From NCBI RefSeq assembly GCF_037479095.1, contig NZ_JBBGZW010000002.1, positions 248,001 through 312,000 of the forward strand: a DNA stretch of 64,000 nucleotides, given 5' to 3'. The notes under the pieces were generated by a model. The model saw only the letters and a list, made by a program, of their open reading frames with translations. It was not told the origin of the DNA and searched no databases. The translations under genes were made by a program, and so were the position numbers. The DNA is from Pantoea nemavictus (GTDB lineage Bacteria; Pseudomonadota; Gammaproteobacteria; Enterobacterales; Enterobacteriaceae). Shown in pieces: positions 1-64,000 of the stretch (within the stretch, counting starts at the first letter, position 1; every line of letters starts with the position of its first letter).

Positions 1-38
1 GGCGACCCTACGTCGTAGGGTGCGCATTTATGCGCACC
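1..38. repeat. REP-like palindromic pair (GGTGCGCAT type)
   Basis: Two adjacent palindromes are visible: CCCTACG-T-CGTAGGG at 6-20 and GGTGCGCAT-TT-ATGCGCACC at 19-38. Related units occur at 22699-22752 and 53349-53402, so this is a dispersed intergenic family. It is distinct from the GTAGCGGCGC family found elsewhere in the window. Confidence 0.6.
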
Positions 39-102
39 AGGCAGACCAGCATTATTCGCTAAACCGCGCACCTCTAAAACCACTCAAAGTGAAGGCTGTA
101 TC

Positions 103-525
103 ATGAATTTCGACGCAAACACCCATCGCTGCACCATCGTGATTGATCAGCAACTGCCCGCAGGATTGGCAATGAACGCTTGTAGCGTTATCGGCATTAG
201 TTTTGGAAAATTGATAGGCAATTTGGTGGGGCCAGACCAGCAGAGCCAGGATGGCGTGAACTATCCTGGCGTTATTTACGCGCCGCTGCCGGTGTTATTG
301 GCTGATGGCAATTACCTGCGCGAGTTGCAGCAAATAAGCGGCGTCGATAACGAGATCTTTGCGATGCCGTTCAGCGCGCTGGCACAATCCTGCAAAACCT
401 ACGATGAATATGGCGAACGTATCGCCAACGCGCACAGCGATCATATTGAGTTGGTGGCGTTGGGTTTGATCGGTCACAAGAAAAAAATCACCCGATTAAC
501 CGGCAATTTGAAGCTTTATCGCTAA
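103..525 (+). CDS. DUF2000 family protein
   Basis: A 140-residue cytosolic protein with no signal peptide or membrane segment. The N-terminal block (CTIVIDQQLPAGLAMNACSV, then IGISFGK) is typical of DUF2000 proteins, small conserved proteins of unknown function with a peptidyl-tRNA-hydrolase-like fold. Length and start fit the family. A purine-rich stretch (AGTGAAGG) lies upstream of the ATG. The stop overlaps the stop of the convergent AraC gene. I would not assign a biochemical role. Confidence 0.75.
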   Translation: MNFDANTHRCTIVIDQQLPAGLAMNACSVIGISFGKLIGNLVGPDQQSQDGVNYPGVIYAPLPVLLADGNYLRELQQISGVDNEIFAMPFSALAQSCKTYDEYGERIANAHSDHIELVALGLIGHKKKITRLTGNLKLYR

Positions 526-1430
526 ACATCCTGTTCTGCCTCGGCCGCAAACCATGCAGGTGGCTGGCCGACGTAGCGGCTGAATGCCACGCTGAACGCG
601 CTGGCAGAGCGATAACCGACGCGCTCCGCCACTTCGGCTACCGCCATGCTTTTTCCACGCAGAAGATTTTTCGCGAGCGCCATGCGCCACGTCAGCAGAT
701 AAACCATCGGCGCGACGCCAACTGCGGCCCGAAAACGCACAAAGAAAGCGGAACGCGAAAGTGCAGCGGCTTTAGCCAGTTCTGCCACCGTCCAGCTGTG
801 CGCGGGATTAGCGTGAATAGCACGGATCGCTGCCGCCAGGCGCTCATCGGCTAATCCGCCCATTACGCCCGGACACGCATTACAGATCGGCATCGATCGC
901 AGCGCCTCTATTAACAGCAGCTCCAGCAAGCGCTCCAGCACCACATGGCGCGCCGGCCGCTGCGCGCGACATTCGTCCACCACCAATTGCACCAAGGTGG
1001 TCAGGCGAGATTCACCGCGCACCTGAATAAACTGCGGCAGCAGCGAGACGATCAATCCAGCATCGGGCGCGCCGAACTGGCAATAGCCAATTAAGGTTTC
1101 CACGTCGGCTGGCTGCTGTTGATCGCCAATCCAGAACTCGCCGGGTGCGAGCATCTGCGGCACGGTTTCTGGCGCATCGTCGGCAGGTGGTTCAGCGCTG
1201 GTCATGCAAAATTCCCATGCGGCCGGAATCAGTACAAAGTCGCCCTGCTCAAGGGTTATTGGCGCATGCCCTTTCATCTTCAGTTGACTGCGGCCTGCCA
1301 GCACCAGGCAATAGAACGGTTGGCCAGTTTCGCTACGATGTACGCGCCAGCGACCATTAGCTCGCGCACGCTTGGAGAAAGCTGCTTGCGGCTGTAGCAA
1401 CGAAACCATCTCAGCTAAGGGATCGATCAT
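522..1430 (-). CDS. AraC family transcriptional regulator (cupin N-terminus)
   Basis: A 302-residue regulator. The N-terminal half is a cupin-type effector domain (PLAEMVSLLQPQA, then FYCLVLAGRSQLKM and LEQGDFVLIPA). The C-terminal ~100 residues carry two AraC-type helix-turn-helices (WTVAELAKAAALSRSAFFVRF and VAEVAERVGYRSASAFSVAF). I chose the ATG at 1430 because AGGAG stands 7 nt before it; the frame stays open upstream to 1481 without a better ribosome site. It is divergent from the SDR gene at 1530, with an inverted repeat in the shared gap, so it probably controls that reductase and possibly itself. The effector is unknown. Confidence 0.88.
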   Translation of the reverse strand: MIDPLAEMVSLLQPQAAFSKRARANGRWRVHRSETGQPFYCLVLAGRSQLKMKGHAPITLEQGDFVLIPAAWEFCMTSAEPPADDAPETVPQMLAPGEFWIGDQQQPADVETLIGYCQFGAPDAGLIVSLLPQFIQVRGESRLTTLVQLVVDECRAQRPARHVVLERLLELLLIEALRSMPICNACPGVMGGLADERLAAAIRAIHANPAHSWTVAELAKAAALSRSAFFVRFRAAVGVAPMVYLLTWRMALAKNLLRGKSMAVAEVAERVGYRSASAFSVAFSRYVGQPPAWFAAEAEQDV

Positions 1431-1453
1431 TTGGACTCCTGCTAATGAAAGTA

Positions 1454-1476
1454 GGACTCTGCATTGTAGTGAGTCC
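1454..1476. promoter_or_regulatory. Inverted repeat in the AraC/SDR divergent promoter
   Basis: GGACTC and GAGTCC are separated by 11 nt, with a further TGACTC at 1484-1489. The repeat lies in the 99-nt gap between the divergent AraC and SDR genes, where a local operator is expected. That AraC binds it is inference. Confidence 0.35.
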
Positions 1477-1529
1477 AGCACATTGACTCTATAGTGATCA
1501 CCTACCCTAAGGCAATGCAGGAGTGAGAG

Positions 1530-2276
1530 ATGAAAACGATTCTAATCACCGGCTGTTCTTCCGGCTTTGGTCACGCCACCGCGCTCTATTTCCTCGAGCG
1601 CGGCTGGAACGTGATCGCCACCATGCGCAATCCGCGTGCCGACCTGTTTCCCGCTGCAGATAATCTGCGTTTGCTGCCGTTGGATGTCAGCGATGCGGCC
1701 AGTATCGAGCAGGCTATCGCCGCAGCGGGCGATATTGATGTGCTGGTGAATAATGCTGGAATTGGCGTGCTGACCTCGCTGGAAGGCACGCCAATGTCGA
1801 CCGTGCGCGACATCTTTGAAACTAACACGCTCGGCACGATTGCACTGACGCAGGCTGTGCTGCCGCAGTTCCGTGCCAGGCAGAGCGGTACCATTATCAA
1901 CGTGACATCGACGGTCACACTGAAATCCTTACCGCTGCTGGCGGTTTACACCGGTAGTAAAGCCGCGGTGAATGCCTTTACCGAATCGCTGGCGCTGGAG
2001 CTACAACCGTTCAACATCAACGTGCGTCTGGTGCTGCCGGGTCTGGCTCCCACCACCGATTTCGGCAAGAACGCGATGCCGCGTATGGAAAACACCCAGC
2101 TCGAGCCGTATCAGCCGCTGCTTGATGGCGTGTTTAACGCGATGCAACAGCCGCAGCCGACCACCAAAGCGAGCGATGTTGCTGAAGCGGTATGGCGCGC
2201 GGCAACCGATCCCGATGCGCCGATGCGCATTCCGGCCGGTGAAGATGCGGTGGCATTAGCCAACCAGCCAGGTTAA
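1530..2276 (+). CDS. SDR family oxidoreductase
   Basis: A classical short-chain dehydrogenase/reductase with a Rossmann fold. Visible are the cofactor motif GCSSGFG near residues 8-14, the NNAG motif, a Ser in the INVTSTVTL strand, and the active-site pair YTGSK. It would reduce or oxidise a carbonyl/alcohol with NAD(P)(H); the substrate is unknown. GGAG precedes the ATG. The product stops at 248 residues, slightly short for its relatives. The next ~60 bases in another frame read as a plausible SDR tail ending GASVVRSLFGNINS, so a frameshift near 2260-2300 may have cut the C-terminus. It pairs with the divergent AraC gene. Confidence 0.85.
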   Translation: MKTILITGCSSGFGHATALYFLERGWNVIATMRNPRADLFPAADNLRLLPLDVSDAASIEQAIAAAGDIDVLVNNAGIGVLTSLEGTPMSTVRDIFETNTLGTIALTQAVLPQFRARQSGTIINVTSTVTLKSLPLLAVYTGSKAAVNAFTESLALELQPFNINVRLVLPGLAPTTDFGKNAMPRMENTQLEPYQPLLDGVFNAMQQPQPTTKASDVAEAVWRAATDPDAPMRIPAGEDAVALANQPG

Positions 2277-2407
2277 CTGTGAATCCCGGCGACAACAAGG
2301 TATTCAACAGATGATGCCGGGCGCCAGCGTGGTGCGCAGTTTGTTTGGCAATATCAATAGCTAACCGCTATGTTGTCACTCTCGCCTGCTCACTTTTAGG
2401 ACTCTGC

Positions 2408-2869
2408 ATGCACATCAGCCCGTTGGCGCAGCAGCCACAGTTATTCGATGCGGTCACCCAGATGTTGCATCGTGAATGGTCAGATTTACCAAACTGGCGC
2501 GATGCATCTGTTATTCAGCAGCGCTTGCAGGCACGCAACGCGGATCGAGCTAAAACGGTCACGCTGGTAGCGACCACCACAGCTGGCGAGTTAATGGCGA
2601 CCGCCAGCATCATCCACTACGAATTAAGCGATCTCAGCGAGCGCGAGTTTTGGCTCGGCGAGGTCATTACCGCGTCAGAACATCGTGGCAAAGGCCTGGC
2701 CAGTGCTTTGGTAACGCAATTAATTGCCGAAGCGCGTCTGCGTGGCATCGCGGCGCTGTGGCTGTATACACCCGACCAGCAAGCGCTCTATCGCCGCTTC
2801 GGCTGGCAGGATGTGGAACAGCGCGAGATTGCTAATGAAGATGTGACGGTGATGAAGTTGGTCATTTAA
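2408..2869 (+). CDS. GNAT family N-acetyltransferase
   Basis: A 153-residue GNAT acyltransferase. The acetyl-CoA pyrophosphate loop is EHRGKGLASALV, preceded by strand FWLGEVIT, with the late motif LYTPDQQALYRRFGW. The ATG at 2408 follows AGGA. Upstream in-frame codons overlap the putative SDR tail and are unlikely to be used. It ends by overlapping the stop of the convergent NUDIX gene. The acceptor substrate cannot be told from sequence. Confidence 0.83.
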   Translation: MHISPLAQQPQLFDAVTQMLHREWSDLPNWRDASVIQQRLQARNADRAKTVTLVATTTAGELMATASIIHYELSDLSEREFWLGEVITASEHRGKGLASALVTQLIAEARLRGIAALWLYTPDQQALYRRFGWQDVEQREIANEDVTVMKLVI

Positions 2870-3288
2870 GATGATTTCGCCAGCGCCTGCAGTGCCGCCA
2901 GTCCATCACGCGTAATCCAGCTACGCAGCGGCGCAAATAACGGTTCAGGTAATTCCTCGGGCGCGAACCAGTGCCAGCCGCTGCACTTCTCCGGCTCCAT
3001 CAGCTGCGGCTCGCCGCTAGCGTCCTGCGCCACCAGTAACAGCGTGATGTAATGCTTGTTGACCTCGGGAAACACATCGCTCACAAAGGCGCCGTTTTGC
3101 ACCTCACCGAGTTGCAAGCCGGTCTCTTCCAGCACTTCGCGTCGCGCGCAGGCTTCCGGCGCCTCACCAAATTCCAGATGACCGCCCGGCGCCGACCAAT
3201 CCCCTGCGCCATGGCTACCTTTACGCTGCCCTAACAACAGTTTCCCATCGCGAAAAATTAACACGCCGATGCCCACTTGTGGCGACAT
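2866..3288 (-). CDS. NUDIX hydrolase (nucleotide triphosphatase type)
   Basis: A 140-residue NUDIX protein. The box begins GGHLEFGEAPEACARREV and continues LEETGL, with the expected metal-binding Glu cluster (REVLEE). The N-terminal strand is VGIGVLIFRDGKLLLGQRKG. Length and layout fit small pyrophosphohydrolases of the MutT/NUDT15 type that clean up (d)NTPs. The ATG at 3288 has AAGGAG upstream. The gene is convergent with GNAT and lies just downstream of the MFS gene on the same strand with ~80 nt between, so cotranscription is possible. Confidence 0.85.
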   Translation of the reverse strand: MSPQVGIGVLIFRDGKLLLGQRKGSHGAGDWSAPGGHLEFGEAPEACARREVLEETGLQLGEVQNGAFVSDVFPEVNKHYITLLLVAQDASGEPQLMEPEKCSGWHWFAPEELPEPLFAPLRSWITRDGLAALQALAKSS

Positions 3289-3366
3289 ATGTGCTCCTTG
3301 TTTGCAGGTCGTCATAAATGACGACCTGAGGTTATCGAAAAACTGCCCCACGTTTTATCACACTCT

Positions 3367-4515
3367 TTATTGCTGCGGTTTGAAACGTAACGCCATCACC
3401 ATCAGCAGCACAATGCCCACGCTCATTATTGCCCACGCGCTATCCAGCGATGCGGCGCGATCGCGCACCATGCCGGCAATCAGCGGCATTAGCGCTGCCA
3501 GCAAATAGCCACCGCCCTGCACGAAGGAGAGCAGCGCGCCCGCCTCTTCTGGCGTGTGCGCATGATCCAGCGTGACAATTAGCGAAAGCGGGAACAACGC
3601 GCCGATGCCCAATCCCAGCAGCAAGGTGGGCAGCCACACCTGCGCGCCGCCCAGTAATATCAGGCTGATCAAACCCAACAAAATCAGGGCCAAGACCACC
3701 AGCAGCGGACGGCGACGATCGCGGAAGCGGTGAATCAGCGCCGACAGCACAAACCCCGCCACCACCTCGGTTAGCGTTAAAGCCCCCAGCACGTAACCGC
3801 TCTGCTCCGGCAGCCAACCGTGCTGAATATAAAACGGCGGCAGCCACGCCAGCACTAAGGTATAAGCGCCGGTGCCGATACCAAAGAAGATCATCAGCAG
3901 CCAGGCACGGCGTGCGCGATCCGCGCGGGGAGCGGTGCGGTGTTGTGCTGGCGCGCTGCCGGGCGAACCTACCAGCCACAACAGCAGTGCAATCGCAGCA
4001 GGTAACAGCGGAATCGCGAGCGTTACCGCCAAGCCCCGGGAGTTCGCCAATGGCACGGCACTGGCTGCCGCAATCGCTGCGCCTGCCATGATGCCGGTGG
4101 TGAACAACGCCATCAGCGTGCCCGCTTTCGCGCCGAAGTGACGTTTAATCTGCGCTGGCATCAATGCCTGAATTAAGCCAATGCCACAACCCGCCACCAG
4201 CGCGCTAACAATCAATGCAGTGGCGGATTGATCGAATCCACGCGCCAGGCTGGCCAGCGCCAGTAACAGCAACCCCGCCGCTATGCCACGCACTTCGCCC
4301 AGCGTACGCAGCAGCAGCGGACCGGCCAGCGCCGCTAATCCCATCATGATCACCGGTAAGGTAGTAAGCAGACTTAGCTGCGTGGCGCTAAGCTGCGCGT
4401 CCTGTTGCAGCAGCGGAAATAGCGGCCCCATCGCCGCCATAATTGGTCGCAGATTCAGCGCGATAACAAAAACCAGTAAGGCAAACATCCCAACCGCAGG
4501 TAAAGTACGATTCAC
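3367..4515 (-). CDS. CynX/NimT-type MFS transporter
   Basis: A 382-residue polytopic membrane protein with about 12 hydrophobic helices in two six-helix halves joined by a basic loop near residues 185-205. The NLRPIMAAMGPL motif in helix 1 and the overall pattern match the cyanate-transporter-like (CynX/NimT) branch of MFS carriers. It lies divergent from a MarR gene, and the gap contains a perfect 28-bp palindrome ending about 20 bp before the start codon. Expression is therefore probably repressed by MarR until a small aromatic or similar ligand is present. The substrate (import or efflux) is unknown; cynX itself is not claimed. Confidence 0.85.
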   Translation of the reverse strand: MNRTLPAVGMFALLVFVIALNLRPIMAAMGPLFPLLQQDAQLSATQLSLLTTLPVIMMGLAALAGPLLLRTLGEVRGIAAGLLLLALASLARGFDQSATALIVSALVAGCGIGLIQALMPAQIKRHFGAKAGTLMALFTTGIMAGAAIAAASAVPLANSRGLAVTLAIPLLPAAIALLLWLVGSPGSAPAQHRTAPRADRARRAWLLMIFFGIGTGAYTLVLAWLPPFYIQHGWLPEQSGYVLGALTLTEVVAGFVLSALIHRFRDRRRPLLVVLALILLGLISLILLGGAQVWLPTLLLGLGIGALFPLSLIVTLDHAHTPEEAGALLSFVQGGGYLLAALMPLIAGMVRDRAASLDSAWAIMSVGIVLLMVMALRFKPQQ

Positions 4516-4535
4516 TTTGCAACTCCTTGCACATT

Positions 4536-4563
4536 AAAAGTATCTTAACGTTAAGATACTTTT
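4536..4563. promoter_or_regulatory. MarR-type operator, 28-bp perfect palindrome
   Basis: Both arms are perfect; the core is ATCTTAACGTTAAGAT. It lies between the MFS start (4515) and the divergent MarR gene (4762). ATCTTAA half-sites of this shape are typical of MarR-family operators. It overlaps the MFS promoter region. Confidence 0.75.
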
Positions 4564-4640
4564 CGCGACAGCAATAGCCCCTGCGCACAAAGCAACAAAT
4601 TAAAAGTTAGGAGGGCAAGGCTGAATAACACATACCAATC

Positions 4641-4718
4641 GTAGCGGCGCAATTTATTGCGCAATGCCTGGATGGGCATTTAGCCGTCATTGAGATGCGC
4701 GATAAATCGCGCCGCTAC
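4641..4718. repeat. REP-like element (BIME-like pair)
   Basis: A left arm GTAGCGGCGCAATTTATTGC and a right arm GCGATAAATCGCGCCGCTAC face each other across about 40 nt. It belongs to the GTAGCGGCGC family repeated through the window and lies between the MarR operator and the MarR gene. Confidence 0.8.
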
Positions 4719-4761
4719 GGATGGTGCAAAATGTATAAAAGTTAATGAATGGAGAATCAGA

Positions 4762-5256
4762 TTGGCGGATCACGTTGATTTTGTAATGAAACAGTGGACC
4801 AGCGCTATGCCTGAGCTGGATGCATCATCAATGGCGGTGTTTGGTCGCATGCTGCGCATCATGCAGCATCTGGCGAAAACCCGCGCGGCGGCACTAGCAC
4901 CTTTTGGTTTCCGTGATGGCGAATTTGATGTGCTGGCGACGCTGCGGCGCGCGGATGCGCCCTATCGCTTATCGCCGACGCAGCTGTATAAATCCTTACT
5001 GGTAACCTCGGGCGCCATGACCAATCGGCTCAATCGACTGGAAGACGTGGGTTTGATAATGCGTGTCGCCGATCCTGAGGATAAGCGCAGCACGCTGGTG
5101 GCGCTCACCGACGCTGGCCTCGCAAAGATTGAGCAGGCGCTGCAAGTGCATACGCAAACGCAAAACCACTTGCTGAGCACGCTGGATGATGAGCAGCAGC
5201 AGCAACTGCAATCTCTACTCAGTCAGCTGCTGGTGGCAAGCGAAACGGGAAGTTAA
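4762..5256 (+). CDS. MarR family transcriptional regulator
   Basis: A 164-residue winged-helix regulator. The recognition region contains LSPTQLYKSLLVTSGAMTNRLNRLEDVGLI, followed by the wing motif DPEDKRSTLVALT. I chose the TTG at 4762 because GGAG stands 7 nt upstream and the product then begins (M)ADHVDFVMKQW, as in relatives; further upstream the frame runs into the REP element. It is divergent from the MFS gene, and the palindrome at 4536-4563 is its likely operator. Confidence 0.88.
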   Translation: MADHVDFVMKQWTSAMPELDASSMAVFGRMLRIMQHLAKTRAAALAPFGFRDGEFDVLATLRRADAPYRLSPTQLYKSLLVTSGAMTNRLNRLEDVGLIMRVADPEDKRSTLVALTDAGLAKIEQALQVHTQTQNHLLSTLDDEQQQQLQSLLSQLLVASETGS

Positions 5257-5346
5257 TTCGCGGTTATCGATGTGTCAAAATATGAATTAATTCAGCACTT
5301 TTTCCGTTAAAATATGCCTCCCGCCCGGCATTGTTACGGATTAGAG

Positions 5347-5886
5347 ATGAGCAACAAATACGCCCCGTCGCAAATATTTCTTCACTGGTTGACCTTTCTG
5401 TTGGTCGTCACTGCGTATTGCACTATGGAATTTCGTGGACTGGCGACGCGCGGTTCATGGCAAGGCTTCGCGATGATCATTGGTCACTTCAGCGCCGGCA
5501 GTTGTGTGCTGGTGCTGATGCTGTCACGCGTGATGCTGCGTTTTCGTCATCGCAGCCCGGCAATTATACCCAAGCCCCCGCACTGGCAAACCGGCCTGGC
5601 GCATCTGATGCATCTGGCGATCTACCTGTTTTTCATCGTATTGCCGACGCTAGGCATTTTGTCGCGCTTCTATATGGGCCGCACATGGTGGATTTTCGGC
5701 ATTCCGATGCCGGTGAGTGGCGATCCCGATCCCGATTTTGCTGACATGATTGCAGACTGGCACGAAACCCTCGCGCCTTATGGCTATTGGCTGATTGGCA
5801 TTCACGCGGTTGCCGCATTAGCGCACCATTATCTGTTCAAAGACAATACGTTATTGCGCATGATGCCATCGCGTCGCTCACGTTAA
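5347..5886 (+). CDS. cybB: Cytochrome b561
   Basis: A 179-residue inner-membrane di-haem b-type cytochrome with four transmembrane helices, like E. coli CybB (176 aa). Candidate haem-ligand histidines sit in QIFLHWLTF, MIIGHFS, HETLAPYG and IGIHAVAALAHH. The family passes electrons from ubiquinol, and some members act as superoxide:quinone reductases. The ATG at 5347 gives the normal N-terminus MSNKYAPSQ; the frame is open 11 codons upstream. The gene stands alone. Confidence 0.88.
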   Translation: MSNKYAPSQIFLHWLTFLLVVTAYCTMEFRGLATRGSWQGFAMIIGHFSAGSCVLVLMLSRVMLRFRHRSPAIIPKPPHWQTGLAHLMHLAIYLFFIVLPTLGILSRFYMGRTWWIFGIPMPVSGDPDPDFADMIADWHETLAPYGYWLIGIHAVAALAHHYLFKDNTLLRMMPSRRSR

Positions 5887-5916
5887 CACGCGTAGTGACA
5901 ACGTCACGTAGCATGG

Positions 5917-6270
5917 CTAAAACGTCAGACTAAAACTGTCGTCGAGCAAGGCTAACATCTCGCTATCCGGCAAGCCGTTTTCCAGTGTGATGCTGAGCCA
6001 GTGCTCTTTATTCATATGGTAAGCCGGATAGACGCCATGCTGTTGACGCAGCGAACCATTCAGTTCGGGCCGGGTTTTAATGTTCATCACGTCGATCACC
6101 GGGCCATCCGGCAAACCGAGTTTGTGGCTCTCCAGCGGGAACACCAGCGCAAACCATTTGCGATGTCGCGGATGACGCAGCACCGCGTATTCACTGTGTT
6201 TTTTCCATGGATAATCGGGTTCTACCTGATAGTGCTGATATATGTAGTCGAACAGCTGCTGGCGTGTCAT
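5917..6270 (-). CDS. MmcQ/YjbR family protein
   Basis: A 117-residue protein of the YjbR/MmcQ (CyaY-like fold) family. It starts MTRQQLFDYIYQHYQ, followed by the block EPDYPWKKHSEYAVLRHP and KWFALVF, and ends with the ALLDDSFSLT tail expected of the family. Members are small, often annotated as DNA-binding, but of unproven function. The start at 6270 has GGAGG just upstream. It is divergent from the phosphoesterase gene. Confidence 0.82.
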   Translation of the reverse strand: MTRQQLFDYIYQHYQVEPDYPWKKHSEYAVLRHPRHRKWFALVFPLESHKLGLPDGPVIDVMNIKTRPELNGSLRQQHGVYPAYHMNKEHWLSITLENGLPDSEMLALLDDSFSLTF

Positions 6271-6393
6271 GCATCCTCCGTGGTGAGCCACGCGCAAAAA
6301 AAGCACGTGCGAAGCCATCATACTAATCAGTAAAGACTACACTGCGTATTGATTTTTTTGCGCTGAAACGGCGCCCTTAAACCAGGGAAGTGA

Positions 6394-7512
6394 ATGATGT
6401 TTCATCTGATTTTCAGCATACCGAGCTGGTATGTAATCGCGCGGTTTTTATTCCCGTTAGCGATGCCGCTGCTATTAAAAATTGTTCTCTCTCTGCTGGT
6501 GTTACTGGCTTCACAGTATCTGCTGGTCAGTCGCTTTACCTCCGGCAGCATGTTCTCGCCGGAAATGCCCCGCGCCATCGTCATTCTGTTCAACTGGGGT
6601 TTTAGCGCCGTTTTGTTTCTCGCGCTCACCCAGTTTGTGATTGATGTGGTGGCGCTGATCTCGCTGTTATTCCGTCATCCGTTTGAAATCGTGCCGGCGA
6701 TTCGTTATGTGGCGGCGGCTTTTGCTTTCATCCTTGCCACCGTCGGTGTTTATCAGGCGATACGCGTTCCGCCGGTTAAAGATGTGACGATCGCCATTAA
6801 AGATCTTCCCCGTGAGTTCGAAGGCTATCAGTTGCTGCAGCTGACCGATATGCACATCACCAAACTCTTCAATGAGAAGTGGACGCGCGCGCTGGTGCAG
6901 AAAGCTATGACGCTGGATGTCGATCTGATTCTGGTGACCGGTGATGTGATTGATGGCACGTTGCACAATCGCCGCGCGGACGTGGAGCCATTGCGCGGTT
7001 TACATGCGCCTGATGGTGTTTTTGCCATCACCGGCAACCATGAATATTTCTTCGAGCAGGAGCGCTGGACCGCGCATCTGGCATCGCTGGGGCTGGAACC
7101 TTTGCTTAATCGCCATACCGTGATTAACCGCCATGGCGCAGAGCTGGTGATTGCCGGCATGCCGGATACCTCAGCTTCACGTCGTGGGGCCGTGGGGCCG
7201 GATTTAGATTTGGCGTTGGCAGGTGCACCGGAAAATGCGCCGGTAATTCTGCTCGATCACCAGCCGCGCAATGCACGGCAAAACGCCGTGAAGAACATCG
7301 ATCTGCAGCTGTCCGGACATACGCACGGCGGCCTGATTGTGGGCTTTGACCGGCTGTTTGCCAAACCTAACGCGGGTTTTGTCTCGGGGTTGTATCAGGT
7401 GGATGGCATGCAACTCTATGTCAACAACGGAACCGCACTTTGGCCGGGCATGGCGGTTCGCTTAGGCCGACCATCGGAGTTAACTCGCATTACCCTGCAG
7501 CGTAAAGAGTAA
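6394..7512 (+). CDS. Membrane-anchored metallophosphoesterase
   Basis: A 372-residue protein with about four N-terminal hydrophobic helices (residues ~5-125) followed by a calcineurin-like phosphoesterase domain. All metal-binding motifs are present: LTDMHI, VTGDVIDG, GNHEYF, LDHQP and GHTHGG. It resembles the YkuE-like membrane phosphoesterases of unknown physiological substrate. Two adjacent ATGs (6394, 6397) are possible. A 14-bp-stem hairpin follows the stop. Confidence 0.85.
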   Translation: MMFHLIFSIPSWYVIARFLFPLAMPLLLKIVLSLLVLLASQYLLVSRFTSGSMFSPEMPRAIVILFNWGFSAVLFLALTQFVIDVVALISLLFRHPFEIVPAIRYVAAAFAFILATVGVYQAIRVPPVKDVTIAIKDLPREFEGYQLLQLTDMHITKLFNEKWTRALVQKAMTLDVDLILVTGDVIDGTLHNRRADVEPLRGLHAPDGVFAITGNHEYFFEQERWTAHLASLGLEPLLNRHTVINRHGAELVIAGMPDTSASRRGAVGPDLDLALAGAPENAPVILLDHQPRNARQNAVKNIDLQLSGHTHGGLIVGFDRLFAKPNAGFVSGLYQVDGMQLYVNNGTALWPGMAVRLGRPSELTRITLQRKE

Positions 7513-7529
7513 AGCGCTCACTCAGGTCG

Positions 7530-7561
7530 CCAGCGCGCATTGAGACTTCAATGCGCGCTGG
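7530..7561. terminator. Hairpin between convergent genes
   Basis: A perfect 14-bp stem (CCAGCGCGCATTGA with its complement) and a 4-nt loop lie between the stops of the phosphoesterase (+) and TetR (-) genes. There is no clear T-run on either side, so a shared terminator is plausible but unproven. Confidence 0.4.
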
Positions 7562-7574
7562 AATGTAAAGCACA

Positions 7575-8186
7575 TCAGCGCCGCGACGCATCCCACAATC
7601 TCATCATTTGCGCGATGCCCCGTTCAACCTCCACGAGGGGAACGTTATCCCGCGCCAGCGTTGAGATGCCCAGCATAAAACTGTTGAAGCTGACCGCCAG
7701 TGCCAGCGTCTCCTCATCATTTTTCAACTCTCCACTGCTGATGCCTCTCTCAACGCAATGCTTAATGCCTGCACCGGTACGCATGCGCGACGCCTCAAAC
7801 GGTTTCAGCACGTGACGATTCTCTTCAGCGCAGGATGACATCACGCTGAGCGCAACCATGCATCCGCGCGGATGCGAAGGATCGTACTGCATTCTGGCGG
7901 AGTTCAGCAGCGCCGTCTCCAGCGCCTGCCGGGCGGGTAAGCGGCTATCCCACAACGCTTCCGTTACCTGGGCATGCGTTTGCAGATAACAGTTCGCCGC
8001 TTCAGCAAACAGTGCTTCTTTCGATCCAAACGCGGCATAGAAGCTTGGCGCGGTTATCCCCTTGCCTATCGATGCTTTCAGCTGCGCGAGCGAGGTTGAA
8101 TCGTAGCCATTTTGCCAAAAGAGGTGCATGGCTTTCACTACCGCTTCATCCCGGTCAAATTGTCTTGGTCTGCCTGTTCTCATCAT
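7575..8186 (-). CDS. TetR/AcrR family transcriptional regulator
   Basis: A 203-residue regulator. The N-terminal helix-turn-helix reads GRPRQFDRDEAVVKAM, then TSLAQLKASIGKGITAPSFYAAFGSKEALF; the C-terminal ligand domain has the HPRGCMVALSVMS segment seen in one common TetR subgroup. GGAGGA precedes the ATG at 8186 (a second ATG follows at 8183). It is divergent from the MFS gene at 8324 and most likely represses that pump. Confidence 0.9.
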   Translation of the reverse strand: MMRTGRPRQFDRDEAVVKAMHLFWQNGYDSTSLAQLKASIGKGITAPSFYAAFGSKEALFAEAANCYLQTHAQVTEALWDSRLPARQALETALLNSARMQYDPSHPRGCMVALSVMSSCAEENRHVLKPFEASRMRTGAGIKHCVERGISSGELKNDEETLALAVSFNSFMLGISTLARDNVPLVEVERGIAQMMRLWDASRR

Positions 8187-8206
8187 CAACTCCTCCGCCA
8201 TTTATA

Positions 8207-8273
8207 CTAATCGATACAGAATTCATTGACAACGTACAGCAGCTCTACGCAATATAAATACCGATCGATACAT
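8207..8273. promoter_or_regulatory. Candidate TetR operator pair
   Basis: Two copies of ATCGATACA (8210-8218 and 8264-8272) lie in the 137-nt gap between divergent TetR and MFS genes, each extended by a TA-rich flank. Repeated motifs in such a gap are expected of a local operator. Binding is inferred. Confidence 0.35.
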
Positions 8274-8323
8274 ATATTGATGTTGCGCGATGGCGTTGTT
8301 CTTACTCAACTAAAGGCTTAACG

Positions 8324-9541
8324 ATGAAATTAGATAAACATGGAGAGGCGCAGCAATTGCCGATATTGGCGCTGCTGGCGCTGGCGATGGCGGGCTTTAT
8401 TTGTATTCTGACGGAGACGATACCCGCTGGTTTGCTGCCGCAAATCAGTCAGGGACTGGCTATTTCGCCTGCGCTGGCGGGTCAGCTGGTTACCGCGTAT
8501 GCCGCTGGTTCCCTGATCGCAGCGATTCCGCTGACGCTGCTGACACGAAGCTGGTCGCGCCGCGTGGTTCTGTTGAGCACCGTCGGTGGATTTCTGGTTT
8601 TTAACACGCTCACCGCCGTCTCTTCTAACATCACCCTCATTTTAATCGCGAGATTTTTAGCCGGGGCGTCGGCTGGCTTAGCGTGGAGTTTGATTGCGGG
8701 CTATGCACGCAGAATGGTGATTCCCTCGCTGCAGGGACGTGCATTGGCACTCGCCATGGTAGGCACGCCAATTGCGCTCTCATTGGGCGTTCCAGCGGGA
8801 ACCTGGATGGGATCGTTACTTGGATGGCGTCTGACTTTTGCCGTGATGTCGGGGCTGTCGATCATCCTGATTGGCTGGATACTGCTGGCCGTGCCGAATT
8901 ATCCCGGCCATTCCGCGAAGCAAAAAATGCCGCTCGCGGCGGTATTACGTCTGCCCGGCGTACGCTCCGTGCTTGGCGTGGTGCTGGCGTGGATGCTGGC
9001 GCATAACATTCTCTATACCTATATCGCACCCTTTATTGCCTCGGCGGGACTGGCGGCGCGAGTGGATCTGGTGCTGCTGATCTTTGGCATTGCCGCGCTG
9101 GGCGGGATTTTCATCACCGGCAAAATCATCGATACCCATCTGCGCAAAGCGGTGCTGTTATCCCTGTCGATGTTTGCGGTGGTAGCGCTGGTGTTTGGCT
9201 TGATCACGTTAACACCCGGCGTGATCTATCCAGGCGCCGCCGTCTGGGGGCTGACATTCGGCGGTGCCGCGACGCTGCTCCAGACGGCATTGGCCGATGC
9301 CGCCGGTGAATATGCCGACGTCGCGCTATCAATGAATGTCGTGACTTGGAACAGCGCCATCGCTCTCGGCGGTTTAACCGGCGGATTGCTGCTCAAGCAT
9401 GCCGGTTCCCAATCGTTCCCGTGGGCGATCCTCATATTGCTGTTGGTCGCATTAGCGATTGCCCTGCGTGCCCATCAGGGTTTCCCGGCGACGAGCAGCA
9501 GAGCCAAAGTATCACTTAGCCCTGCCAGCGAGACAGAGTGA
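8324..9541 (+). CDS. DHA1-type MFS transporter
   Basis: A 405-residue, 12-helix carrier. The early motif FICILTETIPAGLLPQIS and the helix-4 region ARFLAGASAGLAWSLIAGYA place it with the AraJ/sugar-efflux-like DHA1 drug:proton antiporters. It lies downstream of the putative TetR operator and is probably induced by the ligand of the neighbouring regulator. The substrate is unknown. A terminator for the next, convergent gene lies just beyond. Confidence 0.87.
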   Translation: MKLDKHGEAQQLPILALLALAMAGFICILTETIPAGLLPQISQGLAISPALAGQLVTAYAAGSLIAAIPLTLLTRSWSRRVVLLSTVGGFLVFNTLTAVSSNITLILIARFLAGASAGLAWSLIAGYARRMVIPSLQGRALALAMVGTPIALSLGVPAGTWMGSLLGWRLTFAVMSGLSIILIGWILLAVPNYPGHSAKQKMPLAAVLRLPGVRSVLGVVLAWMLAHNILYTYIAPFIASAGLAARVDLVLLIFGIAALGGIFITGKIIDTHLRKAVLLSLSMFAVVALVFGLITLTPGVIYPGAAVWGLTFGGAATLLQTALADAAGEYADVALSMNVVTWNSAIALGGLTGGLLLKHAGSQSFPWAILILLLVALAIALRAHQGFPATSSRAKVSLSPASETE

Positions 9542-9571
9542 TAACAGGCAGCATGCGTAGGGGATAACGGC

Positions 9572-9602
9572 AAAAAGCTAAAAGCCGGACGGATGTCCGG
9601 CT
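9572..9602 (-). terminator. Rho-independent terminator of the hydrolase gene
   Basis: Read on the minus strand, AGCCGGAC-ATCC-GTCCGGCT is followed by TTTTAGCTTTTT. It lies 14 nt past the stop codon of the alpha/beta hydrolase. Confidence 0.75.
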
Positions 9603-9615
9603 CATGAGAGGATAA

Positions 9616-10599
9616 TTACGCTTTAGCAAACGCCAGCAGATCGGGGTTAATCTGCTCAGGATGGGTCGCGAACATACCGTGTGACAAACCCGGATAAGTT
9701 TTCAGCGTGCCATGCTTCAGCAATTTGATGGCTTTGTGTGCTGAGTCATCAATCGGCACCACCTGATCGTCTTCACCATGCAGCACCAATACCGGCACGC
9801 CAATCGCTTTCAAATCTTCAGTAAAATCGGTTTCAGAGAAGGCAGCGATACAGTCGTATTGCGCTTTGGCGCCGCCCGCCATGCCCTGACGCCACCAGTT
9901 ATCAATCAATCCCTGGCTGACTTTCGCGCCTGGACGATTAAAACCGTAGAACGGTCCTGCCGGCACATCGATAAAGAATTGCGCGCGGTTGGCTGCCAGC
10001 GCCGAGCGGAAACCGTCAAACACCGACTTTGGTAAACCTTGCGGATTGGCTGCGGTTTTCAGCATGATTGGTGGCACCGCGCCCATCAATACCGCCTTCG
10101 CCACCCGACCTTTCTCAGCGTGCGCCACATAACGCGCCACTTCGCCGCCGCCGGTGGAGTGACCAATATGGATGGCGTTGCGCAGATCCAACGCCCTGGC
10201 CAGTTCCGCGACGTCGGCAGCGTAGGTGGTCATATCATTGCCGCTGTCGGTTTGATCGGAACGCCCATGTCCGCGACGGTCATGGGCGATAACGCGGTAA
10301 CCTTCGGCTAAGAAGAACAACATTTGGTTGTCCCAGTCATCGGCGCTTAAAGGCCAGCCGTGGTGAAACACCACCGGTTGTGCGTTTTTTGGACCCCAGT
10401 CTTTGTAGAAGATGCGGGTACCGTCTTTAGTAGTGATGATGCCGTTGCTCATTTTAGAATCTCCAGACTGTGATGATAATGATGTTAAACCGGTGGCGAA
10501 GGCCGAGTGCGCCAGCCCGATGCTGGCTGACAGCGTACCGCCAAGAATCAATAAACTTCGTCGTGAAATCGCTAACTGTTCAATCACTGCACCTGACAT
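9616..10599 (-). CDS. Alpha/beta hydrolase (non-haem chloroperoxidase-like) with Tat-like signal
   Basis: A 327-residue alpha/beta hydrolase. The nucleophile elbow is GHSTGGGE, the acid is in HGEDDQVVP and the His in [26 protein letters not shown] and [10 protein letters not shown] are typical of non-haem chloride peroxidase/esterase proteins. The first ~50 residues form an added leader with twin arginines ([11 protein letters not shown]), suggesting Tat export. An internal ATG at 10452, with GGAG in front, gives the start usual for cytosolic relatives ([16 protein letters not shown]). It is divergent from a GlxA-type regulator across an operator-like palindrome. Confidence 0.87.
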
Positions 10600-10669
10600 A
10601 TTCAATCCCTGTTAACGCTGATTGCTGTTCGATGGATGCATTGTCAGGGAAAACGGCAAGGTGTAATAT

Positions 10670-10683
10670 TGTCATTAATGACA
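10670..10683. promoter_or_regulatory. Candidate operator TGTCATTAATGACA
   Basis: A perfect 14-bp palindrome in the gap between the divergent hydrolase and GlxA-type regulator genes. Further TGTCA/TGACA half-sites lie at ~10642 and ~10700. The position suggests control of both genes by the regulator; binding is inferred. Confidence 0.45.
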
Positions 10684-10705
10684 CATTAAGGGCCGTAAGT
10701 GACAA

Positions 10706-11713
10706 ATGATGAAATCAGCTGAAAACCACGTTGTTGCCGAGGTCGGCCTGGTGATGTATCCCGATTGCCAGCTCGCGGCGATATATGGGCTGACCGATAT
10801 GTTCAGGATCGCCGCAGAGTGGGCGGAGAATATCTCCGGAGAGGAACGCAAACGAACCATCCGCGTATCGCATTGGCAGATAGACCCAAACAGCGACCAC
10901 ATGCAGTGCGTCTGGGATAGTCATCCTGATACGCCGCATCGTTTAAGCTACGTGATTGCGCCGCCAAGCCTGGTGGTGCCCGCCAGGATGGTGCCGATGA
11001 AGGTGCCTGCCGCCTGGATGAGCGAGCTGTATAACGCGGGTGTTACCCTGTGTTCGGTATGCGCCGGCGCATTTGTGCTGGCTGAAACCGGGCTAATCGA
11101 TCATCGCCGCGCCACCACGCACTGGGCGTTTGCGCAGACGCTGGCAGAGCGTTTTCCGGCGGTTGAGGTGGCGGTAGAAAATATGGTTATTGACGATGGC
11201 GATATTATTACCGCTGGCGGGATACTGGCATGGACGGATTTAGGTTTGACGCTGATCGAAAAAGTGTTAGGCACCGGCACCATGTTAGCCACCTCGCGCT
11301 TTTTGCTTGTCGATCCGCCGCGACGTGAACAAAGTACCTATTCCGCTTTCATTCCCAATTTTGAGCACGGTGATAGTCAGATTCTGCGCGCGCAGCATCA
11401 CCTGCATGCACGCTATGCGGAACAGCACAGCATTGAGACCATGTCCGAGCTGGCAAGCATGACGCCACGCACTTTCCTGCGTCATTTTCAGAAAGCGACC
11501 GGCATGCGCCCAACGGATTATTTGCAGCAGGTGCGTATTATGAAAGCGCGCGATGCGCTGGAGCTGAGCAATCGTGCTGTCGATCAGATCGCCTGGGAAA
11601 TTGGCTATAGCGATCCTTCCGCCTTCCGTAAAATATTCCGTAAACTCACCGGCATCACGCCTGGCCAGTACCGACAGCGGTTTGGCACCCAGGAACGGGT
11701 GCCAAACGCTTAA
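10706..11713 (+). CDS. GlxA family transcriptional regulator (DJ-1/PfpI + AraC)
   Basis: A 335-residue regulator. The N-terminal ~190 residues are a class I glutamine-amidotransferase-like (DJ-1/PfpI) domain with the nucleophile-elbow motif LCSVCAGAFVLAETG and the following ATTHW. The C-terminal ~110 residues form an AraC DNA-binding domain (MSELASMTPRTFLRHFQKA and VDQIAWEIGYSDPSAFRKIF). Such proteins usually activate neighbouring genes, here probably the divergent hydrolase. Two ATGs (10706, 10709) lie together after AAGGG. Confidence 0.9.
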   Translation: MMKSAENHVVAEVGLVMYPDCQLAAIYGLTDMFRIAAEWAENISGEERKRTIRVSHWQIDPNSDHMQCVWDSHPDTPHRLSYVIAPPSLVVPARMVPMKVPAAWMSELYNAGVTLCSVCAGAFVLAETGLIDHRRATTHWAFAQTLAERFPAVEVAVENMVIDDGDIITAGGILAWTDLGLTLIEKVLGTGTMLATSRFLLVDPPRREQSTYSAFIPNFEHGDSQILRAQHHLHARYAEQHSIETMSELASMTPRTFLRHFQKATGMRPTDYLQQVRIMKARDALELSNRAVDQIAWEIGYSDPSAFRKIFRKLTGITPGQYRQRFGTQERVPNA

Positions 11714-11717
11714 GACA

Positions 11718-13658
11718 TCAACTCAGCTGGAAACGCCCAACGGTGTTCGCCAGCTGCGATGCCTGATCTTCCAGCGAACTGGCGGCGGCGGACATCTCCT
11801 GCACCAGCGCGGCATTCTGCTGCGTGGTGCTGTCCATTTCATTGACTGCGATAGTAACCTGGCTGATACCGCGCGCTTGTTCATCGGAGGCAATAACAAT
11901 TTCACCGATGATGGTGCGCACCGAATTTACCGCCTGCGTCATCTCCTGCATGGTTCTGCCGGCATCCTGCACCAGCTGCACCCCGCTACCAACGCGCTGC
12001 GTCGACTCCTCAATCAGCGCACCGATATCCTTCACCGCATTGGCGCTGCGCTGCGCCAGATTCCGCACTTCCGATGCCACCACGGCAAAACCGCGCCCCT
12101 GCTCACCGGCGCGTGCGGCTTCAACTGCGGCGTTAAGCGCCAGAATATTGGTCTGGAAGGCGATGCTATTAATAATCGCCGTGATATCGCCAATCTTCTT
12201 CGCGCTGTCGTCGATCTGCGCCATGGTTTGCACCACCTCACCCACCAGCGTTTCCCCACGGCTGGCGATGTGCGTGGCGTTATCGGTCAGCGTTGTCGCC
12301 TGATGCGCATTGGTGGCGTTGTGTTTCACCGTCGCGGTGATCTGCTCCATGCTGGCAGCAGTTTGCTCCAACGCGGCAGCCTGCTGTTCAGTGCGTGATG
12401 CCAGATTTAGGTTGCCGCTGGCGATCTCACCCGCGCCCTGACGTACCGATGAACTGGCGTCCTGAATCTGCCCAACGATCTCACGCAGCTGGTTTTGCAT
12501 GGTATGCAGCGCATAGAACAAGCTGCTGTTATCGCGCCCTTTCAGGATGATGACGTTATCCAGTTTGCCATCGGCCACCGCCAGCGCGATGGTTGCCGCC
12601 TCCAGCGGTTCGCCACCAATGGGTTTCAGCACCTTACGGTTAAACAGCATGCCAAGCAGCGTACACACCACCAGAATACTGATGATCATCAGGATTACCG
12701 CGTGGATCAGCTGGCGATGCGCGGCGGCCATCACTTTGCTCACCGGCGCCACCACGCCGAGATACCATTGCTGATCGCTGTTACCGATTGTCACCGGCTG
12801 CCAGGTCACCAGCGCATCTTCACCGAGCAACGCATCGTGTTGTTCCGTTACGCTATGGCTGAAGTTGTGGGTATCGGCCTTCCACGCTTTGCTGGTCTGG
12901 CTTTTATCCGGGTACGAAACCACCTTGCCAGCACTGGAGAGCAGCATCGCATAGCCGCTGCCATCCCAGGGTTTGATTTTATTCACCCTCTCCTGCAGCG
13001 AAGCCAGCGAAATATCCGACGTCACTACGCCCCACAGCTTGCCCTGGCTGACAATCGGTGCCGCGACGGAGGTCAGCAGCGTTGGCACGCCGTTGTAGGC
13101 GTAGCTGTAAGGCTCAATCAGCGTGTCTTTCTGGCTTTTCTGCGGCAGCAAATAGTAATCGCCCTGACCTGGCGTGAAGATTGAGGTCAGCGGATGCAGG
13201 TTGAAATTGCCAGTTTGGTCGCGATCGACAAAAAACGCGTAGCGACCTTTTGGCGCGGCATTCGGCTGGGCGGCAAACTCCGCGTCGCGGCCGTCAAAGG
13301 CGTTTTCTTCGAAGATCACTGAGATCGAGAGATAGTCTGGATTGTCGCGCAGTGCCGATTCCATCAGTTTGTCGGCGACCTTACGATCCTGAATGCCCGC
13401 TGCGGGCAGCGCGATCAGGCTATGGCCGAGGTTGTGGGCAACATCGCGCGCGTAGCTGAGTTGATGCTGAATTTGCAGCGCCTGGCTCTGCGCGATCTGT
13501 TGCAGATAGTTTTCGGCCAGCGACTTTTGTTCATTACTGGATTGCCAGCTCAGCACGCCGATGGTTACGGCAAACCCGAGCGTGATGGTCAAGGCGCCCG
13601 TCAGCAGCATCTGCGTGCGGGTGCTCATGGTTTTCTTAGGTGATGCGTGTTTGGCCAT
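11718..13658 (-). CDS. Methyl-accepting chemotaxis protein (dCache sensor)
   Basis: A 646-residue transmembrane chemoreceptor. It has TM1 at about residues 16-37, a periplasmic double-Cache domain to about 310, TM2 at ~315-337, HAMP ([16 protein letters not shown]), and a cytoplasmic signalling domain with the hairpin tip around [21 protein letters not shown]. The sensor resembles those for amino or organic acids; the ligand is unknown. The C-terminus ends GRFQLS without a CheR-tethering pentapeptide, so adaptation would rely on other receptors. No che genes lie nearby. Confidence 0.9.
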
Positions 13659-13807
13659 TATGGCGCTCCTGGAGTTGACACTTTTCGGTAATCAGAACCA
13701 CTCCCTGTGCGCGTACATCCCTTTGAAGAGACTATCGGCGCGCGGCGGGGGAACTTGATGGCGAAGGAGGTCGGATCAGAGCGCGGAATCAAAGCATCGC
13801 ACATTCC
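13659..13807. other. Intergenic stretch upstream of the chemoreceptor
   Basis: About 150 nt with no supported gene, holding the chemoreceptor promoter side. Next to it, 13808-13845 is the left part of a REP element interrupted by the IS110 element. Confidence 0.5.
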
Positions 13808-13845
13808 GTAGCGGCGCGATTTATCGCGCAATAAATTGCGCCGCT
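13808..13845. repeat. REP-like palindrome, left part, interrupted by IS110
   Basis: GTAGCGGCGCGATTTATCGC and the returning arm up to GCGCCGCT are present. The missing end (ACGGAATGTGCGC) continues at 15055 after the IS. The flanking CACATTCC on the left and GGAATGTG on the right confirm that one palindrome was split. Confidence 0.85.
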
Positions 13846-14053
13846 TGTATCTTGAATGTGTTGCTGGTTAGCTACCAGCAACATGAAACGGAGGCAGCTT
13901 TTTGCGCCGCTTAAGACCCGATCTTGCTTCGTAGCTTTAAGCCCTCCGTTTCTCCTTTCACGCCAGCAACTACTCTGAACGGTAACCAGAAGCTCTGACT
14001 TCGTATGTACAAGGCTAGATGGCGTGATGGTTTAAGTGAAAGGGAGATATCCG
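13846..14053 (+). ncRNA. Putative IS110 bridge RNA
   Basis: Three successive hairpins precede the transposase. The first has a 10-bp stem (13859-13868/13874-13883). The second (stem 13885-13894/13943-13952) encloses TTGCGCCGCT at 13902-13911, identical to the left target, and CGTAG at 13930-13934, complementary to the right target CTACG. The third (stem 13959-13965/14020-14026) encloses ACGGTA at 13979-13984, identical to the element's right terminus 15046-15051, and TACAAG at 14008-14013, complementary to CTTGTA at the left junction (13844-13849). This is the layout of target- and donor-binding loops in IS621-type bridge RNAs. The RNA ends are not determined. Confidence 0.75.
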
Positions 14054-15037
14054 ATGTTCTGTCTTGGTATTGATGTCAGCAAAAACAAACTCGACCTCTG
14101 CCTGTTCCCCGGCAACGGCAAAAAGAAAACGAAATCCATCAAAAATCAGGTCGGCGTAGAACGTGACATCTGCGACTGGCTCCAGAAGCAGAAGTGCCCG
14201 CCAGAGCAGGTGATGGTGGTGATGGAAGCGACCAGCGTCTATCACGAAAACGTCGCTTACGGGCTGCACGGGAACACGCCCGTGACGGTCTGTATCGGCA
14301 ATCCGCAACGGGTCAGGGAGTTTGCCCGCGGAATGGGTATCCTGACCAAAAATGACGCGGTCGACGCCTGGGTGCTGGCCCGTTACGGCGAGCTGAAACA
14401 GCCCGATGCCTGGGTTCCGCCGCCACCGGAAGTCCGCAAGCTGAAAGACCTGCTGCGTCTGCGTGACGCCATCGTTGCAGATGTGCAGCGCGCGATGAAC
14501 ATGCTCGCGAAGGCGAAATCAACCCTGACGGCGGGCGAGGTGACCGAATCGCCTGAGTGCACAAAAAAATCGCGGGAAAAGGATCTGAAGCGAATAAACG
14601 CGCTGATTGACGACCACATGGATAAGAATGATGGTCTGAAAGATGATCTTAAGCTGCTGGAGTCGATAAAAGGTATCGGCGGCGTAGTGGGAACGACCAT
14701 GCTGTCGGTGCTGCGTACGTGCCAGTTCCGCAATGCGGGTCAGGTAGCGGCGTGGCTGGGCGTGGTGCCGGTCGAGAAGACGTCAGGCAGTTCGGTGAGA
14801 GGGCTGGCCCGGATGTCGAAAACCGGTCCCGCCGACGTGAGAGCGAAGCTGTATATGGCCGCGATAGTAGCGGCAAGGTGGAATCGCCCCGTAAGAGCGC
14901 TGTATGAAAGGCTGATGGCGAAGGGCAAGCCAGCCAAAGTGGCGCTGGGAGCGGTGATGCGCAAACTGGTCCATCTCTGCTTCGGTGTGCTTAAAACACG
15001 AGAGCCGTGGAACGAAAACTACGTAGCTACCGCTTGA
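14054..15037 (+). CDS. IS110 family transposase (DEDD recombinase)
   Basis: A 327-residue recombinase. The N-terminal RuvC-like DEDD domain has D7 (LGIDVSKN), E58 (VMEAT), D101 and D104 (KNDAVDAWVLARYG), nearly the same spacing as IS621. A coiled-coil segment at about 120-200 precedes the C-terminal domain GIGGVVGTTML and LGVVPVEKTSGSSVRG, whose Ser cluster (244-247) holds the expected catalytic serine. The ATG at 14054 follows AAGGGAGA; a start 18 nt upstream lacks such a site. The gene is intact, so the element may be active. Confidence 0.93.
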   Translation: MFCLGIDVSKNKLDLCLFPGNGKKKTKSIKNQVGVERDICDWLQKQKCPPEQVMVVMEATSVYHENVAYGLHGNTPVTVCIGNPQRVREFARGMGILTKNDAVDAWVLARYGELKQPDAWVPPPPEVRKLKDLLRLRDAIVADVQRAMNMLAKAKSTLTAGEVTESPECTKKSREKDLKRINALIDDHMDKNDGLKDDLKLLESIKGIGGVVGTTMLSVLRTCQFRNAGQVAAWLGVVPVEKTSGSSVRGLARMSKTGPADVRAKLYMAAIVAARWNRPVRALYERLMAKGKPAKVALGAVMRKLVHLCFGVLKTREPWNENYVATA

Positions 15038-15079
15038 CGTTCAAGACGGTAGCTACGGAATGTGCGCTTTTGAGAGGGC

Positions 15080-15115
15080 GACCGGCATCAGGCCAGCGCC
15101 CAATGCCGGTCTTTT
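15080..15115 (+). terminator. Possible hairpin terminator
   Basis: GACCGGCAT (15080-15088) pairs with ATGCCGGTC (15103-15111), followed by TTTT. It lies between the IS and the end of the PQQ dehydrogenase gene. The T-run fits plus-strand transcription. Its role is uncertain. Confidence 0.35.
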
Positions 15116-15124
15116 CCTTAAGCG

Positions 15125-17593
15125 TTACTTTTTCTCCGGCAACGCATAGGCCAGCACGTAATCCCCAACCGGCGTCTCCATAAAGTGGTGACCGGCAGCG
15201 ACAATCACCAGATATTCACGCCCATTCTGCGTGTAGATCATCGGATTGGCCTGGCCACCCGCGGGCAATTCAGTGCTCCACACCTGCTTGCCGGTATGCA
15301 TATCGATAGCGCGAATCAAATCGTCGGTTGCTGCGGCAACAAAGATTAATCCGCTCGACGTCACCACCGAACCGCCGTTATTCGGCGTACCGATATTAAT
15401 CGGCAAACCGGTCGGCAGACCGAACGGACCATTACGACGCGCCGTGCCGAGCGGACGATCCCAAATGGTGCGACCATCACGCATATCAATAGCGCGAATG
15501 CCGCCGTACGGGGGCTCTTTGCACAGCATGCCGGTGAACGGCAAGCGCCAGCCCGCATTGACGTTGACCGCATAAGGCACGCCAATCTGTGGATCGCCGG
15601 CGCCTTCCGCATGCCCTTCATCGTGTGGGTTGTAAGGAACCTCATCGCGCGGTTTCCAGCCCAACGCATCCGCTTTGGCGCGTGGCACCAGAATGTTGTA
15701 GTTCGGCATATCGTTGTAGTTCGCAATGATGATGCCGCGAGTAGGATCCACGGCAACGCTGCCCCAGTCAGAACCGCCGTTATAGCCCGGATACTCAATC
15801 GAATGACGATCGGCTTCCGGCGGCGTGTACTGGCCCCGGTAGCTGGCCTTCTGGAACTGAATGCGGCATACCAGCTGATCAACCGGGGTTAAGCCCCACA
15901 TATCCTGCGGCGTTAGATCCGGCTTACTCAGATGATGGAACAGCGAATAGGGCTGCGTGGGCGAGCGCTGATCCGGCTCAATCCCGCCGCCGGTGACTTT
16001 ACGCTCCTCGACGCCAAATAGTGATTTACCGGTGCGGCGATCCAACACGTAAATCTCACCTTGCTTGGTCGGCATGATGATAGCCGGGATTTTGCCACCG
16101 TTTTTATCCGGATAATCCACCAGCGTAGGCTGCGAGCCAGGATCGTAATCCCACACGTCTTTATGTGCGGTCTGGAATGACCAGGCAGGTAAACCGGTGT
16201 CGATATTCAGTGCCGTCAGCGATACCGAATACGTGTTCTCCGCCGCTGTCCGCGTGCCGCTCCAGTAATCCCCCGAAGCGTTGCCCACCGGCAAATAGAC
16301 CAGTCCGAGCTTGTCGTCACCGGTGAACGAGGTCCAGACATCTGGCGAACCGCGTTTATAGGCATTCGGCCCGGTTTTCGGCGTCGCGGTATCCGGTGCT
16401 GCCGCATCCCACGCCCACTTCAACTGACCGGTGCGCACGTCGTACGCTTTGATCACGCCCGGTGGGCCAAATGCGCGTTGACCATCAATGGTTTGGTGCG
16501 CCACTACTAAGGTATCGCGGATCACCACCGGCGCGGAGTTAATCGCCACATAGCCGTCATAGGTTTCGCCCATATCCTCAGCCAGATTAACCGTGCCTTG
16601 ATTGCCAAAGCTGCGGCAGACTTCACCGGTTTGCGCATTCAGTTCGATAATGCGTGCGTCCAGCGTGCCGAGAATGATGCGCTGCTGGCAATCGCTGTTA
16701 TCGCCGGCTGGCGCACTCGTCACTGCGCTGTTTTGTCCGGCGGTGACGTGGCTGTTGGTTTGGCTGTCATACCATGTCAGCCCGCGACAGGCCGCGGTAT
16801 AAGGAATGGATTTATCGCTAACTTTAGGATCAAAGTGCCATTTCTCCTTGCCGGTGCTGGCATCCAGGGCAAACACACTATTGCGCGCGCTACAGGTGTA
16901 GAGCGTATCGCCCACTTTAATTGGCGTGTTCTCCCCGCCCCAGCGCGCCTTAGGCAAATCGCCAGTACGGAACTGCCACGCCAGCTTGAGATCTTTGACG
17001 TTGTCCGGCGTGATTTGACTGGCATTGACGAAGCGCTGAGACGCCAGCGATCCGCCATAGGTATACCAGTCGCCGCTGTCCGGCGTGGAGGCTTTGCCGC
17101 TACCGGTATCCGCCATAAAGTTGGCCGAGCCGGCCGCTGGAACGTTGCTGGCCGGCGTTTCATTCAGCGGGGCAAACGGCAGCGCAGCGGCGACGATGAA
17201 AGCGACAATTAACACGCTCGCCAGCACGCGTGAGGTGCCACGACTGACGCGTGGCGCCAGATTAGGCAACTGGAAAGCGAACCAGATGCCCAATATCAGC
17301 ATCAGTGCGAAGCGCGGCACCCAACGCCAATAGTCGAGACCCGATTCATAAATGGTCCAGATTAACGTGCCGATAAACACCAGCGTAAACCAGGCTGCAC
17401 CGCTGGTGCGTTTCATGAAGATCAGCACGGCAGAGATAACTAAACCTATCCCCGCCAGCACGTAATACCAATTACCTCCTAGCGCGACCAGCCAGCCGCC
17501 GCCTGCCGCTAATGCAATGCCGAGCAGCAGCAAAACCGTAGCGAACAAGATATTCCAGAGCGAAAGTCTGGTTATTCGATTTGCGATATCCAA
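15125..17593 (-). CDS. Membrane-bound PQQ-dependent dehydrogenase (glucose/quinate/shikimate family)
   Basis: A quinoprotein of ~822 residues. Five hydrophobic helices (residues ~8-140) anchor it in the inner membrane; the periplasmic part is an eight-bladed propeller with repeated W-docking motifs (LYTCSARNSVFALDASTGKEKW, IKAYDVRTGQLKWAW, YVLDRRTG). Layout and motifs match E. coli Gcd (796 aa), which oxidises an aldose and passes electrons to ubiquinone, but glucose, quinate or another polyol is possible. The TTG at 17593 follows AAAGGGA; a GTG at 17623 lacks a ribosome site. PQQ synthesis genes are not in the window. Confidence 0.87.
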   Translation of the reverse strand: MDIANRITRLSLWNILFATVLLLLGIALAAGGGWLVALGGNWYYVLAGIGLVISAVLIFMKRTSGAAWFTLVFIGTLIWTIYESGLDYWRWVPRFALMLILGIWFAFQLPNLAPRVSRGTSRVLASVLIVAFIVAAALPFAPLNETPASNVPAAGSANFMADTGSGKASTPDSGDWYTYGGSLASQRFVNASQITPDNVKDLKLAWQFRTGDLPKARWGGENTPIKVGDTLYTCSARNSVFALDASTGKEKWHFDPKVSDKSIPYTAACRGLTWYDSQTNSHVTAGQNSAVTSAPAGDNSDCQQRIILGTLDARIIELNAQTGEVCRSFGNQGTVNLAEDMGETYDGYVAINSAPVVIRDTLVVAHQTIDGQRAFGPPGVIKAYDVRTGQLKWAWDAAAPDTATPKTGPNAYKRGSPDVWTSFTGDDKLGLVYLPVGNASGDYWSGTRTAAENTYSVSLTALNIDTGLPAWSFQTAHKDVWDYDPGSQPTLVDYPDKNGGKIPAIIMPTKQGEIYVLDRRTGKSLFGVEERKVTGGGIEPDQRSPTQPYSLFHHLSKPDLTPQDMWGLTPVDQLVCRIQFQKASYRGQYTPPEADRHSIEYPGYNGGSDWGSVAVDPTRGIIIANYNDMPNYNILVPRAKADALGWKPRDEVPYNPHDEGHAEGAGDPQIGVPYAVNVNAGWRLPFTGMLCKEPPYGGIRAIDMRDGRTIWDRPLGTARRNGPFGLPTGLPINIGTPNNGGSVVTSSGLIFVAAATDDLIRAIDMHTGKQVWSTELPAGGQANPMIYTQNGREYLVIVAAGHHFMETPVGDYVLAYALPEKK

Positions 17594-17929
17594 AATATGT
17601 TTCCCTTTGCCATTAATAATCACAGGTACAAATATTTTTTAACTTCGCTGTAAATTTTAGAATTCATTAACCACTTCGCCGTATTAATTGGTAAATATGC
17701 GCAATATTCGGCACTTTTTATCCGCTTATTTTCCCTATAGTTTCTGGGATAAATTTGAATAGCGCGTCACCGATATTACTTTTGCCGAAATTTTGTAATC
17801 ACTGATTCTCTCTCATCACCAACCCGCTCCTTTCCTTCTGGTTAATGAGCCGATTACAGGCTATTATTCAGCTCACTAACTGAGCCGAATAGCATCGCTA
17901 TTCGACTCATGCGACTCCGGAGCAACTTC
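17594..17929. other. Divergent promoter region, PQQ dehydrogenase / Fic
   Basis: About 335 nt, AT-rich on the dehydrogenase side, with no supported gene. At 17882-17908 a near-perfect hairpin (GAGCCGAATAGC-ATC-GCTATTCGACTC, one mismatch) stands just before the Fic start and may be an operator or a leader hairpin. Confidence 0.5.
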
Positions 17930-19039
17930 ATGATGTGGATTTGGCAGCAGCCTGACTGGCCGCAGTTCCGCTGGCAGGATGAAAAATTATTGCCACGCTT
18001 GCGCCAGCTGCAGCAGCAACGTGGCGTATTGCTGGGGCGCGCCAGCGTGCAAGATAATAGCGATCAACAGACGCTGGATACGCTGCTGAGTAACATCCTG
18101 TCATCCTCAGCGATTGAGGATGAACGCGTTAATGCGCAGTCGGTAAGATCGTCTCTTGCGCGCCGTTTAGGCGTTTCGCTCAACCAACCTTATCCGGTTT
18201 CCGAACGTTCAGAAGGTTTGGCAACCATGATGATGGACGCCATCACTCAGCGCGATGAAGCGCTCACGCTGCCACGTTTGTGCCAGTGGCATCGCTGGTT
18301 GTTCCCCGCAAGTGAATGGACGTTCAAGCGATTGAATGTCGGAACGCTGCGCGGTGAAGAGCCGATGCAGGTGGTTTCGGGCCGTATCGATCGACCAACA
18401 GTGCATTTCGAAGCGCCACCGCGCGCCGGGCTGGAAGCGCAGCTCAACGAATTTGTCCGCTGGTTTAATCATAGCCGCGAAGATCCCCTACTTGATCCGC
18501 TGCTACGCGCCGCGCTTTGCCACCTGTGGTTTGTCACGCTGCACCCGTTTGATGATGGCAACGGACGTATCACCCGCGCTTTGACCGACCTGGCACTGGC
18601 ACAGGCTGATAGCCAAAGCATCCGTTTGTATGCCATGTCGGCGTCGATTCTGACGCGACGTGCAGATTATTACTGCATTCTGCAGGAGACGCAGCGTGGT
18701 GAACTGGACGTCACGACCTGGCTGCTGTGGTTTTTCGATGTGCTGAATGAAAGCCTGGAGCACGCGCTGGAGGCCGTTACGCGCACGCAAAATAAAGCAC
18801 GCTTCTGGTTGATGCACAATGCGGCCGAGCTAAGTGCGGAACAAACCCGCGTGTTGAATCGTTTGCTGGATGGCGGTGAACAGGGCTTTAGCGATGGCAT
18901 CAGCGCCGGCCAATATCAGAAGGTGGCGAAAGTGAGTAAAGCCACGGCGACGCGCCATTTAGCGGAATTAGTGATGAAAGGCTGTCTGGAGAAATTACCC
19001 GGCGGCGGGCGCAGCACCCGCTACCAGATCAAACGTTAA
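17930..19039 (+). CDS. Fic family protein (DUF4172-type N-terminus)
   Basis: A 369-residue protein. It has an N-terminal DUF4172-like domain (WIWQQPDWPQFRWQDEKLL), a central Fic domain with the full active-site loop HPFDDGNGRITR, and a C-terminal winged-helix-like region (VAKVSKATATRHLAELVMKG). Fic enzymes AMPylate target proteins and are held off by an (S/T)xxxE(G/N) helix. Here the segment is SSAIEDE at ~residues 59-65, with the inhibitory Glu present but Asp in place of Gly/Asn. GGAG lies 8 nt before the ATG at 17930 (17933 also possible). It is unlinked to an antitoxin gene. Confidence 0.88.
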   Translation: MMWIWQQPDWPQFRWQDEKLLPRLRQLQQQRGVLLGRASVQDNSDQQTLDTLLSNILSSSAIEDERVNAQSVRSSLARRLGVSLNQPYPVSERSEGLATMMMDAITQRDEALTLPRLCQWHRWLFPASEWTFKRLNVGTLRGEEPMQVVSGRIDRPTVHFEAPPRAGLEAQLNEFVRWFNHSREDPLLDPLLRAALCHLWFVTLHPFDDGNGRITRALTDLALAQADSQSIRLYAMSASILTRRADYYCILQETQRGELDVTTWLLWFFDVLNESLEHALEAVTRTQNKARFWLMHNAAELSAEQTRVLNRLLDGGEQGFSDGISAGQYQKVAKVSKATATRHLAELVMKGCLEKLPGGGRSTRYQIKR

Positions 19040-19097
19040 AACGCGCCGGTGCGCATGAATCTGTTAATAAGCACTTAGCTAAATCACCGCACGTTTC

Positions 19098-19175
19098 GTA
19101 GCGGCGCGATTTATCGCGCGTATCAATGGCGACGCCGTGCCCATTGAAAGATAGCGCAATAAATTGCGCCGCTAC
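19098..19175. repeat. REP-like element pair
   Basis: GTAGCGGCGCGATTTATCGC and its opposing arm ending GCGCCGCTAC are separated by ~35 nt that include GGCGACGCCGTGCCCAT, a spacer also seen in the copy near 44120. Confidence 0.8.
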
Positions 19176-19195
19176 AGTGTGTGCGTGGAGTGATA

Positions 19196-19552
19196 TCAGG
19201 CTGCTTTAACCGCGCGGACTTTCTTTTCCGGCGCTGCCGCTTCAGCATCCGGTTCCGCAGATGCCTCAGTCAGCTCAGCAGGTTCGGCAACTTCCGCCGC
19301 GTCACTCTTCACCACGTCCGGGAGTTTGCTGGTACGCAGGATATGCTGCACCGCGTCTTTCTGTTCAGCCAACAGCAGACCCAATGCTTCGGCCTGCGCT
19401 TCATCCAGAGCTGGCTGATGCTGTTGCAGCCAATCGGTAAAGGCGTCTGCCATATCGAGCATTTTGTCCCAGGCATCCGCGTCTTTTTTGTTGGCAAACG
19501 TCATCTTCTCTTCACCCTTTCTGACTACAACATATTTGGTTTCGACTGCCAT
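19196..19552 (-). CDS. yebG: SOS-inducible protein YebG
   Basis: A 118-residue protein matching E. coli YebG through the N-terminal ~85 residues (MAVETKYVVVRKGEEKMTF, KKDADAWDKMLDMAD, LLLAEQKDAVQHIL). It has a longer Ala/Glu/Pro-rich tail ending KKVRAVKAA. YebG is a small LexA-controlled protein of unclear function. An excellent LexA box lies 16 nt upstream of the start codon, supporting the assignment. Confidence 0.93.
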   Translation of the reverse strand: MAVETKYVVVRKGEEKMTFANKKDADAWDKMLDMADAFTDWLQQHQPALDEAQAEALGLLLAEQKDAVQHILRTSKLPDVVKSDAAEVAEPAELTEASAEPDAEAAAPEKKVRAVKAA

Positions 19553-19567
19553 GATGCACCTCGATTG

Positions 19568-19585
19568 ACTGTATTTATATACAGT
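19568..19585 (-). promoter_or_regulatory. LexA box (SOS operator) of yebG
   Basis: ACTGTATTTATATACAGT matches the CTGT-N8-ACAG LexA consensus with an AT-only spacer. It lies 16 nt before the yebG start and 41 nt past the stop of the SIR2-like gene, which it should not control. Confidence 0.92.
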
Positions 19586-19625
19586 ATATTCTGATCAAAC
19601 TTTTTCAGGCAATCACTTTCTGCCC

Positions 19626-20420
19626 TTAAGCCAGTAATTCTTCCAGGAAGAGCGCCAGCGCTTTGCGCGGATCGTCCTCTTCAGAAACGATCATCTCAAT
19701 GCCCCACTGTCCCAGCACCTCTTTCGCCACCGGATTGTTACGGTTGGTGAACAGATAGGATTTGGGGCGCGCGGTGGCCAGTCCGGTTCGACCCCACATT
19801 TTTGTCAGGCGGTAGAATAGCAGACGAATATTGAAATCACTGATGCTGTAGCCGACAAACAATACCGAGTTACCCATCACGTCATGCGTCAATTTAATGT
19901 CGAGCGGCGAATCAAAATAGAGGCGCTCAAAGTAGCTGCTCTCATCCAATACAATCGAGGTATCGTCGTCGAAATCGCCGTGCAGCTTAATGATGTGGCG
20001 TTTGTCCTCGGTCAATGACACCAGGTCTGCGGCATTGGCTACCTTGCTGTAAGGCACGTTATGCGCTTCATGCGCCATCTCCAGCCAGCGGTCATAATTG
20101 GTGGTATAGATGCGTGAGAAATTGCCCTGGGTGATCATGGTGTGAATTTCAGAACTGCGTACGTCGATATCCGGACGATGCCATTCGCGATCCATCCAGC
20201 TGCGCAGCGGTCCAAGTGAACCTTTCCGCTGCTTATAATATTCCGCTAGCGACAGATGCGTGCCGTAAGTATTGAAAATCTTCGGGTCGTAACCCAACTC
20301 TTTAGCCAAATGGGCAATCAACTCATGCCACTCAGGCAGGCCAAGATTGCGCGAGATACCTGCACCCGCAAACAGGATCAGTTTACCGGCGTCGTAGGCG
20401 CGTTTGAGCTCCGGTTTCAT
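19626..20420 (-). CDS. SIR2-like NADase domain protein (KomC-like)
   Basis: A 264-residue single-domain SIR2-like protein. It has the NAD-binding GAGIS loop (residues 19-23), the TTNYD motif (106-110), the catalytic HGD (147-149) and the GYSISDFNIR motif (190-199). All key positions are intact, so NAD hydrolysis is plausible. SIR2-like proteins of this kind are common NAD-depleting effectors of anti-phage systems. The start overlaps the stop of the HAM1-like gene (ATGA), so the two are cotranslated. The HAM1-plus-SIR2 pairing matches KomB/KomC of the Kongming system; no adenosine deaminase (KomA) is nearby. The defence role is inference. Confidence 0.85.
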   Translation of the reverse strand: MKPELKRAYDAGKLILFAGAGISRNLGLPEWHELIAHLAKELGYDPKIFNTYGTHLSLAEYYKQRKGSLGPLRSWMDREWHRPDIDVRSSEIHTMITQGNFSRIYTTNYDRWLEMAHEAHNVPYSKVANAADLVSLTEDKRHIIKLHGDFDDDTSIVLDESSYFERLYFDSPLDIKLTHDVMGNSVLFVGYSISDFNIRLLFYRLTKMWGRTGLATARPKSYLFTNRNNPVAKEVLGQWGIEMIVSEEDDPRKALALFLEELLA

Positions 20421-20977
20421 GCCAGTCCCCGCGATGTTTTCAAGAAGGTAGCGAAGCGATCCAGCGCCAGGCGGCGCATGGAGATCTCATTTTTCAATTC
20501 ACCCATTTCGGCAAAGGTTTGCGTGTGGCCTTCCGGGATAAACACACAGTCCCACTGAAACTCTTGCGGACCGGCAGGCTTAGTGGCAATAGTGCCGCGC
20601 AGCTCACCTTCAAACTGATACATTTTTTGTCCGTCGCAGTAGCCCAGCACGGTTTTCGCCGTGACGCAGGGACTGTCCAAACCATTCACCAGTTTGGTAA
20701 AACGTTCGGCATTGAGACGGCTCCAGAAGATGCGCGTCAGCCCGGCCGGTAAGCCATTTAAGCCGTCCAGATACAATCCGGTATGCTCAACGAACAGTGG
20801 GCGACCAATAATCGAGAACGCCTTAGTGAGCTTATCGCGCACCAGTTCAACTTCATTTTCCGTCTGGATCTCTTCGATACGGCGTGCGATAGGAAGAACC
20901 TCGACGCCCACCGGCTCAAGGATGGTACGCACCTCGGCCAGCTTTAGTTCATTTGCGGACAGGAATCGTATTTTCAT
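20417..20977 (-). CDS. HAM1/RdgB-like NTP pyrophosphatase-fold protein (KomB-like)
   Basis: A 186-residue protein of the HAM1/ITPase fold. It has N9 and K12 in FLSANELKLAEV, an acidic segment EEIQTENE (35-42), GLYLDGLNGLPAG (67-79), FQWD (140-143) and ISMRRLAL near 165. Where active enzymes carry an acidic pair before TGL (D68-D69 in E. coli RdgB), this protein has VEHTGL, so the presumed general base is His65. It may bind non-canonical (d)NTPs such as dITP without normal hydrolysis. It is the first gene of a two-gene operon with the SIR2-like effector. The ribosome site is weak. Confidence 0.82.
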   Translation of the reverse strand: MKIRFLSANELKLAEVRTILEPVGVEVLPIARRIEEIQTENEVELVRDKLTKAFSIIGRPLFVEHTGLYLDGLNGLPAGLTRIFWSRLNAERFTKLVNGLDSPCVTAKTVLGYCDGQKMYQFEGELRGTIATKPAGPQEFQWDCVFIPEGHTQTFAEMGELKNEISMRRLALDRFATFLKTSRGLA

Positions 20978-21322
20978 TGCAATCAGTAAGTTAAGAGTGA
21001 ATTTACGTTCTGAAACAGCCTGTTGATTATGCTTTCATTCTAACGCGTGAAGGGTTAACTGGGTAGGAACAATCTCTTTCATCAGCCAAAGCACAGTTGA
21101 TCGGGATGTGTTTAGCTCATCGCGCACTGCGCAAAATTGCAGAACGCTTGAACCACCTGAGTAGAAAAAATTAGACAATTGTCATTGCCTGGGCCAAATT
21201 TTAAATCAGCTCAGCCAAATGTAAAATTTAAGCAAAAAGTTATGGCACTCGCCTCGCTTAACCCTAGAATAGTTATAGCAAAATATTAAATTAATATGAC
21301 AGTAAAGAAATGAGAACTGCAG
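20978..21322. other. Divergent promoter region, HAM1-SIR2 operon / EAL gene
   Basis: 345 nt without a supported gene. It contains a GACAATTGTC palindrome at 21174-21183 and facing AAATTTTA/TAAAATTT arms at about 21197-21230. The AT-rich part next to the EAL gene probably holds its promoter. Confidence 0.5.
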
Positions 21323-22684
21323 ATGATCTCTTATTTTAATTCCAGATATTCTATGGTAAAGAACCTGCCCTTTATTTTACAAGGTGACAGTCCTGAGAAA
21401 AAATTACGCTTAACCTTATTAATTGCAGGGTTTTCAAGCATTTTAGCCGGCACCTATATGGTGGTAAGCAATTTCTACAGCGGGCACAATGAGATTGCAG
21501 GTCTATATTGCTTGAGCACGGCCTTTGGATTTTATATTTCAGCCGCCGCTTTTCGTGACCAGCTGAATAAACATCTGTATGTCATCGTCCATGCTTTGTT
21601 ACTGATCATAATGCTACTGTTCCTGCTGGATAATGGTCATGCGATTGAAAAACACTCCGAATACAACTATCTGATTGCGTTAACCGTGGGATCGGCGTTG
21701 GTGTTACGTCAGCAATCACCCTATTTAAGCAAGATATTTCCGCTAATCTGTCTGGCGGTTTATCTGTTTTTCATTTCGACCGGATTGACCTGGCAGTTCA
21801 AACAGTTCCATTTTAATTTCCCGCAAGAATCGGGATTCTATATCGTAAACTGCGCGGTACCGATGATTTCACTGTTATTAACCGCCTTTACCCTGCGCGG
21901 TAACTACTCTGAAACTGACCTAATCAAACGTGAGCTTGCGCTGGCGATGGGTAAAAACCAATTGGAGCTCTATTACCAGCCTCAGGTCGACAGTGATAAG
22001 AAGCTGATTGGTTTCGAAGCGCTATTGCGCTGGAAGCACCCTGCCAAAGGATTTATCTCCCCTGAAGTGTTTATTCCCGTCGCGGAGAAAAGCGGCTTAA
22101 TTATCGAAATCGGTAAATGGGTCATGGAGCGCACTCTGCAGCAAATCGCCGAATGGGATCGTGCGCAATATCTGGGCGATTTAGTCTTCTCTATTAACAT
22201 CAGTCCACTGCAGTTAATGCACAGAGATTTTACTCAGGACACGTTACTGGCACTGTCACATTACAAAATTCGACCTGAACGCTTGAAGTTCGAAATCACT
22301 GAGACGACGTTTATTTACGATCAAAAGCGCATTGGCGATGTTATCAGCCACTTTAGCCAGCTAGGTATCAAGTGGGCGATTGATGACTTTGGCGTAGGCT
22401 ATTCGTCGCTGAAATCAATTAGCGACTTCGCCATTGATGATATAAAGATTGATAAATCGCTGATTATGCAAATATTCAAGAATGAATCATCGGCAATTGT
22501 AGTGCAGAAAACCATTGAGCTATCACGTGAAATGGGGATGAAGGTCCTCGCCGAAGGCATCGAAAGCGAGGAATATTTCACTTACCTGCGCGATAAAGGT
22601 TGTCACTTGTTCCAGGGCTATCATTTTGCCCGACCGCTTCCCGTGGCCGATGCAGCGCTATGGATTAAAAAAGCCAAAATATAA
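21323..22684 (+). CDS. Membrane-bound EAL domain c-di-GMP phosphodiesterase
   Basis: A 453-residue protein with about six N-terminal hydrophobic helices (residues ~28-192), then an EAL domain. Catalytic motifs are present: FEALLRW (E232), NIS, the Glu pair in EITETTF, DDFGVGYSS (D354, D355), KID (375-377), EGIES (E411) and QGYHFARPL. It should therefore hydrolyse c-di-GMP at the membrane. There is no GGDEF domain. The N-terminal domain is not one I recognise. It is a single gene, divergent from the HAM1-SIR2 operon. Confidence 0.9.
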   Translation: MISYFNSRYSMVKNLPFILQGDSPEKKLRLTLLIAGFSSILAGTYMVVSNFYSGHNEIAGLYCLSTAFGFYISAAAFRDQLNKHLYVIVHALLLIIMLLFLLDNGHAIEKHSEYNYLIALTVGSALVLRQQSPYLSKIFPLICLAVYLFFISTGLTWQFKQFHFNFPQESGFYIVNCAVPMISLLLTAFTLRGNYSETDLIKRELALAMGKNQLELYYQPQVDSDKKLIGFEALLRWKHPAKGFISPEVFIPVAEKSGLIIEIGKWVMERTLQQIAEWDRAQYLGDLVFSINISPLQLMHRDFTQDTLLALSHYKIRPERLKFEITETTFIYDQKRIGDVISHFSQLGIKWAIDDFGVGYSSLKSISDFAIDDIKIDKSLIMQIFKNESSAIVVQKTIELSREMGMKVLAEGIESEEYFTYLRDKGCHLFQGYHFARPLPVADAALWIKKAKI

Positions 22685-22698
22685 ATCACTATTTAACC

Positions 22699-22752
22699 GG
22701 TGCGCATCATTGCGCACCTTACGATCTCATGGGGTCGCCATTAATGGCGACC
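22699..22752. repeat. REP-like palindromic pair (GGTGCGCA / GGTCGCCA type)
   Basis: GGTGCGCA-TCAT-TGCGCACC is followed by the perfect palindrome GGTCGCCATTAATGGCGACC (22733-22752). It lies between the EAL gene and the convergent repeat-protein gene. Confidence 0.65.
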
Positions 22753-22769
22753 GGTACAAGGCATACTCA

Positions 22770-23099
22770 TTAAAACAGCAATTTCGCAAGTGAAAGACCC
22801 GCTCCTAAGGTTACAAATTGGGTAGTCACCATCCATTTAGTTTGCGTCATCATCGCTTTATACAAATCTACCTTTATCGCCGCAACATCCTCTTTAGTGG
22901 CGTAATTGGACTTGATCACCGCCACATCCGCTTTCACCGCAGCCACATCCTCCTTAGTCGCATAATTTGACTTGATTACCGCCACATCCGCCTTAACTGA
23001 TTCCACATCCTGTTTCGTGGCATAGTTCGACTTAATAACTGCCACATCCGCGACCAATACGGTCACGTTATCTTCCAGCCTTTTAACCCGTTCTTGCAT
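22770..23099 (-). CDS. Small coiled-coil protein with three 20-residue repeats and C-terminal TM helix
   Basis: A 109-residue protein of unknown function. After MQERVKRLEDNVTVL come three near-identical 20-residue units (ADVAVIKSNYATKEDVAAVK and variants), forming a heptad-like amphipathic helix. A C-terminal hydrophobic segment follows (MVTTQFVTLGAGLSLAKLLF), like a tail anchor. The architecture resembles phage XhlA-type and DUF1640-type coiled-coil proteins. GGAGG lies ~8 nt before the ATG at 23099; the frame is open upstream to 23330, but that part looks non-coding. Copy number of the 60-bp unit could vary by slippage. Confidence 0.65.
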   Translation of the reverse strand: MQERVKRLEDNVTVLVADVAVIKSNYATKQDVESVKADVAVIKSNYATKEDVAAVKADVAVIKSNYATKEDVAAIKVDLYKAMMTQTKWMVTTQFVTLGAGLSLAKLLF

Positions 23100-23437
23100 T
23101 CCTTTTCCTCCGCCCGGTGGTTGTCCGCCTTGATCGCATTTAGGTCGACGGCACGAATAATTGATAACGCTTTTACTTAACGGTTCAGCTAACATTACTT
23201 CACCCCAATCTTGTTTGCTATTGATTGGGTGATGCAGGTCGACGGTAAGCCATATCATCAAACTCCCTTTTAATATGGTGAACGTTAAACACCGCACTCG
23301 CCCAAAACCATCAGTATCGTGGCACAGCAATTCTTAAAAAACATTAGCGTTTGCCATAAGTAGTGGAAATTAAAAAATACCACTAAGCGCAATCATTTAT
23401 TAAATGGCGCAATAAAATGCGCAGCCACCTAAATAAA
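23100..23437. other. Intergenic region upstream of the repeat-protein gene
   Basis: About 340 nt. It is open in the same frame as the small repeat protein to 23330, but lacks a ribosome site or family-like sequence. I see no supported gene. Confidence 0.4.
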
Positions 23438-23469
23438 ACAAAAAAGCCCACGACTTTTACATCGTGAGC
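23438..23469 (-). terminator. Rho-independent terminator of the S-compound operon
   Basis: On the minus strand, GCTCACGA-TGTAAAAG-TCGTGGGC is followed by TTTTTTG. It lies ~30 nt past the stop of the last gene of the eight-gene operon. Confidence 0.8.
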
Positions 23470-23500
23470 TTTCTCGCAAAATCAGGCCAATTAAAAACAA

Positions 23501-24406
23501 TTACTGATAAACAATGCCCGGTGGATTAACCTGAGATGTTTCAACCGCCTCCTCCTGTTCACCCCAGCGCGCCAGCACCTGTTTGTACTCGCCGCTGGCG
23601 ATAGCGCCGTTAATCGCCTGCTGCAGCGCCACGTCCAGGCCATTCCCTTTCTTCGTCGTTACCGCCACCCATGCGCGGAACGGGCCGTGGCCGACGATTT
23701 TGGTTTGTCCGCGTGAGGCAACCTTCCATGCCGCCAGCGCCTGCGGGCCAAACGACGCATCCGCGCGTCCGGAAAGCAGCGCCAGCGTTGCCGCCGCATC
23801 ATCATTGAGATAAATCGGTTGCACCGGCGCTAAGCCCTGCGCACGGTTCTTCTCATCCCAGCCGAGCAGAATACGCTCCTGATTGGTACCGGAACCGACG
23901 ATGATGCGTTTACCCGCCACATCCTCGCGCCCTTTGATTGCGGTAATCGCGCTGTTGGTTTTCACCGCAAACGCGTGGTTATCCGCGCGATAGGTGGCGA
24001 AATCGAACTTCTTCTTGCGCTCCTCGGTCACCGCAATATTGAACATGGCCACGTCATAGCGTCCGGCGGTTATGCCCAGCGGCCAATCTTCCCACGCCGC
24101 CGGCACCAGTTTCAATTTAAGGCCCAGACTATCCGCCAGCAGGCGCGCCATATCCGGATCGCTGCCAATTAGCGTCTTATTATCCGACGCCCACAACCCA
24201 ATCGGCGGTGAATTCATCGCGGTAGTCGCTACCGTTAAATAGCCTGGATTGACGAAATGAAAACCGGCCGGAATTTTGGCAATCGCCTGCGGATTGGCGG
24301 CAATATTGATTGGCGTTTCGTTATTTTTGGCATCCAGCGTTTCTGCCGCGATAGCCGGAGAGGCCAACATCGCGCTCAGTAGCGCTGTAATAATTACACG
24401 TTGCAT
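23501..24406 (-). CDS. Amino-acid ABC transporter substrate-binding protein (second copy)
   Basis: A 301-residue periplasmic family-3 solute-binding protein. It has a signal peptide ([20 protein letters not shown]), then the two-lobe fold (TLIGSDPDMARLLADSLGLKL, VAMFNIAVTEERKKKFDFAT). It is a paralogue of the binding protein at 26642 in the same operon; both share GSGTNQE and the WEDWPLG segment. The start shares one base with the stop of the ATPase (TAATG). It delivers a polar amino acid, probably a cystine- or S-substituted cysteine-like ligand given the context (inference). It is the last gene before the terminator. Confidence 0.88.
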   Translation of the reverse strand: MQRVIITALLSAMLASPAIAAETLDAKNNETPINIAANPQAIAKIPAGFHFVNPGYLTVATTAMNSPPIGLWASDNKTLIGSDPDMARLLADSLGLKLKLVPAAWEDWPLGITAGRYDVAMFNIAVTEERKKKFDFATYRADNHAFAVKTNSAITAIKGREDVAGKRIIVGSGTNQERILLGWDEKNRAQGLAPVQPIYLNDDAAATLALLSGRADASFGPQALAAWKVASRGQTKIVGHGPFRAWVAVTTKKGNGLDVALQQAINGAIASGEYKQVLARWGEQEEAVETSQVNPPGIVYQ

Positions 24407-25203
24407 TAAAGTACCCGCGCCAGAAAACGTTTAGTGCGCTCATGGCGCGGCTGATTCAGCACCTGATGGCTGCTGCCCTGCTCAACAATGCGGCCGTCGA
24501 CCATAAACACCACGTTATCGGCCACTTCACGTGCAAAGCCAACTTCATGCGTCACAATCACCAGCGTGGTACCGGAACGCGCCAGCTTTTTAATCACGTC
24601 CAGTACTTCGCCCACCAGCTCGGGATCGAGTGCCGATGTCGGTTCGTCAAACAGCATCACGCGTGGATTGAGCATCAGCGCCCGCGCAATGGCGATACGC
24701 TGCTGCTGACCGCCGGAGAGATGACGCGGCCAGGCATCGGCTTTGTGGCGCAACCCCACCACATCCAGCAGATCGCCCGCGCGATCGATAGCTTCACGCC
24801 GCGACAGCTGACGATGCGCAATCGGCGCTTCAATCAGGTTCTCCAGCACCGTCAGATGCGGGAACAAGTTGAAGTTCTGGAACACGTAGCCGACGTTGAT
24901 GCGCTGACGCAGAATCGCCTTTTCCTTCAGCTCATAAAGCTTGTCGCCGCGCCGCTGATAGCCAATATAGTCGCCATCAATCTGGATATACCCTTCATCG
25001 ACGCGCTCCAAATGGTTAATGGTGCGCAGCAGCGTCGATTTACCCGAACCGGATGGACCGAGGATTACTGTGACCGATCCCGGTTCCAGTTCCAGGGACA
25101 CGTCATCCAGCGCTTTTAGCTTGCCGAACGATTTGCTCACGCCGGTAATGCTAATTGCGCCAGCGGTATGCAGATTCTTGCGGTAATCAATGGCTTCGGA
25201 CAT
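24406..25203 (-). CDS. Amino-acid ABC transporter ATP-binding protein
   Basis: A 265-residue GlnQ/TcyC-type ATPase. Walker A is GPSGSGKST, the Q-loop is [16 protein letters not shown], the signature is LSGGQQQR, Walker B is [13 protein letters not shown] and the switch His is in VTHEVGF. The ATG at 25203 follows GAGGAG and lies 17 nt inside the end of the permease gene. It pairs with the permease at 25187 and two binding proteins to form a polar amino acid importer. Confidence 0.92.
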
Positions 25204-26110
25204 GGGAGAGCTCCTCGGTTGCAGGTTTGGCGCTGCGGTTACGCCATTGACGCCAGCGCGACGGCTGTGGTTCACGCGTGACGCTGCGTGCCAGCCAGCG
25301 CTCAACGCTGTGCTGCAGCAGTGACAACACGGTGGTGATAATCAGATACCAGGCGGCACCGACCATCAGCAGCGGAATCACCTGCTGGGTACGGTTGTAG
25401 ATCATCTGGATGGTGTAAAACAGCTCCGGCATCGCCAGCACGTACACCATTGAGGTGCCTTTGGCGAGGCTGATAATTTCGTTAAACGTAGTAGGAATGA
25501 TCGCGCGTAGCGCCTGCGGCAGAATGATGCGGAAAGTACGCCGCGTTGAGGACAAACCGAGCGCCGATGCCGCTTCAAACTGACCGTGGTCGACACCCAA
25601 AAAGCCGCCGCGAATGATCTCGGCGCTGTAGGCGCTCTGCACCAACGTCAACCCAATCACCGCTGCCGGGAACTGACCGAGCACGTTTATGGTCTGGAAA
25701 TGGCCCCACGACAGCGCGGTAAACGGAATACCGAGCGACAGCGTGTCGTATAGATAGGAGAAATTGTACAGGATGATCAGCACCACAATCAGCGGCAGCG
25801 AGCGGAACAGCCAGATATAGCCGAACGCCAGCGTGCTCAGCAGCCACGATGACGAAAGCCGCGCCAGCGCCAGCAGGCCGCCGAAGATCAGGCTGAGAAG
25901 AGTGCCAAACAGCGTTAGCAGCAGCGTTTGCCCTAAACCGCTGAGGATCACCGGATCAAAAAACCATTTGGCGAACACGCCCCATTCCCAGCGCGGGTTA
26001 AAGGCAACGGAATCGATCACGCTGGCCAGAATAAACAGCGCGACTATCGCGCCGACGGTACGTGCCGGATATCGCGCCGGCACCACGGTTAATCGTTGTT
26101 GATCGTTCAT
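25187..26110 (-). CDS. Amino-acid ABC transporter permease
   Basis: A 307-residue inner-membrane permease of the HisM/GlnP type with about six hydrophobic helices. The conserved EAA loop reads [27 protein letters not shown]. It is a single permease and probably homodimerises. The basic C-terminal extension ([15 protein letters not shown]) is longer than usual. It is ten nt downstream of the GNAT gene. Confidence 0.9.
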
Positions 26111-26119
26111 TGTTACTCC

Positions 26120-26632
26120 TTAGCTGGCCTGCGCCACGCTATGCACATCAATCACTTTCAGGAAGCGCAAGCGTCCATCGTGTGGCGGGCGGCTGTAGAT
26201 CTCCATATCCTCCAGCAGCTCAAACTGTGGCTGATAACCGTGGCCGATATACAGCTTCACCGCTTCCGGCTGGCGGAAACCGGTGGTGAGAAACACGCGC
26301 TGGTAACCCGCGCGCAGCGCGCGCCGCTCCAGTTCCTGCAGGATCAGCAGCGCCAAACCCTGACGACGCAGATCGCTGCGCGTCCAGATGCGCTTGAACT
26401 CGGCGGTCACCGCGTCATACGGTTTGTAAGCCCCCATGGCGATAATCTCGCCGTCGCGCTCCAGCACAATAAATAGCCCGCGCGGCGGCAAATACCATTC
26501 GGTCAGCTCAACCTCTTTTTGGCTGGTAAAGAATTCGCCGTAGCGCGCCGTATACTCGCCAAACAGTCCAGTCAAAATCGGCTGCAGCTCCGGCGCTTCC
26601 GGTGACACTTCGCGGAAAAATTGCTCGCTCAT
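26120..26632 (-). CDS. GNAT N-acetyltransferase (YxeL-like position)
   Basis: A 170-residue GNAT. The acetyl-CoA loop is RSDLRRQGLALLILQ with preceding strand AEFKRIW, and the C-terminal motif is QPEAVKLYIGHGYQP. In Bacillus S-substituted cysteine salvage operons a GNAT N-acetylates the substrate before oxidation, and this gene sits between binding protein and permease just as such genes do. The pathway role is inference. Confidence 0.87.
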   Translation of the reverse strand: MSEQFFREVSPEAPELQPILTGLFGEYTARYGEFFTSQKEVELTEWYLPPRGLFIVLERDGEIIAMGAYKPYDAVTAEFKRIWTRSDLRRQGLALLILQELERRALRAGYQRVFLTTGFRQPEAVKLYIGHGYQPQFELLEDMEIYSRPPHDGRLRFLKVIDVHSVAQAS

Positions 26633-26641
26633 GCGGCCTCC

Positions 26642-27574
26642 TTAGTCGCCCAAGCCGGCTGGATTGATTTCGGAACTGTCGATGCGCTCGACGCCTTCCC
26701 CCCAGCGCTTCAGCACCTTGTCGTAATCACCGTTCTTGATCACGCCATTCAGCGCGGTGTTGATCGGCTGCACCAGGCCGCCATCTTTCTTCACCGTCAC
26801 CGCGATGTGTGCCGCTTTCGGCCAGCCACCATCGACGCTGCCCACCAAACGCGTCTGTTTAGTCAACGCCGCTTTCCACGCGCCAATCACGTTGGGGCCA
26901 AAAAAGGCATCCGCGCGACCCGACTGCAGCGCCAGGGTTTGTGCCGCATCGTCTTTGGTATACACCGGCGTAAACGGCTTCAACCCTTTGGCCTGATTCT
27001 CTTTATCCCAGGCCAACAGGATCGACTCCTGATTGGTGCCGGAGCCGACGATAATGCGCAGTCCGGCGATATCTTCTGCTTTGGTGATCGCCTTAATCGG
27101 GCTGGTGGATTTAACGTAAAAACCGAGTGAATCTTTGCGGTAGGTGGCGAAATCGAAGCGCTCTTTACGCTCTTTGGTGACGGTCACGTTACTGATCGCC
27201 GCATCGTATTTACCCGATGCCACGCCAAGCGGCCAGTCTTCCCACGAGGTTGGCACCACGTTAAGTTTCAAACCCAGGCTATCGGCGACTAAGCGGGCGA
27301 TATCCACTTCGCTGCCGAGCAGGGTTTTGTTGTCATCACTGAACACCGTCAGCGGCGGTGAGTTGAGCGCGGCGACGGCCACAGTGAATGAACCTGGCAC
27401 CGCGAAGCGATGTCCGGCCGGAATCTGCGCCACAGCGGCGTCATTCTTTGCGGTATTGATCGGCGTTTTGTTGGCTTCCACACTGACATTCTGACCGTTA
27501 ACCGCCACATCCTCGGCAAATACGGCGCTGCTCATGCCCAGCAACAGCAGCGCGATAAGGGATTTTTTCTGCAT
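26642..27574 (-). CDS. Amino-acid ABC transporter substrate-binding protein
   Basis: A 310-residue periplasmic family-3 binding protein. It has a signal peptide (KKSLIALLLLGMSSAVFA), then TLLGSEVDIARLVADSLGLKL and AISNVTVTKERKERFDFAT. It is a paralogue of the protein at 23501. Two different binding proteins feeding one permease/ATPase suggest that several related ligands are imported. It lies 10 nt upstream of the GNAT gene. Confidence 0.9.
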   Translation of the reverse strand: MQKKSLIALLLLGMSSAVFAEDVAVNGQNVSVEANKTPINTAKNDAAVAQIPAGHRFAVPGSFTVAVAALNSPPLTVFSDDNKTLLGSEVDIARLVADSLGLKLNVVPTSWEDWPLGVASGKYDAAISNVTVTKERKERFDFATYRKDSLGFYVKSTSPIKAITKAEDIAGLRIIVGSGTNQESILLAWDKENQAKGLKPFTPVYTKDDAAQTLALQSGRADAFFGPNVIGAWKAALTKQTRLVGSVDGGWPKAAHIAVTVKKDGGLVQPINTALNGVIKNGDYDKVLKRWGEGVERIDSSEINPAGLGD

Positions 27575-27590
27575 AGCGTTTTCTCGACTC

Positions 27591-28904
27591 TTATTGTTGT
27601 GTGAATTGGTTAAGCGGATCTTTTAGGCCAAAGCTGGCACGCAGCGTGGTGCCGGGATATTCGGTACGGGTTAAGCCGCGCGCTTGCAGAATCGGTACCA
27701 CGCGATCGACAAAGCGTTCGAAGGTATCGGGCGTGCCGCCCTGAATGATGAAGCCATCGGTCGCTTCGCTCTCAAACCACAGCTGCAAACCGTCAGCCAC
27801 CTGCTCTGGCGTGCCGTGGAACAATGGACGCGGCGTCGCAGCCTCCAATGCCGCCTGACGTAGCGTATGACCGTGCTCGCGCGCCTTGCGTTTGATTTCG
27901 TCGGTGGTGCTGCGGAAGCTGTTCTGACCGATAGCGCCGAGTTCCGGGAACGGTTCATCCAGCGGATATTGCGAGAAGTCATGATGATCGAAGAAGCGAC
28001 CGAGATAGTTGAGCGCATCCTTGATGGAAACCAGCGCCGCGGTGGTTTGATACTGCTGCTCCACATCTTCCGCGCTATCGCCCACAATCACGCCGACGCC
28101 CTGGAAAATGTGCAAATCGCCTGGCTCACGGCCGTTCGCCACCAGCTGCTTTTTCACATCGCGGTAGAACTCCTGCGCTTCTTCACGCGTCGGCTGATGG
28201 GTAAAAATGGCATCGGCATGGCGCGCCGCCAGCTTTCTGCCATCTTCAGACGCGCCCGCCTGAAACACCACTGGACGGCCTTGCGGCGTGCGTTCGATGT
28301 TCAGCGGCCCCTGCACCTGGAAGAAATCGCCGTGGTGATTCAAGGTGTGCAGTTTGCTGGCATCAAAGAACTGACCGCTCTCTTTATTGCGCACGAAAGC
28401 ATCGTGTTCCCACGAATCCCACAGCCCTTTCACCACTTGCAGATACTCATCGGCAATGCGATAGCGCAGCGCGTGTTCCGGATGCTGCTGACGCGAGAAG
28501 TTCTTCGCCGATCCCTCCAGCGGCGAGGTCACTACGTTCCAGCCGGCGCGACCGCCGCTCAGATGATCGAGGCTGGCAAACTGACGCGCCACGGTGAAGG
28601 GTTCGCTATAGGACGTGGACACGGTGCCGACCAAACCGAGATGCTCGGTGACGCCCGCCAGTGCCGACAGCAGCGTCAGCGGTTCAAAGCGATTAAGAAA
28701 ATGCGGGATCGATTTTTCGTTAATAAACAGACCATCGGCGACAAACAGGAAATCCAGCTTGCCCGCTTCCGCCTTACGCGCGATGTGTTTGGCATAGTCA
28801 AAATTGATACTGGCATCGGCCAGCGCCGCCGGATGACGCCACGCGGACATATTGCCAGATGCGCCATGCAGGATGGTGCCCAATCGCAGTTGTCTTGCAG
28901 TCAT
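27591..28904 (-). CDS. LLM class flavin monooxygenase (NtaA/SnaA/DszA family)
   Basis: A 437-residue FMN-dependent TIM-barrel monooxygenase that uses FMNH2 from a separate reductase. It shows the family N-terminus ([20 protein letters not shown]) and the blocks [37 protein letters not shown] and [13 protein letters not shown]. Length equals YxeK/CmoJ-type enzymes that break C-S bonds of N-acetylated S-substituted cysteines. Neighbours (GNAT, M20 deacylase, amino-acid ABC importer) match that pathway. The exact substrate is inferred. Confidence 0.9.
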
Positions 28905-28986
28905 AATGTTCTCTCTTTTGGCAAGGCGCAGCCTGACGGCGACAGAGCGTTGCCGTGCAGAACAGGTATTAAATGAGTGAATCGAG

Positions 28987-30144
28987 TTAGTTCAGGATGG
29001 CGTCACGACATCGCGCATTAAGGTGCTGCAACGCTTGCTGAGCCAGTTGCGTAAAGTAGTGTGCAGCGGGGGCAATCAGCGCTTCATCAGGGTTGAAGCC
29101 GCCATGATGCAGACCAAACTCGCTGGCGCTGCCAATGCTGACAAACGCGCCGGGGATGTGCTGTAAGTAGAATGCGAAATCTTCACCGCCAAGATGTAGC
29201 TCGGCGGTTTGCACGCGATAACCCACTTGCTGCGCCACGTGGCTGGCAAACTGCGCCCAGCGCGCATCGTTCTCCAGCACCGGAGGGCCAGGATGCCAGC
29301 TAAAGGTTGCGCTGGCACCGTTGGCTGCCGCGATGTTCTCTACCAGGGTGCGTGCGCGCTGTTCAAGCTCGGCGCGCACCTGCTTGTCATGGGTGCGCAC
29401 CGTGCCGCCAAATTCAGCCTCACCGGGCAGCACGTTCCAGGTTTTGCCGGCGTCGATGCGCGTGACGCTCAGCACTAAGCTATCCAGCGTATTGAAGCTA
29501 CGGCTGGTGAGCGATTGCAGCGCCTGAATGATCTGGCTGGCGACCACAATGCTATCGACGCCCTCTTCCGGGTGCGCTGCATGCGCGCCTTTACCGCCCA
29601 CGCGTACGATAAATTTATCCGCATTGGCATAAAACGCGCCGCCGCGCGTGGCGAAGGTGCCGGTCGGTAAACCGGGTTCATTGTGCATACCGAAAATCGC
29701 CTGCACGCCGTCAAGCACCCCGGCATTAATCAGCTGGCGTGCACCGGTAGCGTTCTCTTCCGCCGGTTGGAACAGAATACGGATGCGGCCTGGCAACTGA
29801 TCTTCAATCGCTTTCAGTTGTAATGCCGCACCCAGCATTACGGCGCTGTGCACGTCGTGACCGCAGGCGTGCATCACACCGCTATTGCGCGAGCGGTAAG
29901 CGAGTCCGGTGGCTTCGTGAATAGGTAACGCATCGATATCGGCACGCAGCGCAATCAGCGTGTCGCCGCGTCCCACTTCTACCACTACGCCGGTTTCCAG
30001 CGGGTAGTCCAGCAGACGCAAACCGGCGTCCTGTAACCAGCGGCGCAGGCGCGCAGTGGTTTCGACTTCGCGACCGGATAACTCCGGCCAGCTGTGCAGC
30101 TCGCGCCGCCAGTCGATCAGCTGATGTTCGCTAAATTGCGTCAT
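28987..30144 (-). CDS. M20 family metallo-amidohydrolase (N-acyl amino acid deacylase)
   Basis: A 385-residue M20D-type peptidase/deacylase. It has the zinc/manganese motif [13 protein letters not shown], the acidic pair in [11 protein letters not shown], and the C-terminal ligand motif [10 protein letters not shown] with HHGGFNPDE. Relatives cleave hippurate, auxin conjugates or N-acetyl-cysteine derivatives. Paralogues lie at 42007 and 63793. In the operon it would remove the acetyl group after oxidation (inference). Confidence 0.9.
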
Positions 30145-30166
30145 ACCTGCCTCCGGAATCGGCGAA

Positions 30167-31162
30167 TCATGCCGTCACTAAACGGTGCGTGGCCAACAGT
30201 TCGAGTGATTTCACGCGCGCCTGCTCTTCAGCCACCGGCGTATCAATCACGAACTCTTCAATGCCGAAATTCTGATGCAGCGCATCCAGCTTGGCATGCA
30301 CCTGCGCGGCAGTGCCTTTCAGCAACGATGGCGTGCGCGGTTCAATCACGTAATCGCTGTAGCCGCCCTGACGCACATAGCGTTCCGCCTGCTCAACGCT
30401 GCCTACATTGACGCTTGGGCCATCTTTTACGCTGACGTGATAGACGCGCAGCGTATCCACCAGCAGATCGGCTTCCGCCGGAGAATCTGCCACGACCACC
30501 TGCACCGCCACCAGCGCACGCTGGCCGTTGCTGTGCTGACGATAGCTATTGAGGACTTTCTCCATCAGCTGTGGATCGCCGTTGTGATGCGCAGCGAATA
30601 CCAGCTGCCAGCCGAGTTCAGCCGCCAGTTTGGCGCTCTCTTCACTGGCACCCAGCAGGAAACGATTCGCCGGACGCGGCGGCTGCGGCGTGGCGCGCAA
30701 AATCTCTTCATCGCCTACCGGCGGCACCTGCAGCCAGCTATCCAGCAGCGTCAGCTGCTCCGCAAAGCTGCCTTTCTCCTGCAGATGGACACCAAGCTGC
30801 AGCGCCCGCGTGGAGAGCGGCAAGCCGCCCGGCGCTTTACCAACACCGATGTCGATGCGGCCAGGCGCCAGCGATGCCAGCAAGTTGAAGTTTTCCGCCA
30901 CTTTGTAAGGGCTGTAGTGCTGCAGCATCACGCCACCGGAGCCAACGCGAATATGTTGTGTCTGGCCAATGATCCAGGCGATCAGCAGTTCCGGCGAAGG
31001 GCTCGCCAGACGATCGGTATTGTGATGCTCGGCCAACCAGAAGCGGTGATAGCCCCAGGCTTCCGCCTGTTGCGCCAGCTGTAAAGTGCGATGTAGCGCG
31101 TGACTGGCGGTCTCTCCATCGGCAATCGGCGATTTATCCAGCAAACTCAGTCGGTATGACAT
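30167..31162 (-). CDS. LLM class flavin-dependent oxidoreductase (luciferase-like)
   Basis: A 331-residue bacterial-luciferase-like protein with FWLAEHHNTDRLASPSPE, IRVGSGGVMLQHYSPYKVAE and LAPGRIDIGVGKAPGG, typical of the MsnO8/YtmO subgroup. It is the first gene of the eight-gene minus-strand operon. The ATG at 31162 is preceded by AAGG; a start six codons upstream is less likely. It may oxidise a second intermediate or a related thio-compound. Confidence 0.88.
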   Translation of the reverse strand: MSYRLSLLDKSPIADGETASHALHRTLQLAQQAEAWGYHRFWLAEHHNTDRLASPSPELLIAWIIGQTQHIRVGSGGVMLQHYSPYKVAENFNLLASLAPGRIDIGVGKAPGGLPLSTRALQLGVHLQEKGSFAEQLTLLDSWLQVPPVGDEEILRATPQPPRPANRFLLGASEESAKLAAELGWQLVFAAHHNGDPQLMEKVLNSYRQHSNGQRALVAVQVVVADSPAEADLLVDTLRVYHVSVKDGPSVNVGSVEQAERYVRQGGYSDYVIEPRTPSLLKGTAAQVHAKLDALHQNFGIEEFVIDTPVAEEQARVKSLELLATHRLVTA

Positions 31163-31530
31163 GCGCCTTATCCTTATCAACGTGAATATGGCGAGTAGTT
31201 TGGTGTGGTAATCACTGATTCGTAAAACATCATATTGTCGTATCTATATTTACTTTATGCATATCAGATAGATAGGCTAAGGCAATCTCGTTAAATCCCT
31301 TTTAAAACACACAATTAAGAAAACCGAATGGGGATTGTGATGGAGATATTTTGAAAATGTGACATTCCGTATAAAATTATTAAAACATCGTTTCAAAACG
31401 TGACGTAATTCATTCAATCGCAATTGCCTTATTTTTCCACGAAACATTTTATCTATGCTGGCACCACGCGGCTCCCTTCGGTAAATCACTGCGCCGCACC
31501 TCTGCCTCATCCTTTGCTGGAGAAAAAAGA
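31163..31530. other. Divergent promoter region, S-compound operon / TRAP operon
   Basis: About 370 nt, AT-rich, with no supported gene. It must hold the promoters for the minus-strand operon and for the TRAP genes. I see no clear operator palindrome. Confidence 0.5.
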
Positions 31531-32508
31531 ATGACGTTTAAAAAATTACTGCTGGTAGTTTCGTTATCCTCCGCTGCAGCATTTTGCCCTGCCGTGGTGT
31601 CAGCGAAAGTCATCAAAGTGGCGGAAGTCCAACCCGCAGGCTATCCCACCGTTGTGGCGCTTGAGCACATGGGCGAGAAGCTTAAAAAAGCCACTGACGG
31701 GCGCTTAGAAATGAAAATTTATGCTGGCGGCGTGTTAGGCGATGAAGATCAAACGTTGCAGCAGGTGCAGCTTGGGGCTATCGATATGATTCGCGTGTCG
31801 CTGGCCCCGGTCACCACCATCGCCCCAGAAACCAGCGTGTTGACCTTGCCGTATGTTTTTCGCGATGAGAATCATATGCATCAGGTGTTAGACGGCGATA
31901 TCGGCAAACAGATTGTCACAAAGTTCGATAACGACCCGAACGCCCGCATGATTTTCCTCGGCTGGACTGACGCGGGTGTGCGAAACATGATCACCAAAGA
32001 GCCGATCACCAAACCCGACGATCTCAAGGGCATGAAGATCCGTGTACAAAACAGTGCCATCTCACTGGCAACGTTAAAAGCGATGGGCGCGAATCCGGTA
32101 GCGATGGGCGTGAGTGAAGTGTTTAGCGCCATGCAAACGGGTGTTGTTGATGGCACCGAAAACAATCCCCCGACATTTGTCGCCCACAATTACATGCCCG
32201 TCACTAAGTACTACACCCTAACCGGTCACTTTATTCAGCCCGAAATGATCCTCTACTCCAAACCCTTATGGAATCGTCTATCCGCTGAGGATCAGGCCCT
32301 GCTGAAAAAATTAGGCAAAGAGGCGCAGGATGAAGAACGCCAGTTATGGGCCACCTACACGCAACAATCCGTTGAAAAGATGAAAGCGGGTGGCGTGACC
32401 TTCCAGCAAACCGATCGCGAAGCCTTCGTCAAGGCGACGCAGCCAGTGCGCGATCAATTTGGTGGCAAATATCAGGATCTGATGACACAGATTGCTGATG
32501 TGAAGTAA
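31531..32508 (+). CDS. TRAP transporter substrate-binding protein (DctP family)
   Basis: A 325-residue periplasmic binding protein. It has a signal peptide (KKLLLVVSLSSAAAFCPAVVSA), then family blocks GGVLGDEDQTLQQVQLGAIDM, GMKIRVQNSAI and the carboxylate-binding region VDGTENNPPTF. It delivers an organic acid to the DctQ/DctM pair downstream. GGAG lies upstream of the ATG. The ligand is unknown. Confidence 0.92.
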   Translation: MTFKKLLLVVSLSSAAAFCPAVVSAKVIKVAEVQPAGYPTVVALEHMGEKLKKATDGRLEMKIYAGGVLGDEDQTLQQVQLGAIDMIRVSLAPVTTIAPETSVLTLPYVFRDENHMHQVLDGDIGKQIVTKFDNDPNARMIFLGWTDAGVRNMITKEPITKPDDLKGMKIRVQNSAISLATLKAMGANPVAMGVSEVFSAMQTGVVDGTENNPPTFVAHNYMPVTKYYTLTGHFIQPEMILYSKPLWNRLSAEDQALLKKLGKEAQDEERQLWATYTQQSVEKMKAGGVTFQQTDREAFVKATQPVRDQFGGKYQDLMTQIADVK

Positions 32509-32516
32509 TCCTCTCC

Positions 32517-32542
32517 ACGCCACGTCTCTGCGTGGCGTTTTA
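32517..32542 (+). promoter_or_regulatory. Intercistronic hairpin after dctP-like gene
   Basis: ACGCCACG and CGTGGCGT form a stem followed by TTTTA, 18 nt before the DctQ start. Such hairpins often attenuate or stabilise mRNA so that the binding protein is made in excess over the membrane subunits. Confidence 0.6.
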
Positions 32543-32556
32543 CTCAGGTAAACACG

Positions 32557-33063
32557 ATGACTGCATATTCTCGTCTGATGGATGGGCTTTATTTACTGTG
32601 CATGGCGATTGCCGCCGTAGCGTTGTTGATCATGGTGACAGTAATTCCCATCGGGATTTTTTCTCGCTATGTGTTAAATGATGCGCTTTCCTGGCCTGAA
32701 CCGGTCGCCATTATTTGCATGATCATCTTTACCTTTATTGGCGCGCCGGTGGGATTCCGCGCAGGTACGCATATCTGCGTGTCAATGATGACTGACCGAC
32801 TCTCACCAGCCAATCAGCGCTGGCTGTTAAAACTGTCAGATCTGCTGATGATCGTCACCTGTGTGGTGATTTTCCGTGCCAGTTACAACCTGTGCGAAGC
32901 GATGTGGGTACAAACGCTGGCTTCTTTACCCATGGTGACTTACGGCGAAATGTATCTGCCCATCCCGATCGGCGCGGTATTTACGCTGTTGTTTGTAGCT
33001 GAGCGATTAATTAATGGCGATCAAAGCCAGCGCGCAATCGTCACTCTTGGTGGCACCCATTAA
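32557..33063 (+). CDS. TRAP transporter small permease (DctQ family)
   Basis: A 168-residue membrane protein with four hydrophobic helices. The segment PIGIFSRYVLNDALSWPEPVAI is typical of DctQ subunits, which pair with the large permease. It lies 12 nt upstream of the DctM gene. Confidence 0.9.
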   Translation: MTAYSRLMDGLYLLCMAIAAVALLIMVTVIPIGIFSRYVLNDALSWPEPVAIICMIIFTFIGAPVGFRAGTHICVSMMTDRLSPANQRWLLKLSDLLMIVTCVVIFRASYNLCEAMWVQTLASLPMVTYGEMYLPIPIGAVFTLLFVAERLINGDQSQRAIVTLGGTH

Positions 33064-33075
33064 GCGGAGCAAAAA

Positions 33076-34362
33076 ATGGACGCACTCATTTTAATTGGCA
33101 GTCTGGTGGTATTGCTGTTGCTCGGTTTCCCGGTCGCGTTTGCCGTAGGATTAAGCGCATTTATCGGCGCGTGGTGGATCGACTTGCCGTGGGAAGCCGT
33201 CGTGATTCAGATTACCAACGGTATTAACAAATTTTCACTGCTGACCATTCCCTTCTTTATTCTGGCTGGCGCCATTATGGCGGAAGGCGGCATTGCCCGC
33301 AGGTTGGTTAATTTCGCCTATATATTTGTCGGATTCATTCGTGGTGGACTGTCACTGGTGAATATTGTCGCCTCAACCTTCTTTGGCGCCATTTCGGGCT
33401 CGTCGGTTGCCGATACCGCCTCAATTGGTTCGGTCATGATTCCCCAGATGGAGGAGAAAGGCTATCCGCGTGATTTCGCTGCAGCAGTAACCGCTAGCGG
33501 CTCGGTGCAAGCGGTTTTAACTCCGCCCAGTCACAACTCGGTGATTTATTCACTCGCCACCGGCGGTATCGTCACTATCTCTTCGCTGTTTGTCGCCGGC
33601 ATCATTCCAGGTCTGTTACTCGGTTTGTGCTTAATGATCATGTGCCTGATCTTTGCGCGTAAACGGGGTTATCCCAAAGGCGAGCGCATCCCTTATAAGC
33701 AGGCGTTGAAAATCTTCTTCGATGCATTTTGGGGACTGTTCACCATATTTATTATTCTCGGCGGGATACTCTCGGGCGTTTTCACCGCCTCTGAGTCGGC
33801 AGCAATAGCCTGTATTTGGGCGTTCTTCGTGACGATGTTTATCTACCGCGATTTCAAATGGACTCAGTTGCATATTTTGGTATTCCGCACCATCAAAACA
33901 GTGACCATAGTGATGGTGCTGATTGCCTTCGCCGCCGGTTTCGGTGCGGTAATGACCTTTATGCAATTACCCACCATCATTACCGAGGCCTTTACCCAAT
34001 TTTCCAGTAACAAGTATGTGATTTTGATGTGCATCAACCTGCTGTTACTGGTAGTGGGAACACTGATGGACATGGCACCGCTCATCCTTATTCTGACGCC
34101 GGTATTATTGCCCGTGGCGACTGCACTGGGCGTTGATCCGGTACATTTCGGCATGATCATGCTGACCAACCTTGGCATTGGTTTAATCACCCCACCGGTC
34201 GGCACGGTATTATTTGTGGCCAGCGCGGTGAGTAAGCAGAAAATTGAGCAAGTGGTCACGGCCATGCTGCCGTTCTATGGGGTGTTATTTATTGTGCTGA
34301 TGCTGATCACCTATATCCCGGCATTGTCGCTGTGGCTGCCGCGATTAATGGGGGTGATGTAA
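33076..34362 (+). CDS. TRAP transporter large permease (DctM family)
   Basis: A 428-residue permease with about 12 helices. Conserved blocks are FFILAGAIMAEGGIARRL, FFGAISGSSVADTASIG, TASESAAIACIWAFFV, LMDMAPLILILTPVLLP and GLITPPVGTVLFV. With DctP and DctQ it forms a sodium- or proton-driven importer of an organic acid. It is the last gene of the TRAP operon. Confidence 0.93.
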   Translation: MDALILIGSLVVLLLLGFPVAFAVGLSAFIGAWWIDLPWEAVVIQITNGINKFSLLTIPFFILAGAIMAEGGIARRLVNFAYIFVGFIRGGLSLVNIVASTFFGAISGSSVADTASIGSVMIPQMEEKGYPRDFAAAVTASGSVQAVLTPPSHNSVIYSLATGGIVTISSLFVAGIIPGLLLGLCLMIMCLIFARKRGYPKGERIPYKQALKIFFDAFWGLFTIFIILGGILSGVFTASESAAIACIWAFFVTMFIYRDFKWTQLHILVFRTIKTVTIVMVLIAFAAGFGAVMTFMQLPTIITEAFTQFSSNKYVILMCINLLLLVVGTLMDMAPLILILTPVLLPVATALGVDPVHFGMIMLTNLGIGLITPPVGTVLFVASAVSKQKIEQVVTAMLPFYGVLFIVLMLITYIPALSLWLPRLMGVM

Positions 34363-34412
34363 CAACGCTTATTTATAAGGAGTGAGCAGGTTATTTAATA
34401 TTCACACATTGT

Positions 34413-34452
34413 GTAGCGGCGCGATTTATCGCGCAATAAATTGCGCCGCTAC
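34413..34452. repeat. REP-like palindrome
   Basis: A complete single unit: GTAGCGGCGCGATTTATCGC returns through CAATAAATTGCGCCGCTAC. It lies between the TRAP operon and the peptide-type ABC operon. Confidence 0.85.
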
Positions 34453-34644
34453 AATTCACGGGATAAGCAATATCGTTGTTCATATCAACAAAGATGTTAA
34501 GAAGCGCCACGACATCCGTTCACCTTCTCCAATCCTATTTATTTTTTTCGGCAAAGCTTAGTGCAATTCATTGGTTCAACTCCCGGATGCGGCATTTGAT
34601 GATGCAATCAGACCGCTCAAGCTTTGATAAAAAAGGGAAACACC

Positions 34645-36267
34645 ATGACTAAGCATTTTCACTTGCAGGCGCTCAGTTTAGCCCTGCTCTCAGGGATTTT
34701 TAGCGCCCACGCGGCGGACACGCCGGTCAAAGGCGGTACGCTGGTTTATCTTGAACAACAGGCGCACACCAACCTTTATCCACCCGCTGGCGGCTTTTAT
34801 CCGAATGGCGGTATTCTGAATCAAATAACCGATAAGCTGACGTGGCAAAACCCAAAAACCTTACAGGTTGAGCCGTGGATTGCCGAAAGCTGGAGCAGCA
34901 ACGCCGATAAAACCGAATACACCTTTAAAATTCGTCCCGGCGTGACTTTCTCTGATGGCACGCCATTAGATGCTAATGCGGTGGCAAAAAACTTTGATAC
35001 TTACGGGCTGGGAAATAAAGCCCAGCGCCTGCCGGTTTCCGAAGTGATTAATAATTACGATCGCAGTGAGGTTATTGATCGGCAGACGGTGAAATTCTAT
35101 TTCAAAAAACCGTCCCCCGGTTTTTTGCAGGGCACCGCAACCATTGGGTCAGGTCTGGTTTCCCTCAGCACTCTGCAGCGTAGCTTCGATCAGCTAGGCG
35201 ATGCACGCCATATCATTGGCTCCGGCCCGTTTGTGGTCAGCGATGAAAAACTCGGGCGCGAAGTCGATTTAACCGCGCGCAAAGATTACCAGTGGGGCCC
35301 GAAAAACAGCGCCCAGCAAGGTCCTGCCAATCTCGACGGCATCAAGTTTATCGTCACGCCGGAAGACAGCGTGCGCATTGGCGCATTGCTGGCCGGTCAG
35401 GCCGACTTTATTCGTCAGGTGCAAGCCTACGACGAGAAGCAGGCGCAGCAGCAAAACTTCCCGATTTATGCCGCACCCACGCGCGGCGTCAACGACAGCA
35501 TCAGCTTCCGCCCGGATAACCCGCTGGTCAGCGAGGTGAAAGTGCGTCAGGCGCTGCTGCACGCCACTAACGCGCAGCAGGTGGTGCAAACCCTGTTCTC
35601 GCCGAACTATCCGCAGGCCACCTCGGTGATCGCCACTTCGGCGGCCGGTTACGTCAACCTCGCCGACAAGCTGAAATACGATCCAACGCTTTCGAAAAAA
35701 CTGCTGGATGAAGCGGGCTGGAAACCGGGCAGCGACGGCATTCGTGAGAAGGATGGTAAGAAACTGGCGTTAACCATTTATGAGTCATTGCCGCAGCCGC
35801 AGAACAAAGAAGTGCTGCAGCTGGTGGCGCAGCAGTGGCGTCAGGTTGGCGTGGCGCTGGCGGTAAAAGCCGGTGATGCCGGCAGCCGCGTGCTGGATAA
35901 CCTCGATCCGCTGAAAACCCCGCTGGTGGTTTCCGAAGTGGGCCGCGCCGATCCCGACGTGGTGAAAAGCCAGTTCTATCCGACTAACCGCGATGCGCTG
36001 CTGCAGAAAGGCGGCTCCAGCGACAAGGTGCAGAACTTCCGCGACGACAAGCTCAACACGCTATTGCTGAGCATCTCGTCGGAGGTCGATCCGGCTAAGC
36101 GCCTGGCGGTGACCGCCGATGCGCAGCGTTATCTGCTCGATCAGGCATATGTGATTCCCATCTTCGAAGAACCGCAGGTCTTTGCTGGCGCGCCGTGGTT
36201 GAAAGGCGTGAATTTTGAAGCCGTGGGTCGCCCGTCGTTCTACGGCGCGTGGCTGGAAAAACACTAA
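34645..36267 (+). CDS. Peptide-type ABC transporter substrate-binding protein (KPN_01854-like)
   Basis: A 540-residue family-5 binding protein. It has a signal peptide ending FSAHA-AD, then GGTLVYLEQQAHTNLYPPA, KIRPGVTFSDGTPLDANAVA and VRQALLHATNAQQV. AAAGGGA precedes the ATG at 34645. With two permeases, a fused ATPase and the LLM gene it matches a known cluster type (KPN_01854/KPN_01858 families). The ligand is unknown; modified cysteine, peptide or thio-compounds fit the context. Confidence 0.9.
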   Translation: MTKHFHLQALSLALLSGIFSAHAADTPVKGGTLVYLEQQAHTNLYPPAGGFYPNGGILNQITDKLTWQNPKTLQVEPWIAESWSSNADKTEYTFKIRPGVTFSDGTPLDANAVAKNFDTYGLGNKAQRLPVSEVINNYDRSEVIDRQTVKFYFKKPSPGFLQGTATIGSGLVSLSTLQRSFDQLGDARHIIGSGPFVVSDEKLGREVDLTARKDYQWGPKNSAQQGPANLDGIKFIVTPEDSVRIGALLAGQADFIRQVQAYDEKQAQQQNFPIYAAPTRGVNDSISFRPDNPLVSEVKVRQALLHATNAQQVVQTLFSPNYPQATSVIATSAAGYVNLADKLKYDPTLSKKLLDEAGWKPGSDGIREKDGKKLALTIYESLPQPQNKEVLQLVAQQWRQVGVALAVKAGDAGSRVLDNLDPLKTPLVVSEVGRADPDVVKSQFYPTNRDALLQKGGSSDKVQNFRDDKLNTLLLSISSEVDPAKRLAVTADAQRYLLDQAYVIPIFEEPQVFAGAPWLKGVNFEAVGRPSFYGAWLEKH

Positions 36268-36276
36268 GGCAGGTCA

Positions 36277-37224
36277 ATGATGCAACGTTCACTGCTGCGA
36301 AGAGTGGGTCAAAGCGTTTTGGTGCTGTGGGCCGCGTTTACCCTGTCGTTCTTTCTGCTGCAGGTGCTGCCCGGCGATGCGGTGCTGATCAAGTTTCAGA
36401 ACCCGGATCTGGGCCTCAGCCCGGATCAAATCGCCGAAATGCGACTGGCTTACGGCGCGGATAATCCGCTCTGGCAGCAGTACGTGCACACGCTGCTGGC
36501 GATGCTGCGCGGCGATTTTGGTTACTCGGTGCAGGCGGGCGTGCCGGTCAGCGAACAGCTGGTTAGCAACCTGCCCGCCACGCTACAACTGGCGCTGCTC
36601 GGTTTTGCGCTCGCCACGCTAATTGCCTTTGCATTGGCGGCGCTGTCGCGTTTGCCGGGACTGCGCTTCCTGCGTTCCGTGCTGCAATCGGTGCCCGCGC
36701 TGTTTATCTCGCTGCCCACCTTTTGGCTCGGCATCGCGCTGATTCAGCTGTTCTCCTTCCAGCTGCGCTGGATTCCGGTAATCAACCCTTCAGCGCTACA
36801 AGGTTTGATCCTGCCGGTGATTACCGTGGCGATTCCGATCTCCGCGCCGCTGGCGCAGATTCTGTTACGCAGTATCGATCAGGTTTCCACCCAGCCGTTT
36901 GTGGCGGTGGCACGCGCCAAAGGTGCCAGTGAAAGCCACGTATTGTGGCATCACGTGATGCGCAATGCGCTGCTGCCGGTACTCAACGTCGCCGGTTTAC
37001 TGCTCGGCGAACTGATTGCCGGTGCGCTGATTACCGAAACCGTATTTGGTTTGAGCGGCATTGGTCAGCTGACGCAGCAGGCGGTGAATAATCAGGACGT
37101 CGCGGTGTTGCAAGCGGTGGTGATGATCTCTGCGCTGGCCTTTGTGCTGATTAACCTGTTGGTCGATGCGCTGATGCCGCTGTTCGATCCGCGTCTGCAA
37201 TCCATTGCCGGAGGCCACCGATGA
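36277..37224 (+). CDS. ABC transporter permease (DppB type)
   Basis: A 315-residue permease with six helices. It has the DppB-type N-terminus (LLRRVGQSVLVLWAAFTLSFFLLQVLPGDA), the EAA loop PFVAVARAKGASESHVLWHH and the C-terminal PLFDPRL. It starts 9 nt after the binding protein stop and overlaps the next permease by 4 nt. Confidence 0.92.
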   Translation: MMQRSLLRRVGQSVLVLWAAFTLSFFLLQVLPGDAVLIKFQNPDLGLSPDQIAEMRLAYGADNPLWQQYVHTLLAMLRGDFGYSVQAGVPVSEQLVSNLPATLQLALLGFALATLIAFALAALSRLPGLRFLRSVLQSVPALFISLPTFWLGIALIQLFSFQLRWIPVINPSALQGLILPVITVAIPISAPLAQILLRSIDQVSTQPFVAVARAKGASESHVLWHHVMRNALLPVLNVAGLLLGELIAGALITETVFGLSGIGQLTQQAVNNQDVAVLQAVVMISALAFVLINLLVDALMPLFDPRLQSIAGGHR

Positions 37225-38078
37225 GCCTGGTCGATTACGCAACTGCGCGTCAGAGCAACGGCAAGGCCCGGGCGTCGCGCGCGCTACATATCCAGCCGGG
37301 TTTATGGCTGGCGTGGGGCGTGATGCTGCTGGCGCTGCTGGCGGCCTTTGCGCCCAGTTTGTTTACCCATTTCAGCCCAACCGAAGGCGTGCCCGGCGCG
37401 CAGCGTCTGCCGCCGCAGGCTGCTTACTGGCTCGGTACCGATCAGCTGGGCCGCGATCTCTATGCGCGCATTATTTATGGTGCGTCACAGTCGCTGTCGG
37501 CCGCCGTCGCCGCCGTGGCGATGGGCCTGATTGGCGGCACCACGCTCGGCGTGCTGGCGGGCGCGATAGGCGGACGCAGCGAGAACTGGCTGATGCGTGT
37601 AGTCGATGTGCTGCTGTCGATTCCGTCGCTGCTGCTGTCACTGAGCATTCTGATCCTGCTCGGCTTCGGCACCGTGCACGCCGCACTGGCGGTGGGCATC
37701 GCGTCGATTGCCAGCTTTGCCCGTCTGGCGCGCGGTGAAGTGGTGCGCGTGCGCCGCAGTGAATTCGTCGAAGCCGCTTACGGCAGCGGCGGCAGTTTCT
37801 GGCGCGTGCTGTGGCGCCATATTTTGCCCAACTCGCTCACGGCGGTGATCGCCTTCGCCGCCCTGCAGTTTGGTCAGGCGATTCTGGCGTTATCAACGCT
37901 CAGTTTTCTCGGCTACGGCACGCCGCCGCCAACGCCAGAATGGGGTTTGCTGATCGCCGAAGGCCGCAACTATCTGGCCACCGCCTGGTGGCTCACTACC
38001 TTCCCCGGCATCGTGGTGGTCGCCGTCGTGCTGGCCGCCAATCGCATCAGCCGTCAACTGGCCGGAGGTGACGCATGA
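37221..38078 (+). CDS. ABC transporter permease (DppC type)
   Basis: A 285-residue permease partner. It has the N-terminal cytoplasmic tail, the motif YWLGTDQLGRDLYARIIYGA and the EAA loop EFVEAAYGSGGSFWRVLWRH. It overlaps both neighbours by 4 nt (ATGA), showing tight translational coupling. Confidence 0.92.
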   Translation: MSLVDYATARQSNGKARASRALHIQPGLWLAWGVMLLALLAAFAPSLFTHFSPTEGVPGAQRLPPQAAYWLGTDQLGRDLYARIIYGASQSLSAAVAAVAMGLIGGTTLGVLAGAIGGRSENWLMRVVDVLLSIPSLLLSLSILILLGFGTVHAALAVGIASIASFARLARGEVVRVRRSEFVEAAYGSGGSFWRVLWRHILPNSLTAVIAFAALQFGQAILALSTLSFLGYGTPPPTPEWGLLIAEGRNYLATAWWLTTFPGIVVVAVVLAANRISRQLAGGDA

Positions 38079-39685
38079 GCGCGCTATTAGCCATTGAGAA
38101 TTTAACCCTGAGCTATCGCCAGCGCGGCGAGTGGCGCGCGGTGGTACACCACGTCAGTTTCGAATTACAGCCCGGTGAAATGGTGGCACTGGTGGGGGAA
38201 TCCGGTTCCGGTAAAACCACCACCGCGCAGGCGATCATAGGTTTGATGGCGGAAAACGGCCGCCGTGATAGCGGCAAGATTGTGCTGAACGGCACCGATA
38301 TCGCCGGTTGGTCGTCAAAACGGCTCGATAGCCTGCGCGGCGTCAGCATCAGCTTAGTGCCACAGGATCCGGGCAACTCGCTCAATCCGGTGAAAACCAT
38401 CGGCGATCAGGTGGGTGAAATGCTGCAGCTGCACCTGAAAATCAGCAAAGCCGAGCGCCAGCAGCGCGTGCTGGAGCTATTGCAAAAAGTGGGTTTGAGC
38501 CATCCGGAGCAACGCCTGAAGCAGTATCCGCATCAACTCTCTGGCGGTATGAAACAGCGGGTGCTGATTGCTATCGCCCTCGCCCTGCGCCCACAAATCA
38601 TCATCGCCGATGAACCGACCAGCGCGCTGGATGTGACGGTGCAAAAGCGCATCCTTGATCTGCTGGACGTGCTGCGCCGCGAATCCGGCACCGCGGTGCT
38701 GTTTGTCACGCACGATTTAGCGCTGGCGGCAGAACGCGCCGATCGTTTGCTGGTGTTCCGTCACGGCGAAGTGCAAGAGCAAGGTCCGGCGGCGCAGGTG
38801 ATCAACGCGCCGCAGCATCCCTACACGCGACAGCTGCTGCAGGATGCCGATCCCGGTGAAGCCGCGCTGGCCGTTCCTGCCCGTGCCAACTTCTCATCAC
38901 CGGCGATTCAGCTCTCCGGCATCAACAAACAGTTCTCTCTCGGTCGCCAGCAGCAGCTGCAGGTGGCCAAAGAAGTATGCGTCACCGTGGCGCGCGGCAC
39001 CACGCACGCGCTGGTCGGCGAATCCGGTTCCGGTAAAACCACGCTGGCGCGCATTCTGCTGGGATTTGAGCAGGCCGATAGCGGACGCGTAGTGATCGAC
39101 GGCATCGATGCCACCGCGTTGCGCGGTGAAGCCCAGCGCCAGCTGCGCCGCAAAATTCAGTTCGTTTATCAGAATCCATTTGCTTCGCTCGATCCGCGCC
39201 AAACGCTGTTCGCCATTATTGAAGAGCCGCTGCTTAACTTTGAAAAACTCAGCCGCGAAGCGCGTCGTCAGCGCGTCGAAGCGGTGGCGCAACGCGTCGC
39301 CTTGCCGCTCGACTTATTGACGCGCAAACCGCGCGAGTTGTCCGGCGGCCAGCGGCAGCGTGTGGCAATTGCCCGCGCCCTGATTCTGCAGCCGGCGATT
39401 CTGGTGCTGGACGAAGCTACCTCAGCGCTGGATGTCACGGTACAGGCGCAGATTCTGCAACTACTGCAGCAACTGCAACGCGAACTCGGCCTCACCTACC
39501 TGTTTATCACCCACGATCTCGCCACCGTGCGCCGCATTGCGCACAGCGTCACCGTGCTGCACGCCGGTGAAGTGGTGGAGCAAGGTGACACTGTCACGCT
39601 ATTTTCTGCGCCTCAGCATGCCTATACCCGCGCGCTGATTGACGCGATTCCCGCTTTCCGTCCGCTGATTAAGGAGTCTGCATGA
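38075..39685 (+). CDS. ABC transporter ATP-binding protein with two fused NBDs (DppD-DppF)
   Basis: A 536-residue protein with two complete ATPase domains. Both have Walker A GESGSGKTT and signatures LSGGMKQR and LSGGQRQR, with Walker B motifs [12 protein letters not shown] and LVLDEATSALD. The two halves correspond to the separate DppD and DppF subunits. It overlaps the LLM gene downstream by 4 nt. Confidence 0.93.
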   Translation: MSALLAIENLTLSYRQRGEWRAVVHHVSFELQPGEMVALVGESGSGKTTTAQAIIGLMAENGRRDSGKIVLNGTDIAGWSSKRLDSLRGVSISLVPQDPGNSLNPVKTIGDQVGEMLQLHLKISKAERQQRVLELLQKVGLSHPEQRLKQYPHQLSGGMKQRVLIAIALALRPQIIIADEPTSALDVTVQKRILDLLDVLRRESGTAVLFVTHDLALAAERADRLLVFRHGEVQEQGPAAQVINAPQHPYTRQLLQDADPGEAALAVPARANFSSPAIQLSGINKQFSLGRQQQLQVAKEVCVTVARGTTHALVGESGSGKTTLARILLGFEQADSGRVVIDGIDATALRGEAQRQLRRKIQFVYQNPFASLDPRQTLFAIIEEPLLNFEKLSREARRQRVEAVAQRVALPLDLLTRKPRELSGGQRQRVAIARALILQPAILVLDEATSALDVTVQAQILQLLQQLQRELGLTYLFITHDLATVRRIAHSVTVLHAGEVVEQGDTVTLFSAPQHAYTRALIDAIPAFRPLIKESA

Positions 39686-40671
39686 CGCGTAAACGCATTG
39701 GCTTTTTCACCCGCCTGCTGGATGACACCAGCGCGCAACAGCGCTATCGCCTGGCCACCGAACAGATTCAGCACGCCGAGCGTACCGGTTTTGACAGTGC
39801 GTGGATCGCTCAGCACCACTTTCATGAAAAAGAGGGCGGCTTGCCGTCGCCGCTGCTGTTCCTGGCACACGTTGCCGCGCATACCCGCACCATTCGCCTC
39901 GGCACCGGCATCATCACGCTGGCGATGGAGAACGCGCTGCGGGTGGCTGAAGATGCTGCAGTACTGGATTTGCTGAGTAACGGGCGGCTGGAGGTCGGTT
40001 TAGGATCGGGCGGCACCGCCACGTCGTTTCTGCCGTTCGGCATCACCATCGATCAACGCGCCAGCGTGTTTGCCGATCATCTGCATCAGCTGCTTAGCGC
40101 ATGGCGCGGCGATACGCTGGGACATCCGGATAATCATCTCTATCCTGCCGCGCCGACGTTGGCGCAGCGCGTGTGGATCGCCACCTTCTCGGTAGAGGGT
40201 GCGGCACGCGCGGGCCTGGCGGGCCACGGTTTGATGCTGTCGCGCACCCAGCCGCGCCCGGCGGGTCAACCTGATTTAACGCTCGATCAGATGCAGAACC
40301 CGATGATCGACGCCTATCTGGCGGCGTTACCGCCTGGCATCGCACCGCGCATTCTGGCGTCGCGCACCGCTTTTGTCGCTGACTCCAATGACTACGCGCG
40401 CCGTCTTGCCGAGCCCGGTTTACAGCGCCAGGCCGCTCATTTCCGCGAATCAGGACATGTTGTTGGCCATACGCTTGACGAGCAGGCGCGTCAGCTGGAC
40501 GCACACTTTGGTGATGCCGACCGGGTGCGGCAATCGCTGCTGGCCGATAGCGTGTTGCAACGCGTCACTGATATCAGCTTCCAGGTGCACTCCATCGATC
40601 CGCCGCACGCCGACATTTTGCGTTCCATAGAGTTAATTGCCGACCACATCGCGCCCGCGCTGCGTGGCTAA
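39682..40671 (+). CDS. FMN-dependent luciferase-like monooxygenase (KPN_01858-like)
   Basis: A 329-residue LLM protein. Visible are WIAQHHFHEKEGGLPSPLLFL, IRLGTGIITLAMENALRVAED and LLSNGRLEVGLGSGGT. This subgroup is known to travel with a peptide-type ABC transporter and CMD/alkylhydroperoxidase-domain proteins, exactly as here. It starts inside the ATPase stop (ATGA). The chemistry is probably oxidation of the imported compound with FMNH2; the substrate is unknown. Confidence 0.88.
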   Translation: MTRKRIGFFTRLLDDTSAQQRYRLATEQIQHAERTGFDSAWIAQHHFHEKEGGLPSPLLFLAHVAAHTRTIRLGTGIITLAMENALRVAEDAAVLDLLSNGRLEVGLGSGGTATSFLPFGITIDQRASVFADHLHQLLSAWRGDTLGHPDNHLYPAAPTLAQRVWIATFSVEGAARAGLAGHGLMLSRTQPRPAGQPDLTLDQMQNPMIDAYLAALPPGIAPRILASRTAFVADSNDYARRLAEPGLQRQAAHFRESGHVVGHTLDEQARQLDAHFGDADRVRQSLLADSVLQRVTDISFQVHSIDPPHADILRSIELIADHIAPALRG

Positions 40672-40730
40672 GTCGGTGCGGTCACCATAAAGGTACAAAC
40701 CGGACTGATGGGTAACATTAGAAGGTGCTT

Positions 40731-40856
40731 GCTGTCCCCCATCCCGGCCTTCCCCCGCAAGCGGGGGAAGGAGACGCTGCCACATGCAGCTCCCAACTCA
40801 CATATAGCAGCATCTTCCTCCCCCATTTATGGGGGAGGACCGAGGTGGGGGACAGC
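40731..40856. repeat. Long imperfect inverted repeat with internal hairpins (MITE-like)
   Basis: The outer arms GCTGTCCCCCA and TGGGGGACAGC face each other over ~126 bp. Two strong inner hairpins are CTTCCCCCGC-AA-GCGGGGGAAG (40749-40770) and TCCTCCCCCAT-TT-ATGGGGGAGGA (40815-40838). It sits in the only large gap (235 nt) of the plus-strand operon, between the LLM and CMD genes. Confidence 0.75.
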
Positions 40857-40906
40857 CAGCACGGTACTAAATGGCGACCCTACTAATGCTTTAACTGGAG
40901 AATTGT

Positions 40907-42010
40907 ATGTCCCAACCGTTTGATTTACTTAATGCGCTGGCCGATATCGATCCCGCTTCCGAACTGGCGCAAGCCCGTGCTGAACGCGCCGCCGCCACGC
41001 AGCATACGCAAGGCAGCTACGAGGTGCTATTTACGCAAGATGATGAGGATTTACCGTTAGCCGAACGCTTTTCGCTCGCCGCACAGGTCGCGGCCTGGCA
41101 CGGGGTAACCGCGCTGCAGGCGCATTATCAACAGCAGGCGCAACCGCCAGCGCAAAACGCACGCTTTGACGCCGGTTTAGCGTTTGCTGAACTGCTCAGT
41201 CTGCATCCGGTGGAGGCCGCGCCGCAGCACATCGAGACACTGCAACATGCCGGCTGGTCGCCGCGCGGTATCGTCACGCTGGCGCAGCTGATTGCGTTTG
41301 TCAGCTTCCAGAGTCGTTTGCTGCTCGGTTTGCGTTTACTCAGCGGCGAAGAGACGGCTGCGCAGCCGCATGCGGTGGCCGGAAAGTGGCACGATGCGCC
41401 GTTAACCCTGAGCGGCAAAACCGCCCTCACCGCCTTTACCCAGCAGGAACTCGGCTGGGAGCCGTGGCTGGCGGCTAAACCGCTCAATGAATTTAGCGCT
41501 GACGAGCAGGCCACGCTGGCGAAATTCGGCCACAGCGATTCCGATTACTTCCGCCTGTTGGGACGCAACCAGCCGCTGCTGGAGCAGCGCACGCTCACCG
41601 ATAAAGGCATCTTCTATGCCGCGGGTGGACTTTCGCGCGCGGAACGCGAACTTGCCGCGACGGTGGTAAGCAAGGTTAACGGCTGCATTTACTGCGCCTC
41701 GGTCCACGCGCGCAAAGCCAGCCAGCTGTCGAAAGATGAACCGGCGGTACAGAAGTTGCTGAATGTTGCGCCGGGTGCCGAATTGTCGCACGGACAATCG
41801 GCGCGCTGGGCGGCACAGATCGATCTGGTGGCGACCTTATCGATCACCCCCGCTGCCACCAGCCTGAAGCAGCTGCAAGCGCTGCGCGATCAGGGATTCA
41901 GCACGCTGGAATTGCTGGATCTGATTCAATCCGCCGCCTTCTTTGCCTGGGCGAACCGCCTGATGCTGACGCTCGGCGAACCTTTCTTACCTGCACAAAC
42001 CCAAGGATGA
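40907..42010 (+). CDS. CMD-domain / alkylhydroperoxidase fusion protein (Avi_7170-Avi_7169 type)
   Basis: A 367-residue protein with two AhpD/carboxymuconolactone-decarboxylase-like modules. The N-terminal one (residues ~1-160) contains PLAERFSLAAQVAAWHG. The C-terminal one (~165-367) carries the redox motif NGCIYCASVHARKAS with CxxC and downstream His, as in alkylhydroperoxidases. In other bacteria the two modules are separate neighbouring genes (Avi_7170 and Avi_7169 families), so this looks like a fusion. It may detoxify peroxide or reduce an oxidised thio-product. It overlaps the M20 gene by 4 nt. Confidence 0.82.
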   Translation: MSQPFDLLNALADIDPASELAQARAERAAATQHTQGSYEVLFTQDDEDLPLAERFSLAAQVAAWHGVTALQAHYQQQAQPPAQNARFDAGLAFAELLSLHPVEAAPQHIETLQHAGWSPRGIVTLAQLIAFVSFQSRLLLGLRLLSGEETAAQPHAVAGKWHDAPLTLSGKTALTAFTQQELGWEPWLAAKPLNEFSADEQATLAKFGHSDSDYFRLLGRNQPLLEQRTLTDKGIFYAAGGLSRAERELAATVVSKVNGCIYCASVHARKASQLSKDEPAVQKLLNVAPGAELSHGQSARWAAQIDLVATLSITPAATSLKQLQALRDQGFSTLELLDLIQSAAFFAWANRLMLTLGEPFLPAQTQG

Positions 42011-43164
42011 CCATGACCGATCTTTCCCCTCAACAGCTAGTACGCTGGCGACGCGAGCTGCATCAGCATCCCGAACTGTCGGATCAGGAATTTGCCACCA
42101 CCGAGCGGCTAACGCGCTGGCTGCAACAACTCAACGTTAAGCTGCTGCCGCTGGCGCTGAAAACCGGGGTGGTCGCTGAAATTGGTCACGGCGAACCGCT
42201 GATCGCGCTGCGGGCCGATATCGATGCCCTGCCGATCGATGAGCAAACCGACCAACCGTGGCGCTCGCAGCAGCCGGGCGTGATGCACGCCTGCGGCCAC
42301 GATCTGCACAGTAGCGTAATGCTCGGTGTGGCACAGCAGCTAAAACGCATCGAAGCCCAATTGCCTGGCCGCGTGCGCATTCTGTTCCAGCCCGCGGAAG
42401 AGATTTTCACCGGCGCGAAACAGCTGCTGGCGGCAGGCGCACTTAACGATGTGCAGGCGATTTTTGGCCTGCATAACGCGCCGGATCTGCCCACCGGCAC
42501 GCTGCGCACGCGCGGTGGCGCTTATTATGCCAACGTCGATCGTTTCCAAATCAATATCACCGGCAAAGGTGCGCACGCCGCGCGACCGCATGAAGGTATC
42601 GATAGCATTGTGATTGGCAGCCACATCGTCACCGCGCTGCAAACGCTGCCGAGCCGCGTGTTCAGCTCGCTGGAATCGGTGGTGGTTAGCGTAACGCGCT
42701 TCACGGCCGGCAATAGCTGGAATGTGTTGCCGCAAACGGTGGAGCTGGAAGGTACGGTGCGCACCCACAACGCTGAGATACGGGCACAAATCCCGCAGAA
42801 AATGACGGCGCTGATTAACGGTATTGCCGCCGGATTTGGCGCGCAGGTTGAGCTGGTGTGGCAGGAAGGTCCGCCATCGCTGGTCAACACGCCAGAATGG
42901 GCCGATTTCGCGCTGGATTTGGCTGCCGATCAGGGCTATGCAACGCAAATCGGCACGCCGCAAATGGGCGGCGAAGACTTTGCCTTTTACCTGCAGCAGC
43001 TGCCAGGCGCTTTCGTCAGCATTGGCAGCGCCAGTGAGTTTGGCCTGCATCACGCCGGTTTCGATCCGGATGAAGCGATGCTGGAACCAGCGGTGCATTA
43101 CTTCACCGAGCTGGCGCAGCGCGCGCTGCTGACGCTGCGCCAACAACAGGCGCTGGCATCGTGA
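42007..43164 (+). CDS. M20 family metallo-amidohydrolase
   Basis: A 385-residue paralogue of the enzyme at 28987. It has [47 protein letters not shown] and HHAGFDPDE. It is translated from ATGA overlap with the CMD gene (a second ATG at 42013 is possible). It probably deacylates or hydrolyses an N-acyl amino acid conjugate taken up by the upstream ABC transporter. Confidence 0.9.
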   Translation: MTMTDLSPQQLVRWRRELHQHPELSDQEFATTERLTRWLQQLNVKLLPLALKTGVVAEIGHGEPLIALRADIDALPIDEQTDQPWRSQQPGVMHACGHDLHSSVMLGVAQQLKRIEAQLPGRVRILFQPAEEIFTGAKQLLAAGALNDVQAIFGLHNAPDLPTGTLRTRGGAYYANVDRFQINITGKGAHAARPHEGIDSIVIGSHIVTALQTLPSRVFSSLESVVVSVTRFTAGNSWNVLPQTVELEGTVRTHNAEIRAQIPQKMTALINGIAAGFGAQVELVWQEGPPSLVNTPEWADFALDLAADQGYATQIGTPQMGGEDFAFYLQQLPGAFVSIGSASEFGLHHAGFDPDEAMLEPAVHYFTELAQRALLTLRQQQALAS

Positions 43165-43187
43165 CCCTAAGAGCAAGGAGAAAAGCG

Positions 43188-44036
43188 ATGGCGATTCCTG
43201 TACCGGTTCCACGTCTCGACCATGTGGTGATTAATGTTGCTGACCAGCTAGACGACGCCAGCGCGCTGTTTCGTCGCCTGGGTTTTCAGCTTACCGAGCG
43301 TGGCCACCATTCGCTCGGTTCCAGCAATCACCTGGCGATCTTTGGTGATAACTATCTGGAGTTATTAGGTTTTGAAGCCGGGCGCGGCAATCTGCGCCAG
43401 GATTTGTGGCAGTCGCCGATTGGCCTGAGCGGTTTGGTGTGGAAAACCGAGGATGCCGATGCGGTGTGGCGCTATCTGGAGAGCCAGGATATCGACGGCG
43501 ATCAACCGGCGAGCTTTTTCCGTCCGGTGACTTTGCCGGATGGCAGCGAGCAGGAAGCGCGTTTCCGCACGGTGCGGCTGCGTCCGTCGCTGATTGCCAA
43601 TGGCCGCAGCTTCTTTTGCCAGCACGACACGCCAGATTCGGTATGGCAGGACGCGTGGCGCATCCATCCTAATGGCGTAAGCGATATCGTTGAGTTTGTG
43701 GTGGTTGCACAGGATCCCGCCGCCGCCGCACAGCCTTACAGCCGTTTGTTTGGCGCCGATAAGCTCACTGCCTGTCAGGAGGGCGCGTTTGTGTTGAAAG
43801 CGGGCGTGGCGACGGTGCGCTTTGCCGCCGCGGAGTACGTCACCCAGCGCTTTGCCAGTTTACCGCTCGATTACGACGGCAGCGCGCGCATGGCCGGATT
43901 AACCTTGCGCACTACCGATTTGCGCAAGGTAAAAGCGAGCCTGCTGCTTGGCGATGTAGCGTTTCGCGAAGAGGAGTCCGCGATTATTGTCGGTGCCGAA
44001 CAGGCGTTTGGCGTGGCGTTAAGGTTTCAGCAGTAA
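43188..44036 (+). CDS. VOC/glyoxalase-like domain protein
   Basis: A 282-residue protein of the glyoxalase-like superfamily. The first module starts PRLDHVVINVADQLDDASALFRRLGF with DNYLELLGFE; a second, degenerate module follows HPNGVSDIVEFVVVAQD. AGGAG precedes the ATG at 43188, while an earlier GTG at 43161 overlaps the M20 stop. It is the last gene of the plus-strand operon; the reaction is unknown. Confidence 0.82.
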   Translation: MAIPVPVPRLDHVVINVADQLDDASALFRRLGFQLTERGHHSLGSSNHLAIFGDNYLELLGFEAGRGNLRQDLWQSPIGLSGLVWKTEDADAVWRYLESQDIDGDQPASFFRPVTLPDGSEQEARFRTVRLRPSLIANGRSFFCQHDTPDSVWQDAWRIHPNGVSDIVEFVVVAQDPAAAAQPYSRLFGADKLTACQEGAFVLKAGVATVRFAAAEYVTQRFASLPLDYDGSARMAGLTLRTTDLRKVKASLLLGDVAFREEESAIIVGAEQAFGVALRFQQ

Positions 44037-44040
44037 ACAT

Positions 44041-44161
44041 CAGCGCAATTTATTGCACCGCTACAGAATGATTGCACATATTTGTAGCGGCGCGATTTAT
44101 CGCGTGTATTAGTCGCGACTCCGTGCCCATCCAGATATTGCGCAATAAATTGCGCCGCTAC
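44041..44161. repeat. REP-like cluster (three arms)
   Basis: A half unit (GCGCAATTTATTGCACCGCTAC, one change) at 44043-44064 is followed by GTAGCGGCGCGATTTATCGC at 44084 and its opposing arm ending at 44161. The spacer contains CCGTGCCCAT, as in the copy at 19098. Confidence 0.8.
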
Positions 44162-44217
44162 GTTACGTGCGTTCTAAAATACCTTCATCCTCCTTGTCGG
44201 ATTTATGCAGGTGAACA

Positions 44218-44769
44218 TTGACCAGCCGATTGCATCTCGAAACCACCAGACTCACCTGCTCGCAGCTCGAGGAAGCCGACTGGGCTTTCTACCGAGAGCT
44301 ACAGCTAGCGCCACAGGTCATGCACTACGTCGCGGACCAAAAATCCGAAGAAAAAATTCTCGCAGATTTTTCAGCAAGATTGCCGCTTTGGTCGCCCCAG
44401 AGCGAACATTGGCTGTGCCTGATAGTTCGTGAAAAACAGTCGGGCAATCGCATCGGCGTCAGCGGCTATATTCATCGCGACAGCGACTGTGCCGAGGTCG
44501 GCTTTCTGTTCGCGCCCGAAGCGCAAGGCAAAGGCTATGCGTATGAGTCGCTAATCGCGCTGTGTGACTATGCGTTTAAGGACGGCGGCATCCGGCGGCT
44601 TACTGCGACCGTTACCGCAGGCAATATGCCCTCACGTCGACTGCTGGAAAAAGTTGGCTTCGTATTGGAGGGGGAACTGCGGGAAAGCTACTGGCTGAGA
44701 AATACGTGGCATAACGACTGGCTGTTTGGACTGCTGCGCGGAGAGTACTCAACATCCCTCTCCCTTTAA
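44218..44769 (+). CDS. RimJ/RimL-type GNAT N-acetyltransferase
   Basis: A 183-residue protein. Family motifs are LHLETTRLTCSQLEEADW, AEVGFLFAPEAQGKGYAYES and GNMPSRRLLEKVGFVLEGELRESY. No ATG fits; TTG at 44218 after AGGTGA gives the normal N-terminus. It probably acetylates an amino group of a protein or small molecule. It is a single gene. Confidence 0.85.
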   Translation: MTSRLHLETTRLTCSQLEEADWAFYRELQLAPQVMHYVADQKSEEKILADFSARLPLWSPQSEHWLCLIVREKQSGNRIGVSGYIHRDSDCAEVGFLFAPEAQGKGYAYESLIALCDYAFKDGGIRRLTATVTAGNMPSRRLLEKVGFVLEGELRESYWLRNTWHNDWLFGLLRGEYSTSLSL

Positions 44770-44941
44770 ACGCATGTATGAGGCGTGGCATTGACCTTTC
44801 AGCAGTGACTTCCAAGCCTGAAGGTTGTGTACTTCATGTAATTACAAAATAAAACCAAGATTTTTCTTAACTGCATTTCTTATCCTCTAAAGTTTAACCA
44901 TGCGAGGACGAAAATCCTTAAAGGTATTTGGAGGATGTCAT

Positions 44942-45217
44942 ATGTTAAAAATCCTGGTTGTATTGTCAGGCCTTGTGATGCTGCAAACGGCGATGGCCGA
45001 GGGTGGAACGATTAACTTCAGCGGTGCCATTGTTGAACCCGCCTGTACCACGTCCACGCTGCTACAACGTACGTCAGTTACTTGTAATCGCGAAGGTATT
45101 AACAAAGTGCGTACGATCGCATTCAACAGACAAACACAAACGTTGCCTTATCAACTGGGTACCGTAATTGTCAAAACAGTAAATAATTTTAAAATCATCG
45201 AAGTGACGTACAAATAA
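44942..45217 (+). CDS. Small secreted pilin-like protein (orphan)
   Basis: A 91-residue protein with a signal peptide (MLKILVVLSGLVMLQTAMA). The start GGTINFSGAIVEPACT resembles the first strand and first Cys of type 1 fimbrial subunits. A second Cys (VTCNRE) could close the disulfide, but the length is about half that of a pilin. GGAGG lies 7 nt upstream of the ATG at 44942. No usher or chaperone genes are near, so it may be a truncated or repurposed subunit. Confidence 0.6.
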   Translation: MLKILVVLSGLVMLQTAMAEGGTINFSGAIVEPACTTSTLLQRTSVTCNREGINKVRTIAFNRQTQTLPYQLGTVIVKTVNNFKIIEVTYK

Positions 45218-45317
45218 GCAGCGCCTTTAAGGTCTGCCGCTTATTATTTATTCGCAACGTTGTTTAATCGCTAGCACGATGCAACTGTTTAAAGGTTGCT
45301 CCACGTTTGTACTCACC

Positions 45318-45374
45318 GTAGCGGCGTAATTTATTGCGCGCCCTTAAACAACGCGCGATAAATCGCGCCGCTAC
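45318..45374. repeat. REP-like element pair
   Basis: GTAGCGGCGTAATTTATTGC (one change) faces GCGATAAATCGCGCCGCTAC. It lies between the pilin-like and SRPBCC genes. Confidence 0.75.
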
Positions 45375-45423
45375 AAATTGAGCATTATGCTGATTCCAAA
45401 TCTGTCTAATCGGCTTTAATACA

Positions 45424-45942
45424 TTACTGACGGGCTTTGGCCGCAGCGACCAAACCATCCAGCCAATCCTGATGACCATTTATCATCGGATTAGGCTGCG
45501 CTTTTGCCAGCTCAACAGCCGGTTTTCCATTTTGCGTTTCCTGGGTAAGAATGCGCACCCGGTTATCGGAAAGATCTTCAATCAGCCACGCATGCAGCAC
45601 GTCCAGACGATCATCGCTGCCCGGCTCGCCTGCCCAACCGTGCCAGGAAACGCGCGCCGGTTCACCCGCAGCAGGCGCAACCAACTCGGTAACCAACGCT
45701 TCCACCGGAAAGCCAAAGGTTTCAAAGTAAAAGCGTGCGCCCTGCGCCAGCTCCGGGCCTTTGTTGTCATAAAAACGCGTGTTCGCTGAGTTCTTGTAGT
45801 AGGTCGGCCACAGTGCCGGTGTGCTGAGCAGCGGCCAGATTTCACGGGTGGTCAGGCCAGCAACGATCACTTCATTCGAGCAGTAATTGTCAGTAAAACC
45901 GGGTACGAAGCCTTCCGGCCAGTTAATCGCGTTCATTTTCAT
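45424..45942 (-). CDS. SRPBCC family (START-like) protein
   Basis: A 172-residue cytosolic protein. It has a pattern of alternating strands (SNEVIVAGLTTREIWPLLSTPALWP, ARVSWHGWAG, ILTQETQNGKP) and a C-terminal long helix (GHQDWLDGLVAAAKA) typical of polyketide-cyclase/SRPBCC ligand-binding folds. GAGAA precedes the ATG at 45942 (45936 is possible). It is divergent from a LysR gene and is probably its target. The ligand is unknown. Confidence 0.78.
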   Translation of the reverse strand: MKMNAINWPEGFVPGFTDNYCSNEVIVAGLTTREIWPLLSTPALWPTYYKNSANTRFYDNKGPELAQGARFYFETFGFPVEALVTELVAPAAGEPARVSWHGWAGEPGSDDRLDVLHAWLIEDLSDNRVRILTQETQNGKPAVELAKAQPNPMINGHQDWLDGLVAAAKARQ

Positions 45943-46111
45943 TGATACGTTCTCATGTTGTTCGATGAGCCACCGCCATCGGTAGCGGACGGATGCAGTA
46001 TTCCGCTGCGAAAGAAATAAGGCCAATTGCCATTTTTTATTTCTGATATTACTTATCGTGATAACTGAACAAGGTTATGCTGCACACCTTCCCGGCTGTT
46101 GGTGAATTAAC

Positions 46112-47011
46112 ATGAAAACCGATTTGCGTACGTTGGATCTCAACTTATTGAAAGCGCTTGATGCCCTGCTGGACGAGCGCAATGTCACGCGTGCGGCAGA
46201 GCGTCTGTCACTCACGCAGCCTGCCGTCAGCGGCATGTTGACGCGTTTACGGGAATGTTTTAACGATCCGCTGTTTACCCGCACCCAGCGCGGTATTGTG
46301 CCGACGCTGCGCGCGCTGGAGCTGGCGCTGCCGGTGAAAACTATTTTGACCGATGTCAGTGAGCTGCTGCAGCCAAAGCAGTTTGATCCGGCAACAGCAC
46401 AGATGACCATCAGTATCGCGGCCACCGATTACGCCCTGCGGGCGGTGGTTGTGCCGTTTATGGCGGCGTTGCGTCAGCAGGCACCGGGCATACGTGTGGC
46501 GGTTTTGCCGGTGAATAATGAGCAGTTAGCGCTGCAGTTTGAACGCGGAACGGTGGATATCGCCTTAATCACGCCCGATAGCGCGCCGCCCGACCTGCAT
46601 GCCCGCGCGTTATATGATGAAGAGTATGTGTGTCTGATGCGTGATGACCATCCGCTGGCGCAACAGGAAACCCTTACGCTGGACGACTTCTGTGCACAGG
46701 ATCACGCGCTGGTCTCGTATCTCGGCGGCAATTTTCACGGCGTCACCGATCAAGCCCTGGCGGCAATCGGACGTTCGCGGCGCGTCACGCTCTCGGTATG
46801 CAGTTTTCTGGTGTTGCCCGAAATTTTGCGCGTCAGCGATCTGATTAGCGTGGTGCCACGTCGTTTGGCGCAGCATCACGCGGGTTTAAAAGTGTGCGCA
46901 CCGCCGCTGGCGATTCAGGGCTTCACTAAAACCGTAGCGTGGCACGAACGCACACACCGCGATGCTGGGCATCGCTGGTTGCGCGAACTGCTGTTCGCCA
47001 CGGCAATTTGA
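46112..47011 (+). CDS. LysR family transcriptional regulator
   Basis: A 299-residue regulator. The N-terminal winged helix reads LDLNLLKALDALLDERNVTRAAERLSLTQPAVSGMLTRLRECFNDPLF, followed by a substrate-binding domain (MTISIAATDYALRAVVVPF, GTVDIALITPD). It is divergent from the SRPBCC gene with ~170 nt between, the usual layout for a LysR and its target. Confidence 0.9.
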   Translation: MKTDLRTLDLNLLKALDALLDERNVTRAAERLSLTQPAVSGMLTRLRECFNDPLFTRTQRGIVPTLRALELALPVKTILTDVSELLQPKQFDPATAQMTISIAATDYALRAVVVPFMAALRQQAPGIRVAVLPVNNEQLALQFERGTVDIALITPDSAPPDLHARALYDEEYVCLMRDDHPLAQQETLTLDDFCAQDHALVSYLGGNFHGVTDQALAAIGRSRRVTLSVCSFLVLPEILRVSDLISVVPRRLAQHHAGLKVCAPPLAIQGFTKTVAWHERTHRDAGHRWLRELLFATAI

Positions 47012-47192
47012 GTCCGAACTTTAGCGCTGCCCGAGCGTTGAATAAACGGCGGTAAGCTAAGTAGGCGGCGATGAGGGTCGATAAACTGTCGCTGCCGATC
47101 ACTATAGCTCTTAAAGGGATTTATTCGCCTCACGCTAAGGATCGCTTAATCTTCAGCACTGAAAATAGCCTCAACTGAAGAGGAAATTTTCC

Positions 47193-47291
47193 ATGAAATC
47201 GATGATATCCCGCCCGTTTAGCGAATATCTGGCAGTTGCTGTCAGCGTATTTGCCGTAGTGAGTTTTGTTACCGTCTGGTTCTCCTGGTAG
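47193..47291 (+). CDS. Small membrane protein, 32 residues
   Basis: The mini-gene has GAGGAAA 6 nt before its ATG and encodes a 32-residue peptide: a short basic head (MKSMISRPFSEYL), then one hydrophobic helix (AVAVSVFAVVSFVTVWFSW). This is the pattern of single-pass small membrane proteins of enterobacteria, often stress-induced and overlooked. It lies ~100 nt upstream of eptA. No homologue name is claimed. Confidence 0.6.
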   Translation: MKSMISRPFSEYLAVAVSVFAVVSFVTVWFSW

Positions 47292-47331
47292 CACGCCCGT
47301 CTGTTAAGTCGAGCGTCAATGCTTTGCCTTA

Positions 47332-47348
47332 ATTAAGGTTCACTTAAC
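47332..47348 (+). promoter_or_regulatory. Candidate PmrA (BasR) box upstream of eptA
   Basis: ATTAAG-GTTCA-CTTAAC fits the direct-repeat PmrA pattern (hexamers of TTAA type separated by 5 nt), 47 nt before the eptA start. eptA is a classic PmrA target in enterobacteria. Binding is inferred. Confidence 0.55.
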
Positions 47349-47394
47349 CTTGGTTTATTAAGCTCTCGCCTTCTCTCCCTGTTCGGATAAAACC

Positions 47395-49038
47395 ATGACG
47401 TTTTCGCTGCCTAAAAGACCGACGGTAAGTCGGCTGACTTTTATTACGCTGTTTTCGATCTATATTGCGCTGTTTCTGAACATCGCCTTTTACCGTCAGG
47501 TTATTGACGCCATGCCGCTCGATAATCTACGCACGATGTGGGTGTTCGTCTCAATGCCGCTAGTGGCATTTAGCGTTATCAATATTATTGCAACGCTTGC
47601 CTCATTGGTCTGGCTCGACCGCATTGTTCTGGCGTTATTCGTATTGGTGGCGGCTTCCGCTCAATATTTTATCTGGAGCTTCGGCATAGTCATCGACCGC
47701 TCGATGATCGTGAATATTCTCGATACCACCGCTTCTGAATCCTTTGCGTTATTGTCACCCAAACTGATTATTACGTTGGGCTGCAGCGGCTTATTGGTCG
47801 CCGTGCTGACTTTTTGGCTGCGTATTAATAATGGAACACCATTGTGGAAAAGTTATGCTAAACGCGCCGCGTCGATGCTGGTATCGATTATTTGTATCTG
47901 CTTAGTGGCAATGTTTTTCTATAAAGATTACGCCTCGCTATTTCGTAATCAAAAAGAGCTGATTAAATCACTCAGTCCGTCGAACGCCATTGTGGCGTCG
48001 ATCTCCTGGTATAACCACAGCCGCACCGCCAATTTGCCGCTGGTGAAAATTGGTTTAGACGCAAAGCAACAACCCGCGATGTTGATTGGACCAAAGAAAA
48101 ATCTCACCATTTTGGTGGTGGGTGAAACCACGCGCGCGGTGAATTTTCAGCTAAATGGTTATGCGCGGGAAACCACGCCGTTACTGGCTAAGGACGCGGT
48201 TTCCTATTTTCCCAATACGCAGTCCTGCGGCACCGCCACGGCGATTTCGTTGCCGTGCATGTTCTCCAATATGCCGCGCAGCCATTATGACGATCAGCTT
48301 GCCGATCATCAGGAAGGCTTGCTCGATATTATCCAGCGTGCCGGTGTGCAGGTGCTGTGGAATGATAACGACGGTGGCTGTAAAGGCGCCTGCGATCGTG
48401 TCCCGCATCAGGATATGACCAGCCTGAACCTGCCGAATATGTGCCATGACGGTGAGTGTTATGACGAGGTGTTATTCCACGGTATTGAGGACTATATTAA
48501 ACATCTCAAAGGCAATGGCGTGATCGTATTGCACACTATTGGCAGCCACGGACCAACGTATTTCAATCGTTATCCGCCACAGTTTAGAAAATTCACTCCG
48601 ACCTGCGATACCAATCAAATTCAGGATTGTTCGCAAGAGCAGCTGGTTAACACTTACGACAATACCATTCTGTATATCGATTATATTGTCGACAAAGCGA
48701 TTAAGGTGCTTAAAGCGCATCAGGATGAATATACCACCAGCCTGGTCTACCTCTCCGACCACGGGGAGTCGTTAGGCGAAAATGGCGCCTATTTGCACGG
48801 TATGCCGTATGCCATTGCGCCGGATGTGCAGAAACATGTGCCGATGCTGATGTGGCTGTCGCCAGACTATCAACAGCGCTATGGCGTCAGCAAAGCCTGT
48901 GTTGACCAGCAAGCGGCGCACCAAAGCTTTTCACAAGATAACCTGTTCTCCACCCTGCTGGGATTGACGGGAGTACAGACCAGTGAATATCAGGCTAAGG
49001 ACGATATTCTCAGCACTTGCCGGAGCAGACTGAGTTAA
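47395..49038 (+). CDS. eptA: Lipid A phosphoethanolamine transferase
   Basis: A 547-residue inner-membrane enzyme. Five N-terminal helices (residues ~12-175) precede a periplasmic alkaline-phosphatase-like domain. Metal and catalytic motifs are VVGETTR (E244), SCGTATAIS (nucleophile T280) and SDHGESLGENG, and many Cys form expected disulfides. It transfers phosphoethanolamine to lipid A phosphates, lowering negative charge and giving resistance to cationic peptides such as polymyxin. It has a candidate PmrA box upstream but no linked pmrAB genes. Confidence 0.93.
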   Translation: MTFSLPKRPTVSRLTFITLFSIYIALFLNIAFYRQVIDAMPLDNLRTMWVFVSMPLVAFSVINIIATLASLVWLDRIVLALFVLVAASAQYFIWSFGIVIDRSMIVNILDTTASESFALLSPKLIITLGCSGLLVAVLTFWLRINNGTPLWKSYAKRAASMLVSIICICLVAMFFYKDYASLFRNQKELIKSLSPSNAIVASISWYNHSRTANLPLVKIGLDAKQQPAMLIGPKKNLTILVVGETTRAVNFQLNGYARETTPLLAKDAVSYFPNTQSCGTATAISLPCMFSNMPRSHYDDQLADHQEGLLDIIQRAGVQVLWNDNDGGCKGACDRVPHQDMTSLNLPNMCHDGECYDEVLFHGIEDYIKHLKGNGVIVLHTIGSHGPTYFNRYPPQFRKFTPTCDTNQIQDCSQEQLVNTYDNTILYIDYIVDKAIKVLKAHQDEYTTSLVYLSDHGESLGENGAYLHGMPYAIAPDVQKHVPMLMWLSPDYQQRYGVSKACVDQQAAHQSFSQDNLFSTLLGLTGVQTSEYQAKDDILSTCRSRLS

Positions 49039-49061
49039 AGCAGTCCAATACCGCACATGCC

Positions 49062-49101
49062 GTAGCGGCGCGATTTATCGCGCAATAAATTGCGCCGCTA
49101 C
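49062..49101. repeat. REP-like palindrome
   Basis: A complete unit of the GTAGCGGCGC family between eptA and the convergent ABC ATPase gene. It has the same 40-bp core as 34413-34452. Confidence 0.85.
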
Positions 49102-49118
49102 AATAAAGGCTCTTTGTA

Positions 49119-49895
49119 TCAAGCCGCCACCCGATCCGCCCCCAGCAAATCCAGAATCCGGCTGCGCAGTGCCACCAGCTGCGGATCGTCACGTCGACGC
49201 GGCCACGGCAGATCAACATCAATCACATCCACCACTTTTGCCGGACGTGGGCTGAACACCACTACGCGATTGGCCATCACCAGCGCCTCTTCCACATCGT
49301 GCGTCACCATCAGCGTGGTGAACCGCTGCTCCTGCCACAGGTCAACAATCTCCTGCTGCATGCGCAACCGCATGAGTGAATCAAGCTTACCCAGCGGTTC
49401 ATCGAGGATCAGCAATCGCGGCACGTTAACCAGCGCGCGCGCCAGTGCCGCACGCTGCGCCATGCCGCCGGAGAGTTGATGCGGCCAGGCGCGCGCAAAC
49501 TGTTTCAGCCCCACGCGATCGAGCATCGCGTTGATACGCTGTTCACGCACCGGACGGCTTTCACCGCGAATCTGCAGGCCGAGACCGACGTTGTCATACA
49601 CCGTGCGCCACGGATAGAGCGTCGGATCCTGAAACACCACCACGCGCGACGGATCGGGTGCGGTGATCGCCTTGCCCTCTTCCGCCAGTAAGCCGCTGGC
49701 TGGCGGTTCTAGCCCCGCCAGCAGACGCAGCAGCGTCGATTTGCCACAGCCGGAAGGCCCCAACAGCGCGACAAATTCACCGGCTTTCACCTGCAGATTA
49801 ATATTCTCCAGCACCGGCAAATCTTCGCCTTCTAACGTAAAGTGATGATTAACTTTCTCAATAGCGATATTAACGCCCGCCGTGGTATTGGTCAT
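49119..49895 (-). CDS. Nitrate/sulfonate/taurine-type ABC transporter ATP-binding protein
   Basis: A 258-residue SsuB/TauB-type ATPase. It has Walker A GPSGCGKST, the Q-loop VFQDPTLYPWRTVYDNV, signature LSGGMAQR and Walker B LLILDEPLGKLD. The ATG at 49895 follows GGAGCGG. It is divergent from the binding protein and permease genes at 50090 and 51171, which it very likely serves. Alkanesulfonates, taurine or related S-compounds are the likely cargo. Confidence 0.9.
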   Translation of the reverse strand: MTNTTAGVNIAIEKVNHHFTLEGEDLPVLENINLQVKAGEFVALLGPSGCGKSTLLRLLAGLEPPASGLLAEEGKAITAPDPSRVVVFQDPTLYPWRTVYDNVGLGLQIRGESRPVREQRINAMLDRVGLKQFARAWPHQLSGGMAQRAALARALVNVPRLLILDEPLGKLDSLMRLRMQQEIVDLWQEQRFTTLMVTHDVEEALVMANRVVVFSPRPAKVVDVIDVDLPWPRRRDDPQLVALRSRILDLLGADRVAA

Positions 49896-50089
49896 ATTTC
49901 CGCTCCAGAAAAATAAGCTAAGAAATAAAGCATAAGCCGCACATGCCACACCTCGAAATAGCCATTTCGGCAAACTTATCCGCAAATACTCATAATGAAA
50001 AACTGCATGTTGTCATGCGGGATTGTTATTTGGTCGCGCTTAGCGCCTTTGCCATAGTGCCTGTGAACTTTATCTACAAGGAAGACAGG

Positions 50090-51163
50090 ATGGCATTTCA
50101 ACAATTCTCTCTGAGCCGACGCGCGTTATTACGCGGGTTGGGTCTTTTTAGTGCCGGTGTAGCGGTCAATCCTTTGCTGAGCAGCAGGGTATTTGCCGAC
50201 GATAAACCCCTCAAAACTATCAAGCTGGCATGGGGACAAACGGCGGTGTGTCAGTCACCGATTTCGGTAGCGCTGAAGCAAGGTTTCTTCAAAAAGTACG
50301 GCCTGAATGTTGAACCAGTGAACTTCAGCGGCCCAACGGACGCGCTGCTGCAGGCGATTGCCACCGGACAAGCCGATGGCGGTATCGGTATGGCGCTGCG
50401 CTGGCTGAAGCCGCTGGAGCAAGGCTTTGATGTTGACCTTACGGTCGGCACCCACGGCGGCTGCATGCGTTTGCTCGCGCCGCAAAACAGCGGTATTCGT
50501 GATGTGAAAGATTTGGTGGGTAAATCGGTGGCGGTCAGCGATCAGGCTAGCCCGATCCGCAACTTCTTTGCCATCCAGCTGGCGAAACAGGGCATCGATC
50601 CGGATAAGCAGGTGAACTGGCTGCAATATCCGCCCGATCTGTTTGGCGAAGCGCTGCGCAAAGGCGAAGTACAGGCGCTGGCCACCGATGACCCGCAGGG
50701 CTGGCTGCTGAAGAAGCAGCATGATCTGGTGGAGGTGGATAACAACCTAAAAGGCGAATACGCCAACCTCACCTGCTGCGTGCTGGGTCTGCGCGGCTCG
50801 CTGGTGCGTGACGATCCAGCTACCGCGCGCGCCATCACGCAGGCGATTGTCGATGCGCAGCAGTGGACCGCCGAGCACCCGGAAGAGACGGCGAAAATCT
50901 TCCAGCCGTTTGTGCCGGGCTCCGTGGCGGTTGAGGATATTGCCGCGATGTTGAAAGAGCATACCCATAGCCACCATTCCACCGGGGCGCAGCTGCGCAA
51001 AGAGGTGGCGGTGTACATCGACGAGTTGAAGAAGATCAATGTGATCCGCCCGGATACCGATGCGCAGCGCTTCGCCGAGCACTATGTGCCGGACCTGCTG
51101 CCAGCGGAATCCGGCCATCAGCACGCCAGCAATATGGCGCACATGAGCAATATGTCGAGCTAA
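50090..51163 (+). CDS. Tat-exported ABC transporter substrate-binding protein (SsuA/TauA/NrtA-like)
   Basis: A 357-residue binding protein with a twin-arginine leader (SLSRRALLRGLGLFSAGVAV). The NMT1/SsuA-type fold shows LKTIKLAWGQTAVCQSPISV and GIGMALRWLKPLEQGFDVDL. The C-terminal tail is rich in His and Met (HQHASNMAHMSNM), and an internal EHTHSHHST segment is notable, suggesting metal contact. AAGGAAG precedes the ATG at 50090. It is followed by the permease gene. Confidence 0.88.
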   Translation: MAFQQFSLSRRALLRGLGLFSAGVAVNPLLSSRVFADDKPLKTIKLAWGQTAVCQSPISVALKQGFFKKYGLNVEPVNFSGPTDALLQAIATGQADGGIGMALRWLKPLEQGFDVDLTVGTHGGCMRLLAPQNSGIRDVKDLVGKSVAVSDQASPIRNFFAIQLAKQGIDPDKQVNWLQYPPDLFGEALRKGEVQALATDDPQGWLLKKQHDLVEVDNNLKGEYANLTCCVLGLRGSLVRDDPATARAITQAIVDAQQWTAEHPEETAKIFQPFVPGSVAVEDIAAMLKEHTHSHHSTGAQLRKEVAVYIDELKKINVIRPDTDAQRFAEHYVPDLLPAESGHQHASNMAHMSNMSS

Positions 51164-51170
51164 GGAGACG

Positions 51171-52181
51171 ATGATGGCCAGTGAAACCCTGACGATTACC
51201 CGCAACCGTGACGAGCCGCGCCGTATTCAACCGGCGGTGTGGGGCGCGCTACTGCTGTGGTGGGCGCTGGTAGCGCTGATGGTGGCGGTGCCGGATAAGC
51301 CGCAGGGTTTTGCCGCCCCGCGCTTTGTTAATGAGACACATGAGCTGTTTGCCGGCATTGCGCTGTTGCTCAGCGTGCTGGCCATCGCCTCCAGCCTGTT
51401 TCCACGCCTGACGCTGCTGGCACCGCTCAAGCGCAGCGGACCGTGGCTGATTGTACTGGCGCTGTTGATCGGTCTGTGGGAAATCGTGACGGGCAAACTG
51501 GCGCTGCTGCCAGCGCCGTTTTTCGCCCCGCCGCGTGCGCTGGTGGAGGCCTATGCCACCGATTGGCCGCGCCTGCTCGATAGCGTGTTGAATTCGCTGC
51601 GCCTGCTGGCTTTTGGCTTTATCTACGGCAGCGTGGTGGGCTTTGTGACGGGCGTGGCGATTGGCTGGTCGCGCGGGCTGGGATATTGGGTACATCCGAT
51701 TCTGCGGTTCCTTGGCCCGGTTCCCTCTACCGCGCTGCTGCCGCTGTCGCTCTACTTCTTCCCGTCAAGCTTCTCTGCGGCGGTATTTCTGATCGCGCTC
51801 GCCACCTGGTTCCCGGTAACGGTGCTCACCTGGTCCGGCGTCTCCAGCGTTGATACCCGTTATTACGACGTGGCGCGCACGCTGGGTGCTAATTCGCTGT
51901 TTCTCGTGCTGCGTGTAGCCGTTCCTGCGGCGCTGCCGCACCTGTTTGTCGGCCTGTTTATGGGGCTGGGCGCCTCGTTCTCGGTGCTGGTGGCAGCGGA
52001 AATGATGGGGGTGAAATCCGGACTGGGTTGGTATCTGCAGTGGGCGCAAGGCTGGGCGGCCTACGCCAACATGTATGCCGCGCTGATAGTGATGGCGCTG
52101 CTGTTCTCCTCGCTAATCTCCCTGCTGTTCCTGGTTCGCGACCGGCTGCTGTCGTGGCAGCGCAGCGCGGTCAAATGGTAA
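51171..52181 (+). CDS. Nitrate/sulfonate-type ABC transporter permease
   Basis: A 336-residue SsuC/TauC-type permease, longer than the usual ~260 residues because of two extra N-terminal helices (residues ~20-90). The conserved part reads LGPVPSTALLPLSLYFFP, then the EAA region SVDTRYYDVARTLGANSLFLVLR. Two ATGs are adjacent (51171, 51174) after AAGGAG. It works with the divergent ATPase and upstream binding protein. Confidence 0.9.
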   Translation: MMASETLTITRNRDEPRRIQPAVWGALLLWWALVALMVAVPDKPQGFAAPRFVNETHELFAGIALLLSVLAIASSLFPRLTLLAPLKRSGPWLIVLALLIGLWEIVTGKLALLPAPFFAPPRALVEAYATDWPRLLDSVLNSLRLLAFGFIYGSVVGFVTGVAIGWSRGLGYWVHPILRFLGPVPSTALLPLSLYFFPSSFSAAVFLIALATWFPVTVLTWSGVSSVDTRYYDVARTLGANSLFLVLRVAVPAALPHLFVGLFMGLGASFSVLVAAEMMGVKSGLGWYLQWAQGWAAYANMYAALIVMALLFSSLISLLFLVRDRLLSWQRSAVKW

Positions 52182-52190
52182 CAACACACA

Positions 52191-52254
52191 TTGCGCAATA
52201 AATTGCGCCGCTACGGTATGTGCATGCATTCGTAGCGGCGCGATTTATCGCGCA
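52191..52254. repeat. REP-like element pair
   Basis: An arm TTGCGCAATAAATTGCGCCG ending CTAC (52191-52214) and an arm GTAGCGGCGCGATTTATCGC (52232-52254) are arranged tail to tail between the permease and cysteine synthase genes. Confidence 0.8.
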
Positions 52255-52291
52255 GATATTCGGTTCAAATCATCCATTGCCGAGGTCGATT

Positions 52292-53341
52292 ATGGCTGCA
52301 AAAATTTCTGCTTCTATCACTGAACTGATTGGCAACACGCCGCTGTTGCGCCTGTCGCGTTATGCGCAGCAGCAGGCGATCCAGGCCGATTTGGTCGCCA
52401 AGCTGGAGCTGTTTAACCCCAATCACAGCGTAAAAGATCGCATCGCCCTCAGCATGATTGAAGCTGCCGAACGCAACGGCATCATCCAGCCTGGCGATAC
52501 GCTGGTAGAAACCACCAGCGGTAATACCGGCATTGGCCTGGCTGCAATTGCCGCGGCCAAAGGCTACAAATTTCGCGTCTATATCAATGATTTTGTCAGC
52601 ATCGAACGCAGCCAGATCATTCAGGCCTACGGTGCGGAAGTAGTGCCATTCAGCACCATCGAAGGTTTTAAAGCGTTTTACGATGCCAGCAACGGCGATT
52701 TCGTCGCCGCCACTAAATGGCTGGCCGAGCAAGTCACCGCCGCAGAGCCGGAGGTGCATTTCCTGCTGCAGTTGGATAATCCCGCCAATCCGGCGGTACA
52801 CGAGCGCACCACCGGGCCAGAAATCTGGCGCGACAGCGGTGGCGAGCTGGATATTTTTATCGCCGCGGTTGGCACCGGCGGCACGCTATCCGGTACCGGG
52901 CGCTACCTCAAACAGCAGCATCCGGGTTTGCAGGTGATTGCGGTGGAACCGGGCGTCGGCTCACAGCCCAGCGAACTGCGTCCCGATCCGCTGGAGATCA
53001 CCGGCGTTCATGCCTTCAGTAATCAGACGCCGGAGCGCATTCCCGCCAATCTCGACCATCGCGTTTACGATGAGGTTATCGCGGTGGAGACCTGGCAGGC
53101 TTACGCCGCCGCACGGCAGCTGGCGCTAAGCGAAGGTGTGCTGGTGGGCGATTCATCCGGTGCGGTGCTGTGGGCAGCGCAACAGGTGGCGGCGCGGCCG
53201 GAGAATCATGGCAAGCGCATTGTGGTGTTGCTGGCCGATGGCGGCAGCAGTTATCTGACCACCCAGCTGTTTGCGCATCAGGTGCCGGCCGAATCGCTCA
53301 AGCTGGCGAGCGCCGTGCAGACATCGAGAAAAATTGCCTGA
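52292..53341 (+). CDS. Cysteine synthase A-like (O-acetylserine sulfhydrylase)
   Basis: A 349-residue PLP enzyme. The PLP lysine sits in NHSVKDRIALSMIE, the substrate loop is TTSGNTGIGLAAIAAAKGY, and the phosphate-binding glycine loop is AVGTGGTLSGTGRYLK, with SSGAVLWAA near the end. It would make cysteine from O-acetylserine and sulfide. GAGG precedes the ATG at 52292; the open frame upstream crosses a REP element. It is a second, specialised copy beside sulfonate-type transporters. cysK proper is not claimed because the genome copy is probably elsewhere. Confidence 0.88.
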   Translation: MAAKISASITELIGNTPLLRLSRYAQQQAIQADLVAKLELFNPNHSVKDRIALSMIEAAERNGIIQPGDTLVETTSGNTGIGLAAIAAAKGYKFRVYINDFVSIERSQIIQAYGAEVVPFSTIEGFKAFYDASNGDFVAATKWLAEQVTAAEPEVHFLLQLDNPANPAVHERTTGPEIWRDSGGELDIFIAAVGTGGTLSGTGRYLKQQHPGLQVIAVEPGVGSQPSELRPDPLEITGVHAFSNQTPERIPANLDHRVYDEVIAVETWQAYAAARQLALSEGVLVGDSSGAVLWAAQQVAARPENHGKRIVVLLADGGSSYLTTQLFAHQVPAESLKLASAVQTSRKIA

Positions 53342-53348
53342 ACGTCGA

Positions 53349-53402
53349 GGAGCGCATGAATGCGCACTCTACAATCTCGTAGGGTCGGCATTCATGCCGA
53401 CC
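53349..53402. repeat. REP-like palindromic pair (GTCGGCAT type)
   Basis: GAGCGCAT-GA-ATGCGCACTC is followed by GTCGGCAT-TC-ATGCCGAC (53384-53401). It lies between cysteine synthase and the convergent binding protein gene. Confidence 0.65.
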
Positions 53403-53413
53403 TGGTTTACCCA

Positions 53414-54472
53414 TTAAGCCAGCACGTTACTGGTGATCCCTTTGGCAAACAACAACGGATCGGTCTCCGGTCGTAACACGTTGATCGCCTTCAAATCCCG
53501 CGCATAGACGTCGATCTCATTCACAAACGCATTGCCCACCGAGTAATGCCCATGCGTATGGGTTTTCAACACGCTGGCGATCTCTTGCGGCGTGGTGTTC
53601 AGCGCATGGCCGTTAAACTCGCTGCCAATCGCTTCCGGATGCGCCGCCGCATAGGCATGCGCCTGCAGAATGGCGTGAGTAATGGCGGCGGCCACTTCTG
53701 GCTGCTCGCGAATCAGGCTGCCGCGCGTGCCTACCACGCAGCAGCTCAGTTTGGCGTATTCGTCCATTAAGTTAGTGCCAATCTCGCGATAGCCCGGTTT
53801 CTGTGTCAAACGCCACATCACCGGATCGGAGCCGCTGGCGGCCTGAATCTCGTCCTTCTCCAATACCATTGGCAGCAAATCCTGCGGGAATACGCGCCAG
53901 TCGACATCGCTATTGGGATCGACGCCGTGCTTTTTCAGCATCAGCGAAAAGAAGTTTTTATCTGCGCCAGCCATGTCGGTGACACCGATAGTTTTGCCCT
54001 TCAACTGCTCAAGCGTGGTTGGACCGCCATCGCGTGCCAGCAGGCGCATACAACCGCCGTGCGTACCGGCGGTGAGTTTAACGTCAAAGCCCTGCTCCAG
54101 CGCTTTGAGCCAGCGCAGCGCCATGCCAATCGCCGCTTCTGCTTTGCCGGTGGCAATCGATTCCAGCAGCAGCTCGGTTGAGCTGCCGAAGTTAACGAAC
54201 TCCACTTCCAGATTGTGTGCTTTGAAGAAGTTATGCTGATCGGCCACCACAACCGGTGCGAGGCAAATGGCATTGAGATTGACTGCAAGGCGCACGTGCG
54301 TCGGTTTTGCCAGCGCCCATTTACCTGGGCCGCCCTGTAATAAATCGCCCGGCATCGGCATACCCGCCATATGATCCTCGGCAAACGCCCTTCCCGGTAA
54401 GGTTGCCGCCATCGCCGCCGCAGCGGAATATCCCAGAAAATGCCGACGCGAAAGTAAATAATTATTTGGCAT
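53414..54472 (-). CDS. Tat-exported SsuA-like binding protein (orphan, paralogue of 50090)
   Basis: A 352-residue binding protein with a twin-arginine leader (YLLSRRHFLGYSAAAAMAAT). After cleavage the mature start is Met/His-rich (EDHMAGMPMPGD). The blocks AIGMALRWLKALEQGFDVKL and GTHGGCMRLLA are nearly the same as in 50090, and KTHTHGHYS matches its EHTHSHHS site. There is no permease or ATPase beside it, so it probably feeds the system at 49119-52181. CGGAG precedes the ATG at 54472. Confidence 0.85.
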   Translation of the reverse strand: MPNNYLLSRRHFLGYSAAAAMAATLPGRAFAEDHMAGMPMPGDLLQGGPGKWALAKPTHVRLAVNLNAICLAPVVVADQHNFFKAHNLEVEFVNFGSSTELLLESIATGKAEAAIGMALRWLKALEQGFDVKLTAGTHGGCMRLLARDGGPTTLEQLKGKTIGVTDMAGADKNFFSLMLKKHGVDPNSDVDWRVFPQDLLPMVLEKDEIQAASGSDPVMWRLTQKPGYREIGTNLMDEYAKLSCCVVGTRGSLIREQPEVAAAITHAILQAHAYAAAHPEAIGSEFNGHALNTTPQEIASVLKTHTHGHYSVGNAFVNEIDVYARDLKAINVLRPETDPLLFAKGITSNVLA

Positions 54473-54671
54473 TAAATAACTCCGAAAAAAATATGCAGGT
54501 GAAGGGTTAACCCTAATTAATGCGATACGCAGAAACAGCCATTGCAAATTAACACCTCAAACGACGGCGCAATTATGCCGATTACGCATGTCTATACCCG
54601 CTTTATTGCTTTTACAGTTACAAAGGAAAAGTAAACAATTAACGCTTATTGCACAGAGGAATTAATTACGC

Positions 54672-55820
54672 ATGGCAAATAACCTGCCGTTCCTGGCTGA
54701 AATATTGCCGGTGGTCACTCGCGCGTTAGAAAAAGATGCCGAACAGGTTGATCGCAGCGGCGAATTCCCTAAAGCGGCATTCAGCGTATTGCAGCAACAG
54801 GGTTTGCTGCATTTTGCATTGCCGCTTGAATTAGGTGGTGGCGGCGGAAACCTGATTGATTGCCGGACGATCGTGCAGGCGGTGGCACGCGGTGAACCTT
54901 CCGCCGCGCTAATCCTCATTATGCAGTACCTCCATATACGTCGCCTCGACGACACCTCAAGCTGGCCGGAAGCAATACGGCGCAAAGTGGCGGCGAGCGT
55001 GATTGCTGAAGGTGCGTTGATCAATGCGCTGCGCGTCGAACCCGAGTTGGGCACGCCGGCGCGCGGCGGATTGCCCGCCACCCGCGCCCGCCGCACATCT
55101 GAGGGCTGGCGCATCAGCGGCGAGAAGATTTACTCCACCGGCAGCTATGGGCTGAGCTGGATGCTGGTGTGGGCCAGCAGCGATGATGCCGATCCGCTGG
55201 TCGGCGGCTATCTGGTGCCCGCCCACGCGCCTGGCATTACGATTATCGATGAGTGGGATCACCTCGGCATGCGGGGCACCTGCAGCCATCGCGTGGTGTT
55301 GAATGACGTGCTGATCCCGCTTGACCACGCGGTTAACGTGGCGCCGTGGAGCGAGCCGCGAGCCGGCCTGAATGAAGAGGAAGCGCTGTGGATGGCGGTG
55401 CTGCTCGGCTCGCTATACGACGCGATTGCGCAGAGCGCGCGTGACTGGTTTATCACCTTTTTACAGCAGCGGGCGCCTGCCAATCTGGGCGCGCCACTGG
55501 CTTCACTGTCGCGCTTTCATGAGCTGGTGGGTCGCATCGATACACTGCTGTTCACCAATCAAACCCTGCTGAGCAGCGCCGCACACGGCCACATCGCCAG
55601 TGGACATGCCGCGCAAATCAAACAGGTGGTGACCGAAAACGCCATTCGCAGCGTGCAGCTGATGGTGGAGAGCATCGGCAATCACGCCTTAACGCGCCAC
55701 CATCCGTTACAACGTCACCTACGCAACGTGTTGTGCGGTCGCATCCACACGCCGCAGGATGACGCCATTTTCACTTCTGTGGGCAAAGCGGCGCTTTCTG
55801 CTAAGAGGGGTTCAGCATGA
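54672..55820 (+). CDS. Acyl-CoA dehydrogenase-like flavoprotein (DszC/SfnB family)
   Basis: A 382-residue acyl-CoA-dehydrogenase-fold protein. It has the N-terminal helix domain, mid strand block SGEKIYSTGSYGLSWMLVWAS and the C-terminal four-helix domain. DEWDHLGMRGTCSHRVVLNDV is typical. The DszC/SfnB subgroup are FMN-dependent monooxygenases acting on sulfides, sulfones or similar compounds. It is divergent from the orphan SsuA-like binding protein, with ~200 nt between, and so probably shares its inducer. Confidence 0.85.
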   Translation: MANNLPFLAEILPVVTRALEKDAEQVDRSGEFPKAAFSVLQQQGLLHFALPLELGGGGGNLIDCRTIVQAVARGEPSAALILIMQYLHIRRLDDTSSWPEAIRRKVAASVIAEGALINALRVEPELGTPARGGLPATRARRTSEGWRISGEKIYSTGSYGLSWMLVWASSDDADPLVGGYLVPAHAPGITIIDEWDHLGMRGTCSHRVVLNDVLIPLDHAVNVAPWSEPRAGLNEEEALWMAVLLGSLYDAIAQSARDWFITFLQQRAPANLGAPLASLSRFHELVGRIDTLLFTNQTLLSSAAHGHIASGHAAQIKQVVTENAIRSVQLMVESIGNHALTRHHPLQRHLRNVLCGRIHTPQDDAIFTSVGKAALSAKRGSA

Positions 55821-55946
55821 CTACTTTTAGGAGTGGTGCGCTCCAGATGTTGTAGGGTGCGCATTTAGATATGACCGGGCTGATGAGTTACAGATTAAAC
55901 CGGGCACATAGGTAACATATTGATGCTCAGTCGAGCCTGGGTCGGT

Positions 55947-55974
55947 GCTGGGTGCACAATCCTGCACACCCAGC
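55947..55974. terminator. Hairpin between DszC-like gene and fhuE
   Basis: GCTGGGTG and CACCCAGC pair, followed by ATTTTC on the plus strand. It lies between convergent genes and may terminate either. Confidence 0.4.
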
Positions 55975-55981
55975 ATTTTCA

Positions 55982-58177
55982 TCAGAAACGATAGGTCGCG
56001 GAGACGGAGAAGTTACGTGGATCGCCGTAAACGATGCCGCCGTTACTCACGTTGGTGTCGTACTCTTTGTCGAACAGGTTGTTGATATTTGCCTGCAGCG
56101 AGACGTTTTTGGTTACGTCATAGCGTGCGAACAGATCCACCACCGTGTAGCTGCCCTGACGTGCACGCCAGGTACCGTTGCCGTCTGGTCCGCCGATATC
56201 GCCGTAGGTTTTCGACTGCCAGGTTGCACCGCCACCCAAGGTCAGCTGATCCAGCATCGGCAAGCGATAGCTGGTGAACAGATTGAATGAGGTGCGTGGC
56301 AGATTGGAGTTGTAACGATCGCCATTCGCATCTTCCGCCACATAGCTGGTACCACCGAAGGTCATTTGTAAGTTATCGGTGACTGCGCCGTTCACTTCGA
56401 ACTCTACGCCACGACTCACAACGCCTTTTTTACCAACATAAATCGCATTGCCGGTTTCAGGGTTAGTTTGGCCGGTTGCTTCACCCACGTTATCCAGCTC
56501 GGTGCGGAACACAGAAATAGACGTGGTCAGGCGGCTGTTAAACCAGTCTGATTTCACGCCCGCTTCGTAGTTTTTACCAATCACCGGCGCCAGGTAAGCA
56601 CCTGAAGCATCCTGATAATCCTGCGGCTGGAATACCGAGGTGTAGCTGGCATACGCTGACCAGTTGTCGTAGAAGTCCCAGATCACGCCACCATAAGGCG
56701 TGATGTTGTTCTTCTCCATCTCGGCATTCAGCGTCTGACGATTCCAGTTGGTATAGCGTGCACCGAGAATCACATGTAGCGGATCGGCCAATGAAATGCG
56801 CGTAGCCAGATAGGCAGATTTCTGGCGCACCAGCTGGGTATCTAATGCCGGTTCACGTGGATTCCAGTTGGTCTCTGGATAATCGCCGTTGTAGTCGTTG
56901 AAGTTACCCAACTGCTCTGAGGAGATGTTCTCCCACGAACTAAAGTACTTATTGTCCTGACGGCTGTAGTTAACGCCGATCATCAACTCATGCTGACGGC
57001 CCAACAATTCGTAAGGGCCGCTGGCGAACGCATCCACCGCATCCACTTTACGCTTGCCGGTGTTGTAACCCGTACCGCCGATCACCGGATAGCCGGCGTA
57101 AGAAGAGGATCCCGCACCGGTGGTTTTATCGAAGAAACCATCGATATACAGCTGCTTACTGTCGAGGAACATTTCGTTGTGCGTGCCGTTAAGCGTGATA
57201 TTCCAGCCGTTATCGAAGTTCTGCTGCAGGTTAACAAAGACTTTTTTGTTCTCTTTGTTGTTGTAAGCCCAATCCGGCGCGGTGTTATAACCACGGCGCA
57301 ACTTGGTTTGTGAACCGTCGGTATACCAACGCGGTGAGCCGCCCCACATGGGCGAATCGGTATTCACCTGAGAGAACTCATAGCCGACGGACAACTTGGT
57401 GGCATCGGTAAGATCGGCATCGACCACGCCGTAGACGAACTTCTTGTCTGCGCCGTAACGTTCAATAAAGCTGTTTCTGTCTTCATAGCCCGCCACCAGG
57501 CGTCCACGCACGTTACCTTCGGCGGACAGTGGCGCAGAGAGATCGGCAACATAACGCTGTTTGTTCCAGCTGCCGTAGCTGGCTGAAACGCTGCCAGTAA
57601 ACTCTTTGCTATCGGCGTGCTTGCGCACCATGTTGATTGAGGCTGAGGGATTGCCCGGTCCGGTCAGTAAACCGGTGGCGCCGCGTACCACTTCAACGCG
57701 CTCATACAACGCCATATCGCTCTGCGCATCGCCGAGGTTCCAGCGCGAAGCGAAGGCAGTGGGAATACCATCGGTCATATAGTTGTCGATGGTAAAACCG
57801 CGCGAAAAGTAGTTGGTGCGATCCATATCGGAAGAGACGCCGTGGATGCCGGTGGTATTGGCCAGCACATCATTCAGCGACTGCAGCTGCTGGTCTTCCA
57901 TGCGCTGCTTGCTAACGATCGAAACCGATTGCGGAATATCGCGCGCGGTGAGCGCCATTTTGGTACCGGCGCGTGTGACTGGCACGCTGTAGTCTTTTGC
58001 CGCCTGCTCTTGCTGGTCGGCATTGGCGCTGGCGTCAACGTTCAGCGTTTGTTCTGTGGGCGTGGTTTCAGCTGCTTGCGCGATACCTGACGCAACCAAC
58101 ATAGCCAGTAAAGAGAGACGCAGCGCGCGCTGTGGAGCACTGCCCGGGTTCCTGACGCGCAAATCTTCGCAAAACAT
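55982..58177 (-). CDS. fhuE: TonB-dependent ferric-coprogen/rhodotorulic acid receptor
   Basis: A 731-residue outer-membrane receptor matching E. coli FhuE (729 aa) along its length: AGTKMALTARDIPQSVSIVS, QRMEDQQLQSLNDV, FSRGFTIDNYMTDGIPT, RWNLGDAQSDMALYERVEVV, AGYEDRNSFIERYG, and the C-terminal strand NFSVSATYRF. A signal peptide (SLLAMLVASGIAQAAE) precedes a plug domain and 22-strand barrel. It imports hydroxamate siderophores (coprogen, ferrioxamine, rhodotorulate). A weak Fur-box-like site lies upstream. Confidence 0.93.
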   Translation of the reverse strand: MFCEDLRVRNPGSAPQRALRLSLLAMLVASGIAQAAETTPTEQTLNVDASANADQQEQAAKDYSVPVTRAGTKMALTARDIPQSVSIVSKQRMEDQQLQSLNDVLANTTGIHGVSSDMDRTNYFSRGFTIDNYMTDGIPTAFASRWNLGDAQSDMALYERVEVVRGATGLLTGPGNPSASINMVRKHADSKEFTGSVSASYGSWNKQRYVADLSAPLSAEGNVRGRLVAGYEDRNSFIERYGADKKFVYGVVDADLTDATKLSVGYEFSQVNTDSPMWGGSPRWYTDGSQTKLRRGYNTAPDWAYNNKENKKVFVNLQQNFDNGWNITLNGTHNEMFLDSKQLYIDGFFDKTTGAGSSSYAGYPVIGGTGYNTGKRKVDAVDAFASGPYELLGRQHELMIGVNYSRQDNKYFSSWENISSEQLGNFNDYNGDYPETNWNPREPALDTQLVRQKSAYLATRISLADPLHVILGARYTNWNRQTLNAEMEKNNITPYGGVIWDFYDNWSAYASYTSVFQPQDYQDASGAYLAPVIGKNYEAGVKSDWFNSRLTTSISVFRTELDNVGEATGQTNPETGNAIYVGKKGVVSRGVEFEVNGAVTDNLQMTFGGTSYVAEDANGDRYNSNLPRTSFNLFTSYRLPMLDQLTLGGGATWQSKTYGDIGGPDGNGTWRARQGSYTVVDLFARYDVTKNVSLQANINNLFDKEYDTNVSNGGIVYGDPRNFSVSATYRF

Positions 58178-58752
58178 ACGATTCCTCGATCAACTTATCA
58201 TTATTTTTTTGCGGCACCGCTGCTGACGTCTGCAAGAGGAACGACAGTAAGGAAGCCGTTAAGAAAGCAAATGAGAAATATACGCATTAAGATTTCCAAT
58301 GCAAGAAATTGTTACCGGTTAACTGACACTTTTACACTTATAGAAATGCCTTATTCTTCAACGAGTAATAGTTGAGCAGCGTTATTTTCCGGAATGATTA
58401 CGTTTGGATTTTTGGCAACTCTGTGAAATTGAAAGGATTCTGGTGAGCGGTAAGCTTACCCGCAGCTTATCGATGCATACCTTGCAATGCAGAATCGACC
58501 TCTATGACGACCAAATCATGCCGCTAGCGTAGATTAAATGCATAATAAATGAGCACTGTTAATTATCTTTATAATCAGCCAGGTCAGTAATAAGCCAAAT
58601 AAATTGTGTGACCTGCTGCAAATATAAAGAAATTTCTGGTCGAATGGATATTTTCCGGACAATTCTGTCCTCGCGTAATTATTTTAATTTGAAAAAAAAT
58701 CTCGTAGAATGCGCGCTTTGATACTCGTTAAATAAGTAATAAGGATTTATTC
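58178..58752. other. Divergent promoter region, fhuE / H-NS paralogue
   Basis: 575 nt, AT-rich, with no supported gene. It must hold both promoters, and the H-NS gene is preceded by an A/T-rich track with a run of A (58690-58698). Long AT-rich leaders suit H-NS autoregulation. Confidence 0.55.
58272..58286 (-). promoter_or_regulatory. Weak Fur-box-like site upstream of fhuE
   Basis: TGAGAAA-T-ATACGCA partly matches the 7-1-7 Fur pattern (TGATAAT-N-ATTATCA) with several mismatches. It lies ~95 nt before the fhuE start; fhuE is iron-repressed in relatives. Low confidence. Confidence 0.3.
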
Positions 58753-59148
58753 ATGAGCGATGCACTTAAAGCATTGAACAATCTTCGTACGCTGCGTGCT
58801 CAGGCGCGTGAAATAGAGGTAGCAGCATTAGAAGAGATGCTGGAGAAGTTCGCCGTGGTGGTCGCAGAGCGCCGTGAAGAAGCGGCTGCAGAAACCGCAG
58901 CTCAGCGCGAAAAAGAAGAAAAACTGGCGCTGTATAAAGAGATGCTGATGAAAGACGGCATCGATATTAATGACCTTGCGCAATTAAACCAGCCGGAAAC
59001 TAAAGCTAAACGCGCACCGCGTCCAGCCAAGTATAAATTCATCGATGAGCAGGGTAACGAGAAATTGTGGACCGGTCAGGGCCGCACGCCATCGCCAATT
59101 AAAGCCGCAATGGATGCAGGCGGTTCATTGGATGATTTTCTAATCTGA
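58753..59148 (+). CDS. H-NS/StpA-like nucleoid protein
   Basis: A 131-residue protein. The N-terminal oligomerisation coiled coil is [26 protein letters not shown], followed by a variable linker, then the C-terminal DNA-binding domain [30 protein letters not shown] with the AT-hook-like QGR motif. The end SLDDFLI is shared by E. coli H-NS (which adds KQ) and StpA. It is a full-length paralogue, possibly the silencer for this accessory region. A strong terminator follows. Confidence 0.9.
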
Positions 59149-59151
59149 TTT

Positions 59152-59187
59152 AATAAGGTGGATATCACTATCCACCTTATTTTTTTG
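59152..59187 (+). terminator. Rho-independent terminator of the H-NS paralogue
   Basis: A perfect 13-bp stem (AATAAGGTGGATA and its complement) with loop TCAC is followed by TTTTTTG. Confidence 0.92.
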
Positions 59188-59244
59188 TTTAGCATCACGG
59201 TGCGCTTTTACGCGTTTTTTTAACAGCAGCGCTGTTTATTTAAA

Positions 59245-59268
59245 GAGCGCGATAAATCGCGCCGCTAC
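59245..59268. repeat. REP-like half unit
   Basis: GAGCGCGATAAATCGCGCCG ending CTAC: one arm of the GTAGCGGCGC family, without an opposing arm. Confidence 0.7.
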
Positions 59269-59283
59269 AATATCTGCACGTTG

Positions 59284-60483
59284 CTATTTTAGAACGGCAC
59301 ACGCCTGGGCAATTCTTCGCCCTGCTTCACGCACCGTATCAATATCGGTAGCAATCGACAGGCGGAAATATGGCGATAAGCCGTATGCACTTCCGGCAAC
59401 GCCAGATACGCCGCTTTCCAAAAGATAATTCATCACATCCTGTTCGCTCTCAATTTTCTGACCGTCAGGACGCGTTTTGCCCAGCAAACCGGCACAGCGG
59501 CAGAAAATAAAGAAGGCTCCGTCAGGATTGAGCACTTCAATCTCCGGTACCGGCTGCAGCAACGCCATAATCGCGTCGCGACGATCCTGATAAGCCTTGC
59601 GCTGCGGCGGCAGAAAATCGAGTCCGCCATTGAATGCAGCAACCGCAGCGGCCTGGCTGATGGCGCTGGCACCCGAGCTGTTTTGCGACTGCACCACCAC
59701 CATCGCGTCAATCAACGCTTTTGGCCCGGCACCGAAGCCGATGCGCCAGCCGGTCATCGCGTAGGTTTTCGACACGCCACCCACCAGTAAAATACGATCC
59801 GTCAGATCGGGCGCGACGTGCAGCAGGCTGACATGTTCACGACCATCAAACAGAATGTGTTCGTACAGCTCATCCAACATGATCAACACATCAGGGTGAT
59901 CGCGCAGCACCGCCGCCAGTGCGATCAGCTCCTCGGCGCTGTACACCATGCCGGAAGGATTGCCCGGATTGTTTAATACCAGCCAGCGCGTTTTGTCGCC
60001 GATGGCCTGTGCCAGCTGCTGCGGTTGCAGCTTATACTCCTGTTCCAGCGCGCACTCCAGCAGCACGGCTTTTCCGCCGTTAAAACGCACGCTATCCGGG
60101 AAGGTCGGCCAATACGGCACCGGCACAATCACCTCATCGCCATCATTCAGCGTGGCGGCAAAAGCATTGAAAATGATCTGCTTGGCACCATTGGCGATAC
60201 AAATCTGCCCCAACTCATAATCAAGCTGATTTTCACGCTTCAGCTTAGCTAACACCGCGTTACGCAGCGGCGTGGTGCCGTTGGTCGGCGTGTAGCGCGT
60301 TTCACCGGCTTCCATCGCCGCGACCGCCGCCTGACGAATATGCGGCGGGGTATCAAAATCGGGTTCACCGGTGGTGAGATCGAGAATATCGACGCCCTGC
60401 TCTTTCAACTGGCGCGTCAGTTGGCGCGCCGCCGCATTGGCAGAGAGCGACACGGACTGCACACGCTTAGATAAGGTGACCAT
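59284..60483 (-). CDS. Class I/II PLP aminotransferase
   Basis: A 399-residue aminotransferase of the Ib (AspC/ThrA-like) type. Visible are DILDLTTGEPDFDTPPHIR, ANGAKQIIFNAFAA, NNPGNPSGMVY, the PLP lysine in GGVSKTYAMTGWRIG and the C-terminal FRLSIAT. The ATG at 60483 follows AGGAG. Together with the LLM and HcxA-like genes upstream it could transaminate a sulfur amino acid; the substrate is unknown. Confidence 0.9.
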   Translation of the reverse strand: MVTLSKRVQSVSLSANAAARQLTRQLKEQGVDILDLTTGEPDFDTPPHIRQAAVAAMEAGETRYTPTNGTTPLRNAVLAKLKRENQLDYELGQICIANGAKQIIFNAFAATLNDGDEVIVPVPYWPTFPDSVRFNGGKAVLLECALEQEYKLQPQQLAQAIGDKTRWLVLNNPGNPSGMVYSAEELIALAAVLRDHPDVLIMLDELYEHILFDGREHVSLLHVAPDLTDRILLVGGVSKTYAMTGWRIGFGAGPKALIDAMVVVQSQNSSGASAISQAAAVAAFNGGLDFLPPQRKAYQDRRDAIMALLQPVPEIEVLNPDGAFFIFCRCAGLLGKTRPDGQKIESEQDVMNYLLESGVSGVAGSAYGLSPYFRLSIATDIDTVREAGRRIAQACAVLK

Positions 60484-60502
60484 GTAGTGCTCCTGAAGGG
60501 GA

Positions 60503-61807
60503 TTAAACCACCACCGGCAAGCCGAGGTTTTCGCGCAGCGTGGCGAACTCATAATCGTCACGGAACAGGCCACGACGACGCAGTTCCGGAATCACCAGTT
60601 CCACAAACAGATCCAACTGCTCAGACATGATGGCTGGCATGATGTTGAAACCATCTGCGCCCCCCTCTTTCAGCCACAGCTCGAAATCATCGGCGATATC
60701 TTCGGCGGTGCCGACAATCACGCGATGCCCGCGTGAACCCGCAGCCACAGCGGCCAGCTCGCGCAACGTTAGATTTTCGCGCTTCGCCATATCGGTCATC
60801 AATTTGACGCGGCTCTGGTTACCTTCACCCAGCGGCACTTCCGGCACCGGGCCATCCAGCGGATATTGGCTGAGGTCCATGCTGAAGCGCAGCGACAGCT
60901 GACGCAGACCATTTTCAATATCGACCAGCGTGTTCAGCTCTTTCCACAGCGCTTTGGCTTCTTCGCGCGTGCGTCCCACAATCGGCATCACGCCCGGCAT
61001 GATAACCACGTGATCCGGATTACGGCCGGCAGCGATCACCTGATCTTTCTGCGAGCGGTAGAAGGTTTGCGCTTCTTCGAGGCTGGCGGCAGCGGTGAAA
61101 ATCACTTCGGCGGTTTCAGCCGCCAGCTTCTGACCATCGGCTGACGAACCGGCTTCAATGATCACCGGACGCCCCTGCGGTGAACGGGTGATGTTAAGCG
61201 GACCCTGCACCTGGAAGTGTTCGCCCTGGTGATTAATCGGCTGAATTTTTTCATCAACGAAGTAGGCGCCGGTCTCTTTGTTTGGCTGCACCGCGCCCTC
61301 TTCCCAACCGGCCCACAGCTTGTCCGCCACTTCAAGGAATTCGCGCGCCCGCGCGTAGCGCTCGGCGTGATTCGGCATATCGCTACGACTAAAGTTCCGC
61401 GCCACATCGGTAGAGAACGACGTCACCACATTCCACGCGGCGCGGCCGCGGCTGATGTGATCCAGCGAAGAGAAACTGCGCGCCATGGTGAACGGATCGC
61501 TAAAGGTGGTGGAGGCGGTTGCCGCCAGACCAATGCGTTTGGTGTTCACTGCCAGCGCCGACAGCAAGGTTAGTGGTTCGAGGCGAGCCATGGTTGACGG
61601 CAGGCGGTACATGCTGGTGGCCAGCGCATCACCGACGAAGAACAGATCGAATTTGCCCGCTTCGGCTTTTTTGGCGATGGTGATCAGCCAGTCAATATCG
61701 GTGGGATCGCCGAGCTTTTCCGTTAAGCGCCAGCCGCTAACGTGTTGTCCTACCGGTTGTACGAAAAGGCCTAAACGGATGCGGCGTGGTGGTTGTAAAT
61801 TAGCCAT
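60503..61807 (-). CDS. LLM class flavin monooxygenase (NtaA/SnaA/DszA family)
   Basis: A 434-residue FMN-dependent monooxygenase. Family blocks are [57 protein letters not shown] and PVIIEAGSSADGQKLAAETA. It is the fourth LLM gene in the window and a paralogue of 27591. It is 19 nt upstream of the aminotransferase gene and ~30 nt downstream of the dehydrogenase, so the three form a minus-strand operon. Confidence 0.9.
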   Translation of the reverse strand: MANLQPPRRIRLGLFVQPVGQHVSGWRLTEKLGDPTDIDWLITIAKKAEAGKFDLFFVGDALATSMYRLPSTMARLEPLTLLSALAVNTKRIGLAATASTTFSDPFTMARSFSSLDHISRGRAAWNVVTSFSTDVARNFSRSDMPNHAERYARAREFLEVADKLWAGWEEGAVQPNKETGAYFVDEKIQPINHQGEHFQVQGPLNITRSPQGRPVIIEAGSSADGQKLAAETAEVIFTAAASLEEAQTFYRSQKDQVIAAGRNPDHVVIMPGVMPIVGRTREEAKALWKELNTLVDIENGLRQLSLRFSMDLSQYPLDGPVPEVPLGEGNQSRVKLMTDMAKRENLTLRELAAVAAGSRGHRVIVGTAEDIADDFELWLKEGGADGFNIMPAIMSEQLDLFVELVIPELRRRGLFRDDYEFATLRENLGLPVVV

Positions 61808-61839
61808 AAATTTGTCCTGGTGAATAAAAAGTAATGCGT

Positions 61840-62910
61840 TTAAAAGGTGTTCTCGGTCGCCAGCAGCGCCTGCTCCAGCGCATCTGCAGAGATGCGGAAA
61901 GGCAGACGTTCTGCGCTGGCCGCCGGGAATTTGATTTGTTCCGCGATGCTGCGGATCGTCGCCGCGCGATCGCCGGTTAACGGCGCCAGCGTTAACGGCA
62001 TGTCGTAGTCGCGCAGCAGCGCCAGCAGCTCGGCATCCGGCACGCCGTCATGTTCAATCAACGATTGCACTAGCAGGCTATAGCCCACTTTCTCGCCGTG
62101 CAGCCACGCGTGCAGTTCCGGCTGATGCGTCAGGCGATTGTGGATGGCATGGGCAAAGCCCGGCGTCGGTAACACATCGCGCACGCTGTTTGCCAGACCC
62201 GCCAGCACGATATTGGCATCGATGATCTGCACCAGCTCCGGCGTTACTTGCTGCTGTTGATTGGCGGCAACCGCCGCCGCGCCCAGTTGCAGATAGCGAT
62301 CGAGCGCGCGCTTAGCGGTCATCACTTTAAGGTCCAGCGCCAGATCGTGGGGATTGTGACGCTGATAAGGGTAGAACTCGTAATATTTCGCCAGCGCATC
62401 CACGATGCCGGCTTTCAGATACCGCACATCGCTACGCGCAATCACTTCGCTATCCACCAATACCAGATCGGGCATTTTACCCAGCGGCTGGCTGCGAACG
62501 TGTCCGCCCTGCTCGTTGTAAATGATGGCGACCGGCGACCACGCTGCGCAGGTGGCGGCCACGGTAGCAAAGTTGATCACTTTGAGATCGGGCAACTGGC
62601 TGCCCACCGCTTTCGCCGCATCCAGCACGCGTCCGCCACCGATGGCAAACAGCAGTTCTGCGCCCTGCTGCTGCACATTTTGCTTGAGCGTTTCAATCGC
62701 GGCATCGGTGCATTCACCCGGCAGATACTCTATTTCCCAGCGAATACCGTTGGCCTCAAGGCTCTGCGTTAATTCTGGATTGACCGCCTGCCAGGCGCGA
62801 GGAGAAGTAAAGATGCGAATATGTGAGGCATAAGGTTTGATAAATTCACCGGCGCGCGCACGCAATCCGGATTCATGTGCATAAGCACGCGGAGATTTGA
62901 TCGCTAACAC
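61840..62910 (-). CDS. Iron-containing alcohol dehydrogenase family protein (GldA/HcxA-like)
   Basis: A 356-residue dehydroquinate-synthase-like fold. It has the NAD glycine loop IGGGRVLDAAKAVG, VAATCAAWSPVAI, and metal ligands in GIVDALAKYYE (Asp), FAHAIHN (His) and LHGEKVGYS (His). The pattern is closest to E. coli YbdH/HcxA, a 2-oxo-acid-reducing hydroxycarboxylate dehydrogenase whose gene lies next to a methionine aminotransferase. Here an aminotransferase is also linked. The start is GTG at 62910 after GGTGA. It is the first gene of the operon. Confidence 0.85.
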   Translation of the reverse strand: MLAIKSPRAYAHESGLRARAGEFIKPYASHIRIFTSPRAWQAVNPELTQSLEANGIRWEIEYLPGECTDAAIETLKQNVQQQGAELLFAIGGGRVLDAAKAVGSQLPDLKVINFATVAATCAAWSPVAIIYNEQGGHVRSQPLGKMPDLVLVDSEVIARSDVRYLKAGIVDALAKYYEFYPYQRHNPHDLALDLKVMTAKRALDRYLQLGAAAVAANQQQQVTPELVQIIDANIVLAGLANSVRDVLPTPGFAHAIHNRLTHQPELHAWLHGEKVGYSLLVQSLIEHDGVPDAELLALLRDYDMPLTLAPLTGDRAATIRSIAEQIKFPAASAERLPFRISADALEQALLATENTF

Positions 62911-63250
62911 GGCGTCACCCTGATTAAGAATAAGGCTATAACGGATTAAATTAAGATAATTCAGAGGGTTAATACAGAATAGTTATAGCGCTATGTATTT
63001 TCTGCATACTACGGTAAATAACGATTTAAGCAATGCAAAACCCGCGATTTCATTTTCACAAATTCGCATTAGCTTAGTTATTTTTCACATATAGCGCGGG
63101 TTAGCTTTGCTGGTAATCTGACTAGCCTTGTATGAAAGGGTGATGGCGAGCACATTCCGTAGCGGCGCAATTTATTGCGCAATAAATTGCGCCGCTACGG
63201 AATGTGCATGTTTTTTTCTCCGCCAGCTGGCGGTTTTTCCGGGGATATCT
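62911..63250. other. Divergent promoter region, dehydrogenase operon / GNAT
   Basis: 340 nt. It is AT-rich next to the dehydrogenase gene, and a REP palindrome (63151-63206) sits close to the GNAT gene. I see no gene in it. Confidence 0.5.
63151..63206. repeat. REP-like element, 56-bp perfect palindrome
   Basis: CACATTCC-GTAGCGGCGCAA runs to the centre TTATTGCGCAATAA and returns without a mismatch to GGAATGTG. It is the most perfect copy in the window and the best model of the intact IS110 target at 13808. Confidence 0.9.
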
Positions 63251-63796
63251 ATGTCACTTGAATTTCGTCAGGTTAGAGAAGACGAGGTGGAAACCTATCA
63301 GGCGCTGATGCATGCCGCCTATGCACCAACGCTGGCGTTGGGCATCAAGTTTGATGCCGCCACGGCCGATCGCGCTAAAACCCTGCGTCATCTGCAAAGT
63401 CACGGTGTGTATGCGCTGTATGCCCATGACGTGATGGTCTCATCCGTCACCGTGCGCTATCCGTGGGGACCGCTGCCGGGCCCGTTTGGCCTGCCGCATA
63501 TCGGCTGGTTTGGTGCGCATCCCGATTATCCCGGACGCCAATATGGCCGTCAGGTGCAGGATCGCCTTGAGCAGGAGATCCTGCTCGGCAAGCTGCGCGC
63601 CCCCGCCGTTTCGCTCGGCACCGCCACCAGCCATCCATGGCTGATTGAGATGTATAAAAAGCGCGGTTTTCAGCTGATGCACACTACCGATCTCGGCAAA
63701 GGCCACATCACGCAATATATGAAGAAAGTACTGGATGAAGCCGCTCATGATGCGTGGTTAACGCGTCAGGCCGCTCAACAAGGAATTAAAGCATGA
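63251..63796 (+). CDS. GNAT N-acetyltransferase
   Basis: A 181-residue GNAT. It has the N-terminal strand LEFRQVREDEVETYQALMH, acetyl-CoA loop AHPDYPGRQYGRQVQDRLE, and C-terminal LIEMYKKRGFQLMH. The ATG at 63251 follows GGGGATATC; the frame upstream runs through the REP palindrome. Its stop overlaps the ATG of the M20 gene, repeating the GNAT plus M20 pairing of the first operon. Confidence 0.85.
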   Translation: MSLEFRQVREDEVETYQALMHAAYAPTLALGIKFDAATADRAKTLRHLQSHGVYALYAHDVMVSSVTVRYPWGPLPGPFGLPHIGWFGAHPDYPGRQYGRQVQDRLEQEILLGKLRAPAVSLGTATSHPWLIEMYKKRGFQLMHTTDLGKGHITQYMKKVLDEAAHDAWLTRQAAQQGIKA

Positions 63797-64000
63797 GCCA
63801 ACTCCTCGACACCCTCGGCGAACAGCTGATCGCCTTCCGCCATGAACTGCACCGTTTTCCCGAACTCTCCAACGAGGAGTTCGAAACCACCGCACGCATT
63901 CGCCAGCAGTTAGAACAACATCACATCCGCGTGCTGGATCTGCCGCTCAAAACCGGCTTAGTCGCTGAGATCGGCCCGGAGCAGGGTCCACTGATCGTGC
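63793..64000 (+). CDS. M20 family amidohydrolase (partial, cut by window end)
   Basis: The first ~69 codons are present. FRHELHRFPELSNEEFETTARIRQQLE and LKTGLVAEIGP match the N-termini of the M20D enzymes at 28987 and 42007. It is coupled to the upstream GNAT by ATGA overlap. The metal-binding residues lie beyond the window. Confidence 0.85.
   Translation, partial: MSQLLDTLGEQLIAFRHELHRFPELSNEEFETTARIRQQLEQHHIRVLDLPLKTGLVAEIGPEQGPLIV

Follow-up and report, generated by a model that had tools for sequence, protein, structure and literature searches.

An IS621-like insertion sequence of Pantoea with a predicted bridge RNA that matches one arm of the host's REP pairs

The element described here is very probably an IS110-group, IS621-like insertion sequence of Pantoea which enters one arm of the host's REP pairs by bridge-RNA-guided recombination. 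It has exact ends and a conserved fold in its left end, in which four guides match the target and the element ends. Ten copies are found in REPs, two of these sites are found empty in another genome of the species, and guides covary with targets among relatives. The window, which is the whole stretch of 64,000 nucleotides analysed here (G000:C2:248001-312000), belongs to an 886,706-bp contig in a genome of two contigs, and the neighbours of its copy of the element are an mcp gene on one side and a PQQ-glucose dehydrogenase gene on the other. Among 94 plasmid records resembling these neighbouring genes, 92 come from Pantoea. The features are listed below by window position and strand.

13799..13829 (-): partner REP arm of the same pair, TCGCGCCGCTAC type, unused as target
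13826..13845 (+): left half of the target REP (GCGCAATAAATTGCGCCGCT) with the left target, from copy comparison and the intact REP in genome G028
13844..15054 (+): IS110-family element, 1211 bp, with a CT core at each end (13844-13845 and 15053-15054)
13848..13853 (+): TATCTT, -10-like half of a predicted circle-junction promoter, 17 bp from TTGACG once the ends are joined
13858..14043 (+): predicted bridge RNA (covariance model 152.1 bits, E 8e-44; fold z -3.99)
13858..13884 (+): 5′ stem-loop, from the alignment consensus structure and the fold
13885..13952 (+): target-binding loop, stem GAAACGGAGG / CCCTCCGTTTC
13902..13911 (+): left target guide TTGCGCCGCT, 10/10 letters equal to the left target of the window copy
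13930..13934 (+): right target guide CGTAG, of which GTAG pairs with CTAC
13955..14043 (+): donor-binding loop, stem CTTTCACGCCA / TGGCGTGA...GTGAAAGG
13979..13986 (+): left donor guide ACGGTAAC, 6/7 against the right end ACGGTAG at 15046-15052
14006..14013 (+): right donor guide TGTACAAG, complement of the left end CTTGTA
14054..15037 (+): recombinase, 327 aa, DEDD_Tnp_IS110 and Transposase_20 (Pfam; NCBIfam NF033542; IS621 8wt6)
15022..15057 (.): right-end hairpin, 16 pairs, z -7.8, folded as DNA
15034..15039 (+): TTGACG, -35-like half of the predicted junction promoter, overlapping the stop codon, from the sequence
15053..15065 (+): right half of the target REP (CTACGGAATGTGC) with the right target, from copy comparison and the G028 empty site

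The ends of the element were fixed by comparison of its copies and by two empty sites. Ten copies with 98-100% identity across 1211 bp were detected in the genome, all of them (10/10) inside REPs and at the identical base. Their left non-coding ends are identical, and outside the element no two flanks are related, with an ungapped identity of at most 0.33. Empty sites were sought at two positions in the same-species genome G028 and found at both (2/2), each as an unbroken REP with a single CT; the intact REP reads GCGCAATAAATTGCGCCGCTACGGAATGTGC. An empty site for the window copy was sought in Pantoea sp. BRR-3P (L099), where a different repeat was found: the orthologous place, at 2700-3060 of that locus, holds the palindromes GTGCGCATAAATGCGCACCCTAC and GTAGGGTCGCCATTTATGGCGACC, which are perhaps a second REP-like family. 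The preliminary description spoke of safe intergenic landing sites. An intergenic position is shown for the window copy only, in the gap between the mcp and PQQ-glucose dehydrogenase genes; a stop-to-stop frame of at least 80 codons, of uncertain standing, spans the insertion site at 5 of the 10 copies.

The layout of the element is that of the IS110 group. The left non-coding end of 208 bp (13846-14053) is longer than the right end, which runs about 17 bp past the stop codon; the match to the RNA model is located in the left end, and the core dinucleotide is common to both ends and the target, with precise insertion. The IS1111 group, which is marked by sub-terminal inverted repeats of 7-17 bp between the two ends and by an RNA in the right end, was considered and rejected, the predicted RNA here being in the left end and the long inverted repeat lying within the right end.

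The recombinase bears the marks of the family in its Pfam domains, its NCBIfam match and the alignment of its catalytic residues. It scored 209.9 bits against NF033542 (IS110 family RNA-guided transposase; cut-off 140) and matched IS621 (8wt6) with an E of 2e-47 in phmmer. Residues D7, E58, D101, D104 and S244 are invariant across the six proteins of alignment A2 and align with D11, E60, D102, D105 and S241 of IS621, the catalytic residues of that enzyme (PMC11208158). Compared with any of the nine other copies, the window copy shows one and the same set of 14 substitutions; they are confined to a 107-bp tract (14478-14584) and give 11 amino-acid changes in residues 142-177. A coiled-coil range of 123-188 is given for IS621 (PMC11208158), and by sequence the changed tract is likely part of the corresponding coiled coil. 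Because 11 changes fall in this likely coiled coil, the enzyme of the window copy may be impaired; the tract may be a mosaic, a mutation cluster or an assembly fault, and the enzyme may be a poor one. Gene conversion from the type found in the same-genus genome G012 was considered as the source. Of the 14 sites, G012 shares the letter of the window at 3 and that of the other copies at 8, and the comparison points to no donor.

A covariance model built from 12 relatives, all outside the clade of the window element, has its sole match in the 64-kb window up to an E of 10 at 13858-14043. The preliminary description had advised folding 13846-14053 by covariance, and this independent model placed the predicted RNA there with 152.1 bits. 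Rfam at gathering thresholds matched nothing in the window. When folded, the left end (13855-14036) was more stable than each of 200 dinucleotide shuffles (z -3.99). Its fold consists of a 5′ stem-loop followed by two long stem-loops with guides in internal loops, which is the IS621-like layout. In the alignment of 15 left ends (A1), 18 of the 46 consensus pairs carry compensatory changes, 95.5% of cells are paired against 89.8% in shuffles, and cells changed on both sides number 54, where shuffles average 17.2. Slid controls reached at most 52.1% paired, in a control that favours a structure derived from the same alignment, and one of the five measures, the number of further pair types, was unexceptional (42 against 39.1, with 44 of 500 shuffles as high). 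Among the loci that encode relatives in named genomes the model matched 61 of 80, and in L145 and L154 the match was not beside the matched gene.

The guide strings and cores named in the preliminary description were all located where it had placed them (13902-13911, 13930-13934, 13979-13986, 14006-14013, 13844-13845 and 15053-15054), and all four guide matches converging on the CT core are present. Assuming uniform bases, about 2e-4 exact copies of the 10-mer that forms the left target guide would be expected by chance in the roughly 200 nucleotides of the left end. The identity of one loop with the left half of the target is complete (10/10), but the guide extends over the core too (TTGCGCCG+CT). 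The claimed complementarity of CGTAG to the right half is full with CTACG in 7 of the 10 copies and reaches only through CTAC in the 3 that have CTACA. On the donor side, ACGGTA agrees with the element end as described, but the next letter is A against G, one mismatch before the core. As in an IS621-like bridge RNA, the target guides match the target, the donor guides match the donor, and the core is included.

The identification of the target as a REP is supported by arm counts in the genome of 105 for TTGCGCCGCTAC (TT) and 103 for TCGCGCCGCTAC (TC), against 10 and 9 for reversed-pattern controls. By sequence, the repeats have the properties of RAYT-type REPs, with a GTAG foot, a palindromic stem, more than about 100 copies and alternating pairs; the definition of such REPs and a REP table showing the GTAG foot have been published (PMC2817692). 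The two arms of the host pairs, GCGCAATAAATTGCGCCGCTAC and GCGCGATAAATCGCGCCGCTAC, face opposite ways, and within the ten letters of the left guide they differ only at the second. The window itself holds 17 uninterrupted arms between 4641 and 63187, 9 of TTGCGCCGCTAC and 8 of TCGCGCCGCTAC, many of them paired in opposite orientation; the arm at 13808 is the partner arm at the insertion.

The left target of the ten copies is [T/G]TGCGCCGCT (9 T, 1 G) and the right target CTACG (n = 7) or CTACA (n = 3). Copies at sites departing from the proposed target would have spoken against the guides, and the sites did not refute the proposal: 10/10 are in [T/G]TGCGCCGCT, followed by the core and then AC[G/A]. 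With a guide reading TT, the element occupies nine TT arms, one GT arm and no TC arm. Given the near-equal arm numbers, 0/10 in the TC arm would occur by chance with a probability of about 0.0017, and a TC arm is within 150 bp at 7 of the 10 insertion sites. A relative in the same-genus genome G031 has a guide reading TC; CTAC follows 21 of its 21 right ends, and at the 13 copies where the left end was readable the site was in every case TCGCGCCGCT, the sequence of its guide. This half of the comparison is weak alone, because TC arms make up 549 of the 596 arms in G031, with 47 TT arms, and 13/13 would be expected by chance at about 0.34 (calculated by hand). The single copy found in G012, also of the same genus, has guide TC and site TC, and its right end looks decayed. 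In G125, from another genus, the guide is TATCCACCCT and the three copies all stand after TATCCACCCT. In G030, where right flanks only were read, CTAC was present at 8/8.

Relatives for the wider comparison were found in named genomes with an alignment query; a protein query of the named genomes confirmed none. The first covariation set comprised 15 of 22 readable left ends, near-duplicates and L049 being left out, and its 15 distinct left guides matched their targets at 128 of 150 letters (permuted mean 83.9; maximum 111 among 100,000). The larger set was drawn from 72 sources, namely the window, 15 earlier relatives and 56 of the 80 loci of the alignment query. Near-duplicates, L049 and L050 (site mismatch) and L047 (frameshifted) were left out of the earlier relatives, as were 19 loci without a model match and L120, L121, L127, L136 and L159 (N, short, cut or weak left ends) out of the 80. 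From the 72 sources came 73 matches with 55 distinct guide pairs, each of which was represented by its first row. A right end was located in 34 of the 55, for which at least 6 of 7 donor letters and the CT core were required.

Failure of the guide loops to covary with the target had been named as grounds for abandoning the proposal; covariation was found across the 55 distinct guide pairs. Left guide and left target agreed at 453 of 550 letters, with a permuted mean of 302.1 (sd 8.1) and a maximum of 336 in 20,000 permutations. The left match was 8 or more of 10 in 43 of the 55 pairs and 6 or fewer in 5. Left covariation was present separately among the pairs with GTAG right guides (256 against 187.4) and among all others (197 against 125.0). 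Right guide and right target (n = 34) agreed at 121 of 170 letters (permuted mean 68.3, maximum 93), and a right guide ending in GTAG faced a right target CTAC in 25 of 25 cases, compared with 0 of 9 for other right guides. Contrary cases are L115, L123, L131, L138 and one of two L169 sites, which match at only 4-5 of 10 letters, and the E. coli plasmid loci L049 and L050, which have the guide loop of L055 with a left flank, ATACAGTATCT, unlike the guide. The site of L055 matches its guide 9/10, and the mismatch in L049 and L050 is perhaps a rearrangement. The left ends of L156, L110, L158 and L171 begin TTTGTATC, a start which by its sequence suggests that TT is their natural core; the L156 left guide likewise ends in TT and matches 9/10.

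Among the 31 guide pairs with a GTAG right guide, 27 distinct best-matching left guide 10-mers were counted. A hairpin target with a stem of at least 6 pairs was present in 18 of these 31, the one G125 copy included having a 7-bp stem, against 1 of the 24 others (Fisher 3e-5). The rule that a GTAG guide means a hairpin target is incomplete, because 13 of the 31 GTAG sites are without such a stem. On a tree of 49 of the 55 guide pairs, from which 6 frames were left out as too short, the GTAG label is clustered, with 7 changes against a shuffled mean of 16.0. Of 6 supported independent pairs, on average 1.5 agreed, 0 disagreed and 4.5 showed no difference. The tree test therefore does not separate the link between GTAG and hairpins from descent.

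These data bear on three other accounts of how the copies came to be in REPs. It has been suggested that some transposases recognise REP palindromes as regulators do (PMC1525189, Tobes and Pareja), and since the target here is a palindrome, the protein alone might read it, the match in the left end being a leftover or a coincidence. We hold this to be highly improbable, as the guide changes with the target over the 55 guide pairs, including the 24 pairs that lack a GTAG right guide and of which 23 show no stem of 6 or more pairs at the site, and as the RNA structure is conserved with compensatory changes. The 10-mer does belong to an abundant repeat, and might be a REP-like sequence captured from the genome; the copies would then have reached their REPs by homologous recombination, or by duplication of a single ancestral site. 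Such an origin needs copies that share long flanks, and was refuted as far as tested by the unrelated outer flanks of the ten copies; with exact ends, two empty sites indicating precise insertion, and relatives whose guides in the same loop match targets of unrelated sequence, it appears extremely improbable.

Abundance of REPs instead of guide specificity could also set the sites, if the element tolerated many targets and a REP were merely the commonest near match. Mismatches are tolerated, since one of the ten copies is in GTGCGCCGCT and three have CTACA, and in the published IS621 assay 144 of 173 insertion sites were in REPs (PMC11208160). Yet no copy is in the equally common TC arm, one base away, although this arm is close by at most of the sites, and an explanation by abundance has in our judgement only the slightest probability. 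Guidance by a bridge RNA is the preferred reading.

By analogy with IS621, the RNA would be made, the protein would bind it and the reaction would then run. The recombinase would excise the element as a circle, in which the right end is joined to the left end; TTGACG would come to lie 17 bp from TATCTT, and the bridge RNA would be switched on. The target loop would pair on the left with the bottom strand at TTGCGCCGCT and on the right with the top strand at CTAC(G), the donor loop with both joined element ends, and the serine/DEDD enzyme would exchange strands at the common CT. On sequence grounds a predicted promoter would be rebuilt at the circle junction: TTGAC with a 17-bp spacer occurs at the joined ends of 28 of the 34 elements with a located right end, the mean best score at the junction is 8.88 of 12 against 6.68 for the inserted left flank, and no sigma-70-like site was found in the inserted form within 13600-15200. 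The same junction-promoter arrangement has been published for IS621 (PMC11208160).

The right-end hairpin presents CGGTAG-CT-ACG in both orientations and extends across the core into the target. A similar right-end palindrome is present in the G125, G031 and G030 copies and by eye is absent from the more distant right ends examined. Solo right-end palindromes without the rest of the element were noticed at L019 969-1000 (G000:C1:3108330-3108361), L057 (G028) and L062 (G036). REP-like outer arms adjoin them, on both sides at L019 and L057, and these two loci have flanks in common in two strains. The solo palindromes look as if the inner inverted end had recombined with a second REP, deleting the element. 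In G036, loci L067 and L071 have an upstream stretch in common, after which a degenerate right-end palindrome stands in both; they may represent a small repeat family that arose from the end of the element.

The GTAG foot is a mark of RAYT-associated repeats (PMC2817692). We tentatively propose, with somewhat less than even confidence, that REP-seeking bridge RNAs share a design in which the right guide is a fixed GUAG that together with the CT core reads CTAC, complementary to the GTAG foot, and the left guide can vary and spells the stem of the host REP; the element would follow REPs across hosts by its left guide alone, down to a choice of arm by one base. The shared GUAG reading the foot of REPs is possibly new: among the papers listed in literature searches no description of a GUAG guide matching the GTAG foot was found, which is no proof of absence. 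The elements form a natural experiment on bridge RNA specificity, in which the left guides of close relatives differ at the second of ten bases and insertions follow that base between the two types of REP arm. A constant half-site (GTAG) with a host-specific half would make REPs easy to follow across hosts and suggests why IS110 elements are often in REPs. For genome engineering the element adds a further natural combination of guides and targets, in which the left guide is 10 nt long and the right guide has four or five bases.

The bridge-RNA mechanism and the REP habit are already known, having been published for the IS110 family (PMC11208160, PMC1525189). For IS621, bridge RNAs, their covariation with targets across thousands of elements and insertion into REPs have been reported (PMC11208160). 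The Pantoea element resembles this IS110-group element of E. coli in its DEDD and Transposase_20 recombinase, its CT core and its insertion into REPs, in a left-end RNA made up of a 5′ stem-loop, a target loop and a donor loop, and in a right target guide that pairs with CTAC (PMC11208160, PMC11208158). It differs from IS621 by its distant sequence (phmmer E 2e-47), by a long inverted repeat inside the right end, and by targeting TTGCGCCGCTAC(G) of Pantoea REPs instead of ATCAGGCCTAC, the target given for IS621 (PMC11208160). ISCro4 (9t56), compared by protein only, has the same domain layout over 318 aligned residues (E 2e-47). The IS110 family is the most represented among REP-associated elements (PMC1525189), and the counted copies of ISPpu9, ISPpu10, ISPa11 and ISRm19 are likewise in host REPs (7/7, 7/7, 6/6 and 4/4, respectively), ISPpu9 and ISPpu10 with 2-bp direct repeats (PMC1525189). 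These four differ in their hosts and REPs and were described before the bridge RNA model, and ISPa11 has been assigned to the IS1111 type (PMC11187229). The relatives in G031, G012 and G125 have the same left end, the right target guide GTAG and host palindromes as targets, and differ in the left target guide, which is TCGCGCCGCT in G031 and G012 and TATCCACCCT in G125.
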